Source: a virus. Taken from it: a stretch of 39,241 bases of DNA. The position numbers and the translations under genes are program-made. The DNA is taken from positions 1 to 39,241 of the IMG/VR virus record IMGVR_UViG_3300022698_000188; one strand, given 5' to 3'. The notes beneath the pieces were generated by a model. The model did not search any database. It worked only from the letters and a program-made list of their open reading frames with translations, and was not told the origin of the DNA. Positions 1 to 39,241 of this stretch are shown piece by piece; within the stretch, counting starts at the first letter, position 1, and the number at the start of each line of letters is the position of its first letter.

Positions 1-1
1 G

Positions 2-60
2 TGATTAGAGGCTAGATAATTAAACTAAGAAAAACGAGATAAAGCGAAAAATTTTGACGA
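2..60 (+). repeat. Prophage left end with transposase-type binding sites
   Basis: The sequence is AT-rich and begins TGATTAGAGG. GATAA occurs at 15-19 and again at 38-42, 23 bp apart; the second copy sits in ACGAGATAAAGCGAAAA. Mu end sites have a similar GATAAA-NGCGAAAA core, from memory. The same GATAA distance from the terminus is found at the right end. No gene lies in 1-102. That this is the recombinationally active end is inference. Confidence 0.65.
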
Positions 61-102
61 AAATCGATCAATTTTCCGCAAAAGAATTCCGCTAGGCGTA
101 AA

Positions 103-507
103 TCAGAAAAGAGAAAGTTGAGAGTCGTCTTCGGCGGTGTAGCGAGCCTGAATACGGAACACCCTTCGCCTGGGGATGCGATGGCGACTCGCGATCTTGT
201 TGACGGCCTCTCCGTTGGCCAATGAGGTCAGGACATCGGCCACAAGGAGCGCCTCGCGACTGGTGTGGAGGAGAGGAATATCCAGATACTCACCATAGAA
301 GCGGTGCTGAAATGGTGGGTACTTCGGGCCTAACAGGCTGGCCAACTCTGAGTCAGGGCGTGGCACCTTATGCACGCAAATCTGTTGACCGCCGTATTGC
401 TCGACGATTTGCAGCAATCCATCCATACCGATCGTATCGGCGATATCCCGTGCCAGGCTCGGCAGGGCGTCGACAGGGAGCGGATTAGGATTGGGTTTTG
501 CCGGCAT
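103..507 (-). CDS. mor: Mor-family middle/late transcription activator
   Basis: A 134-aa protein matching the Mor/C family of Mu in length and architecture. The N-terminal half (about residues 15-80) has the LARDIADTIG...LLQIVEQYGGQQI pattern of the dimerisation domain. A C-terminal helix-turn-helix follows (about 95-125, GEAVNKIASRHRIPRRRVFRI). In Mu, Mor is made late in the early operon and binds dyad sites about 44 bp upstream of its start point. Here the gene is the last of the leftward early operon and overlaps its upstream neighbour by 23 nt. It is the only Mor/C homologue in the prophage, so it may act directly on the two late dyads at 13086 and 21578 (inference). Confidence 0.88.
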   Translation of the reverse strand: MPAKPNPNPLPVDALPSLARDIADTIGMDGLLQIVEQYGGQQICVHKVPRPDSELASLLGPKYPPFQHRFYGEYLDIPLLHTSREALLVADVLTSLANGEAVNKIASRHRIPRRRVFRIQARYTAEDDSQLSLF

Positions 508-1069
508 TCAGGGCTCCCCGTAGCTTTTTTGCGCCACTTCTTCCACTATCCACTGCCTCCTGTGGCAGTTTTGGTATCGTCTTGAGGACCGCATTGGTGC
601 TTTGAGGGCCGCCCTGGCTGGTGCGGTGCGCAAAGTGCTGCTTGCGCTCCTCTTGCTTCTGCTCGGCCTGACCTGCAGCGCGGCCCGCATGGCGCCATAC
701 CACCTCCTCCAGGTAGGCGTGATCGTTGTCCAATGGTAGGTTCAGGGTGCCGGCGTCGCGTCGCTCCAGGACCGCCTCCAGGCCCCGCTGCCACTGGTCC
801 AGCGGGGCGGCGCGTGTGATGCGGTTGCGGGTGACCTGTCCGGATGTGACCAGCTCGCGCAACTCGCGCAGGAGGCGGGCCAGCTTGGACCACGCCATGC
901 GGCGGCCACTGGTCGGGGCGTGGAGAGCTATGTACGGCACTACTAGGCGCGCAAGTGGCGCAGGCAGCTCCAGTGCCGCGGCGAGGGCCTGTCGTGCCTC
1001 TGCGTCCGCCAGCGCCGCAGGAAGGTCAAACGCGGCGCCACAGCTGGGACAGACTCCGGGTAACGGCAT
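485..1069 (-). CDS. Conserved phage protein with N-terminal zinc-knuckle motif
   Basis: A 194-aa protein that starts directly at the GemA stop. Residues 7-10 form one CPSC pair (MPLPGVCPSCGAAFDL). A helical middle section contains AWSKLARLLREL, and the C-terminal third (about 130-194) is charged and probably disordered. I recognise the type from other transposable phages, where it stands between gemA and mor, but its function is not known to me. Only one CxxC is present, so a full zinc site would need a second protomer or other ligands. Its position suggests a role in early gene control or replication; that is inference. Confidence 0.72.
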   Translation of the reverse strand: MPLPGVCPSCGAAFDLPAALADAEARQALAAALELPAPLARLVVPYIALHAPTSGRRMAWSKLARLLRELRELVTSGQVTRNRITRAAPLDQWQRGLEAVLERRDAGTLNLPLDNDHAYLEEVVWRHAGRAAGQAEQKQEERKQHFAHRTSQGGPQSTNAVLKTIPKLPQEAVDSGRSGAKKLRGALNAGKTQS

Positions 1070-1860
1070 CAGTCTCTCCGATCAAATTCGAATTTGAAAT
1101 CCCGGCCGGTCAGGTGCGTATACGCCCGCTCCAGCGACTCGGCATTGCGCTCCCATCGGGTCCTAAGCTGCAGCTCCTGCTGCAGCTCCGTACGAGTCTG
1201 ACCGGCCGTCTCCAGATACCTGTCGATCGTCTCCAACAACACCCGCTTGCGCTGCTCGTAGTGCAGCGCACACATGACTTGGTACAGCTCCTCCTGGCTG
1301 GCGCCTGAAATCGGGCATGCCACCTTGGACGGGTAGCCGCGCATCCGCTGCAGGATCGACTCTGCATACCCCCAGGGCAGCCCCATATCGGTCAGCTGAG
1401 CCTCCACTTTGGCCCGTATATCGGGCGGAATATAGCCAATATTGCGGGGCGCCCTGCCGGCCTTGCGGCCCTTACCAGGGCGCGGCTTAAACCCGCGCGC
1501 CTTGAGCTCGGTGATCACGCGCCGGCGATCACTGGCGCGCATTACTGTCAGCGTGGACAGCCCCTTCGGATTTTTCTCGGTGGCCGTGGCCGTGCGATAC
1601 AGACCGCGCCTGGTCTCCTCGTCCAGTCCCAGCTTGCCGCAGCCGGTCCGGATCAGCTTAACGTCTCGCTTGTAGGCTTTTTCCTTTTTCCTGGCCTCGG
1701 CAAATTTTGCAGAGGCCTGCGCGGCCAGCCGATCCGCCTCGGTTGTATCCCTGGCGTGCGTCGGTCCATCCGCGTACATCAATCCGCTGCGCAGGCTTTT
1801 GGCTCGGCGCGCCAGCGCCGCCCCATCACGCTCCAGCCGAGCAATATCAGGATCCGCCAT
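1069..1860 (-). CDS. gemA: GemA-like regulatory protein (DUF1018)
   Basis: A 263-aa protein. The central part (about 68-125) carries the family signature LIRTGCGKLGLDEETRRGLYR followed by LTVMRASDRRRVITELKARGF, the region that identifies GemA/gp16 of Mu. The first 65 residues form an extra basic, probably helical segment, and a long C-terminal helical part follows residue 130. It is therefore longer than the GemA I remember from Mu. GemA of Mu is reported to affect host gene expression and DNA topology during lytic growth. The gene overlaps its upstream neighbour by 14 nt, within the early operon. Confidence 0.85.
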   Translation of the reverse strand: MADPDIARLERDGAALARRAKSLRSGLMYADGPTHARDTTEADRLAAQASAKFAEARKKEKAYKRDVKLIRTGCGKLGLDEETRRGLYRTATATEKNPKGLSTLTVMRASDRRRVITELKARGFKPRPGKGRKAGRAPRNIGYIPPDIRAKVEAQLTDMGLPWGYAESILQRMRGYPSKVACPISGASQEELYQVMCALHYEQRKRVLLETIDRYLETAGQTRTELQQELQLRTRWERNAESLERAYTHLTGRDFKFEFDRRD

Positions 1861-2098
1861 TTCCGCCCCCCTCTCTGCCGGTCAATATGGCATTGATCCG
1901 CGCGGCCTCATCGGGCGTCAAGACCGTGCCCTTGAGGCACCAAAACCCGTCCGGGTCAACGTAGGGATACGCCAATATGGAGCCGAGTCGCCCAGCCTCA
2001 TCCGTGGTTACCTTGGCGTTCGCCGCTCGTATTGCATCTATGCCGTTCGCGGACATTAGGCTCAACGAAATATCAAAATCCGGCTGTCTGGTGGCCAT
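1847..2098 (-). CDS. Small early protein of unknown function
   Basis: An 83-aa protein between B and gemA, starting 3 nt after the B stop and overlapping gemA by 14 nt. It has no recognised motif. The segment VDPDGFWCLKGTVLTPDEAARINAIL looks like a short globular domain, and the C-terminus is a Gly-rich tail. Tight coupling on both sides supports it as a real gene. Confidence 0.62.
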   Translation of the reverse strand: MATRQPDFDISLSLMSANGIDAIRAANAKVTTDEAGRLGSILAYPYVDPDGFWCLKGTVLTPDEAARINAILTGREGGGNGGS

Positions 2099-2101
2099 AG
2101 A

Positions 2102-3295
2102 TCACACCTCCCTCAACACTTCTTGTACAAGATCGCCGGTCACCTGCGGCGCGCCGACCTTCACCGCCTTGCGCATGGCGCCGGCCACCAGATTGCCCAC
2201 TGCCAGCGGATAGACCAGGCTGATCGGCGTGGCATTGCGCCGCCCTCTGGGCACCATGGTCAGGCAATTCTGCACCTCCGACACCGCATCCGGCGTCAAG
2301 ACCGCATCCAACTGCGCGCCCTGGCGGGCAAATTTATGCTGCAGATAGTTCGGTAGCTCGTTATCCAGTGCCCGCAAATGCACCACCTCGCACCGCTGCA
2401 CCACCTCGCGCACCGACGGGTCCGACTCCCTCAGTCTCAATCCAAGCTCGGGCTGACCGATCAGAAGCACGCCAATCAGTCGGCTCCATTCGGACTCCAG
2501 CTCCACAATCCGCTTCAGATGTTTGATCGTGGGCGTCGGCAAACTGTGCGCCTCTTCGATAATCAACAGGTGCTTGAATCCGGCCCCCAGGCTCTCTGTC
2601 AGCACCTGTTGCACCTGGGCCATGCGAGCCTGAGAATCACGCTTCAGCCGCTCTTTCGGGGCCAATGTGGAGACAATGGTGTGAGCGATGTCAATCGCTT
2701 TCATCGTCTTCCCCTCTTTGTCTCGCTCGCTCATCCCCCACACGTGAGGCTGAATCACGCGGATTTGCTCATTGTCCCTCTTGATGCGGTCGATCAAATC
2801 CCTGCGCAGCATGGACTTGCCGCTCCCGGACTCCCCGACCAACGCCATCATCTCTCCGTTGGGGCGCAAAAACCGCTGCCAAATCGTCTCGCGCACATGG
2901 CGCAGTTCAGGAGAAAACCACATATCCTCGTGACTGCGCAGTTCGTTGTGAAAAGGGTCCCTAAACAACTGAAAATGCCGCAGCTCATCGCTGGACAACC
3001 GAATCGCTCGCAACAACATGACCATCTCCTCCGGGTTCTTGCCGGCAAGCCCCGCCGGCTGGGTATTCGACTCGTCCAGCGCCTGGGGCTCGACCTCCAA
3101 GCGCCACTGTCTCAACTGCTCCCCTTTAACGCCACGGGCCACCAGCCAGCGGCGCACCTGCTCGAAGCTCACCCGCTTGGGCTCGCGGCCGTGGTTGAGC
3201 CACTCCGCCACCGTCGTGGGGCTCAGGTCCATGGCTCGCCCGAAATCCGCCTGGGAGACGCTAAGGTCCTGCAAAATCTTCTTGAGGCGGATCAT
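2102..3295 (-). CDS. B: MuB-like transposition ATPase (AAA+) with N-terminal HTH
   Basis: A 397-aa protein. Residues 1-55 form a Cro/CI-type helix-turn-helix (SQADFGRAMDLSPTTVAEWL). The AAA+ core has Walker A GESGSGKS at 154-161, Walker B LLIIEEAH at 243-250, and a sensor-1-like LLIGQPEL at 277-284. This is the layout of MuB and related target-selection ATPases, though it is longer than MuB as I remember it (about 312 aa). It should polymerise on DNA with ATP, capture target DNA, activate the A transposase and help confer target immunity. It is separated from A by three genes; in Mu the two are adjacent. Its start overlaps the upstream stop by 4 nt. Confidence 0.9.
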   Translation of the reverse strand: MIRLKKILQDLSVSQADFGRAMDLSPTTVAEWLNHGREPKRVSFEQVRRWLVARGVKGEQLRQWRLEVEPQALDESNTQPAGLAGKNPEEMVMLLRAIRLSSDELRHFQLFRDPFHNELRSHEDMWFSPELRHVRETIWQRFLRPNGEMMALVGESGSGKSMLRRDLIDRIKRDNEQIRVIQPHVWGMSERDKEGKTMKAIDIAHTIVSTLAPKERLKRDSQARMAQVQQVLTESLGAGFKHLLIIEEAHSLPTPTIKHLKRIVELESEWSRLIGVLLIGQPELGLRLRESDPSVREVVQRCEVVHLRALDNELPNYLQHKFARQGAQLDAVLTPDAVSEVQNCLTMVPRGRRNATPISLVYPLAVGNLVAGAMRKAVKVGAPQVTGDLVQEVLREV

Positions 3296-3498
3296 GGCGC
3301 CTTCTCCGGCCGGGGCTCCTTGCGCAATCCGGCATCCAGCGCCTGATCGCTACGCAGGAAATCCAGTACCAGCGCGGCAGCCCGATGGGCTCGCTGCTGC
3401 TGGTCGGTGTCGTCGCCGAAGCGGGCGGCGGCCCATGCTTGCAGCGGGGCGTCGAGTTGGGCGGGGAAAAAGCACCAGTAGGTTAGGTCGGTTGGCAT
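3292..3498 (-). CDS. Small early protein of unknown function
   Basis: A 68-aa protein with no recognised domain. Its N-terminus (LTYWCFFPAQLDAPLQAW) is aromatic-rich and its C-terminus is charged (LRKEPRPEKAP). It lies between the DUF2786 gene (2-nt gap) and B (4-nt ATGA overlap), so its translation is probably coupled to that of B. Confidence 0.6.
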   Translation of the reverse strand: MPTDLTYWCFFPAQLDAPLQAWAAARFGDDTDQQQRAHRAAALVLDFLRSDQALDAGLRKEPRPEKAP

Positions 3499-3500
3499 GA

Positions 3501-4211
3501 TTATCTCCGGGGTAAACTCTGTTGCCGCCCGCTCTCCTGGATCGGCCGGTACAGTTGCACTTGACTGCCGTCGCTTCGGCCGGCGACGAAGCTGCCGGTA
3601 TCATGCTGGCGCAGGCCCTTGCCGGTGTCTCTAGCTGCCGTCTTTTGGGTCCGCACACCCTGTTGCCGCAGCCAAGCATCAATCAGCGCCTTGTCCTTCT
3701 CGTTGTTGCCCGCCAGGTCGGCCACCTTCTCGTAAACGGCGTAAGTCCACCCTTTTGCATAGAGGTCGCCGCGACGGACTTTGGTCTGGCGCTTCAATCC
3801 CTTGCGCAGGCCGCGCACGTGGGCGGCCCGGGAGCGCTCCAACAGACGGGACAGCACCTGCCAGGTGTAGGCGGCAAGCTCCGGTTTTGCGCCCACGCCG
3901 ATGAATCGCACCAGGCCGTAGTGCGTGGGTGTGCCCTGGTCGTAGATCAGGACGCAGTCCCAGGTGTCGGCGATCACCAGCGCCAAGCGATGCAGCCACA
4001 GCGGCGGCTGATTCCGCCGGCCGATCTCGCCAACCCATTGAGTTACCTGGGCGGTGTCCACGTCCGCCTCGGTCAGCCCATGCTGATCCATCAGCTTGCG
4101 GGCCTGGCGCAGGGCGGTCGCCGCCTCGTTCTCGTTGGCGCTTTTGCCCAGGGCCAGGCACTTGCGGATGCGGTCTAGGATTTTGGATTTGTCGGTCATT
4201 GCGCTGCTCAC
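3501..4211 (-). CDS. DUF2786 family protein
   Basis: A 236-aa protein. Residues 5-50 contain the DUF2786 signature (KSKILDRIRKCLALGKSANENEAATALRQARKLMDQHGLTEADV with its conserved L-A-K-S..NE.EA core). A second conserved block (about 60-180) follows, with WLHRLALVIADTWDC and the basic stretch RGLRKGLKRQTKVRRGDLYAKGW. The family is common in transposable phages beside the transposase genes, but no biochemical role is known to me. The C-terminal 40 residues are low in complexity. It overlaps its upstream neighbour by 4 nt. An alternative ATG lies four codons downstream. Confidence 0.82.
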   Translation of the reverse strand: MSSAMTDKSKILDRIRKCLALGKSANENEAATALRQARKLMDQHGLTEADVDTAQVTQWVGEIGRRNQPPLWLHRLALVIADTWDCVLIYDQGTPTHYGLVRFIGVGAKPELAAYTWQVLSRLLERSRAAHVRGLRKGLKRQTKVRRGDLYAKGWTYAVYEKVADLAGNNEKDKALIDAWLRQQGVRTQKTAARDTGKGLRQHDTGSFVAGRSDGSQVQLYRPIQESGRQQSLPRR

Positions 4212-4441
4212 ATAAACTCATCAATAGGCGGGGTTGGAAACCAATGCGTAACCCAACCTTCCAGGCCGGTGGTTCCGGACCCGTCGTCCAAACAGTGCTG
4301 GATGCCGTCTAACCCTTCTGCCTCGGTGAATCGCAGGCCAACAAAGTCCATACCTTGCGGATACGGTTTTTTGGTGACGGGGATGAAGCGGCAGCCAGCA
4401 ACCGCTTCGATCAACTTGTCCAGCTCGCTGCGCTCGCTCAC
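4208..4441 (-). CDS. Small early protein of unknown function
   Basis: A 77-aa acidic protein between transposase A and the DUF2786 gene, with 4-nt overlaps on both sides. It contains GLRFTEAEGLDGIQHCLDDGSG and ends PPIDEFM. I recognise no family. Its operon position suggests an accessory role in transposition, which is inference only. Confidence 0.62.
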   Translation of the reverse strand: MSERSELDKLIEAVAGCRFIPVTKKPYPQGMDFVGLRFTEAEGLDGIQHCLDDGSGTTGLEGWVTHWFPTPPIDEFM

Positions 4442-6246
4442 CTCACCACCTCCAACCCCGCCCCGCGGGTCTCCACCTCACCCCCGGCGCACAGCCGCTC
4501 CAGCTCCCCCTCCGGCATCCCCTCGGCCCAGCGCCCGCTCAGCCACTGGTACTCCTGCGGGCTCAGCGAGCGGCCCCAGGCATCCGCCAGGCGGCTCAGG
4601 GCACGCATTAGTGGCACGGGCGCGGTGCGGTCCTCCGGCGCCTCGGCGGGGATCTCGGTGCCGCGCCTATCTATATAGGTAGGGGTCTCGATCTTGGAGA
4701 GATGGCTCACGGCGTCGAGCTTGCCGTCGAACGGGGTGACCTGCTTCTGCCGCGCCTTGCGGGCGGCGGTGCGGATGTCCTCCCCGTCCCGGGCCTCGGT
4801 GGTGGTCTGCTGCGGATAGGCCAGTTGTTCCAAGCGGTCGGCGGTGTGCTCGGCGGCCCGCTTGGGCGGGGCCTTGTGCTCCTCGCCCCAGACCGCCACC
4901 TGCAGCGGCTGGCCGAATTCGTCCAGCGCCTCGATCGGCGCCAGGCGCCAGGTCTGCTCCTCGCCGGTCAGATCGGTCCAACGCAGGCGCACCGCACAGC
5001 TCTGCCCTTCGGCGCCGATCAATAGCGGCGCCAGCTCAACCCGGTCGCCTCGGTGTACGCCCTCGCAGCTGCGCAGGTCGTACTGCAAACTGTGAGGCGC
5101 GGCCGGGTGGCGGTAGGAGACCCGCAGCTGCGGCGATACCACCCGCTCTATCCGCTTACCCTCCAGCAGCTTGGCGCACACCTCGCGCGGCGGCAGCTCG
5201 CGCAGCTGCTCCGGGCGGATCTTCATCCACAGCTCGGCCCGCACGTAGGGCTGCGCTCCAGGCCGGCGCAGGCGGCTGTCGATGCGCCGCAGCGAGTTGG
5301 TGTTCCACGCCTCGCACCACGCCACCGCCGCCGCGTTCAGCTCCTCCACCGTATCCACCGGCTCGTACCGCAGCCGCGCCTCGAAATTGCGCTCGACGAT
5401 GTTTTGCGCTCCCTCGACCTGTCCCTTGACGTTGGAGCGCTCTGTCGCGTGCTCTATCGCCCGCACGTCCAGCGACCCCAGCAGCCGCTGCACCCCGTGG
5501 GCGATATTGGCCGAGCCCTTGTCCCACACCAGGATCCGCGGCACTCCGTGCCCGGTGCGCCCCGCCTGCCGGCCCCAGGTCCAGCACAAAAACTCGAACG
5601 TCAACGCCTGCGACTCGCCCGCCGCCTCAAAATAGCGCACGTCGATCACGCTGGAGGCGTGATCCGTGCGCACGTAACGCCAAACCTTCAGTTTGACCTT
5701 TGCATACTTATCCAGCTTATTTTTATAGAACTCATTGTCTCGCATAATGAACTGCCGGCCCTGCAGGTAATACACCACGCACACCGACGGGTCGATCTGG
5801 TGCACGTGATTAGGATGCTCCGAACGCATCTGCACAAAATGCTCCGCCTGCGCCCGCCCCTTGCGGTCCATGCGCTCCTGGCGCATCCGTCGGGCCACCT
5901 GCTGATTCGAGACCGGCACCTCGATCCCGCTCTCCTCGACGATAGAGCAGCACCCCGCAATGGTCGTGATCTGCTTCCCGTTCTCCCGCTGCCCCTCCCG
6001 ATAAATCGCCCCGATCGTATCCAGCGCCTCGTCGCTCAAGGCGCTCTTGCCCGCGTCCTGGCGCTGCTTGCGCCCACTCTGCCACCCCCCATAGTCCCGT
6101 AGCCGCCGATACGCCGTCTGCGGACTGATGCCGTTCGCCTTGGCTGCCTGGTGCACCAGGCGGGTCTGCTCACCACGTCCGGCGGCAGTCACCTTTTGGG
6201 CCAGGTCGTGCCAATAACGGACGATTTCAGGGTTGACTTGGGGCAT
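4438..6246 (-). CDS. A: Mu-type DDE transposase (A protein)
   Basis: A 602-aa protein close to MuA in length. An N-terminal DNA-binding part includes an HTH (about 30-50, VHQAAKANGISPQTAYRRL). The RNase H-fold core carries a plausible catalytic triad: D152 in HQIDPS, D242 in VWDKGSAN and E278 in KGQVEG, spaced as DD(35)E. A beta-barrel-type domain follows (about 370-470), then a C-terminal tail expected to contact B. It would assemble the two prophage ends, nick their 3' ends next to CA and carry out strand transfer for integration and replicative transposition. The N-terminal region appears shorter than in MuA, so an enhancer-binding Ialpha domain is not obvious. Confidence 0.93.
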   Translation of the reverse strand: MPQVNPEIVRYWHDLAQKVTAAGRGEQTRLVHQAAKANGISPQTAYRRLRDYGGWQSGRKQRQDAGKSALSDEALDTIGAIYREGQRENGKQITTIAGCCSIVEESGIEVPVSNQQVARRMRQERMDRKGRAQAEHFVQMRSEHPNHVHQIDPSVCVVYYLQGRQFIMRDNEFYKNKLDKYAKVKLKVWRYVRTDHASSVIDVRYFEAAGESQALTFEFLCWTWGRQAGRTGHGVPRILVWDKGSANIAHGVQRLLGSLDVRAIEHATERSNVKGQVEGAQNIVERNFEARLRYEPVDTVEELNAAAVAWCEAWNTNSLRRIDSRLRRPGAQPYVRAELWMKIRPEQLRELPPREVCAKLLEGKRIERVVSPQLRVSYRHPAAPHSLQYDLRSCEGVHRGDRVELAPLLIGAEGQSCAVRLRWTDLTGEEQTWRLAPIEALDEFGQPLQVAVWGEEHKAPPKRAAEHTADRLEQLAYPQQTTTEARDGEDIRTAARKARQKQVTPFDGKLDAVSHLSKIETPTYIDRRGTEIPAEAPEDRTAPVPLMRALSRLADAWGRSLSPQEYQWLSGRWAEGMPEGELERLCAGGEVETRGAGLEVVR

Positions 6247-6255
6247 GTTTGGGTC

Positions 6256-6465
6256 CTAAAAATCGCGGGTCTCGTATGCACTCAGGATGCCGATCTCCTC
6301 TCCGGAGTCCGGGTCGCACACCACAATCGAGCACCAGGAGCCGCGCACGTCGTTCGGATTATGCGCAACCTGAACCCGCTGCCCTGCCAGGCCGGGGTAA
6401 GCCCCGTACAGCGTGCCCTCATACTGGATGTTGCCTTTTCGGTCGATCTTTCGTATCGCGCTCAT
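6256..6465 (-). CDS. Small beta-rich early protein beside the transposase
   Basis: A 69-aa protein ending 9 nt before the A start. The segment GTLYGAYPGLAGQRVQVAHNPNDVRGSWCSIVVCDPDSGEEIG resembles the small beta-barrel that follows the catalytic core in Mu-type transposases (pattern Y...L..GQRV.V..NP.D...V.V.D...G). That likeness is my own reading and was not tested. It could be a detached DNA-binding or regulatory copy of that domain, or simply an unrelated small beta protein. Confidence 0.65.
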   Translation of the reverse strand: MSAIRKIDRKGNIQYEGTLYGAYPGLAGQRVQVAHNPNDVRGSWCSIVVCDPDSGEEIGILSAYETRDF

Positions 6466-6473
6466 GTCGTCTC

Positions 6474-6977
6474 CTAGGGGGTAACGATTTGCACAACCTT
6501 GGGCAGCAGCAGGGTCACGATATCGCCCATCTCCGGCGCTACTGGGTACTCCTCTTTGGAGGCGGAAACCCAGGTGCCATCACCCAGATGGAGGTCCCAG
6601 GTCGTGTCGGTCTCGGTGACGTCTCGGATCACAAAATCTTGCTCGGCCCGGAACCGCAGTGTCTCCGGCAACCGCGGGCAGCACCCGTCGTGGCACTCCG
6701 GCAACACGCGGTCCGGGTGGCTGCAGGTGCCGTCGCGATCCTGGTGGGAGCAACCCGCCACCGGGTTGATGACGGCGTCACCGACGCGCTGGGGCTGCGG
6801 TATTACGCGGCGGTAAAAATCGTCGTGCCCGCACTTCGGGCAGACGTGGTCGTGCCCGGATACACCCATCTTGGCCAGTGACGCCGACGGCACCAGGCGC
6901 TGCTCCTCGGGTTGTCCGGTCCATCCGCAGTTACAGCACTCGATGCAGAATTTGATTTGTGATGTCGTGGCGGTCAT
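6474..6977 (-). CDS. Zinc-ribbon early protein
   Basis: A 167-aa cysteine-rich protein. I chose the ATG at 6977 because it starts 8 nt after the upstream stop; the longer reading of this frame only runs through the neighbouring gene. CIECCNCGW (about residues 11-19) and CPKCGHDDF (about 47-55) form a typical two-knuckle zinc ribbon. A His/Cys-rich middle follows (CSHQDRDGTCSH...CHDGCCP, about 76-101). The C-terminal part looks beta-rich (DLHLGDGTWVSASKEEYPVAPEMGDIV). It is probably nucleic-acid binding or regulatory. I do not recognise the family. Confidence 0.7.
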   Translation of the reverse strand: MTATTSQIKFCIECCNCGWTGQPEEQRLVPSASLAKMGVSGHDHVCPKCGHDDFYRRVIPQPQRVGDAVINPVAGCSHQDRDGTCSHPDRVLPECHDGCCPRLPETLRFRAEQDFVIRDVTETDTTWDLHLGDGTWVSASKEEYPVAPEMGDIVTLLLPKVVQIVTP

Positions 6978-6985
6978 GGTGCACC

Positions 6986-8008
6986 TCAGTTGATGGTATC
7001 GCCGGCCACCGGCAGCCCGTCCAGCGCCTCCTGTGCCCGTGCCTCCAGTGCCTCTTCCTGCGCCCCCAGCCACACGTCGATATCCCGCCCCAGCTTGTGA
7101 TAGATCCCCTGGGCGTAGTCGATACGCTCCACCAGGCCCGGACCCAGGCTGTCGGACAGCAGCTGCATCCCGCGCAAGAAGGCGTCCCACTCCGGCGTGC
7201 CCTCGTCCGGCTTCTCCAACTGGGCGGCCGTCTCGATCATCAGATCGACTTGGGCGAGCTGCCGCGAGATCTCCCCCAGCAGATACCCCGCCAGCGCCGG
7301 CCACTGCTGCATCTGTTCGTCCAAGGCGGCGGGCTTGAGGTCGCCGGACTGGAGCTTCTGGATGGTGGTCTCCTTGTCGGCCACCACCTTCCCGAGCGCG
7401 TCGTAATCCGCCTTGCGCTCGTCGCGCTCCTTCTCGGCTTTTGCTTTGGCCTTCTCGGCCGACTGGCGCGCCTGCTCGTGGCGGGCGACCAATTGGCACA
7501 GCGTGCCGAGGGCCTGGTCCTTGTCCTCCGAGTCCAGGGCCGCCATAACTGCCTGCTGATCGTCCGAGGGAAGGGCCTTCAGCGCCGTGTAATCCCGGGT
7601 CTTAAACCCGACCGCCTCTGCCTGTTCGTACAGAGCCGGCCCGAGCAGATGCAGGTTCTCGGAAAGCTGCTGACAACGCCTGGCGGATTTACCCAAGAAA
7701 ACCCGGGCAAACTCCTCCAAACCCGAAACAGTTGCGAATTTTCCGTCGGCGTCCTTGTAGGGCAATCCAAGATAACCCTTTGTTTCTTTTATCTTTTGGT
7801 ACGTTTCGGCTATCAACCGATCCGAAACCGTTGCGTATAGCTCCGCCGCCTGGATGCGCCCGGCGGCCTGTAACACGTCGGCGGCCTCCGTAATTCTCGC
7901 TAGCGCGAGATCCCCCGCCTTTTGCCGAATATCCGCCTCCACCAGCGCCTGCTGCTGCTCCTCGGGAATCTCCACCGGCGTCGGTGTCCTGCCTTTTGGT
8001 CTGGCCAT
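6986..8008 (-). CDS. Coiled-coil early protein, function unknown
   Basis: A 340-aa protein starting at MARPKGRTPTPVEIP. The region from 8009 to 8161 in this frame overlaps another gene and lacks a sensible start, so I excluded it. It has helical segments throughout: an N-terminal helical part, a possible HTH-like section (about 90-150, FLGKSARRCQQLSENLHLL), and a long coiled coil (about 170-235, QSAEKAKAKAEKERDERKADY). The layout recalls KfrA/ParB-adjacent nucleoid proteins and phage proteins annotated only as coiled-coil. No enzymatic motif is visible. Confidence 0.72.
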   Translation of the reverse strand: MARPKGRTPTPVEIPEEQQQALVEADIRQKAGDLALARITEAADVLQAAGRIQAAELYATVSDRLIAETYQKIKETKGYLGLPYKDADGKFATVSGLEEFARVFLGKSARRCQQLSENLHLLGPALYEQAEAVGFKTRDYTALKALPSDDQQAVMAALDSEDKDQALGTLCQLVARHEQARQSAEKAKAKAEKERDERKADYDALGKVVADKETTIQKLQSGDLKPAALDEQMQQWPALAGYLLGEISRQLAQVDLMIETAAQLEKPDEGTPEWDAFLRGMQLLSDSLGPGLVERIDYAQGIYHKLGRDIDVWLGAQEEALEARAQEALDGLPVAGDTIN

Positions 8009-8019
8009 CTCAATACCCT

Positions 8020-8319
8020 CTAATCGATCCCGATCCGCGCCTTGTCTTCGCGCAGCCGGGCCTCGGTGTTGTCGAAATCCACCTGGGTGGCGGTCACGAT
8101 CTGCCGCAGCCGAGAGACGCTCGGCCGCCACCGGCCGGTCGCCTCCACCCGCTCCGCCCACCCCACCCGCAGCAGCGTCTGCAGCGAGCGGGTAGCGGCC
8201 GGCGGGCTGATCTGCGCCGCCCGGGCCACCTCCGACGGCGACAGGCCGGCGGCCGGAAAATTCAGCAGTACATCCAGCACCATGAACACCCGCTCGGCGG
8301 CCTTGATGTGCTCAGTCAT
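8020..8319 (-). CDS. IclR-type winged-helix regulator (short)
   Basis: A 99-aa protein corresponding to the N-terminal DNA-binding domain of IclR regulators only. AAERVFMVLDVLLNFPAAGLSPSEVARAAQISPPAATRSLQTLLRVGWAER matches the family's helix-turn-helix and wing (about residues 5-58). There is no effector-binding domain. I chose the ATG at 8319 (MTEHIK) because it overlaps the gam stop by 8 nt. It probably tunes early or host transcription. Confidence 0.75.
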   Translation of the reverse strand: MTEHIKAAERVFMVLDVLLNFPAAGLSPSEVARAAQISPPAATRSLQTLLRVGWAERVEATGRWRPSVSRLRQIVTATQVDFDNTEARLREDKARIGID

Positions 8320-8842
8320 CGGCTTCCACCTGCGCCCGCACATCCCCCAGCAACCCCTGCATCAGCCGCTCCAGCTCCCCCTCAACCGGGTCAATCACCA
8401 GCTCGTCGGAGCCTTTGCGGATCAAGATCCCCAGCTTGCGCTGCAAAGACTCGCTCAGCTTCTTGATGGCCGGCTTCACCGGGGTGGTCTTGGTGTCGGT
8501 CAGGGTCTCCGCCAGGTCGGGCGTGCAGTGCTTACGGATCAACGCCACCAGCTTCAGGTCGCTGGGCCACTGCCACTTATCCGGCGCCTTGCGGTAGCCG
8601 AGCTTCAGCCCGTGAACGATCCGCGTCTTGGGCTTGGCAAAGTGCTCCCGGCCGTCCTCGATAAACTGCGCCAGGGCAAGCTGGCTCTCCTTGGCCTTGG
8701 CGTGGGCGGCGCGAATCTGCGGCAGGTGCTCTTTCTGCAGGGTGCGGGTCTGCTCCTCCAGCTCGCTGAGCTGCTTCTCCAACGCGTCCCGCGCGCGCCG
8801 GTGATCCTCCGCCGCCAGCTCGATGTCTCTCAGGTCGCTCAT
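8312..8842 (-). CDS. gam: Gam-like host-nuclease inhibitor
   Basis: A 176-aa protein matching Mu Gam in size and layout. A long N-terminal coiled coil (about 5-65, ALEKQLSELEEQTRTLQKEH) is followed by the signature KTRIVHGLKLGYRKAPDKWQWPSDLKLVALIRKH (about 72-105) and a second helical pair. Gam of Mu, a prokaryotic Ku relative, binds double-stranded DNA ends and blocks RecBCD exonuclease, protecting incoming phage DNA. It starts 3 nt after the preceding gene's stop. Confidence 0.85.
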   Translation of the reverse strand: MSDLRDIELAAEDHRRARDALEKQLSELEEQTRTLQKEHLPQIRAAHAKAKESQLALAQFIEDGREHFAKPKTRIVHGLKLGYRKAPDKWQWPSDLKLVALIRKHCTPDLAETLTDTKTTPVKPAIKKLSESLQRKLGILIRKGSDELVIDPVEGELERLMQGLLGDVRAQVEADD

Positions 8843-8845
8843 TGC

Positions 8846-9265
8846 CTACCCCTCCCTGCAAATCAATGCAGCCCCGCGGGCGTGCAGCGCCGCGCCGTAG
8901 AGACGGCTCAACAGGGGGTCTTCAAGGCCCTCGATGTACTCCTCCAGCGCCTCGGTCGCCGCGTTTTCCGCCTGCTCCAGGCGCCCCAAAAAATCCACGT
9001 CGTAGTGCACGGATCTTTGGTGATGGGTCTCGGCGCTGGGCTTGACATCCCAGCACAGCCGGTCGGTCGCCTGATGCAGCGGATTGCCACGCGCGTCCAC
9101 ATCCTCCGCCACCACCACCTCGCCACGCTTGCGCAGGTGCCACAGCCGCTTGATCACGGTCCGGCGGTCGCTGATCTCGGTCGCCTCCAGCAGCTGCGCG
9201 ACGCTCATGGGCTCCCCGCCGGACAACGCACGGCGGATCTGGTCTATCGGTTTGATGCGGCTCAT
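8846..9265 (-). CDS. Winged-helix protein from an internal start
   Basis: A 139-aa protein in the same frame as the SANT-like ORF. ATG 9265 is preceded by AGGAG seven nt upstream, a strong Shine-Dalgarno sequence that would be pointless inside a simple fusion. The N-terminus (about 1-60: IDQIRRALSGGEPMSVAQLLEATEISDRRTVIKRLWHLRKRGEVV) is a clear winged helix-turn-helix. The C-terminal half is acidic and helical (FLGRLEQAENAATEALEEYIEGL). Probably a regulator made separately from the long form. Confidence 0.66.
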   Translation of the reverse strand: MSRIKPIDQIRRALSGGEPMSVAQLLEATEISDRRTVIKRLWHLRKRGEVVVAEDVDARGNPLHQATDRLCWDVKPSAETHHQRSVHYDVDFLGRLEQAENAATEALEEYIEGLEDPLLSRLYGAALHARGAALICREG

Positions 9266-9736
9266 AACGGTGCTCCTATACGGGGTTTGGTCGCCGCCCC
9301 AGGGCAGGTGAGCGGCCAGTTGTTGTATGTCCGTCGGTGCGGGCACGTGTATGTGCTGCTCGTGTTTTCGCCCCCTGGTGTTGCCCACCAGCGCATGACA
9401 GCGTTGCTGGCAGGCGACCGCCGAGCGCCGGGGCCTACCTGGGATGCGCGGCAGTTGCTCGGCAATCTCCGCGAAGGTCGCGCCCTGTTTGCGCAACCGC
9501 AGCAGTGCAGCATCCTCGGCCCGGGACCACTCGTTGCGGGCGCCGGGTCCCGCCCGCAGCCCCTTGAGGACGCGCCAGCGCATCCTGCAGGCCTGGGCGC
9601 TGCGCCGGGTGGGGGAAATCCGCGCCATCATCAGCAGGCGGCCGATCTGCGCCCACTGCCCGCCCTCATGGTCGCGCAGCCGCACCAGCGCGGCGTCCTC
9701 CTCAGCCGTCCAAGGGATCACGAAAGACCCGCTCAT
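8846..9736 (-). CDS. Two-repeat SANT/Myb-like protein fused in frame to a winged-helix protein
   Basis: One open frame of 296 codons runs from ATG 9736, which overlaps the upstream stop by 1 nt (TGATG). The first 120 residues hold two SANT/Myb-like units. Unit 1 has W9-TAEED, W28 and RRSAQACRMRW (44-54). Unit 2 has W70-SRAED and RRSAVACQQRC (103-113). A linker (about 120-157) leads to M158, where a second protein starts with its own ribosome binding site. Either a fusion is made, or mainly the downstream protein with read-through from the first. Tandem SANT-like repeats suggest DNA binding. Confidence 0.62.
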   Translation of the reverse strand: MSGSFVIPWTAEEDAALVRLRDHEGGQWAQIGRLLMMARISPTRRSAQACRMRWRVLKGLRAGPGARNEWSRAEDAALLRLRKQGATFAEIAEQLPRIPGRPRRSAVACQQRCHALVGNTRGRKHEQHIHVPAPTDIQQLAAHLPWGGDQTPYRSTVMSRIKPIDQIRRALSGGEPMSVAQLLEATEISDRRTVIKRLWHLRKRGEVVVAEDVDARGNPLHQATDRLCWDVKPSAETHHQRSVHYDVDFLGRLEQAENAATEALEEYIEGLEDPLLSRLYGAALHARGAALICREG

Positions 9737-10080
9737 CACAGCACCTCCAGCCGATCCGGATCGGCCCTGAAGATCACCAGCGGCCCGTCCGACAGCTCCA
9801 GCCGCCGCAGCCGCCCCAGGTACTCCAGATGCACCTCGCGGCCCGCGTCCAGGTCCCGGGCCGCCTTGGCCAGGGCGGCGTCCAGCAGGATCTCCACCTG
9901 CTCCGGCGTGACGCTGAAATTCGGCCACAGCTCCAGCGCCTCGGCCCGGGCCGCTCTGATCAGCTCGGCGGTATAGGCCGGGGTATGCTCTGAGGTGCCG
10001 GGGGGCTCGGCGCCGATCGTCTCCGGTCCGGCGTGGGGCATGGCGTCGGGGTCCAGGCAGCGCACAGCGGTGTCGCTCAT
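9736..10080 (-). CDS. Possible HU/IHF-like small protein
   Basis: A 114-aa protein; the start at MSDTAV overlaps the upstream stop by 4 nt. Residues 55-100 (VTPEQVEILLDAALAKAARDLDAGREVHLEYLGRLRRLEL) resemble the helix-helix-strand start of HU-family proteins, where a G-x-x-V-x-L-x-x-F/L-G-x-L motif begins the beta sheet. The long DNA-contacting arms of HU are not evident, so this may be a degenerate relative or a chance likeness. The first 40 residues appear disordered. Confidence 0.65.
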   Translation of the reverse strand: MSDTAVRCLDPDAMPHAGPETIGAEPPGTSEHTPAYTAELIRAARAEALELWPNFSVTPEQVEILLDAALAKAARDLDAGREVHLEYLGRLRRLELSDGPLVIFRADPDRLEVL

Positions 10081-10349
10081 TGGGCGTCTCCGGTAGGTTG
10101 AGTCCATCGCACCCGGCAGCCCTGCACCTCGGCTTCCAGGGTGGTAGACGTAGGGGTCTTGCACTTGAATTCGCCGTCCAGCTGCGCCGACCGCGGCGGC
10201 GGCTCGATCTCCACCACCGGCCGACCCATCTGCGGATCTGTGCGAGCCAGCTTGACCGTGCAGCCCGAGCGGGCCAGCTCGGCACAGGCATACAGCAGAT
10301 CATCCAGCGCGGTGGCGATTTGGGCGTTTTGGGTCGGATTCGGGCTCAT
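10077..10349 (-). CDS. Small early protein of unknown function
   Basis: A 90-aa protein starting MSPNPTQNAQ, with 4-nt ATGA overlaps at both ends. A helical first half (IATALDDLLYACAELARSGCTV) precedes a beta-like second half rich in short strands (PVVEIEPPP, EAEVQGCRVRW). No family recognised. Coupling to both neighbours supports expression. Confidence 0.62.
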   Translation of the reverse strand: MSPNPTQNAQIATALDDLLYACAELARSGCTVKLARTDPQMGRPVVEIEPPPRSAQLDGEFKCKTPTSTTLEAEVQGCRVRWTQPTGDAQ

Positions 10350-10633
10350 GCTGCCGCCTCCTCTGTCTGACCTGCCGACAAAGCCCGCTTGACGGCCCAG
10401 ATCAGGACCGCGCCCTCGGCCGCGGTCAGATGCAGCGATGCCGGCCTGACCAGCAGCGCCCAGCCGCAGGGGTTGCGGCTGACTTCCAGCTTGCCCGCGT
10501 GGGCATACTCTCCAGCGCTCTCCATGGCATCGACCAGCTCGGTCGCCTCCTGCGGTTGCAGCAAGAGCAGCGCGGGGCCGACGCTGATGGCGACTTGCGA
10601 TTTTGGTGTCCAGTGGGCAGTGATGTCGGTCAT
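10346..10633 (-). CDS. Small early protein of unknown function
   Basis: A 95-aa protein starting MTDITAHWTP. It contains VAISVGPALLLLQPQEATELVDAMESAGEYAHAG, in which an amphipathic helix follows a beta strand, and a second strand (CGWALLVRPASLHL). No motif is recognised. It is the first gene of the main early block downstream of the plus-strand insertion at 10807. About 170 nt of untranslated sequence lie upstream of its start. Confidence 0.6.
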   Translation of the reverse strand: MTDITAHWTPKSQVAISVGPALLLLQPQEATELVDAMESAGEYAHAGKLEVSRNPCGWALLVRPASLHLTAAEGAVLIWAVKRALSAGQTEEAAA

Positions 10634-10806
10634 TGAGGGTCTCCGGGGTGAGGAGCGAGGGCGCACAGCTCCGAACGACCGCGCCGGACGCGCGGGCCGG
10701 GCCGAGGCTCCAGGGATGGGTGACGGCTTCGACGCAAATAGGGCGGGAACCCACCCCGGTGATAGGATGGAAGCGGCGACTTTTTCCCAACACCAAGGGG
10801 GTTCCC

Positions 10807-11046
10807 ATGACTGAAATAACAAATGAAAGCTTTACTGATGACGAGGCGGAGTTGGAAGCGCTGAAGATCCTGGTCCACGAAGTCATCACACTGCTGGTAA
10901 CCACCAAGGCGCTTGACGCCTGCGCCCTGCTTGGCCGTCTCGAAGCGATTGAAGCCACAGCAAAGCAAGGCGATCCAAGAGTAATGGAGGCGCTTACAAT
11001 TCATGCCGACGTGATTCGCGACTTCTTCTGTCCGCGCGACGACTGA
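10807..11046 (+). CDS. Small acidic protein on the opposite strand of the early operon
   Basis: A 79-aa protein starting MTEITNESF, with AAGGGGG as a ribosome binding site 5 nt before the ATG. It is strongly acidic by count (about 17 Asp/Glu against 7 Lys/Arg) and mostly helical. It is the only rightward gene in the early region. Its 3' end overlaps the 3' end of the leftward gene 11001-11198 by 46 nt. The position is that of a moron, a gene added to a phage and expressed independently, often from the prophage. Candidate roles are lysogen benefit or anti-defence (inference). No convincing promoter was found in 10634-10806. Confidence 0.65.
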   Translation: MTEITNESFTDDEAELEALKILVHEVITLLVTTKALDACALLGRLEAIEATAKQGDPRVMEALTIHADVIRDFFCPRDD

Positions 11047-11198
11047 CAGCCCAGGCTGCGCAGGCGCATATACACGGTGTGCGCAGACAAGCAGTGCTCC
11101 TGCGTATGTCGGCGTACCCAATCGCGCCGCTGCTGCGCGGGCATTTCGGCCCAGGCAGCAGGATTGATCGGCAGTCTTGATTTGTCTTTGGTGGTCAT
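11001..11198 (-). CDS. Small early protein of unknown function
   Basis: A 65-aa basic protein starting MTTKDKSRLPINPAAW, overlapping the upstream stop by 4 nt. The middle (MPAQQRRDWVRRHTQEHCLSAHTVYMRLRSLGC) looks helical and could be an HTH-like DNA-binding segment. Its last 15 codons overlap the convergent plus-strand gene, so the C-terminus may have been replaced when that gene was acquired. Confidence 0.55.
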   Translation of the reverse strand: MTTKDKSRLPINPAAWAEMPAQQRRDWVRRHTQEHCLSAHTVYMRLRSLGCQSSRGQKKSRITSA

Positions 11199-11548
11199 TG
11201 GGGTCTCCGGGGTGGGTTGCACATCCTCTCGATCGATACGTGCATCCAAGTGCGCTCATCCTTGCTGGCCTGTTTCCACCAGGCGGCTAAAACGCGTTGG
11301 GTGGCAGCCAGTTCGGGGTTGAGTTCTTCGGGAAGCAACGGCGATTTTTCGCGGACCAGCGCGTCTAGGCTGATGCCTTTGCGCAAGGCGAGATCGACGA
11401 TCGCGTTCCAGGGCAGCGAATGGCGAGCATTACGGTTCGCCAGGGCATTTCTCGAAAGAGATAGTTCGGCAGCCAGCGCGCTATCGCTCTTGATGTTTAG
11501 CGCTACCTTGAGCCGGTCGGTAACGCGAGCATGCAAAGATGCGCTCAT
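11195..11548 (-). CDS. CI-repressor-type HTH regulator of the early operon
   Basis: A 117-aa protein. Residues 10-65 (DRLKVALNIKSDSALAAELSLSRNALANRNARHSLPWNAIVDLALRKGISLDALV) match the phage CI-type helix-turn-helix found in P2-like and related repressors. The C-terminal half (about 66-117) is helical with no LexA-type protease residues. As the second gene of the leftward early operon it is more likely an early regulator than the maintenance repressor, which is encoded divergently at 11907. Confidence 0.72.
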   Translation of the reverse strand: MSASLHARVTDRLKVALNIKSDSALAAELSLSRNALANRNARHSLPWNAIVDLALRKGISLDALVREKSPLLPEELNPELAATQRVLAAWWKQASKDERTWMHVSIERMCNPPRRPQ

Positions 11549-11799
11549 GCCGCGTCCCTCCGCTCGGCCACCACCTCCGGCACTACCTCGGCGCCCAGGT
11601 CTTTGCGCAGGTCGGACATGATTCGCTGTGCCGTCCCGCCATGTGGTTGGCGGTCCGTGCGGCCGGCCCAGGTGTCGACCGTCAGATATACCGTGCGCGG
11701 GTTGTAGCCCCGCGACTTGGCCCATGCATTCAGGCTTGATCCCGCGCCGATCAGCTTTGCGCGGATCTGCCTTACAGCAATATCGGAATTTTCTGGCAT
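11545..11799 (-). CDS. Ner-like early regulator
   Basis: An 84-aa protein, first gene of the early operon, starting MPENSDIAV about 48 nt after the predicted transcription start. Residues 8-45 (AVRQIRAKLIGAGSSLNAWAKSRGYNPRTVYLTV) form a helix-turn-helix reminiscent of Ner of Mu and D108. It is in the position of ner, directly downstream of the early promoter. Ner represses both the early and the repressor promoters in Mu. The reading frame is open 40 codons further upstream, but that part runs through the promoter region. Confidence 0.75.
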   Translation of the reverse strand: MPENSDIAVRQIRAKLIGAGSSLNAWAKSRGYNPRTVYLTVDTWAGRTDRQPHGGTAQRIMSDLRKDLGAEVVPEVVAERRDAA

Positions 11800-11849
11800 C
11801 GAAAAACCCTTGCCTATGGCGTAATCTAAAATGGAAGACTCAACACAGT

Positions 11850-11879
11850 TTGAATTATGCACAGATATCCGCGCATAGT
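11850..11879 (+). promoter_or_regulatory. Repressor promoter (rightward)
   Basis: TTGAAT (11850-11855) and CATAGT (11874-11879), spacing 18 bp, read toward the XRE repressor. It is weaker than the opposing early promoter. The two promoters lie face to face on almost the same bases, so polymerase binding should be mutually exclusive. Confidence 0.5.
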
Positions 11880-11882
11880 CAA
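11854..11882 (-). promoter_or_regulatory. Early promoter (leftward)
   Basis: On the minus strand TTGACT (11882-11877) and CATAAT (11859-11854) are separated by 17 bp, a near-consensus sigma-70 promoter. Initiation near 11847 would give a leader of about 48 nt before the Ner-like start codon. It overlaps the repressor promoter and the palindrome at 11857-11876. Confidence 0.75.
11857..11876. promoter_or_regulatory. Operator-like 20-bp palindrome
   Basis: ATGC...GATATC...GCAT is symmetric at 16 of 20 positions and centred on GATATC (11864-11869). It fills the spacer of both divergent promoters, the expected place for an operator that decides between lytic and lysogenic transcription. Whether the XRE repressor or the Ner/CI-like protein binds it cannot be told from sequence. 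Confidence 0.6.
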
Positions 11883-11906
11883 CAATAAGAGTGCAAATTA
11901 CTGTTC

Positions 11907-12368
11907 GTGATCGGCCCAAGAATTAAAGAGGAGCGCGAAAGACTGCACCTGACCCAGGCAAAGCTGGCGGCAGCCTGCGGGATAGGGCGGCGCACGTTGG
12001 TCGATTGGGAGAAGGGCAAGTCTTCGCCCACTGCGGTGCAGTTATCTGCACTTTTAGAGATGGGATTTAATATTGTATATATCTTGACGGGAGAGACAAA
12101 GGTCGCGGAAGAGGGGGCTGGGTACGAAGCGGGTGAATTTCCGGAAAAACTAAAGAGTTTTTTTCTCTGGCTCCGCGACTACCTAAAAAACGCCGACGAA
12201 GAGGAGTTGACCTGGTTCCACCGCCAGGCCGCGAAGTGTTTCCCGGACTACGCCGAATACCTCGGCGCACAAACTGTGCTCAGCCGCTACGGCCTGCAAT
12301 ACAGCCCGGACGACCTCGATTACCCAGGTGCCGAAGAGGTCGAAAAACGGCGCAAAGAGAAAAAGTAA
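11907..12368 (+). CDS. XRE-family prophage repressor
   Basis: A 153-aa protein. Residues 2-60 form a canonical XRE helix-turn-helix (IGPRIKEERERLHLTQAKLAAACGIGRRTLVDWEKGKSSPTAVQLSALLEMGFNIVYILTG). A helical C-terminal domain (about 75-153) has no Ser-Lys autoprotease pair. It is divergent from the early operon and reads from the weaker of two overlapping promoters, so it is the likely c repressor. I chose the GTG start at 11907 because the HTH begins right after it; no good Shine-Dalgarno sequence precedes it. The next gene overlaps its stop codon (TAATG). Confidence 0.8.
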   Translation: MIGPRIKEERERLHLTQAKLAAACGIGRRTLVDWEKGKSSPTAVQLSALLEMGFNIVYILTGETKVAEEGAGYEAGEFPEKLKSFFLWLRDYLKNADEEELTWFHRQAAKCFPDYAEYLGAQTVLSRYGLQYSPDDLDYPGAEEVEKRRKEKK

Positions 12369-12523
12369 TGCGCGCCATAGACGTGATTCACACCTGGCGC
12401 TGGATCGGCCGCACAACGTACCGGGTCTATTGCCTACTGCGTTATGGGCGATATCCTACAAAGCGCGGCGACCGAAAAGACTATAATTCGAGCTGGAAGC
12501 GAATCCACCGGAGATACCCATGA
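12368..12523 (+). CDS. 51-aa basic protein co-transcribed with the repressor
   Basis: A small protein starting at the ATG that overlaps the repressor stop (TAATG). The next gene in turn overlaps its stop (ATGA). It is highly basic and aromatic (IHTWRWIGRTTYRVYCLLRY, SSWKRIHRRYP). No family is recognised. Coupling on both sides and its place in the lysogenic operon argue that it is expressed in the lysogen. Confidence 0.6.
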   Translation: MRAIDVIHTWRWIGRTTYRVYCLLRYGRYPTKRGDRKDYNSSWKRIHRRYP

Positions 12524-12717
12524 AAACCCTGAGAAACCTCCTGATCTGGCTTGTAGTGCTGTTCGGATCGTCGGCAGTCCCTCTAGTCTTGGACGACGAT
12601 GTACGCGCCATGGGCATTTCAGTGGTGATCTTCGTCGCCGTCTTCGCCCTCGGCCTCAAATGGATCATCAACGACGCTTTGGCTAGGCGCCACGGAAGCA
12701 TGAGGACCAAAAGCTAG
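12520..12717 (+). CDS. Small two-helix membrane protein of the lysogenic operon
   Basis: A 65-aa protein with two hydrophobic segments (about 5-24, LRNLLIWLVVLFGSSAVPLVL; about 31-52, MGISVVIFVAVFALGLKWII) and a basic tail (RRHGSMRTKS). It is probably an inner-membrane hairpin. It is third in the repressor operon and has a 4-nt overlap with the gene before it. Prophage membrane proteins in this setting often act in superinfection exclusion; that is inference. Confidence 0.68.
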   Translation: MKTLRNLLIWLVVLFGSSAVPLVLDDDVRAMGISVVIFVAVFALGLKWIINDALARRHGSMRTKS

Positions 12718-12722
12718 CCCCG

Positions 12723-12995
12723 CTACGCTCGGTACCCCGGATGCGCCAACCTCAGCGCGATGCGTTTCGCCAGCGGCGAGGCGGCAGGGCACCGGGAGAG
12801 CCACAGCATCAACTGCCCGTCGCGCCAGTCCTGCCGGCGAGTGGCGCCGGAGACGTGACTCATTTGCCGCTTTGAAATCTTCGGCCCCGCCAACCCACTG
12901 AGCCGGTCGGCGTTCCATAGCCGGCGGACAATGCGCTCATCGGCGGGGGCCCACTGACGTGGGTTTTCCATCCATTGGGGTGTTTTTTTCGCCAC
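12723..12995 (-). CDS. Conserved-looking small basic protein, leftward
   Basis: A 90-aa protein. I chose the GTG start at 12995 (MAKKTPQWMENPRQW) because AAGAAGGG lies 7 nt upstream; an internal ATG at 12971 lacks such a site. The sequence is basic (DERIVRRLWNADRLSGLAGPKISKRQMSHVSGATRRQDW) and may hold an HTH-like segment. It stands alone between the convergent lysogenic operon (5-nt gap) and the late promoter region. Function unknown. Confidence 0.6.
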   Translation of the reverse strand: MAKKTPQWMENPRQWAPADERIVRRLWNADRLSGLAGPKISKRQMSHVSGATRRQDWRDGQLMLWLSRCPAASPLAKRIALRLAHPGYRA

Positions 12996-13033
12996 TGCGC
13001 GCCCTTCTTGAATTAACCCGAAAATTCGACCCG

Positions 13034-13049
13034 CTTGCCTCCCGGCAAG
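13034..13049. repeat. Hairpin upstream of the first late promoter
   Basis: CTTGCC (13034-13039) and GGCAAG (13044-13049) form a 6-bp stem with a 4-nt TCCC loop, 36 nt before the late dyad. A hairpin also lies 32 nt before the second dyad. There is no T tract, so it is not a standard terminator. Confidence 0.4.
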
Positions 13050-13085
13050 GCGCGGGGTAATCTGACACCATCTCACCACTCCAAT

Positions 13086-13110
13086 GCACAGTGACACCCT
13101 GTCACCGTGC
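13086..13110. promoter_or_regulatory. 25-bp dyad, candidate Mor-type activator site of the first late operon
   Basis: GCACAGTGACA and TGTCACCGTGC form 11-bp arms around CCC, with one mismatched pair. The identical 25 bases recur at 21578-21602. Its centre is 47 nt before the ATG at 13145. With CACACT (13131-13136) as a weak -10, transcription would start about 43-45 nt after the dyad centre. That is the geometry of Mor/C-activated promoters, and it would leave almost no leader. The place matches Plys of Mu. Confidence 0.62.
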
Positions 13111-13144
13111 CGACTCTCCCGCCGATCCCCCACACTGGCCCCGT

Positions 13145-13357
13145 ATGGAGCGGCCAGTCACCTCCGCCACACTGCCCAAGCGCCCGCGCCACTACGCCGC
13201 CGAGATCATAGCTCTGCCCAAAGCCGAGCGCCGGGCGGCCCTGGCGCAGGTCCCCGCCGAGCTGCGGGACTGGGTACGGCACCTGATTGAAGACTGGCAC
13301 GCCAAAGCCAAGAGCCGCGCTCGCTGGGAGCGCAACCTGTGGGAGGGCATGCCGTGA
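13145..13357 (+). CDS. First late gene, small protein of unknown function
   Basis: A 70-aa protein starting MERPVTSATLPKRP. I chose this ATG because the frame further upstream runs through the promoter dyad. It is helical and basic (HYAAEIIALPKAERRAALAQVPAELRDWVRHLIEDWHAKAKSRARW). No Shine-Dalgarno sequence is visible, consistent with a leaderless message. Proteins of this size and pattern open late operons in several Mu-like phages; their role is unknown to me. Confidence 0.68.
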   Translation: MERPVTSATLPKRPRHYAAEIIALPKAERRAALAQVPAELRDWVRHLIEDWHAKAKSRARWERNLWEGMP

Positions 13358-13379
13358 TTAAATAATCGGAGACAAAATC

Positions 13380-13589
13380 ATGAATCTGCCCGACATCGAA
13401 GTCGTATCCGCCCAGGTGCACGAGAGCTGGATGGCCGCCAAGCGCGCGGCCGGTGTTACCAGCCGGCAACTGGAGAGCGGCGAGGAGCTGATGGTGCCCT
13501 ACGAGCAGCTTAGCGAAGAGGCAAAAGAGCTGGACCGCGGCACGGTGCGTACCGTGTACCAGGCCATCCACGCCGCGAAGAGCGGTTGA
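13380..13589 (+). CDS. RyR-domain-like small phage protein
   Basis: A 69-aa protein. VHESWMAAKRAAG followed by LMVPYEQLSEEAKELDRGTVRTVYQAI fits the RyR repeat pattern (H-x-x-W, then VPY-x-x-L-x-x-x-x-K-x-x-DR). Short RyR-like proteins are frequent in phages, but what they do is unclear. It is preceded by GGAG, about 9 nt upstream. Confidence 0.7.
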   Translation: MNLPDIEVVSAQVHESWMAAKRAAGVTSRQLESGEELMVPYEQLSEEAKELDRGTVRTVYQAIHAAKSG

Positions 13590-13614
13590 CGCGCAACCGA
13601 ATCGGAGACCACCC

Positions 13615-13863
13615 ATGACTGTACCCGCCTACGAGCCGGCCAAATCCTGGTACCAATCCCGTGGCGTCCTCGGCGGCCTGGTCGCCGCCCTGGCCGCCGT
13701 GCTCTCCCTGTGGGGCCTGGAGGTGGACCAGGCGGCCCTGACCGACATCCTGCTGGCCGTCGGCGGCCTGGCCGGCGGCGGCCTGGCCGTCTACGGCCGC
13801 GTGCGCGCCGAGCGGCCGATTCGGCGGGCACCGGCCACGCTCGACCGTCTGCCGCCGGAATAG
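13615..13863 (+). CDS. Putative holin
   Basis: An 82-aa protein. After AKSWYQSRG come two hydrophobic segments (about 17-35, GVLGGLVAALAAVLSLWGL; about 41-60, LTDILLAVGGLAGGGLAVYG), then a basic tail (RVRAERPIRRAP). Size, topology and the WYQSRG-to-YGRVRA pattern match proteins annotated as holins at this place in transposable phages. It would open the inner membrane for the M15 endolysin encoded at 18309. Confidence 0.72.
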   Translation: MTVPAYEPAKSWYQSRGVLGGLVAALAAVLSLWGLEVDQAALTDILLAVGGLAGGGLAVYGRVRAERPIRRAPATLDRLPPE

Positions 13864-13866
13864 CCC

Positions 13867-14208
13867 ATGGACTACACCGCCTGGAAGTTCTGGCTCGACG
13901 TGGCGCAAGTTTTGGTCACCGCTGCCATCGGCATCTACGTCTGGCTGGGCAACCGCAACCGGGTCACCAACGAGCGGATTCAAACGCTCGAAGACGATGT
14001 CGACGAGCGCCTGGACAGCCACGGCAACCGCTTGACGCGGATCGAGGCCAAGCAAGAGACGGCCCCCAGTCGCGCCGATGTAGGCCGGATACATGCCCGG
14101 ATCGACGGTGTAGATAAGGCGGTGTCTTCACTGGACGGAAAATTCGAACGGGTGGCCAACACCCTGGACTTGATCCACAGCTATCTGCTCAACGGTAAAC
14201 AAAAATGA
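13867..14208 (+). CDS. Mu gp25-like protein (DUF2730)
   Basis: A 113-aa protein with one N-terminal membrane segment (about 8-27, FWLDVAQVLVTAAIGIYVWL) followed by a coiled coil (about 35-105; ERIQTLEDDVDERLDSHGNRLTRIEAK). This matches the DUF2730 family of Mu gp25. Lying between holin and terminase, it may take part in lysis or membrane attachment, but the role is unproven. Confidence 0.78.
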   Translation: MDYTAWKFWLDVAQVLVTAAIGIYVWLGNRNRVTNERIQTLEDDVDERLDSHGNRLTRIEAKQETAPSRADVGRIHARIDGVDKAVSSLDGKFERVANTLDLIHSYLLNGKQK

Positions 14209-14504
14209 ACGGGTTCGACCAATACGCCAGGGAGCACCGCCGCCTGGAGATCCTCTCGCTGCTGAGCGAAAGCGCCGGATACCAGGTCAATCACTTGGTG
14301 CTGCGCGAGGCCCTGGGCGGCAGAGGGTACCCGGCCAGTCTAGACGCGGTGGCCGGTGACCTGAATTGGCTCGCCGAACAAGGATTGGTGCAGGTACAGC
14401 AGATCGAGGACATCCGCATCGCCACCCTTACCTCCCGCGGGCAGGACGCAGCCGCCGGCCGCGCCGTCGTGCCGGGCGTCGCCCGCCCGCTGCCCGGCGC
14501 TTGA
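14205..14504 (+). CDS. Mu gp26-like winged-helix protein
   Basis: A 99-aa protein. ILSLLSESAGYQVNHLVLREALGGRGYPASLDAVAGDLNWLAEQGLVQV (about 16-65) is a winged helix-turn-helix typical of the gp26 / VpaChn25_0724-like family of Mu-like phages. A Gly/Ala/Pro tail follows. It overlaps gp25 by 4 nt. The family precedes the small terminase gene, so a role in packaging or late control is possible. Confidence 0.75.
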   Translation: MNGFDQYAREHRRLEILSLLSESAGYQVNHLVLREALGGRGYPASLDAVAGDLNWLAEQGLVQVQQIEDIRIATLTSRGQDAAAGRAVVPGVARPLPGA

Positions 14505-14510
14505 TGAGCC

Positions 14511-15104
14511 ATGGGCCGCCGCTCCAAAGTCCGGTCCGCCCCTGACGCCCTGCGCGAGGCGGTTGACGCCGCCATCCGCGCCGGGTGGACGGTAGACGAG
14601 ATCCACGCCGAAGCCGAGCGGGTGGCCGGCGAGATCGACCTGCCGGAGGACGAAATCCCCAGCCGCTCCAGCCTCGGCCGTTACCGCGCCAGCGTCGAGC
14701 GCCAGATGGAGCACTACCGCCAGGCCCAGCAGCTCGCCTCGGTCTGGGCCGAGCAGCTGCCGGACAACGGCGACGTGGCCCAGCTCACCCGCCAGGTACT
14801 CAGCACCCTGGCGTTCCAGGCGGCCGGCCAAATGTCCGACGACGAAGACATCAACGGCAAAGAGGTCGCCTGGCTGGCTCGGGCGCTGAAGGATATCGCC
14901 ATGTCCAGCCGCATGGACGTGGAGACGCGGGCCAAGATCAAGGCGGAGGCCGCCGAAGAGGCCGCCGAAGAGGCCGCCGCCAAGCTGCGCGAAATGGAGC
15001 ACGAAGACGCCCAAGGCGGCGCCCGCACCCTGGACCCCGAGACCCTGCGCCGCATCCGCGAAGAGGTCTACGGCATCGTGGATGGTCCCGACGATGCGCC
15101 CTGA
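14511..15104 (+). CDS. Mu gp27-like small terminase (DUF3486)
   Basis: A 197-aa protein. The N-terminus MGRRSKVRSAPDALREAVDAAI and SRSSLGRYRASVERQME match DUF3486, the small terminase subunit of Mu-like phages. Two helical stretches follow, one very rich in Ala and Glu (AEAAEEAAEEAAAKLREMEHE, about 145-165). It recognises phage DNA for headful packaging together with the large subunit encoded immediately downstream; the two genes overlap. Confidence 0.85.
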   Translation: MGRRSKVRSAPDALREAVDAAIRAGWTVDEIHAEAERVAGEIDLPEDEIPSRSSLGRYRASVERQMEHYRQAQQLASVWAEQLPDNGDVAQLTRQVLSTLAFQAAGQMSDDEDINGKEVAWLARALKDIAMSSRMDVETRAKIKAEAAEEAAEEAAAKLREMEHEDAQGGARTLDPETLRRIREEVYGIVDGPDDAP

Positions 15105-16515
15105 GATCCGCGACACCCCCGGCAAGCACCACCCCAGCCGCCGCCATGCCGTGCCCCTGCACCGCTACCAGCGGGTGTGGTTTCTGGATCGCAGCCGCTT
15201 CAAGATCGGCATGTTCGCCCGCCAGACGGGCAAGACTTTTACCACGACGCTGGAGATCGTAGACGACTGCTTCGAGGCCGAATCCCAGGGCAAGCGCACC
15301 AAATGGGTCATCCTCTCCCGCGGCGAGCGCCAGGCGCGCGAGGCCATGGAAGCGGTCAAGACCCACTGCAAGGCCTACAGCCTGGCGGTGCATGAGATCG
15401 AGGGGGAGTTCGAGACCGAAAAGGGCGAGACCTACAAGCAATTGGAGGTGATCCTGCCCGGCGGCTCGCGCATCATCGGCCTACCCGCCAACCCCGACAC
15501 CGCCCGCGGCTTCAGCGCCAACGTCTATCTCGACGAGTTCGCGTTTCACCAAGACAGCCGAGCGATCTGGAAGGCGCTGTTCCCGGTCATCTCCGCCGGC
15601 TTCAAGATCCGCATCACCAGCACCCCCAACGGCAAAAGCAATAAGTTCTATGACCTGGTGACCGGCAAGTCCAAGGTGTGGAGCCGCCATCAGACCGATA
15701 TCTACCAGGCCGTGGAAGACGGTCTGGAGCGCGACATCGAAGAGCTGCGAGAAGGCCTGGACGACGCCGACGCCTGGCAGCAGGAGTACGAGCTCAAATG
15801 GCTCGACGAGGCCTCAGCCTGGCTCCCCTACGACCTGATATCCACCGTAGAGCACGAACAGGCCGGCGACCCCGAGCAGTACCAGGGTGGCCCCTGCTAC
15901 GTCGGCAACGACATCGCCCGCAAGCACGATCTTTGGGTCGCCTGGGTGTGGGAGAAGATCGGCGACGTGCTCTGGACCCGGGAGATCAGCATCCTCAAGG
16001 GCGCCAGCTTTGCCGAGCAGGACGCGGAGCTGGACCGCATCATGGACAAATACCGCGTGGTCCGCCTCTGCATGGATCAGACCGGCATGGGCGAAAAGCC
16101 GGTGGAAGACGCCCAGCGTCGCTACGGCGAGCACCGGGTGGAAGGGATCATGTTCACCGGCCCCAATAAACACCTGCTGGCCCGGGTCGGCAAAGAGGCG
16201 TTCCAAGACCGTACCTGCCGCATCCCCCAGGGTGACCCCAGGCTGCGGGCCGATCTGCACTCCCTGAAAAAGATCCAGACCGAGACCGGTGCCCCCCGCT
16301 TCCTGGCCGAGTCCGACGAGGCCACCGACAGCCACGCCGACCGCGCCTGGAGCGGCTTTCTCGGCCTGCAGGCGGCCAACGATCCGGAGTGGTCTTCCGA
16401 ATGGGAAAGCGCTCCCCGGAGTGATTCCTGGACCGGCGGCCGACGGGCTGACGACGACAACCCCGACAACCCCGCCGACACCGGCGGCCTGAGCTTCGGA
16501 GGCGCCGCATGGTGA
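15094..16515 (+). CDS. terL: Large terminase subunit (Mu gp28-like)
   Basis: 473 aa from MRPEIRDT; an ATG four codons upstream (15082) is equally possible, and neither has a strong ribosome site. Numbering from the upstream ATG, Walker A is ARQTGKT (46-52) and Walker B is VYLDE (148-152). The RNase H-like nuclease has D277 (VGNDIARKHD), D332 (CMDQTGMG) and D416/D420 (DSHAD). It translocates DNA into the capsid and cuts it after a headful. The C-terminal 50 residues are acidic and disordered (RRADDDNPDNPADT). Confidence 0.92.
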   Translation: MRPEIRDTPGKHHPSRRHAVPLHRYQRVWFLDRSRFKIGMFARQTGKTFTTTLEIVDDCFEAESQGKRTKWVILSRGERQAREAMEAVKTHCKAYSLAVHEIEGEFETEKGETYKQLEVILPGGSRIIGLPANPDTARGFSANVYLDEFAFHQDSRAIWKALFPVISAGFKIRITSTPNGKSNKFYDLVTGKSKVWSRHQTDIYQAVEDGLERDIEELREGLDDADAWQQEYELKWLDEASAWLPYDLISTVEHEQAGDPEQYQGGPCYVGNDIARKHDLWVAWVWEKIGDVLWTREISILKGASFAEQDAELDRIMDKYRVVRLCMDQTGMGEKPVEDAQRRYGEHRVEGIMFTGPNKHLLARVGKEAFQDRTCRIPQGDPRLRADLHSLKKIQTETGAPRFLAESDEATDSHADRAWSGFLGLQAANDPEWSSEWESAPRSDSWTGGRRADDDNPDNPADTGGLSFGGAAW

Positions 16516-16676
16516 CCCGCGGGCCCGGTCTGCACATTCGCCAGATCGACGTAGGCGAGGACCTGTGGGAGATGGATGCCAATTCCGACCGGTATTGGCC
16601 TCGCTGCATGGCCATCAAAACGCTTGCCTGGTTCGCCTGTGGGCACCCCAGGTTCTACCGCTGGCGGTGGATATGA
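16509..16676 (+). CDS. Small protein between terminase and portal
   Basis: A 55-aa protein starting at an ATG that overlaps the terminase stop by 7 nt. It reads MVTRGPGLHIRQIDVGEDLW, continues ANSDRYWPRCMAIKTLAWFA and ends RWRWI. It is rich in Trp and Arg. No family recognised. Coupling to terL and use of the whole gap make it credible, but it is short. Confidence 0.5.
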   Translation: MVTRGPGLHIRQIDVGEDLWEMDANSDRYWPRCMAIKTLAWFACGHPRFYRWRWI

Positions 16677-16701
16677 GTCGCGCAGCATTCGGAGAGACCC
16701 C

Positions 16702-18312
16702 ATGGCAGTAACCATAAAATCCCTCGTCCGCCGCCTCTTCGGCCCCGCCGCCGATCAGGCTGTGACCGAGCAGCAGACCGACCAGGCCGAGCAGCGCTCC
16801 ATGGTGGGCCAGCTCAAGCGCGAATTTGCCGAGCACCCCTCCAAGGGCCTCACGCCTGCCCGGCTCTACCAGATCCTGGAGAGCGCAGAACAGGGCGATA
16901 TCAAGGCGCAGCACGAGCTGTACGCCGACATGGAGGAGAAGGACCCCCAGATCCAATCGGACCTGGGCAAGCGCCGCTTGGCCGCGGCGGAGCTGGAGTG
17001 GCAGATCGTCCCGCCGGACGGCGCCAACCGCGCCGAGCGCAAGGCCGCCGATCAGGCCGCCGAGGCGTTTTCCGGGCTGGAGGTGGAAGACTTGATCATC
17101 GAGCTGGGCGACGGCATCGGCCACGGCTGGGTCAACCTGGAGCTGCCCTGGGACCGCGAGGGCGATACCCGGGTGATAGAGCAGCCCATCCATAGGCCCC
17201 ACGGCTGGTTCCGGCTGGACCCCGAAGACCAGAACCGGCTGCGTCTGCGCGACGGTTCCGCCTTCGGCGCCGAGCTGTGGCCACTGGGGTGGATCGAGCA
17301 CCGGCACAAGGCCAAGAGCGGCTACCTCTCTCGCCTGGGCCTGATGCGTACCCTGGCGTGGCCCTACCTGTTCCAAAACTACGCCCTGGGCGACCTGGCC
17401 GAGCTGCTGGAGCTGCTGGGCATCCCGGCCCGGCTCGGTCGCTACCCCGCCAACGCCACCGACAAGGAGAAAGCGACCTTGTTGAAGGCGGTCACCAGCC
17501 TGGGCCACTCGGCGGCCGGCATCATCCCGCGTGAGATGGAGATCGAATACCTGGACGCGGCCAACAGTACCCAGGACCTCTACTCGGTAATGCTCGAATG
17601 GTGCGAACGATCCAAAAGCAAAGCCATCCTCGGCGGTACCCTGACCACCGGCACCGACGCCGGCGCCGGCGCCTACGCCCTGGGCGAGGTGCACGAGCGG
17701 GGGCTCCAGAGCCTGGTATCCAGCGACTGCCGCCAGCATGCCGGCTCCATTCGCCGCTACATCCTCTGGCCCATGGCGGCCATGAACTTTGGTATCACCG
17801 ACCGGCGCCGGGCACCGCGGTTCTATATCGACACCGGCGAGGCGGAAGACTTCAAGCTGCTGGCAGAGACCCTGCCCATCTTCGTCGAGATGGGCGCCCG
17901 CATCTCTCAGCGCTGGTTCCACGACAAGACCAAGATCCCGGAGGCAGGCAAGGGCGAGCCGGTGCTCGGCCCCGCCGCCAAGGCGCCGGCGGCCCCGCCG
18001 GAAACGGCGGCCCTCAAGGGCGAGACCAAGCCTACCGACCCTGCCGAGCAGTCCCTGGACACGCTCCAGCCCCCCGACCCCACCGCCCTCCAGCGCCAGG
18101 CCGAGGCCCTGCTGGCACCGATCCTGGGCGAAGGGGCCGCCCCCGCCGCCCTGATGGCCGCCGCCGCAGAAGGCGAGGAGGCGTTGCTGGCCCACTTGGC
18201 CGGGCTCTACCCGCAGATGGACGGGGCGGAGCTGGAGGAGCAGCTGGCGAAAATGATTTTCATCTCCGAGCTGTGGGGACAGATTCAAGCCGACCAGGAG
18301 GCCGAGACATGA
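16702..18312 (+). CDS. Portal protein (Mu gp29-like, DUF935)
   Basis: A 536-aa protein starting MAVTIKSLVRRLF, with GGAGAG 6-7 nt upstream. Family features include TPARLYQILESAEQGDIKAQHELYADMEEKDPQIQSDLGKR (about 48-90), EWQIVPP, HGWFRLDPEDQNRLRL, and the closing part with GTLTTGTDAGAGAYALGEVHE (about 310-332). This is the DUF935 portal of Mu-like phages, the dodecameric ring through which DNA is packaged and where the tail attaches. The last 130 residues are a low-complexity Ala/Pro/Glu tail. Confidence 0.92.
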   Translation: MAVTIKSLVRRLFGPAADQAVTEQQTDQAEQRSMVGQLKREFAEHPSKGLTPARLYQILESAEQGDIKAQHELYADMEEKDPQIQSDLGKRRLAAAELEWQIVPPDGANRAERKAADQAAEAFSGLEVEDLIIELGDGIGHGWVNLELPWDREGDTRVIEQPIHRPHGWFRLDPEDQNRLRLRDGSAFGAELWPLGWIEHRHKAKSGYLSRLGLMRTLAWPYLFQNYALGDLAELLELLGIPARLGRYPANATDKEKATLLKAVTSLGHSAAGIIPREMEIEYLDAANSTQDLYSVMLEWCERSKSKAILGGTLTTGTDAGAGAYALGEVHERGLQSLVSSDCRQHAGSIRRYILWPMAAMNFGITDRRRAPRFYIDTGEAEDFKLLAETLPIFVEMGARISQRWFHDKTKIPEAGKGEPVLGPAAKAPAAPPETAALKGETKPTDPAEQSLDTLQPPDPTALQRQAEALLAPILGEGAAPAALMAAAAEGEEALLAHLAGLYPQMDGAELEEQLAKMIFISELWGQIQADQEAET

Positions 18313-18902
18313 AGCGAAAAGAGATCATCCGCATACAAGAGCGTGTCGGCACGATTCCGGACGGGTTCTGGGGGCCGAAGTCCATCGCCGCCTGCCAGGC
18401 CCATCTGCGCCGTCTCATGCCCGACGACAACCCTTTTCCGCACCAGGGCACGCGGGCATTCGACCAATTCTACGGTCCCCACGGCGTACCCCGCGGCTAC
18501 ACCCCGCCGGGCAAAAACTTCCGCCTGCCGTTCGCGATCTACTACGGCAACACCCCGGTGCGCAGTCTCACAGCCCACGCACGCTGCGCCGACAGCCTGC
18601 AACGCGCTTTCGAGCGCCTGGCCGAGGTCTACCCCGACGAAAAGTCCCGCCGGGCCGCAGGCATCCTCACCTACGCCGGCCTCTACAACCCCCGCCGGAT
18701 GCGCGGCGCCCGGGCCTGGAGCCTGCACGCCTGGCGCTGCGCCATCGACCTGGACCCCGCCAGAAATCGTAATAGATCGGCCTGGCCGGTACGCTCAAGC
18801 ATGCCTATTGAGGTCATGGAGTGTTTCGCCCGCGAAGGTTGGCTCTCCGCCGGCGCCTTCTGGGGCCGGGATGCCATGCACTTCCAGGCCACCGCGCCAT
18901 GA
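18309..18902 (+). CDS. Endolysin, peptidoglycan-binding plus M15 peptidase
   Basis: A 197-aa protein. Residues 5-35 (EIIRIQERVGTIPDGFWGPKSIAACQAHL) form a peptidoglycan-binding-like repeat. Residues 85-197 form an M15-type (VanY/endolysin) zinc peptidase with S138-x-H140-x6-D147 (SLHAWRCAID) and D188-x-x-H191 (WGRDAMHF). Ligands would be H140, D147 and H191. M15 endolysins cut L-Ala-D-Glu or related peptide bonds in the wall. There is no signal peptide, so export depends on the holin. Overlaps with both neighbours are 4 nt. It lies inside the head gene cluster, about 4.4 kb from the holin. Confidence 0.82.
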   Translation: MKRKEIIRIQERVGTIPDGFWGPKSIAACQAHLRRLMPDDNPFPHQGTRAFDQFYGPHGVPRGYTPPGKNFRLPFAIYYGNTPVRSLTAHARCADSLQRAFERLAEVYPDEKSRRAAGILTYAGLYNPRRMRGARAWSLHAWRCAIDLDPARNRNRSAWPVRSSMPIEVMECFAREGWLSAGAFWGRDAMHFQATAP

Positions 18903-19168
18903 TGGATCTGCTGCCGTCCTGCGGCTGGTGTCGCTACTGGGATGCTTCGGCACGGCCGGTGCGCGCAAAGAGCGGGCGCGTGATGTACGGGCTGGGGTAT
19001 ACGTGTACCTACCCCTACCCGCTGCCTGGGGATGCTCCCGCGTGCGTAAAACGGCGCCCGATGTGCGCTCACGACGGGATCGGTTGCGGTCATTTCCAAG
19101 TAGGCACCCCTAACAGCGCCGGTCGGCCGCTGGACGCACTGGCCCAGGCACTGATGAGAGATGCCTGA
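18899..19168 (+). CDS. Small cysteine-rich protein
   Basis: An 89-aa protein starting MMDLLPSCGWCRYW, overlapping the endolysin stop by 4 nt and the gpF start by 8 nt. Cysteines occur as CGWC, TC, AC, MC and GC (RRPMCAHDGIGCGHF), enough for one or two zinc sites. Alternatively it could be a lysis accessory protein; no signal peptide or lipobox is present, so it is not a clear spanin. Function unknown. Confidence 0.6.
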   Translation: MMDLLPSCGWCRYWDASARPVRAKSGRVMYGLGYTCTYPYPLPGDAPACVKRRPMCAHDGIGCGHFQVGTPNSAGRPLDALAQALMRDA

Positions 19169-20555
19169 TCTAGACCTCTCCGCCGTCTTTCGCCTGCAGC
19201 CGAAAGAGATCGTCGCCTGGTTCGAAGCCAAGGGCTACCAGGTCACCGGCGACTGGTGGGAGCTCTGGCAAGAGGCCCATGCCCGCAAATTCACCGTCGC
19301 CCACCTGGCCCGCCTCGACCTGCTCAAGGACGTGGCCGCCGAGGTAGGCAAGATCTACCGCGACGGCATGACCGAGCGGGAGTTCCTCCAGGAGCTGGAG
19401 CCGCGCCTCAGAAAGGCCGGCTGGTGGGGCAAGACGGAGCTGGAGGACGGCCGCATCGTCCGGCTTGGATCGATCCACCGGCTGAAAACCATTTACCGCA
19501 CCAACAAGCGCACCGCCTACAACGCCGGGCGCTACCGCGAGCAAGTAGAGCGGGCCAAGTCTCGCCCTTACTGGCAGTACATCGCGGTCATGGACAGCCG
19601 TACCCGTCCAGATCACGCCGCGCTCAACGGGAAAATATTCAGATGGGACGACCCTATCTGGAACTGGCTCTACCCCCCCAACGGCTGGGGCTGCCGCTGC
19701 CGGGTGCGTGCGCTCTCCGAGGCCTACGTCAAGCGCCATGGGCTGGTAGTCTCCAGCTCCGAAGGGCAACTGGAGCAGGTCATGCAGCAGGTGGGCGTGG
19801 ACAAATCCACCGGAGAGGTGATCGAGCGCCCCGGCGTCAAATGGACCGACCCGGTTACCGGCGACGTGCTGCTGCCGGACCCGGGGTGGAGCTACAACCC
19901 GGGGCAAAAAGGCCCCGGCGACCTTTCCGAGCGGCTGCGCAAGCAGGCCGAGCACCTGGGTATCGATCTGCCCAAGCCCTTGCTCGACCTGCTGCGCCGC
20001 CGCCGTGGCCCCCGGCCGGCCGACGCTCAAGCCCTGACGTCCCAGGCCCGCGCCGCCGGTGTGGCCCCGGCGCTATTGGGGGACACTGCCGCACTACGTC
20101 AGGTGCTATCCTACAGTCAGGCCTTGGGCAACCCGGATATTGCGCGCATGATCAGCGCCGGCGGCCTACACGGGTCGGCGGTGCTGGCCCATGAGTTGGC
20201 GGAGATCCGCGCCCTGTTCGACAGTGGCTTAGACTGGGCCGATACCGCCGTCATGCGCCAAGTCAAGGCGGATTTTCTCCGGGCGAAAGAACAGCACCGC
20301 CCGGAACTGGCCCCCTGGCACTTGGCCGGTCTGCGCGCCGAGATCGACCACGCCCGCACGGGGCTTGCTCTCAGGGGTATCCAGGCCACCGAGGCGGAGG
20401 TGGCCCGGGCGTTGTACGATGGCATGCACCGCACGGGCCTCGAAGCACTGGTTTACGAGTTGGAAGCGATAGAGGTCAAATGGCCGAAACAGATCAATCC
20501 CAACCGGCTGAAGGAGCTGCTCCATGCGCTGGCGCTACCGCACCCTGAAAGTTGA
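19161..20555 (+). CDS. gpF-like head morphogenesis protein with extra C-terminal domain
   Basis: A 464-aa protein. The first 270 residues match the Mu gpF / SPP1 gp7 family: an N-terminal helical part, then TIYRTNKRTAYNAGRYRE, the AVMDSRTRPDHAALNGKIF block (about 140-160) and WLYPPNGWGCRCRVRAL (about 172-188). Mu gpF is a minor head protein injected or needed for capsid assembly. Residues about 285-464 form a separate helical domain containing AVLAHELAEIRALFDSG and LAPWHLAGLRAEIDHA. I do not recognise that domain; its HE pairs are worth examining. Confidence 0.85.
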   Translation: MPDLDLSAVFRLQPKEIVAWFEAKGYQVTGDWWELWQEAHARKFTVAHLARLDLLKDVAAEVGKIYRDGMTEREFLQELEPRLRKAGWWGKTELEDGRIVRLGSIHRLKTIYRTNKRTAYNAGRYREQVERAKSRPYWQYIAVMDSRTRPDHAALNGKIFRWDDPIWNWLYPPNGWGCRCRVRALSEAYVKRHGLVVSSSEGQLEQVMQQVGVDKSTGEVIERPGVKWTDPVTGDVLLPDPGWSYNPGQKGPGDLSERLRKQAEHLGIDLPKPLLDLLRRRRGPRPADAQALTSQARAAGVAPALLGDTAALRQVLSYSQALGNPDIARMISAGGLHGSAVLAHELAEIRALFDSGLDWADTAVMRQVKADFLRAKEQHRPELAPWHLAGLRAEIDHARTGLALRGIQATEAEVARALYDGMHRTGLEALVYELEAIEVKWPKQINPNRLKELLHALALPHPES

Positions 20556-20841
20556 GTCCGAGCTGATCGGGCTGCTGGTGCAGCCCGCCGACACCAGCGA
20601 GCCGGCCCACGTGGAGCCCGCGCGGACGGTGCTGGAGGCGTGGCCGGCGGCCCCGTTGCGCCCGGTGGATCTGGCCGAGCTGCTGCCGGTCGACGTGGCG
20701 GAAGACCGCTACCGTCCCGAGTACCTCTCCTTGGGGCCGGTACGGGAGGCCGGAGACCTGCCGGCCGGCGATGGGCGCGAGGAGATCATCGCACACGCCG
20801 CGCGTTGGCGAGAGATCGTAAAGGAGGAGCGGCGTGCCTGA
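20524..20841 (+). CDS. Small head-region protein of unknown function
   Basis: A 105-aa protein starting MRWRYRTLKVESELIGLLVQ, overlapping the end of gpF by 32 nt and gpG by 8 nt. Its middle is rich in Pro and Ala (AAPLRPVDLAELLPVDVAEDRYRPEYLSLGPV) and its end is charged. No family recognised. The overlaps and lack of alternative coding support it. Confidence 0.62.
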   Translation: MRWRYRTLKVESELIGLLVQPADTSEPAHVEPARTVLEAWPAAPLRPVDLAELLPVDVAEDRYRPEYLSLGPVREAGDLPAGDGREEIIAHAARWREIVKEERRA

Positions 20842-21370
20842 GCGCGATGCCAGAGGGCGATTTGTCCGGGCCGGCACTGGAGCGGGGCCGGCGGATGCGC
20901 CGGTATCTGTAGAGCTCCAATCCGCTGAGGTCACCCGCTACCTTTCCCGCCTCCAGGCCCGCCTCGGCGACCTCACCCCCCTGATGCGCGACATCGCCGG
21001 GGTGCTGGAGGACACCGCCCAGCAAGCGTTCGCGGACGAGTCCGACCCGGTCACCGGCGAGCCCTGGACGCCCCTGGGCCACAACGCTGCCAGTGAGGCC
21101 TACGTCCACCGCCCCGTCGACAAGGGCGGGCGCGGCGGCGACTACCACCCGGTTCTGCAGCGCGAAGGGGATATGGCCAAGCCAACCACCGACCACGGCA
21201 GCGACTACGCCCTGGTGGGTTGGAACGACCCCCAGGCCGCCCGGCAGAATTTCGGCGACGAGGACTACGAGGAGACCAAAAAAGGCATCCCTCCACGACC
21301 CTTTGCCGGCCTCTCCGAGGACGGCGAGCAGGAGATCTACGACCTGGGGGAGCGTTACATGCTCGGGTAG
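20834..21370 (+). CDS. gpG-like virion morphogenesis / tail completion protein
   Basis: A 178-aa protein with a GTG start preceded by AAGGAGG. The phage virion morphogenesis family (gpG of Mu, gpS of P2) is recognised by RDIAGVLEDTAQQAFADESDPVTGEPWTPL (about 56-85) and IPPRPFAGLSEDGEQEI (about 151-168). The protein is thought to complete or join tails. It is the last gene before a 265-nt gap that holds a hairpin and the second late promoter. Residues 10-25 are a disordered Gly/Ala linker. Confidence 0.82.
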   Translation: MPERDARGRFVRAGTGAGPADAPVSVELQSAEVTRYLSRLQARLGDLTPLMRDIAGVLEDTAQQAFADESDPVTGEPWTPLGHNAASEAYVHRPVDKGGRGGDYHPVLQREGDMAKPTTDHGSDYALVGWNDPQAARQNFGDEDYEETKKGIPPRPFAGLSEDGEQEIYDLGERYMLG

Positions 21371-21514
21371 GGCCTGAGACGCCCGGGAAAGCGTTTCGAA
21401 ACCCGACGCCGGCCTTTCCGAAGGTCGTCGCACCGCCAACCGCCTCGACGCCGTAGAACGGCTCTCAGAGGCTCTCTCGTCAGACAAAGCCCATCAAACT
21501 ACCACACCACCCCG

Positions 21515-21545
21515 AGCCCGGCCGCTGGCTGCAGCGTCCCGGGCT
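21515..21545. terminator. Strong hairpin ending the first late transcription unit
   Basis: AGCCCGG (21515-21521) pairs with CCGGGCT (21539-21545). Inside, CGCTG (21523-21527) pairs with CAGCG (21532-21536) around GCTG. No T tract follows, so it may slow or end transcription only with help from factors. It lies between gpG and the second late dyad. The gap 21371-21635 holds no gene that I can support; it also has a GTTTCGAAAC palindrome at 21393-21402. Confidence 0.4.
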
Positions 21546-21577
21546 GTGATAGCCTGATCCCACTCACCCCTCTCGCC

Positions 21578-21602
21578 GCACAGTGACACCCTGTCACCGT
21601 GC
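21578..21602. promoter_or_regulatory. 25-bp dyad, candidate Mor-type activator site of the second late operon
   Basis: All 25 bases are identical to 13086-13110. Its centre is 46 nt before the ATG at 21636. TACAGT (21622-21627) is a fair -10, predicting a start near 21634, so the message would be almost leaderless. GGGTCCG (21615-21621) and CGGACCC (21629-21635) form a 7-bp inverted repeat around that -10. The place corresponds to PI of Mu, upstream of the protease/scaffold gene. Confidence 0.65.
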
Positions 21603-21635
21603 CGCGCCGCGCCCGGGTCCGTACAGTGCGGACCC

Positions 21636-22784
21636 ATGGCGACCACCCCCCGCAAATCTACCGACCCGCGCACCCCCGTTGCGGTGCTGAGCCTGCAGCT
21701 GTCCGACTCGGACGGCGCCGTGCAGCTCACCCCCGACGGCCTGTTCCGTGCCCGCGACGGTCGGCCCAAGAATCTGCCGGGTTGGAAGTTGAATCCCGTG
21801 GTCGCCGCCAGGGTAATCGCCCGGCTTCGGACTCGGCAGACCCCCATCGTCATCGATTACGAGCACCAGACCCTGCTGGCCGACGACAACGGCCAGCCGG
21901 CCCCGGCGGCCGGTTGGATCGACCCCCAGACAATCGAGTACCGCGAAGGCTCCGGCCTGTGGGCGCCGGTGCGCTGGACCGACCGGGCCAAGGGTTACAT
22001 CGATGCCGGCGAGTACGCCTTCCTGTCGCCGGTGCTGCCGTACGACCCGCAAACCGGCGACGTCCTGGACCTGGTCCAGGTCGCCCTGACCAACTACCCG
22101 GCCGTGGACGGTATGGCGGCGGTGGCCGCGCTTTCCGCCCGGTTCGATCTTGATCCCACCTCACAGGAGAAACGCGTGAATCGTGAACAACTGATTGAGC
22201 TGCTCGGTCTGGCCGCAGACGCCACCGACCAGCAGATCCAGGCGGCCATGGTCGCCCTCAAGGCCCGTGGCGATCTGGTGAACCAGGTACGCCAGGCGCT
22301 CGGCGTGGAGGACGGTCAGCCGATATCGAATGCGGTTATCGCCCTCAAGGCCAAGGCCGACAGCGTGCCGGGACTGGAGCAGCAGATCGCCGCCCTCAAG
22401 GCCGGCGGTGCCGCGACCCCGGACCCGGCTCAGTGGGTCCCCAAGGCGGTCTACGACGAGGCCACCGGCGCACTCGCCGCCCTCAAGACCAGCGCCGGCG
22501 CCGAGGAGATCGATCGCCTGATCAAAGACGGCCTGGAGTCCGGCCAGATCCCCGGCAAGGCCACCGCCGACTGGCTGCGCGGCCAGGGCCTGGCCGCCCT
22601 CAAGACCTACCTGGGCGACGCCCCGGAGCTGGCCGCGCTCAAGGGTACCCAGACTAACGGCAAGCAGCCGCAGGAAGAGCAGGAGGCCGCTGGCGAGCTG
22701 AGCAAGGAGGAACTGGCGGTGTGCAAGGCCACCGGCGTCGCACCCGAGGATTTCAAGAAAACCAAGGCCGCGAAAGCCGCCTGA
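21636..22784 (+). CDS. Mu gpI-like prohead protease-scaffold
   Basis: A 382-aa protein. The N-terminal 180 residues are the protease (VAVLSLQLSDSDG, TPIVIDYEHQTLLADDNGQPAPAAGWIDP, YAFLSPVLPYDPQTGDVLDL), as in gpI of Mu; H73 in DYEHQ is a likely catalytic residue. The C-terminal 200 residues are a helical scaffold with six ALK motifs. The protease matures the prohead and removes the scaffold. The gene starts without a clear Shine-Dalgarno sequence just after the putative promoter. A separate scaffold start lies inside at 22176. Confidence 0.88.
   Translation: MATTPRKSTDPRTPVAVLSLQLSDSDGAVQLTPDGLFRARDGRPKNLPGWKLNPVVAARVIARLRTRQTPIVIDYEHQTLLADDNGQPAPAAGWIDPQTIEYREGSGLWAPVRWTDRAKGYIDAGEYAFLSPVLPYDPQTGDVLDLVQVALTNYPAVDGMAAVAALSARFDLDPTSQEKRVNREQLIELLGLAADATDQQIQAAMVALKARGDLVNQVRQALGVEDGQPISNAVIALKAKADSVPGLEQQIAALKAGGAATPDPAQWVPKAVYDEATGALAALKTSAGAEEIDRLIKDGLESGQIPGKATADWLRGQGLAALKTYLGDAPELAALKGTQTNGKQPQEEQEAAGELSKEELAVCKATGVAPEDFKKTKAAKAA
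22176..22784 (+). CDS. Nested scaffold protein (gpZ-like) in frame within the protease gene
   Basis: A GTG at 22176 begins VNREQLIELLGLAADATDQQ, in the same frame as the protease. CAGGAG ends 6 nt upstream. The 202-aa product would be the scaffold alone, as gene Z within gene I in Mu. It contains a charged coiled coil with repeated ALK motifs. The C-terminus (CKATGVAPEDFKKTKAAKAA) is typical of scaffold tails that bind the capsid protein. Confidence 0.72.
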   Translation: MNREQLIELLGLAADATDQQIQAAMVALKARGDLVNQVRQALGVEDGQPISNAVIALKAKADSVPGLEQQIAALKAGGAATPDPAQWVPKAVYDEATGALAALKTSAGAEEIDRLIKDGLESGQIPGKATADWLRGQGLAALKTYLGDAPELAALKGTQTNGKQPQEEQEAAGELSKEELAVCKATGVAPEDFKKTKAAKAA

Positions 22785-22822
22785 TCTCGGCCCACGGCTG
22801 AAACCGACGAGGAGAGCGCCCC

Positions 22823-23224
22823 ATGTCCCTGAGTGCACCCCGCAACACCCCCGAGCGTCTCGGGGGCCAACTGAACGACCCCGTGGCCGCCGCCACCGTC
22901 ATCCTCGCCGGCGCCCTGGTGGCGCTCAACGCCACCGGCTACCTGGTGCCCGGCAGCGAGTCCGACGCCCTGGTGGTCCGAGGCCGTGCCGAGCAGAGCA
23001 TCGACAACGCTGCCGGCGCCGACGGTGACCTGCGCTGTGAGAGCAAGCGTGGCGTCTTCCGTTGGAACAACAGCGCTACCGACCCGGTGGACCGCACCCA
23101 CATCGGCGCTGCCGCCTATATCGAAGACGATCAGACCGTCTCCGCCACCGACAACGCCGGCGCCCGCTCCGCGGCCGGCACCGTCGAGGACGTGGACGAA
23201 GCCGGCGTCTGGGTCAAGACCTGA
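22823..23224 (+). CDS. Putative capsid decoration protein
   Basis: A 133-aa protein with GAGGAGAG before its ATG. Residues 20-50 (VAAATVILAGALVALNATGYLVPGS) and RGVFRWNNS, HIGAAAYIEDDQTVSATDN, AGTVEDVDEAGVWVKT follow the pattern of small trimeric capsid cement proteins (DUF2190-like). It sits between the scaffold and major capsid genes, the usual site. In the virion it would stabilise the expanded head. Confidence 0.78.
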   Translation: MSLSAPRNTPERLGGQLNDPVAAATVILAGALVALNATGYLVPGSESDALVVRGRAEQSIDNAAGADGDLRCESKRGVFRWNNSATDPVDRTHIGAAAYIEDDQTVSATDNAGARSAAGTVEDVDEAGVWVKT

Positions 23225-23278
23225 GCGCCGCCGGGCAACCGGTCACGCGCGATACCTGATTAGACACGAGGACACACC

Positions 23279-24181
23279 ATGGACCTGACCCCCACAAACC
23301 TCCAGGCCCTGTTTACGGCCTACAACACCGCCTTCCAGCAGGGGCGTACCGAACTCGGCCCCAAGGCCGACGTGTACAAGCAGTTCGCCATGGTGGTGCC
23401 CAGCTCCACGGCGCAGAACGTCTACCCCTGGATGGGCGACCTGCCGAAGCTGCGCGAGTGGCTCGGTGACCGCGTGGTGCATGGCCTGAAAGCCGCGGAC
23501 TTCACCATCAAGAACCGCAAGTTCGAGCTGACCCACGGCGTGGACCGGGACACCATCGACGACGACAGCTACGGCGTCTACACCCCGCTGTTCAACGAGT
23601 ACGGCCGCAGCTCCGCCGAGCACCCCAACGAACTGTGTGTGGAGGTGTTCACCGCCAACCCGCTGTGTTTCGACGGACAGCCCTTGTTCGACGCCGACCA
23701 CCCGGTGCTGGACGAAAACGGTGACGAGGTGAGCGTCTCCAACGACATGGGCGGCTCGGGACCGGCCTGGTACGTCATGGACCTCAGTCGCATGATCAAG
23801 CCGGTGATCTTCCAGGAGCGCCGCGCCTACGACTTCCGGGCGCTGACCAACCTGCAGTCCGACCAGGTGTTCATGACCGACCAGTTCAAGTTCGGCGTGG
23901 ACGGCCGCGTCAGCGGCGGCGCCGGTCTCTGGCAACTGGTGGTGCGCTCGCAAGAGGATCTGACGGCGGCCAACTACGAGGCGGCCCGCAAGCGCCTGCA
24001 GGGTTTGCAGGGCGACTACGGCCGCCCACTGGCCCTGCGCCACACCCACACGATGTTTCCGACCGACCTGGAAGGGGCCATCCGAAAGATTCTCAACAGC
24101 GAACACGCTGCCGGCGGCGAGACCAACGAGTGGAAGGACACCTCCGCGATGTTGATGAATCACTGGCTGCCGCAGAGCTAA
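23279..24181 (+). CDS. Major capsid protein (Mu gpT-like)
   Basis: A 300-aa protein, the length usual for gpT. TNLQALFTAYNTAFQQGRTEL at the N-terminus, YPWMGDLPKLREWLGDRVVHGL, FTIKNRKFELTHGVDRDTIDDD (about 80-102) and ADHPVLDEN match the Mu-like major head subunit. It adopts the HK97 fold in relatives. The gene is followed by a 236-nt untranslated stretch with strong RNA pairing potential. Confidence 0.93.
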   Translation: MDLTPTNLQALFTAYNTAFQQGRTELGPKADVYKQFAMVVPSSTAQNVYPWMGDLPKLREWLGDRVVHGLKAADFTIKNRKFELTHGVDRDTIDDDSYGVYTPLFNEYGRSSAEHPNELCVEVFTANPLCFDGQPLFDADHPVLDENGDEVSVSNDMGGSGPAWYVMDLSRMIKPVIFQERRAYDFRALTNLQSDQVFMTDQFKFGVDGRVSGGAGLWQLVVRSQEDLTAANYEAARKRLQGLQGDYGRPLALRHTHTMFPTDLEGAIRKILNSEHAAGGETNEWKDTSAMLMNHWLPQS

Positions 24182-24199
24182 ACCGAAACACCACGAGCG

Positions 24200-24400
24200 A
24201 CAAGAAGCTCCGGGGCCGATGAAGGGCGCACAGGATGCCCCCCGAGGCACCAGCGCAGGGACGCACCCATACCACGCGAGAGAGGCAGTGACCCCGAGGC
24301 CGTGTCGGCCTGGCCGAGGGATAGCCCCAAGACCGACTTTGACGGGTAACCCTCGGGGGGCGGATAACCGTCGAGAGGTGTAGGCAGGACCCCCCTACGA
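24200..24400 (+). ncRNA. Structured, pseudoknot-capable RNA downstream of the capsid gene
   Basis: This gap has no plausible rightward ORF but strong pairing. GCCCCCCGAGG (24237-24247) pairs perfectly with CCTCGGGGGGC (24351-24361) over 11 bp. AGGCC (24297-24301) pairs with GGCCT (24307-24311). GACGG (24341-24345), inside the long stem, pairs with CCGTC (24368-24372) outside it, giving a pseudoknot. GTAGG (24380-24384) pairs with CCTAC (24394-24398) just before the next ribosome site. The position fits a published motif class named Mu-gpT-DE (from memory). Exact limits are estimated. Confidence 0.68.
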
Positions 24401-24417
24401 TTTCACAGGAGCACACC

Positions 24418-24642
24418 ATGGCTGTCACGAAGAAGGTTACACCCAAACCCAAGGCCTCCCCTGCCAAAGGAGAGCGCCTGGTTGTCACCGCCCAGTCGGC
24501 GCGCTTCCGCCGCGCGGGCTTGCGCTTCACCCGCCAGCCCACTGAGTTGTCGGTAAAGGACCTGACCAAAGCGCAGATCGAGGCCCTGGAGTCCGAGCCG
24601 CGCCTGAGCGTCAAGCGCCTGCCCGCCGAGGCGGCAGAGTAA
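24418..24642 (+). CDS. Mu gp35-like protein (HI1506-like)
   Basis: A 74-aa protein with AGGAG before its ATG. A basic, Lys/Pro-rich start is followed by RLVVTAQSARFRRAGLRFTRQPTELSVKDLTKAQIEALESEPRLSVKRL (about 20-68), the compact domain shared with Mu gp35 and Haemophilus HI1506. Its role in the head or head-tail region is not established. Confidence 0.8.
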   Translation: MAVTKKVTPKPKASPAKGERLVVTAQSARFRRAGLRFTRQPTELSVKDLTKAQIEALESEPRLSVKRLPAEAAE

Positions 24643-24657
24643 GCGGGAGCCGCGGCC

Positions 24658-25068
24658 ATGTACTGCACCTCCCAGGACCTGGAGCGCCGCTACGGCCGCC
24701 GCGAGCTGGAGCAGCTCACCGACCGCGACGGCACCTACGGCGGGATCGTGGACGAGGTGCTGGAGGAGGCCATCGCCGACGCCGCGGCGGAGATCGACGG
24801 CTACCTGACCGACGGCGGCTACGCTCTGCCGCTCGATCCGGTGCCTTACCTGATCACCCGCCACGCCTGCGCCCTGACCCGAGCCTATCTGTACGACGAC
24901 GGCCGACCCGAGGCGGTAGAAAAAGACGCGGTGCGGGTACTCACCTGGTTGGAGGGGGTCGCCAACGGCAAGATCAGGCTGACCCAAACCGACACCCGCC
25001 AGGGCAACGGCGCCGGATCGGTGGAGATTTCCGCAGGGCGCAAAGCGTTTACCGGGGGTGGCTACTGA
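24658..25068 (+). CDS. Mu gp36-like head-tail connector protein (DUF1320)
   Basis: A 136-aa protein beginning MYCTSQDLERRYGRRELEQLTDR, the DUF1320 signature. VLEEAIADAAAEIDGYLTDGGYALPLDPVPYLITRHACALTRAYLYD (about 36-82) matches the helical core of head-completion proteins related to gp6 of HK97. It would dock on the portal and connect to the tail. It overlaps the next gene by 1 nt (TGATG). Confidence 0.85.
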   Translation: MYCTSQDLERRYGRRELEQLTDRDGTYGGIVDEVLEEAIADAAAEIDGYLTDGGYALPLDPVPYLITRHACALTRAYLYDDGRPEAVEKDAVRVLTWLEGVANGKIRLTQTDTRQGNGAGSVEISAGRKAFTGGGY

Positions 25069-25529
25069 TGGCCATCGACGACTACCTCGCGCCCGAGGCC
25101 AGCATCGTCGCACGGCTCCAGGAGCCCGACCGGCTGCCCGAAGGCTGGCGGGTGCTGACCGCCCCGGACGTGCAGGCGGTCAGGGCCTCCCGTCTCCCCG
25201 ACCGCCGGGTGGAGGTGGTCTACGCCGGCGACCTGAGCGTCGACGCCGAAGCCGACGGGAGCATCGTCACTATAGAGCATCTTTGGCTGGCGGTGGTCGT
25301 AATCAAAAACGTCCGCGACCTGCGCCAGGGCCGGGCCGCCCGGTCAGAGGCCGGCCCGGTGATGATCAATGTGCTCAACGCGCTGCGCCGCCGGCAAGGG
25401 CAACCGGTCTGGAGGCCCGCGCCCGGTTGGTCCCCACTGGTACCGCGCAAGAGCGGCTACAAGGCCACCTACGCCGACGGGTTCGGCTACTACCCGTTGG
25501 GTTTCGCAACAAAATTTCAGTTGATATAG
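25068..25529 (+). CDS. Mu gp37-like tail terminator / connector protein (DUF1834)
   Basis: A 153-aa protein. SIVARLQEPDRLPEGWRVLTAPDVQAVR at the start and IEHLWLAVVVIKNVRD, ARSEAGPVMINVLNALRR and WRPAP in the middle fit the gp37 family, which occupies the position of tail terminator or minor tail proteins. It lies directly after the gp36 homologue and before the tail tube. Confidence 0.75.
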   Translation: MAIDDYLAPEASIVARLQEPDRLPEGWRVLTAPDVQAVRASRLPDRRVEVVYAGDLSVDAEADGSIVTIEHLWLAVVVIKNVRDLRQGRAARSEAGPVMINVLNALRRRQGQPVWRPAPGWSPLVPRKSGYKATYADGFGYYPLGFATKFQLI

Positions 25530-25538
25530 GAGCAAGAC

Positions 25539-26339
25539 ATGACCGAAGGCCGCCCCGAAAATGCCGGATATCGCCTCGTCGGCGAGGCGCATCTCCAGGT
25601 CACCAACAAGACCACCGAGCAGGCGGTCGTGACCAATCTGCCGGCCGAATATATCGGCGTCAGCCCCTCCTCTGAGCGTACCGGCGTGCCCGATCCGCGC
25701 CGCGCCAACCGGGGGTTGGATCTGTTCTCCTTGGTTGATCCGGCAGAGCCCAAGGGTAAGTTGGTTCTGCTGTCGATCCCCAAACCGATTCTCGCCGTGC
25801 TCTGGTACGGCTCAGAGATCACCGTCAACGATGCCGGCGGCAGCTTTACCGATGAATCCCATGCTTTTATCGAGGGGTTGGGCATCCAGCTGAACCACCG
25901 CAACGTCGATATGGACAACTTGGAGCTGTTCTCCGCCGCAGCCGGCGGCGGTACCGAGCACGTCAAGGATACCGACTGGGAGGAGGTCAACCAGCAACTC
26001 GGCATTATCCGCCCCATTCCCGGCGGCAACATGGGCGCCAGCGGTACCTGCTACGCCTCCGGCGATCATTTCGCGGTCACCGGCACCGGCGTCAAGATGG
26101 GCGGCAACTCGACCATTGAGGCGCGGCTCCAGTTCTCGGCTACCAACGACCTGCCCGACGACACCGGCCAAACCGGGGCGGACGTGATCCTTGACATCCG
26201 TCGGGCGCTGCTGATCTCCAACCAGGAGGTCAACCTGGCGGGCAAAGAGGCTGTCAAAGTGGAGCTGGAGGTGGTGCCCCAAGTGCCGCCCACCGGCAAC
26301 GCCGTGGAGCTGCTCTACCCGCAATTTGCCACTTCGTGA
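25539..26339 (+). CDS. Putative major tail (tube) protein
   Basis: A 266-aa protein with TAGGAG 9 nt before the ATG. Placed right after the connector genes where siphophages encode the tail tube. It is beta-rich, with no transmembrane or enzymatic motifs (LVGEAHLQVTNKTTEQAVVTNL, GNSTIEARLQFSATNDLPDD, VELEVVPQVPP). The absence of any sheath gene next to it argues for a non-contractile tail. Assignment rests on position, size and composition rather than a recognised motif. Confidence 0.68.
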   Translation: MTEGRPENAGYRLVGEAHLQVTNKTTEQAVVTNLPAEYIGVSPSSERTGVPDPRRANRGLDLFSLVDPAEPKGKLVLLSIPKPILAVLWYGSEITVNDAGGSFTDESHAFIEGLGIQLNHRNVDMDNLELFSAAAGGGTEHVKDTDWEEVNQQLGIIRPIPGGNMGASGTCYASGDHFAVTGTGVKMGGNSTIEARLQFSATNDLPDDTGQTGADVILDIRRALLISNQEVNLAGKEAVKVELEVVPQVPPTGNAVELLYPQFATS

Positions 26340-26347
26340 TCCCGTAG

Positions 26348-26390
26348 GTCGGACCGCGCGCCAAAGCCATCTGACTGGCCGCTGTCCGAC
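26348..26390. repeat. Inverted repeat after the tail tube gene
   Basis: GTCGGAC (26348-26354) and GTCCGAC (26384-26390) enclose a 4-bp inner stem, GCCA (26366-26369) with TGGC (26376-26379). It could form a branched hairpin in the message between the tail tube and the next gene. No T tract follows; it may stabilise the upstream mRNA. Confidence 0.35.
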
Positions 26391-26417
26391 ATGCACGCAC
26401 CCTTGTAGGAGACTGAA

Positions 26418-26600
26418 ATGTCTGAATCCAACGCTAAGACAGTGCCCGAGAAAAAGCCGTTTGTCTTCGCCCGCGACCACGAACATGCTGGCGTGAAATA
26501 CGTCGCAGAAGACCCCAAGCGCAACCGGGGCGAGTTCACCGCGGATGAGATTGCCTGGTTGAAGAAGCACAAGGCCGACAAGCCCCTGCCCAAAACCTAA
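26418..26600 (+). CDS. Small tail-region protein (DUF7210-like)
   Basis: A 60-aa protein with TAGGAG 8 nt before the ATG. The core FVFARDHEHAGVKYVAEDPKRNRGEFTADEIAWLKKHKA follows the pattern H-x-HAG-x-x-Y...A-x-WL of small phage proteins of the DUF7210 type, as I recall them. It is too short for a usual tail assembly chaperone, though it occupies that place. No slippery sequence joining it to a longer frame was found. Confidence 0.62.
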   Translation: MSESNAKTVPEKKPFVFARDHEHAGVKYVAEDPKRNRGEFTADEIAWLKKHKADKPLPKT

Positions 26601-26606
26601 CCCCCA

Positions 26607-26624
26607 CCCCGCCACCCGGCGGGG
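26607..26624 (+). terminator. GC-rich hairpin between tail genes
   Basis: CCCCGCC (26607-26613) and GGCGGGG (26618-26624) form a perfect 7-bp stem with an ACCC loop, 7 nt after a stop codon. There is no T tract, so an attenuating or mRNA-stabilising hairpin is as likely as a terminator. It would reduce transcripts of the tail genes relative to the head genes. Confidence 0.4.
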
Positions 26625-26651
26625 TACTACCCCAACCACCCGGAGAACACC

Positions 26652-26771
26652 ATGCTCGAACTACTCCAATACGCAACGTCCGGCTTCTGGGTCTGGATCG
26701 GCTCCATGGGCTTGATCGGTGCCACGGGCGTTTCCGTGGCACTGATCGTAGACGCGATCCGCAAGCGTTGA
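26652..26771 (+). CDS. 39-aa single-pass membrane peptide
   Basis: It starts MLELLQYATSGFWVWIG, has one hydrophobic helix (about 11-34) and ends with the basic anchor DAIRKR. CGGAG lies 7 nt before the ATG, and the fibre gene starts 6 nt after its stop. The spacing and topology support translation. Similar tiny membrane peptides occur in tail modules of other phages, with unknown role. Confidence 0.6.
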   Translation: MLELLQYATSGFWVWIGSMGLIGATGVSVALIVDAIRKR

Positions 26772-26777
26772 GCCGTC

Positions 26778-28313
26778 ATGCGCGCCCCGCTCATTTGCGC
26801 TCTACTGCTGTCGCTGCTGGCCGTCGGCCCGGCGGCTGCAGCCGATCGCCAGGTCATACTCGAGCCCTATTACGACGGCGGCGGGTACGTCGCCACCACG
26901 ATCCGTATACAGCTGGTCGACGCCACGAACAAACCGGTTCTGGCTCTGCGCGCCCCGGACGGCACGCCGATCACAACCGACCGCAGCTACAGCCTAAAGT
27001 ACGGCCCCCAGCAAATCGAACTGACCCCACAGACCGACATCGCCCGCGCCCTGCCGGCTGCGCCGGATACCTGGTATCGGATCCGCGTCTCGGCCGGCAG
27101 GGTTAAAGAGGACTACCGGGTGCAGGTGGCCGAAGGCGCCGAGCCGCTCGGCTGGTCGGAGCTGATACAAGCCGGCGCCCCCCTGGTCCCGGCGCAGCTC
27201 TCTGCTCTGCAGCAGCACAAGGCCGACGATACACGACACCTGCCGGCGGACGCCGCCGAAGGCCGGTTTGCCCGAATGGGCGCCGCCGGGGAGTGGGAGG
27301 CGGTCACCGTGGCGCCGGGGGGCGGGGTCACGGATCACGGGGATCTGACCGGCCTGGGGGACGACGATCACAGTCAGTACGCCTTGTCCGACGGCAGCCG
27401 GGGCAGCTTTGCGACTACCGCCCAGGGTGCCCTGGCCGACACCGCCACCCAGCCTGCCGACCTGTCCGCTGTGGCCTCCAGTGGAGCGGCTGGAGATGTA
27501 TCTGTCGCCGCCGCGCCGGGAAATTACTCCGCTGCAACTGCGGATGTCGAGGCCCACCTGGCCGGCATCGATACCGCCCTGGGTGGGCTGGGCGGAGGGC
27601 ATGATCCGGTCACCCTGACCGGCGCCTATGACTACGCAACCCTTGCCGGCCAGCAGATTACCCTGGGTAAGATCGACCTGACCGCCGACGTGACCGGGGC
27701 GCTGCCCTGGGCCTCGGTCGGCTCGACGCCTACTACGCTGGCCGGCTACGGGATCACTGATGCGGCGCTGCAGAGCGCGCTCGATGTCCATGAAGCGGAC
27801 GCGGCCAATCCCCACTCAGTGACCGCCGCCCAGGCCGGTGCCGATCCGGCCGGCTCCGCCGCCGCCGTGCAGACGGATCTGGACACCCACGAGGCAGATG
27901 CAGCAAACCCCCACGCGGTCACGGCAACGCAGGTCGGTGCCCTGCCGATCAGCGGCGGCACCCTGACCGGTGCGGTTCGGGTGCAAGGGTATGACCTGGC
28001 GATGCCTGCGGAGTTTTCGCCGGGCGCCAGCTTCGAGGCCCCCATGAATGGGGTGCCGTCGCGATTGTTGCTCACGCAGAATCTAATACTGTCCGCCGCA
28101 GCGGGGACCGATCTTGCGGTCAGTCAGATCTGGCTCCAACAGGACGCCACCGGAGGCTGGACCGTCACCGTGCCTGGCACCTGGAAATGGATCGGCGGCA
28201 CCGCAAAGGCGGTGGCGACAGACCCGAACGAGGTTACGTTTATTGTGTTGCGTCGCAATCCATGGAGCGAAATAGAGATCGCTGTAATTGATTACAGCGT
28301 ACCCACACCCTAA
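26778..28313 (+). CDS. Tail fibre-like protein with N-terminal signal peptide
   Basis: A 511-aa protein. Residues 1-22 (MRAPLICALLLSLLAVGPAA) look like a Sec signal peptide with an AAA cleavage region. Fibre hallmarks follow: DHGDLTGLGDDDHSQYAL (about 186-203), two copies of HEADAANPHSVTA / HEADAANPHAVTA (about 336-348 and 374-386), and GALPISGGTLTGAVRV. The last 100 residues form a beta-rich tip that probably binds the host surface. It is unusual that a fibre is encoded before the tape measure and that it carries a signal peptide. Confidence 0.78.
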   Translation: MRAPLICALLLSLLAVGPAAAADRQVILEPYYDGGGYVATTIRIQLVDATNKPVLALRAPDGTPITTDRSYSLKYGPQQIELTPQTDIARALPAAPDTWYRIRVSAGRVKEDYRVQVAEGAEPLGWSELIQAGAPLVPAQLSALQQHKADDTRHLPADAAEGRFARMGAAGEWEAVTVAPGGGVTDHGDLTGLGDDDHSQYALSDGSRGSFATTAQGALADTATQPADLSAVASSGAAGDVSVAAAPGNYSAATADVEAHLAGIDTALGGLGGGHDPVTLTGAYDYATLAGQQITLGKIDLTADVTGALPWASVGSTPTTLAGYGITDAALQSALDVHEADAANPHSVTAAQAGADPAGSAAAVQTDLDTHEADAANPHAVTATQVGALPISGGTLTGAVRVQGYDLAMPAEFSPGASFEAPMNGVPSRLLLTQNLILSAAAGTDLAVSQIWLQQDATGGWTVTVPGTWKWIGGTAKAVATDPNEVTFIVLRRNPWSEIEIAVIDYSVPTP

Positions 28314-28331
28314 TTGACTGGGAGAACCGAT

Positions 28332-29330
28332 ATGCCTGCCGATGGAGGACTGTTACCGCTGTTGGGTCTCGGCCTGGGCGCGATAGGGTCCGCTGCGACG
28401 CACGATAAGCCGCTCGCGGTATCCAATGGACCGCTGGATCGCATAATAAAAATTGTATTTTTGCTGGTGTTTCTCGGCCTGACTCTGCTCGCAGGCCTGA
28501 TGCTGTACGCCTACACCACCAGCGCCCGCGCGGCGGAAGCACCCGAACGCTGGTGCTACGCGCCCGGCGGCGTTGTAGATCGATGCGGGCAGACGCAACC
28601 AACAGCGGTCAGAGACGCCGCGGGGCGGTGGGTGCTGGGCGTAGGCAGAGAAGATCTGGGTCAATACGGCTGGTATAGGGAGGTCCGAAAGAAAAAAGAG
28701 TGGTATCAGAAGGAAAGCGATACCCCGACATTGGATGCCGGGGAAGGTACCGCGACCTACCCGGTTGTGACCCCACCGGTACCTCCGGAGCGAGAGGCTA
28801 TTTATTTGTATAGCGTAGCGCCCGACGATCCGCCCCGGGCGATTTGGTTCCGAAAAGTTTTTCCGTCGAAATTGCCCTATCAGGTGTACGGCGACGTTCC
28901 GGTACTGGACGCGGCGGCTAGCACCGCGACTTATCCGGTTGTTGACGGCGATCCTGAAGAGGCTGAGGCGTACCTCCTGGCACAATTCCAGTTGGGACTC
29001 CAGCTTGAGCGGCGGAAACAGGAGGTCCTGGTGACCACCGGCGCCGCGTTGCCGGTGGGATCTGTCCAGGCGGACACGGTCCAAAAACTGTTGTTAATGC
29101 GCTCTACGGAGCTGCTACGTCAGGAGCTGACAGGGACGCCGGAGGAAAGGGCGGCCGCTACCGCCGAGCTGGACCTGCTGGCCGAAAAACCCGACCAGGT
29201 TCGAGCTCTATACGCTCGGGAAGCGGAAATAACGAACTGGGTCCGGGTGGCTCTTGAGCCCGAGGAATACGCAGACTACCTCGGCCCGTCTCGGGCGGAC
29301 CGCTGGCCCGACGGCCCCTGGTTCGATTGA
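28332..29330 (+). CDS. Membrane-anchored fibre-module protein, possibly DUF4376-like
   Basis: 332 aa from ATG 28332, chosen because GGAG precedes it by 8-11 nt; a TTG at 28314 is the alternative. One strong transmembrane segment (about 39-62, IIKIVFLLVFLGLTLLAGLMLY) is followed by ARAAEAPERWCYAPGG. Two copies of a 40-residue unit end TLDAGEGTATYPVV and VLDAAASTATYPVV. The C-terminal part (ERRKQEVLVTTGAALPVGSVQADTVQKLLLM) recalls DUF4376 domains of fibre-assembly proteins. Directly follows the fibre gene, so a fibre chaperone or adaptor is plausible. Confidence 0.62.
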   Translation: MPADGGLLPLLGLGLGAIGSAATHDKPLAVSNGPLDRIIKIVFLLVFLGLTLLAGLMLYAYTTSARAAEAPERWCYAPGGVVDRCGQTQPTAVRDAAGRWVLGVGREDLGQYGWYREVRKKKEWYQKESDTPTLDAGEGTATYPVVTPPVPPEREAIYLYSVAPDDPPRAIWFRKVFPSKLPYQVYGDVPVLDAAASTATYPVVDGDPEEAEAYLLAQFQLGLQLERRKQEVLVTTGAALPVGSVQADTVQKLLLMRSTELLRQELTGTPEERAAATAELDLLAEKPDQVRALYAREAEITNWVRVALEPEEYADYLGPSRADRWPDGPWFD

Positions 29331-29342
29331 TTTCGTAGCGCC

Positions 29343-32300
29343 ATGGCCAGGCCTAAGGACCTCACACTCCGCCTGCTGATCTCGGCCAAAAACACCGCCG
29401 GTCGGGTGGTGCAGCGTGTCTCGGATCAGGTCAATACCGCGGTTAAGACCACGCTCAAGTGGGTCAGTGCGCTCGGCACCCTGGCCGGAGCCTGGGCCAC
29501 GTTTCGCGGCATCGGCGTGGCGGCGGATATCGAGTCCATCCGCAGCAGCGTCCAGGCGGTCACCAAGGATACCGGGGATTTCCAGGAGCAGTGGGCCATG
29601 CTCAACGAGCTGGCCGACGATCCCACCCTGCCGCTGACCATCCAGCAGGTCGCTGAAGCCTTCCTCAACCTCAAAAACTTCGGTCTGGACGCCTCCCGCG
29701 AGGCGATCTTGGCCTACGGCAACGTTGCCGCTGGCTTCAGGGTCCAGGGCAAAAGCCTGGATGATTTCGTCCAGGCCGTAGCGGACGCAACCAAGTTCCA
29801 ATTCGACCGCCTTGCGGAATTCGGCGTCGGCTTCCGGCAGGAAGGCGAGGAAGTTGTTTTTACCTTCCAGGGCGTGGAGACCCGGGTCGCCAAGAGCGCC
29901 AAGGCGATCGAGGGCTATTTCCAATCCATGGGGCGCACCCAGTTCGCCGGCCGGTTGGCCGCAGAGGCGTCGACGTTCCAGGGGCTGATGGCCTCCATCG
30001 GCGAGGCGATCGAGAATGCCCAGCGCAGCATCGCCAGCGCCGGGCTGTTTCAGGCGGTCAAGAAAGAGGCCGGCCTGGCGCTTGAGAATCTGCGCGAGTG
30101 GCAGACCAGCGGGGTGCTGGATGATATCGGCAAGGCCCTGGCCGAGGCGTTCAAGGCCGGCGTGGCGGCGGTCAAAGAGCTCGTGGGGCAGATCGACGGC
30201 AAGGAGCTGGCGCAGGGGATCCGGGATTTTGCCTCAAGCGCCGGGGAGGCGTTGCGGTCGTTCAGGGCGAATGTCGAGACCGTCGGGAGCGTGACCCGGG
30301 GCGTGATCGATGGGTTGACGGCGGCGTGGTATGCGTTGCAGACCGGGCCCCAATGGGCGGCGTCGATTGCCGCCGGCGCCCTGGCGTTGATAGTCGAGGG
30401 GTACGCCCGCGCCACGGAGCAACTGGCCGAGTTCGGTGTGGTAGAGGAAGAGACGGCCAGGAAGGCGCGGGCTGCGGCCGATAATATGGCGCAGACGTTT
30501 CAACAAATCGTGGATAAGTCGGAGGCGTCGTGGGAGAAGACCAAGACGTCCATATTCGGTATTGCGGAGGAAATAGGTCTATTCGTCGACGAGACAAAAG
30601 ATAAACTCGGCTCGTTGAGCGACATAAAAGTCGAATTGGACGTCGACCTGGCCCGGGCAGAGGCAGCGGTCAAAAGCGCGGAAGAGCGTTTTGCCCAAGC
30701 GCAGACGGCGCTCGACAACCTGGTCGCTTCAGGCGCCAACGTTAGTGTAATCGAAGCGGCCATGCGCGAGGTTGAAGGCGCATCGGATGACTTAAGAAAC
30801 AAGGTCATAGCGCTGGATGCCGTGCGGGCGAACGTCAAGATAGACGCCGACGACAAGGCCAGCCCGAAGCTGGATGAAGTCGACCGCAAAGCCAACGCCC
30901 TGAACGGCAAGCGGGTCGTCACAAAGATCGAAGTTGACGGCGTAACCACATACCGCAACGCTTTTGCCGCTGGCGAAAATGAGACCGTAAAGTTTACCAA
31001 GGCGTCTAAGGACGCAAGTCAGCAGACGAAGGAGACCGGAAAAGACACGGAAGAGACCGGCAAAAAGCAGCACTGGGCAACCCAGATCGTAGGGATGTCC
31101 GTCACAGAGTACATCAAGCACAAGAAGGCGAGCCGGCAGGCCGCTGACGCCCAGCGCGAGCAGGCAGATGCCGCCGAGCAAAGCGCGGAGTCGACCGATA
31201 AGGCCGCAAGGACCGTCAGCGGGTTTTCCGGGCTGGGCGCCGCGATGGCACAGCACCTACGGGTGCTGCGCGACGAGCTGTACGCGATCTCCGCCGGGGC
31301 GGTGGCCGCATTCAATGCCGGGCTCACAATCCTCTCCGGCCGGCTGCAGGGCAATATCGATGCCAGCAAGAATTTTATCGCCGATATCGGTGCAGCGGGT
31401 ACCGCGGTTGATGCGCTGAATGCGCAGATCGCCGAAAGCCACGACACTATCGCCGTCCTGCGCGAGGCGTTGGGAAAAGGCTACACGGCGGTGGGGCGCT
31501 GGTTTATCCAGACCGCCCTCCTCGCCGAGCGCACAAAGCTGCAATTCTTGGAGCAGCAGCAGGGCGCCGAGGGGTACATCGAGCAACTGCAACGAGGCGG
31601 CGTCGCAACCCAGGGGCTGATCGACCTAGCGCGGGCCGCGGCCGAATCCTATCAACTGCTGGACGCACAGACCCTCTCCCGCCTAGAAGGCGAGATCAAC
31701 CGCGTGGCGGAGGCCCACCGGCGGCTCAACGAAGAGGCAGATCGAGCCGCGATCGCAGCCGAGGACGAGGCGGACCCGGACGGGGCTAAGGCACGGCGGC
31801 TGGCGCGGGAGAAAATCGAGTATGAGGAGAAGTATCAAGAGGCCGTGAACGCCGGGCTGTTCAGGGCTGCGGAGAAGTTCAAAGCCGCGGCGGAGCGGAA
31901 GGAGATCGAACATCAGAAGGAGCTCAAGCGCATCAAGGCGCTGAAGCAAGCGCAGATCGCCGCGGACAAAGAGGTAGACGAGAACCGGCGGGCGCTCGAC
32001 AAGCCCGGCATCGAGCCGCCTCTTCAAACGTTGCCGGGCGTTGTACCCCCTGGCGCTCGGCCCGGACCGGGGGGAGGGTCGGGTGAACCGCCCCTGCAGA
32101 CCCTGCCGGGCATAGTGCCCCCGGGCGCCGCCCCCGCGCCGGGCATCAAACCCCCGTATCAGACGTTGCCGCTGGTGGTCCAGCCGGCGGCGGCGGAGAC
32201 CGGTCCGTCGCTCGAACAGGTGCTGGAGCGGCAGGGTTTGCAGTTCAAGGAGCGGGCCGACGCAGACCGGCAGGCCATGGAAACGGTGTTTGCGCAGCAG

Positions 32301-32528
32301 GTAAACGTACTCAAGGAACAGGCCGAAGCGGACCGGACAGCCACGGCGGAGGCGATAGCCGGCGCGTTGATCCCGCTGCGACAGGTTGTCGAGGCCGGCG
32401 AAGCACGCACCCAAAGCGCGCTGCAACTGCTGCACGCCGCCGTGCAGCGCCCTGTCGTGCTCGACGGCGACGAGGTGGAGCAAAAAATTAGCGGCCGAGT
32501 GCTGCTGGCAGAGGCGAGGCGCCGCTGA
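29343..32528 (+). CDS. Tape measure protein
   Basis: A 1061-aa protein, largely helical. It starts MARPKDLTLRLLISAKNTAGRVVQ, typical of tape measures, and contains a hydrophobic stretch (about 320-350, AAWYALQTGPQWAASIAAGALALIVEG) and long coiled coils (about 420-500, 770-880). A proline-rich section (about 890-945) has three copies of a PPLQTLPGVVPPGA-like unit. It sets tail length and helps DNA entry. By the usual ratio for such proteins the tail would be of the order of 150 nm (rough inference). Confidence 0.85.
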   Translation: MARPKDLTLRLLISAKNTAGRVVQRVSDQVNTAVKTTLKWVSALGTLAGAWATFRGIGVAADIESIRSSVQAVTKDTGDFQEQWAMLNELADDPTLPLTIQQVAEAFLNLKNFGLDASREAILAYGNVAAGFRVQGKSLDDFVQAVADATKFQFDRLAEFGVGFRQEGEEVVFTFQGVETRVAKSAKAIEGYFQSMGRTQFAGRLAAEASTFQGLMASIGEAIENAQRSIASAGLFQAVKKEAGLALENLREWQTSGVLDDIGKALAEAFKAGVAAVKELVGQIDGKELAQGIRDFASSAGEALRSFRANVETVGSVTRGVIDGLTAAWYALQTGPQWAASIAAGALALIVEGYARATEQLAEFGVVEEETARKARAAADNMAQTFQQIVDKSEASWEKTKTSIFGIAEEIGLFVDETKDKLGSLSDIKVELDVDLARAEAAVKSAEERFAQAQTALDNLVASGANVSVIEAAMREVEGASDDLRNKVIALDAVRANVKIDADDKASPKLDEVDRKANALNGKRVVTKIEVDGVTTYRNAFAAGENETVKFTKASKDASQQTKETGKDTEETGKKQHWATQIVGMSVTEYIKHKKASRQAADAQREQADAAEQSAESTDKAARTVSGFSGLGAAMAQHLRVLRDELYAISAGAVAAFNAGLTILSGRLQGNIDASKNFIADIGAAGTAVDALNAQIAESHDTIAVLREALGKGYTAVGRWFIQTALLAERTKLQFLEQQQGAEGYIEQLQRGGVATQGLIDLARAAAESYQLLDAQTLSRLEGEINRVAEAHRRLNEEADRAAIAAEDEADPDGAKARRLAREKIEYEEKYQEAVNAGLFRAAEKFKAAAERKEIEHQKELKRIKALKQAQIAADKEVDENRRALDKPGIEPPLQTLPGVVPPGARPGPGGGSGEPPLQTLPGIVPPGAAPAPGIKPPYQTLPLVVQPAAAETGPSLEQVLERQGLQFKERADADRQAMETVFAQQVNVLKEQAEADRTATAEAIAGALIPLRQVVEAGEARTQSALQLLHAAVQRPVVLDGDEVEQKISGRVLLAEARRR

Positions 32529-35500
32529 TGTCCGGTCCCGCTGTGCACGCCCTGTTGACGCAAAACCGTAATGCACTGGCGGTTGCGGTCAGCGTCGCTA
32601 CCAACCCCCGGCCGGTGAGCCAGCTTCCGCGCCCTACCCGCTCCGGTACCGGCAACGGCCGGGCGGAGTTGGAGGGGCCGTACACCGGGGCGGGAGATAC
32701 CCGATTCGAGGTGCAGGTGCTCTCCGGCGGCGGGAAACCCACAGCGTCGGCACCGCGACTGATCGGGGCCGGTAACGGCACGGCGGCCGATATCGCCGTG
32801 TCGTCCGGGGCCCCCCCCGAGATATACACATTTACCCTTAAGGACCCGGGGCCGAGCGAGGCGCGGGCCTATTTTGACGTTGCCGGCTTCCGGGTGTATG
32901 CCCGGGCCGATGGTGCCGCCGGCAACGGGGGTGAGGTGGAGGTGGACGAGTCCGGGCTGGGCTACGAGGCCACGGACTACTCGCTATTAGATGCCATCGA
33001 AGTCGGTGCCGCCGATTTCACTGTTGAGGGGCACGACTGGGGTCAGCCGGACGCCGCGCCGGGGACGGTGCCGGCGGATTATCACCGGGTGGTGATCGGC
33101 GACGACAGGAGTCGGATCTACGCAGCATGGAAGGTGTACGAGAACGGCGTACGGCACTACCGTATCTCCCCCGCTGCCGTCCGGCGCTACGAGGCTGGCG
33201 AGCGCATCTATCGGGTCAGCGGCGGGCGTACCGTGACGGTGAAAAAAGGCGTGGCGGTCGAGAACTATACCGATATCGTCACTACCCGGGATTTGCTGGT
33301 TGCACTGCAGGACTCCGGGGTGCTCTACCCCGAGACCATCCCGGCCCCGGACCTCACAGACGGCAACACTCCGGCGTTTGAGGAGTGTCCGCTGCGCACC
33401 GTGGCGCGCGTGGATCACACGTCGGGGAGCGGCAGTCAGCACGCGCGGGGGTTTATCAACCACTACGCCGGCGCCAACGCCGCGACCGAGATCGTTACCG
33501 CTCGCTGTATCGCAGCCACGCTCGACGAAGGCGGCGGCCTGGGGAACGAGTTGTGGGCCTGGTCGGCGAGCGTCTCCGGAGAGGATCTGGGTACCACGCG
33601 CACCGGCGATACCTACCGCGACCCCAGTGGACGCTTCGGGGCGCAGATCCCGACCCGGCTGCCGCCGGGCTACGTGGCCGGGTCCCGTGGTGACATCAGC
33701 GCTGAGGTCAACCTGGTTGAGCGTGACACCGACGATGTCAAGCCGCAAATCTGTATCGATGACCTGCGGCTGGGCAGCGCAGCCCAGGGCAGCGGCGAAG
33801 TGAAGTTCGTTTGGACCAAGCGGCCGGCCGGCACGTGTTTGTGCGACGGCGCAGTTGCAACGCGATTGCCCCATGCCGATGAGTGTTTGGGGCTGAGGTT
33901 AGAGGAGGAAATAGAGATGGGGGAGTCACCCTGGTGGCTGACCTCCAGAATCATAAAGTTGCTGGATTGGCACAATGGCTACACAGACAGCCAGGTGACC
34001 ATGGGCGGCGACGGCGAGATCGCGGCGGCGAAAAAGGATATTGAGTTGGGTGATATCGCGTATGGGGTTCTGGGGAAGCTGTTGACAGATTTGCGGGACA
34101 AGGGGGTGGTTGAGCGTACCGCCTGGGCCGCGGACACCGCCGTATCAAAGGGCAATATTATTGTCCCCGTCACCGGCACCGGCTTTCAATACGAGGCCGA
34201 CAAGGACGGTACCACCGGAGCTGCAGAGCCTGGTTCTTGGGGTACGGTGATCGGCGGTAACACACCGGACAACGGTATCAACTGGGTCTGCATCAGCAAA
34301 ACGCCCCTGGAGGCGTGGGACGATCTGCTGGAGCAGGTGGATACAGAGCTGTCGGCGCTGGAAGGTGTCGCCGTAGATTATGCGAATTATGAGGCTGTCC
34401 CTGTGTGGGCACCGGGTGTGTCGAAAACGCGAGGTGATGTCGTGCGACCGGTTACAGGGTCAGTGGCCGCTGGATTTGAGCCGGAGGACTCTGGTGCGGT
34501 GCTGGTAGCCGTCGTTGGGGGCGTAACCGCCGCCGGCGCGGGCTTTCAAAACCACCCCGGGAGCGACTACCAAGCCTACTACCGCGGCGCGTTGATCAGC
34601 GACGGGGGGGTATTGTGGCGCTCTCTCGGCAACGATCAGCCGTTTTGGTCTGACAGCGACATCAATGCAGAGGGCGACGAGCAAAGCGGCATCTCGTTTG
34701 ACCCGAACGTTTATGCCAGCGCCTATCGTGTTGCAGCGGATAAGGTGCGCGCTACAGCGGGGATTGTGCCGGATTTTAGCAGCGCCAGCACCACAGGGAC
34801 GCAGACGGGCAGTGAGTGCTGGCGAGACCATCCCAATCATGAGTATTACTGGGCGCCGAAAGGGACGAGCTACAAGGTGGCGTTCAATCGCAAAGAGTAT
34901 GTATCGGTTAAAGACGGACCGGACGGCGAGCCGGTGCCGACTCGGGAGTTTGGATTTGTTCCCAAGACGAACCCGGAGTGTGATGGCCTGCTGGAGGAGG
35001 GTGATTCATTTACTGTTCGCTGGGTAAACGCCGGCGGTGAGCAGACCTACCGTCGGGATGACGTGCTGACAATGGCCGTGATAAAGGCAGCGCCGCTCAA
35101 GACTACCGGCGGCGTGAACCCCAGTACCCTGCATGTATGGGGCGCGCGAGGGTCGATCACCGGCAAGCGGCCGGACTACGTCCAGGATTTGATCGCGCCG
35201 AATCTGTACGACGACGGCCAGTTGCAAGTGCGACTGATCCCTGGGGCGATTGCGCACCGCCAGAACGACGTCTGGACTATCGAGCTGAGCGCCCTGGCCT
35301 GGCAGTGGCGGCAGGACGGCGGCGGCTGGGACGGACCCCACGACGTGGGTGCCGACGGCGGGCTGCCGGACGGGTTGTCGGTACGCTGGGATCACGGCGC
35401 GGCGCCGTCGCTGGTGGCCGGGGATTCGGCGGTCTGGGACCTGGACCAACCCTTCGCAGTCAAGCATAGCGCGGAGCCGACCGACGAGCCGCTGGGGTGG

Positions 35501-36139
35501 GACGGCGACGGGTGTGTGATTACCGACATCATCATTAGCGACGTGGACGCCATCGGGCTCCCCTGGCACGAGCTACCGGAGGGGGCGGTGGTGCACGTCA
35601 GTGACGGCGCCGGGCTGGATCTCACGCTGCCGTGGCGTGAGGGGCCTATGGTTGCCGTGTTGGAGCAGACGCTAACGGCACCCGTTACGTTGACCTGGAC
35701 TATCTCCAATGCGCCGAATGGGTTGGTGTATTGGAGATATGCTGGGGCGGCGATTCGGTTTGAGGCACGGGAAGGGCAGCCGGCTAACTCGCAACGGATC
35801 GTGGGACAGAGGCGGGAGTACGTGTGGGAGGTGACCGAGGGTGCGGGTGTCAATCCTACGTACGCGCTGAACGGTGAGGGGGTCGGATTTATCTGCAACT
35901 GGCCTGACGTAGCGCTGTATCAAGAGCATCTGGACGCGCTGCTGGCGGCGTGTCGGGCGCATCACAAGGCAGGTGGTGCACCGGGTTGCTTTGTACCCCA
36001 CGAGGAGGTCGAGGAGGAGGCTGCGCTGGTGCGCCTGCCGAAGCGGGTCTCTCCGCGGGAGCGCTACGACTACCAGGACGGCGATAAGGCCGGGCGCGTT
36101 TATGCCCTGGAAATGGAGCTGGAGCCGTGGCTGACCTAG
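32528..36139 (+). CDS. Large tail-tip structural protein
   Basis: A 1203-aa protein whose ATG overlaps the tape measure stop (TGATG). It has no signal peptide. It is beta-rich with several Gly-rich linkers. Two related units appear in the middle: AWAADTAVSKGNIIVPVTGTGFQYEAD (about 535-560) and WAPGVSKTRGDVVRPVTGSVAAGFEPE (about 625-650), each resembling a small carbohydrate-binding-like fold that begins with W...Y/V and a G-rich turn. By position it corresponds to the distal tail/tip proteins of transposable siphophages. Specific homologues are not recognised. Confidence 0.68.
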   Translation: MSGPAVHALLTQNRNALAVAVSVATNPRPVSQLPRPTRSGTGNGRAELEGPYTGAGDTRFEVQVLSGGGKPTASAPRLIGAGNGTAADIAVSSGAPPEIYTFTLKDPGPSEARAYFDVAGFRVYARADGAAGNGGEVEVDESGLGYEATDYSLLDAIEVGAADFTVEGHDWGQPDAAPGTVPADYHRVVIGDDRSRIYAAWKVYENGVRHYRISPAAVRRYEAGERIYRVSGGRTVTVKKGVAVENYTDIVTTRDLLVALQDSGVLYPETIPAPDLTDGNTPAFEECPLRTVARVDHTSGSGSQHARGFINHYAGANAATEIVTARCIAATLDEGGGLGNELWAWSASVSGEDLGTTRTGDTYRDPSGRFGAQIPTRLPPGYVAGSRGDISAEVNLVERDTDDVKPQICIDDLRLGSAAQGSGEVKFVWTKRPAGTCLCDGAVATRLPHADECLGLRLEEEIEMGESPWWLTSRIIKLLDWHNGYTDSQVTMGGDGEIAAAKKDIELGDIAYGVLGKLLTDLRDKGVVERTAWAADTAVSKGNIIVPVTGTGFQYEADKDGTTGAAEPGSWGTVIGGNTPDNGINWVCISKTPLEAWDDLLEQVDTELSALEGVAVDYANYEAVPVWAPGVSKTRGDVVRPVTGSVAAGFEPEDSGAVLVAVVGGVTAAGAGFQNHPGSDYQAYYRGALISDGGVLWRSLGNDQPFWSDSDINAEGDEQSGISFDPNVYASAYRVAADKVRATAGIVPDFSSASTTGTQTGSECWRDHPNHEYYWAPKGTSYKVAFNRKEYVSVKDGPDGEPVPTREFGFVPKTNPECDGLLEEGDSFTVRWVNAGGEQTYRRDDVLTMAVIKAAPLKTTGGVNPSTLHVWGARGSITGKRPDYVQDLIAPNLYDDGQLQVRLIPGAIAHRQNDVWTIELSALAWQWRQDGGGWDGPHDVGADGGLPDGLSVRWDHGAAPSLVAGDSAVWDLDQPFAVKHSAEPTDEPLGWDGDGCVITDIIISDVDAIGLPWHELPEGAVVHVSDGAGLDLTLPWREGPMVAVLEQTLTAPVTLTWTISNAPNGLVYWRYAGAAIRFEAREGQPANSQRIVGQRREYVWEVTEGAGVNPTYALNGEGVGFICNWPDVALYQEHLDALLAACRAHHKAGGAPGCFVPHEEVEEEAALVRLPKRVSPRERYDYQDGDKAGRVYALEMELEPWLT

Positions 36140-37716
36140 CTGTCGTCATCTTCACACAACCGCCAGTGGCGCTGTATCGGGACGCGCGGCCGGCGGGCAT
36201 CGACCGGGCGTTTCGGGTGCTGGACAGCGTCGGGCCGGTGGTCTCCGAGCTGATGGGCGATCGCGGGCAGACGCCTCACGTGATTATCCGGCTGGACAAC
36301 GGCCGGGGGCAGTTGACCGGGCAGGTGTCTAGCTGGCAACTAGCCGAGGCGGCCGTCCTTGAGGACGGTACCGAGGTTTGGCGCGGGGTGGTGTCGAGGA
36401 TGGTCTCAGGGGCGGTCATGACCCTTGAGCTGCAGGCCGGCGCCGCGGGCAGGCGGCTGACTGATCCTCTGCCGCTACGTACAACCGAGGATCTGGGGCA
36501 ATACACTGAGATCGTGACTCTGCCGCGACCGTTGGGGCGCTGTACGCTGCACCCGGTACCGTTCGACGGCAGCGGCTACATGTGGCTGGTGGCTGACGGG
36601 CTGACCCGGTCGATAGAGCGGGTAGAGATGGATCAGCGGGAGATCACGCCCAAGGCGGTGCACCAGGACACGGATGCCAGCGGGCATCCGGTGACGGTGA
36701 TCGAGACGCGGCAGCAGGTCGAATCGGCAACGGATTTGCGGGTGGCGTTAGATGGGTTGCTGCATCCGTTGACTGGTGGGCCGCTGGATCGGCCGGATCG
36801 GCAGTTGTGGTATACGCTGGCTGTGGCCGGGTTGGATGTGGCGCCGGCGGATTTCGCCGATCTGGCAGCCTGGTGCGAGACGCAGGGGCTGGTGACCGGC
36901 GGGGTGTTGGACGATCACACCGTGTCGGTGCAGTCGTGGCTGCGTATGATCTGCGCCGGGGCGGGACTGGATTGGTCCAGCGATCGGCCGGGCTGGGCGC
37001 TGCCCTGGCCCCCCAAAGAGGGCGAGGCGACGGTCGAAGAGATCACCCGGTACTTGTCGCCGGGGCTGCCGCTGGAGAGCGATGCGGATGCGCTGTGCAC
37101 AATCGTCGACGTGCGCTACGACCGCCAACTGGGCGAATACCGTGGGTCCCTTCGAGTGCGGGCGCCCGGCGCGGTAGAGTTGTACGGGGAGCGATTAAAG
37201 AGCATTACCGCCGGGTGGATTCAGGATGCGCGCTCAGCGCTGTTCTATGGGCGGCGGTACCTGGCGTATTACGGTCGGCCGCTCTGGCGCGGTGAGGCAA
37301 CGGCGCCGGCGGATTTTGCGATGGTGGGCGACAGTGTTGCAGTCGATCATTCCCATGCGCCGGTATCAGTGGCACATGTAGTGCGCCGGGCGCGCCGGGC
37401 CGATGGCTCAAGGCTGACGCTGGAAGGACCGGCCGGGCCGGCGCCTGAGGTAGAGCTGGACCGCACCGTCGCGGCAGTGGACCCGGATCGCATCGAGGGA
37501 CCACTGTACGAGTACGGCGCACCGCTGCCGACTTGGCGCATTGTCGATGAGGAGGGTCGACCTATGCCGGGTGCACGAGTGACGTTGGACGGCGGCGAGA
37601 CACGCACGGCTGATCCGTTCGGGGTAGTGCAGTTTGATGCTGCGCCTGGAAGCCACGTTTTGACTGTGATAGCCGAGGGGCGAGAGCCGATCGAGTACCC
37701 GGTGGTGGTGACGTGA
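36127..37716 (+). CDS. Tail-tip / hub protein with C-terminal beta-sandwich domain
   Basis: A 529-aa protein overlapping the previous gene by 13 nt. The main part (1-400) looks like a tail hub: RRLTDPLPLRTTEDLGQYTEIV, VSVQSWLRMICAGAGLDWSSDRPGWAL (about 264-290). The last 70 residues (TWRIVDEEGRPMPGARVTLDGGETRTADPFGVVQFDAAPGSHVLTVIAEG) match the CarboxypepD_reg/PEGA-like beta-sandwich type, often used for surface binding. The exact tail position is inferred from gene order. Confidence 0.65.
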   Translation: MADLAVVIFTQPPVALYRDARPAGIDRAFRVLDSVGPVVSELMGDRGQTPHVIIRLDNGRGQLTGQVSSWQLAEAAVLEDGTEVWRGVVSRMVSGAVMTLELQAGAAGRRLTDPLPLRTTEDLGQYTEIVTLPRPLGRCTLHPVPFDGSGYMWLVADGLTRSIERVEMDQREITPKAVHQDTDASGHPVTVIETRQQVESATDLRVALDGLLHPLTGGPLDRPDRQLWYTLAVAGLDVAPADFADLAAWCETQGLVTGGVLDDHTVSVQSWLRMICAGAGLDWSSDRPGWALPWPPKEGEATVEEITRYLSPGLPLESDADALCTIVDVRYDRQLGEYRGSLRVRAPGAVELYGERLKSITAGWIQDARSALFYGRRYLAYYGRPLWRGEATAPADFAMVGDSVAVDHSHAPVSVAHVVRRARRADGSRLTLEGPAGPAPEVELDRTVAAVDPDRIEGPLYEYGAPLPTWRIVDEEGRPMPGARVTLDGGETRTADPFGVVQFDAAPGSHVLTVIAEGREPIEYPVVVT

Positions 37717-38378
37717 TACGGTGGCGGGGCGGGCAGGGACAGCGCAAGATCCGCGTCAGAGGTTTGCAGACGCTGAGCACTTTGCAGGCAGGGGAGGTCA
37801 CGATAGCCCAGGAGATAAGGCCGGAGCTCGTGGGGTCGTGTTTGGACCCGTTTGAGGTGGAGCAGACGTGCGCATGCACTCCGGACCCAGGATCAGGGTG
37901 TTTGGTGGATTTACCACTGACGGCTGCGGCGTGGTCTACTCGGCAACTATCATGCACAACACTCAAGCCAATTGAGCCCATCGGAGAAGTGAGGGCGGAG
38001 ACCTCGGTTGTAGAGGGCCAGGCAATACTGACCCAAGTCGGGTATCGGGCGCTGTTGTCGATAACTTGGGGTACAGAAAGCGCCTTAGATTTTTCCGGCT
38101 TCGAGTCGGTCCGGATCCCGATCGTCGAGTACCATCCCGGCACATCCAGCACAATACAACTGGCCGTAGGGCTGATGGACGCGGACAGTAATGCAGAAAG
38201 CAACGGATTAGCATGGCCAGTGCAAATTCCCGGTGAGCTTATCTGTGATCTTTCCGGTTACACGACGCTGGATAAAACAAGAATAATTCAGATGGTATTG
38301 TTTGTTTCGATGGGAGATTTCGGAATCCCCGGAACGGTATCACAGGAGGTGGTTTTAGGCCCCGTCTGTACCGCCTAG
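37713..38378 (+). CDS. Terminal tail protein of unknown function
   Basis: A 221-aa protein from GTG 37713, which overlaps the preceding stop (GTGA). It is the last late gene, ending 82 nt before the right end. A Cys cluster (CLDPFEVEQTCACTPDPGSGC, about 43-63) recalls a metal or disulphide site, and the rest is beta-rich. It may be the outermost tip or a receptor-binding subunit. No family recognised. Confidence 0.62.
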   Translation: MIRWRGGQGQRKIRVRGLQTLSTLQAGEVTIAQEIRPELVGSCLDPFEVEQTCACTPDPGSGCLVDLPLTAAAWSTRQLSCTTLKPIEPIGEVRAETSVVEGQAILTQVGYRALLSITWGTESALDFSGFESVRIPIVEYHPGTSSTIQLAVGLMDADSNAESNGLAWPVQIPGELICDLSGYTTLDKTRIIQMVLFVSMGDFGIPGTVSQEVVLGPVCTA

Positions 38379-38415
38379 CGCAATTCCGTTGCTCGTAGCG
38401 TAAACGGTAGTTGCG

Positions 38416-38460
38416 GCGTATTATCGCGAAATTAGGCGTGATTTATCGCGCGCCGCTACA
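38416..38460 (-). repeat. Prophage right end with tandem transposase sites
   Basis: Read inward from 38460 it begins TGTAGCGGCGCGCGATAAAT, closely like the Mu right end as I remember it (TGAAGCGGCGCACGAAAAA). The core TTATCGCG on the plus strand occurs at 38421-38428 and 38443-38450, exactly 22 bp apart, matching the spacing of the R1 and R2 sites of Mu. The terminal CA is at 38459-38460. Nothing else is seen in 38379-38415. Confidence 0.85.
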
Positions 38461-38575
38461 CCCGATCGACCGTGCCGTGGTGGATACTCAGTTGCCGGGC
38501 AATCGTGCCGACGCGCCACTTCTCCACATGGAAGTAGCGCAGGATCTTCGCTTCGAGTTCCGCTGAGATGGCCAA
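38461..38575 (-). pseudogene. istA: Truncated IS21-family istA transposase, interrupted by the prophage
   Basis: Thirty-eight host codons starting at TTG 38575, with AGAGGAGG 6 nt upstream. The product reads [20 protein letters not shown] and then [18 protein letters not shown], the HTH start of IS21-type IstA. The phage terminus follows directly: its TGTAG makes codon 39 a Val and codon 40 a stop (TAG at 38456-38458). The rest of istA is expected beyond the left end of the prophage, outside this window. Confidence 0.82.
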
Positions 38576-38631
38576 CGGCGCCTCCTCTTGGTTCAGGCCA
38601 CTGCCGCCCAGCCGACTCAAACCGGCGCGGG

Positions 38632-39060
38632 TCAGGGGCCGCTTGGAGATGAAAACCGTCGAGGGCCGGGGCTGTGCAGGAAATCCAGCCGCACGCACTG
38701 GGAACAGGGACGCCCACAGAAGTGACAACGCACACCCTGTTCCGGGATCGGCGCACAACGGGGGCTGCCAGGAGGCGCCGTCCTCGACTCGGGTGGTAGT
38801 GAATCATCTGTGGTGATCGGGGCAGAACCGTGATGCGTCACTTTGTGTGGACGGCTGCGGTAGCGGCGTTGGCGTTCGGCATGGCGCAGGCGACCCCGGC
38901 GGCTGCGCTGATAACGCCTGCCGGCGGCCCGCAACGACTCGCGCCGGGCCTGCTGCGAGCAGGTCCGACCGCAGTAGATATTGCCCCGGTCGCAACGGCT
39001 GCAGATGAGCACCTGAGCACGGCAACGGGCGCAGTTGAACAAACGGGCGGTGTTCTGCAT
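38632..39060 (-). CDS. IS21-associated zinc-finger accessory protein
   Basis: A 142-aa protein from ATG 39060 ([13 protein letters not shown]). Cysteines at 10, 13, 20, 23, 30 and 34 form a double zinc-binding cluster; an Arg-rich stretch follows ([27 protein letters not shown], about 45-72), and CHFCGRPC lies near the end (about 117-124). I recognise this type as a gene commonly found just upstream of istA in some IS21-like elements of proteobacteria. It ends 56 nt before the istA start. Its role in transposition is not known to me. Confidence 0.75.
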
Positions 39061-39168
39061 CGGCCACTCCTGCCGATGAGAACTGGATTGAAAACCCCGA
39101 GTTGGCGATACTTGCTCTCGGGCCGTGCCTCGCACGTGTCTGGGGGTGCGGTACCGGGAAGACTTGCC

Positions 39169-39207
39169 GGTCAGAGCGGTGCCGCACCTGTCTCAACGGC
39201 TCTGACC
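39169..39207. repeat. 9-bp inverted repeat in host/IS flank
   Basis: GGTCAGAGC (39169-39177) and GCTCTGACC (39199-39207) are exact inverted repeats with a 21-nt interval that itself contains GGTGC-C-GCACC. It lies about 110 nt upstream of the IS accessory gene. It could be an operator, a transcription hairpin or part of the IS end. The rest of 39061-39241 holds nothing else that I can support. Confidence 0.4.
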
Positions 39208-39241
39208 ATTTACACCAAGACCTCTCTGTTCGTCACCCCCC

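Follow-up and report, generated by a model that had tools for sequence, protein, structure and literature searches.

In the window, which is the whole stretch of 39,241 nucleotides analysed here, a single Mor-type activator very probably acts directly on both late operons, which would be expressed from leaderless or nearly leaderless mRNAs. Among the relatives, comparison of promoters and activators makes it fairly likely that the Mor/C family of single-activator Mu-like phages reads its operators by a three-residue code, with a private operator for each phage, and that the late protease-scaffold mRNA is leaderless with its +1 at the AUG.

In the proposed mechanism, the last gene of the early operon (103-507, minus strand) would make the Mor/C-family activator, and a Mor dimer would sit on a dyad centred about 44 bp upstream of the start, taking the place of the -35 element. 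The bound Mor would then aid host sigma-70 RNA polymerase at the weak -10 boxes CACACT and TACAGT. One protein would turn on both late operons, the Mor-to-C step of Mu being omitted, and transcription from the ATG or 1-2 nt before it would place the first late gene and the I gene on leaderless or nearly leaderless mRNA. What is inferred in this scheme is that Mor dimerises, binds and activates, where exactly the 5' ends lie, and that translation is leaderless.

Mor/C homologue of the phage

The record is an IMG/VR virus contig of a Mu-like transposable phage, with homologues of the transposase (4438-6246) and of the transposition protein (2102-3295) on the minus strand. The final gene of the leftward early operon (103..507, minus strand) encodes a Mor/C-family late activator of 134 aa. 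This protein matched phrog_836 'late transcriptional activator' (E 2.2e-19 over residues 13-134) and HTH_23 (E 1.5e-4), and a family profile led by the window protein matched the structures of Mu C (E 3e-13) and Mu Mor (E 2e-10), one of the matched structures being a transcription initiation complex with Mu C. Its score against Pfam Mor (PF08765) was 13.3 bits, below the gathering cut-off of 24.9, and several other single-Mor phages are likewise distant from Mu Mor. It had been proposed that 103-507 holds the only Mor/C homologue, and a single match was indeed obtained in the record, which may lack its ends. A direct search of named phages and IMG/VR yielded no relatives of the window Mor, and no close relative with the same Mor was found.

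According to the structure model, helices are predicted at residues 102-109 and 113-125 with pLDDT of about 95, and the protein appears to carry a C-terminal helix-turn-helix (HTH), whose contact with the operator is a prediction. The recognition-helix segment RRRVFRIQA (residues 113-121; 145..171, minus strand) was placed by alignment, by the predicted helix and by co-variation with the operator, and its recognition residues are R114 (r2), F117 (r5) and R118 (r6), the counterparts being P-Y-Q in Mu C and N-Y-K in Mu Mor. In fold comparison, the C structure 9l0x_I aligned over 53 residues at Z 5.8, a score shared by other HTH proteins. The fold search gave no Foldseek match below 0.001 and a VIA Z under 8, with the Mor structure 1rr7 absent from the matches listed, so the fold adds little beyond an HTH.

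Repeated dyad and late promoters of the window

The preliminary description had reported the same 25 bases twice and nowhere else. The sequence GCACAGTGACACCCTGTCACCGTGC occurs in two exact copies with 0 mismatches in the whole window (13086-13110 and 21578-21602), a search allowing up to 3 mismatches brought up no other copy, and 100 dinucleotide shuffles gave no match. The identity between the copies is in fact 27 bp, reaching 13112 and 21604, and ends sharply on both sides. The 11-bp arms are complementary at 10/11 positions, with a single A-C mismatch, and the perfect core is GTGACA-CCC-TGTCAC. The spacer of the dyad is 5 nt; 4 nt is usual in the relatives, and 5 nt is rarer but present in two of them (L040 and L066).

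The candidate operator of the first late promoter (13086..13112, plus strand) has its core GTGACACCCTGTCAC at 13091-13105 (plus strand); it is an exact match absent elsewhere and is predicted by the recognition helix of the window Mor. The candidate operator of the I (protease-scaffold) promoter (21578..21604, plus strand), also an exact match, has its core GTGACACCCTGTCAC at 21583-21597 (plus strand) and lies within 1-3 nt of the palindromy peak of the relatives at -43.5 (n=176). No convincing third operator copy was found in the window. A Mu-style three-step cascade, with two Mor/C paralogues and a middle promoter, was likewise not found, the record, which may lack its ends, holding one homologue and no third operator. 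In a pattern scan of IMG/VR, the dyad was found in 25 stretches, mostly in one recurring sequence context, and among the contexts studied, which were a part of the total, none resembled a late promoter.

Both dyads stand close before a late gene, as had been described, the measured distances to the ATG being 34 nt for the first late gene (ATG 13145) and 33 nt for I (ATG 21636). The first late gene (13145..13357, plus strand; 70 aa) matched phrog_3648 (E 6.7e-9), and its start is backed by the alignment, in which the match begins at residue 7 opposite profile position 6. The I gene (21636..22784, plus strand) encodes a Mu-like protease-scaffold protein of 382 aa (PF10123, E 1e-94; phrog_328, E 1.5e-99). 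An ORF of 91 codons (12723-12998, minus strand), which matched nothing in PHROGs or NCBIfam, begins just upstream of the first late promoter.

A -10-like box was read from the sequence at each promoter, in agreement with the A-N3-T placement in the relatives: CACACT at 13131..13136 (plus strand; predicted +1 at 13143-13145) and TACAGT at 21622..21627 (plus strand; predicted +1 at 21634-21636). The hexamers 17 bp upstream of these boxes, GTGCCG and TGCCGA, agree with TTGACA at 3/6 and 2/6 positions. From the predicted +1 to the dyad centre, the distance is 45 nt for the first late promoter and 44 nt for I. The window promoters thus show the features of the Mor/C type, namely a dyad near -43.5 (about -44 and -45), a -10 box and no good -35. 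With the end of the -10 box 9 nt upstream of the ATG at both operon heads, the leader can be 0 to 2 nt long, and the late mRNAs of the window are predicted to be leaderless or to have a leader of 1-2 nt. No Shine-Dalgarno core was found at the first late gene (anti-SD energy -1.5) or at I (-2.6). At I, a perfect 7-bp inverted repeat, GGGTCCG-TACAGTG-CGGACCC (21615..21635, plus strand), holds the -10 box in its loop and abuts the ATG.

Upstream of the dyads, the partly shared flank noted earlier (CTGA..CTCACC) proved to be real and corresponds to a degraded operator-like dyad at both places: CTGACACCATCTCAC (CTGAC-ACCAT-CTCAC; 13062..13076, plus strand), with 8/10 core bases, and CTGATCCCACTCAC (CTGAT-CCCA-CTCAC; 21554..21567, plus strand), read from the sequence. 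Both sit exactly 29 bp 5' of the main operators. Tandem upstream operators as a general feature were rejected, the relatives being without excess at a shift of -30. The hairpins described upstream of each dyad are also present (-15.8 and -27.3 kcal/mol); they are without a T-run and are therefore not called terminators.

Late promoters in related phages

To compare the window with its relatives, Mu-like loci around the I gene were taken from IMG/VR and GTDB genomes and reduced to 189 clusters at 80% I-protein identity, of which 176 have an ATG start. A palindromy scan, aligned on the I start codon with no other assumption, has its maximum exactly 43.5 nt ahead of that codon (0.351, z 6.2; next 44.5; n=176). 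The dyads looked for in related phages are therefore present, and the proposed spacing of 43-45 bp between dyad centre and start agrees with both this peak and the 45 and 44 nt of the window. By the blind criterion, only 53/92 phages have clean dyads, and PI of Mu/D108 does not fit the operator consensus. In two of the loci (L268, 9493-9816; L254, 9439-9780), the Mor gene lies directly upstream of I, away from its usual place after the early operon.

The base composition at the I promoters shows A at -11 (68%) and T at -7 (59%), and the -10 box is followed by GGCGGC, with C at -1 (82%). The T of an A-N3-T box lies at -7, -8 and -9 in 97, 36 and 10 of the 176 promoters, against a background of about 5, a placement which would put the +1 at the A of the ATG or 1-2 nt before it. 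The Mor dimer at Mu Pm binds a dyad centred at -43.5, with no -35 (PMC4390567, PMC4287176). If the +1 is placed at the A of the ATG, the dyad at -43.5 in the relatives has the geometry of Mu Pm.

The Shine-Dalgarno core was present in 2% of the relatives at I and in 89% at the next gene (paired p 5e-28), and the anti-SD duplex energy was -1.9 kcal/mol at I versus -7.5 kcal/mol at the next gene. The first late genes of some relatives have leaders of about 20-25 nt, and for the I gene of Mu/D108 the same -10 reading would give a leader of about 6 nt. In this group, I is predicted as a rule to be transcribed from its ATG, which does not extend to all late promoters. The literature consulted held no report linking leaderless mRNA with Mu-like phages, and none mapping 5' ends in DMS3/JBD30-type phages.

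An inverted repeat around the -10 box, ending at -1 to -3 of the I ATG, was observed with stems of at least 5 bp in 49, 62 and 46 of the 176 loci at these offsets, and at the next gene in 0-1 of 167. In four first late promoters with a leader of about 20-25 nt (L053, L095, L274, L298), an inverted repeat separates the -10 box from the start codon. The repeat around the -10 box might influence promoter melting or keep the AUG silent on mRNA that reads through from upstream, and it could also mean a different 5' end.

The recurrence of the operator was counted in loci with at least 8 kb upstream. A second same-strand copy of the I stretch from -55 to -34 was found at p<=0.01 in 27/110 loci, versus 5 on the other strand, and since the flanks stop at 10 kb, this count is a lower bound. 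Among 30 phages examined as whole contigs, the majority had a second operator copy, usually right after Mor and ahead of the first late gene, and in some cases a third or fourth copy further along. The operators themselves vary between phages (CGGAACCCCTTCCG, TGAAGCGCTTCA, GTCCGATTTCGGAC, GGGCGCAATGATTGCGCCC and others). Exactly one Mor homologue was present in 59/61 loci, which supports the proposal of a single activator for both late operons, and exactly one Mor was found in nearly all of the 36 records with a match.

Co-variation of operator and Mor recognition segment

In about 90 related phages, the operator half-site (N1-N5) follows the Mor recognition segment (r1-r9). Within the training set, r2=R goes with N3=G (28:3 vs 0:13, p 1e-8) and r6=R with N5=C (9:0 vs 1:33, p 2e-8), and at r5 an aromatic residue goes with T2 in 45/50 arms, Arg with G2 in 10/14 and Glu with C2 in 4/4. 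The code proposed from these sequences would be r2 Arg for G3, r5 aromatic, Arg or Glu for T2, G2 or C2, and r6 Arg for C5.

The code was fixed in writing before new phages were fetched, and the validation set consisted of 22 new phages with under 80% I identity to any training phage. A phage's own Mor predicted its promoter at 0.808 versus 0.600 for permuted Mors in the training set, and at 0.773 versus 0.605 (sd 0.031) in the validation set (n=22); in each set, 0/2,000 permutations were as good. In the small validation set, only 9 phages had blind-chosen clean dyads, and the parts of the rule, when tested one by one in two-by-two tables, did not reach significance. Perfect code matches were found in 40/92 phages in place and in 0-3 after a shift of 4 bp or more, indicating that operator and Mor match at the -44 position and not beside it.

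When the helix columns were left out of the Mor tree, 7 changes were counted for r6=R and 7 for N5=C, and the well-supported independent pairs, with 4 in agreement and 0 opposite, are too few for a sign test. In the nearest row to the window (L077), r6 is N and the half-site CTGAA; the window pairs r6=R with GTGAC. For the window, R114, F117 and R118 predict T-G-x-C, and all four arms are GTGAC; a score of 1.0 is reached by none of the 11 codes in the set except that of the window, with or without r5. A search of the Mu record with the rule did not clearly locate the Pm dyad, and the code is drawn from operators predicted from sequence.

Alternative explanations

The dyad is a good two-fold site overlapping the promoter, and a Cro/CI-type HTH protein is encoded nearby, so both copies might instead bind a different regulator that keeps the late genes off in the lysogen, for example the repressor-like protein (11907-12368) or a host factor. 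This is very improbable, since neither the repressor nor the early promoter has a copy of the dyad in its vicinity, a centre at -44 in place of the -35 is typical of an activator, and in the relatives the operator varies with the recognition helix of Mor, a pattern that neither a repressor nor a host factor would account for. The same co-variation, seen in short arms of about 5 bp with 4-nt spacers at the same place, also bears on the suggestion that the dyad is an RNA hairpin (an attenuator or translational element) made from an upstream promoter, or a functionless recent copy. Such arms are too short for a useful terminator, no T-run is present, and the two copies diverge immediately outside the 27 bp. 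In spite of the 27 identical, hairpin-capable base pairs, this suggestion is the least credible of those weighed here.

Unlikely, but less so than these two, is a variant in which the activator is right and the mRNA starts upstream of the -10-like box, so that a hairpin abuts the AUG, translation is of a non-SD kind and I is not leaderless. In favour of such a start is the inverted repeat that encloses the -10-like box and, in many phages, ends just before the I ATG. The spacing of A(-11)...T(-7) and the dyad at exactly -43.5, however, agree with transcription from the ATG, and if it began earlier, the distance to the dyad would be too short for an activator of the Mor type. In addition, first late promoters with real leaders keep the dyad-to--10 spacing and add sequence after it. 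Direct action of one Mor-type activator, with a start at or beside the ATG, is accordingly preferred.

Comparison with known systems

The window system is a variant of the Mu Mor/C system, and in the best-supported reading its activator acts as Mu C does at Plys and PI, occupies the place of Mu Mor and dispenses with the middle step. As in Mu Mor/Pm, a homologous activator ends the early operon, and a dyad replaces the -35 and is followed by a -10 box (PMC4390567, PMC4287176). Mu Mor, however, serves only Pm, which makes C, whereas the one homologue of the window appears to serve both late operons directly, from a different operator sequence. Like Mu C, which acts on Plys, PI, PP and Pmom, a single Mor/C-family protein would have the same two operon heads under it, the lysis-side first late operon and I (PMC4461284), in line with the earlier equation of the two places with Plys and PI. 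In contrast to the Mu C system, the window is without a second paralogue or middle step, and two operators were found, not four. Its predicted start also lies at or beside the ATG, while the -10 of Mu PI is farther upstream.

Among the D3112/B3-type Pseudomonas phages (LPB1, MP22, H72), LPB1 has, like the window, one annotated Mor. In LPB1 and MP22, I has a dyad-like site near -44 and a GGCGGC-ATG start, and the operator TTGAA..TTCCC fits their own Mor helix (DRWIWE) and not that of the window. An inverted early region is common to Pseudomonas phage H72 and the window.

An operator code private to each phage and an I transcript without a leader were both absent from the literature consulted, a minor part of that on Mu, and may be new. 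The two-activator cascade of Mu is the textbook case. Most of the relatives examined carry one Mor-like activator, whose targets are not stated in the literature found, and the answer proposed here is that it acts on both late operons directly. If the code and the leaderless start are true, late operators and late 5' ends would be predictable from the Mor sequence alone, and private operators could keep co-resident Mu-like prophages from triggering each other's late genes.
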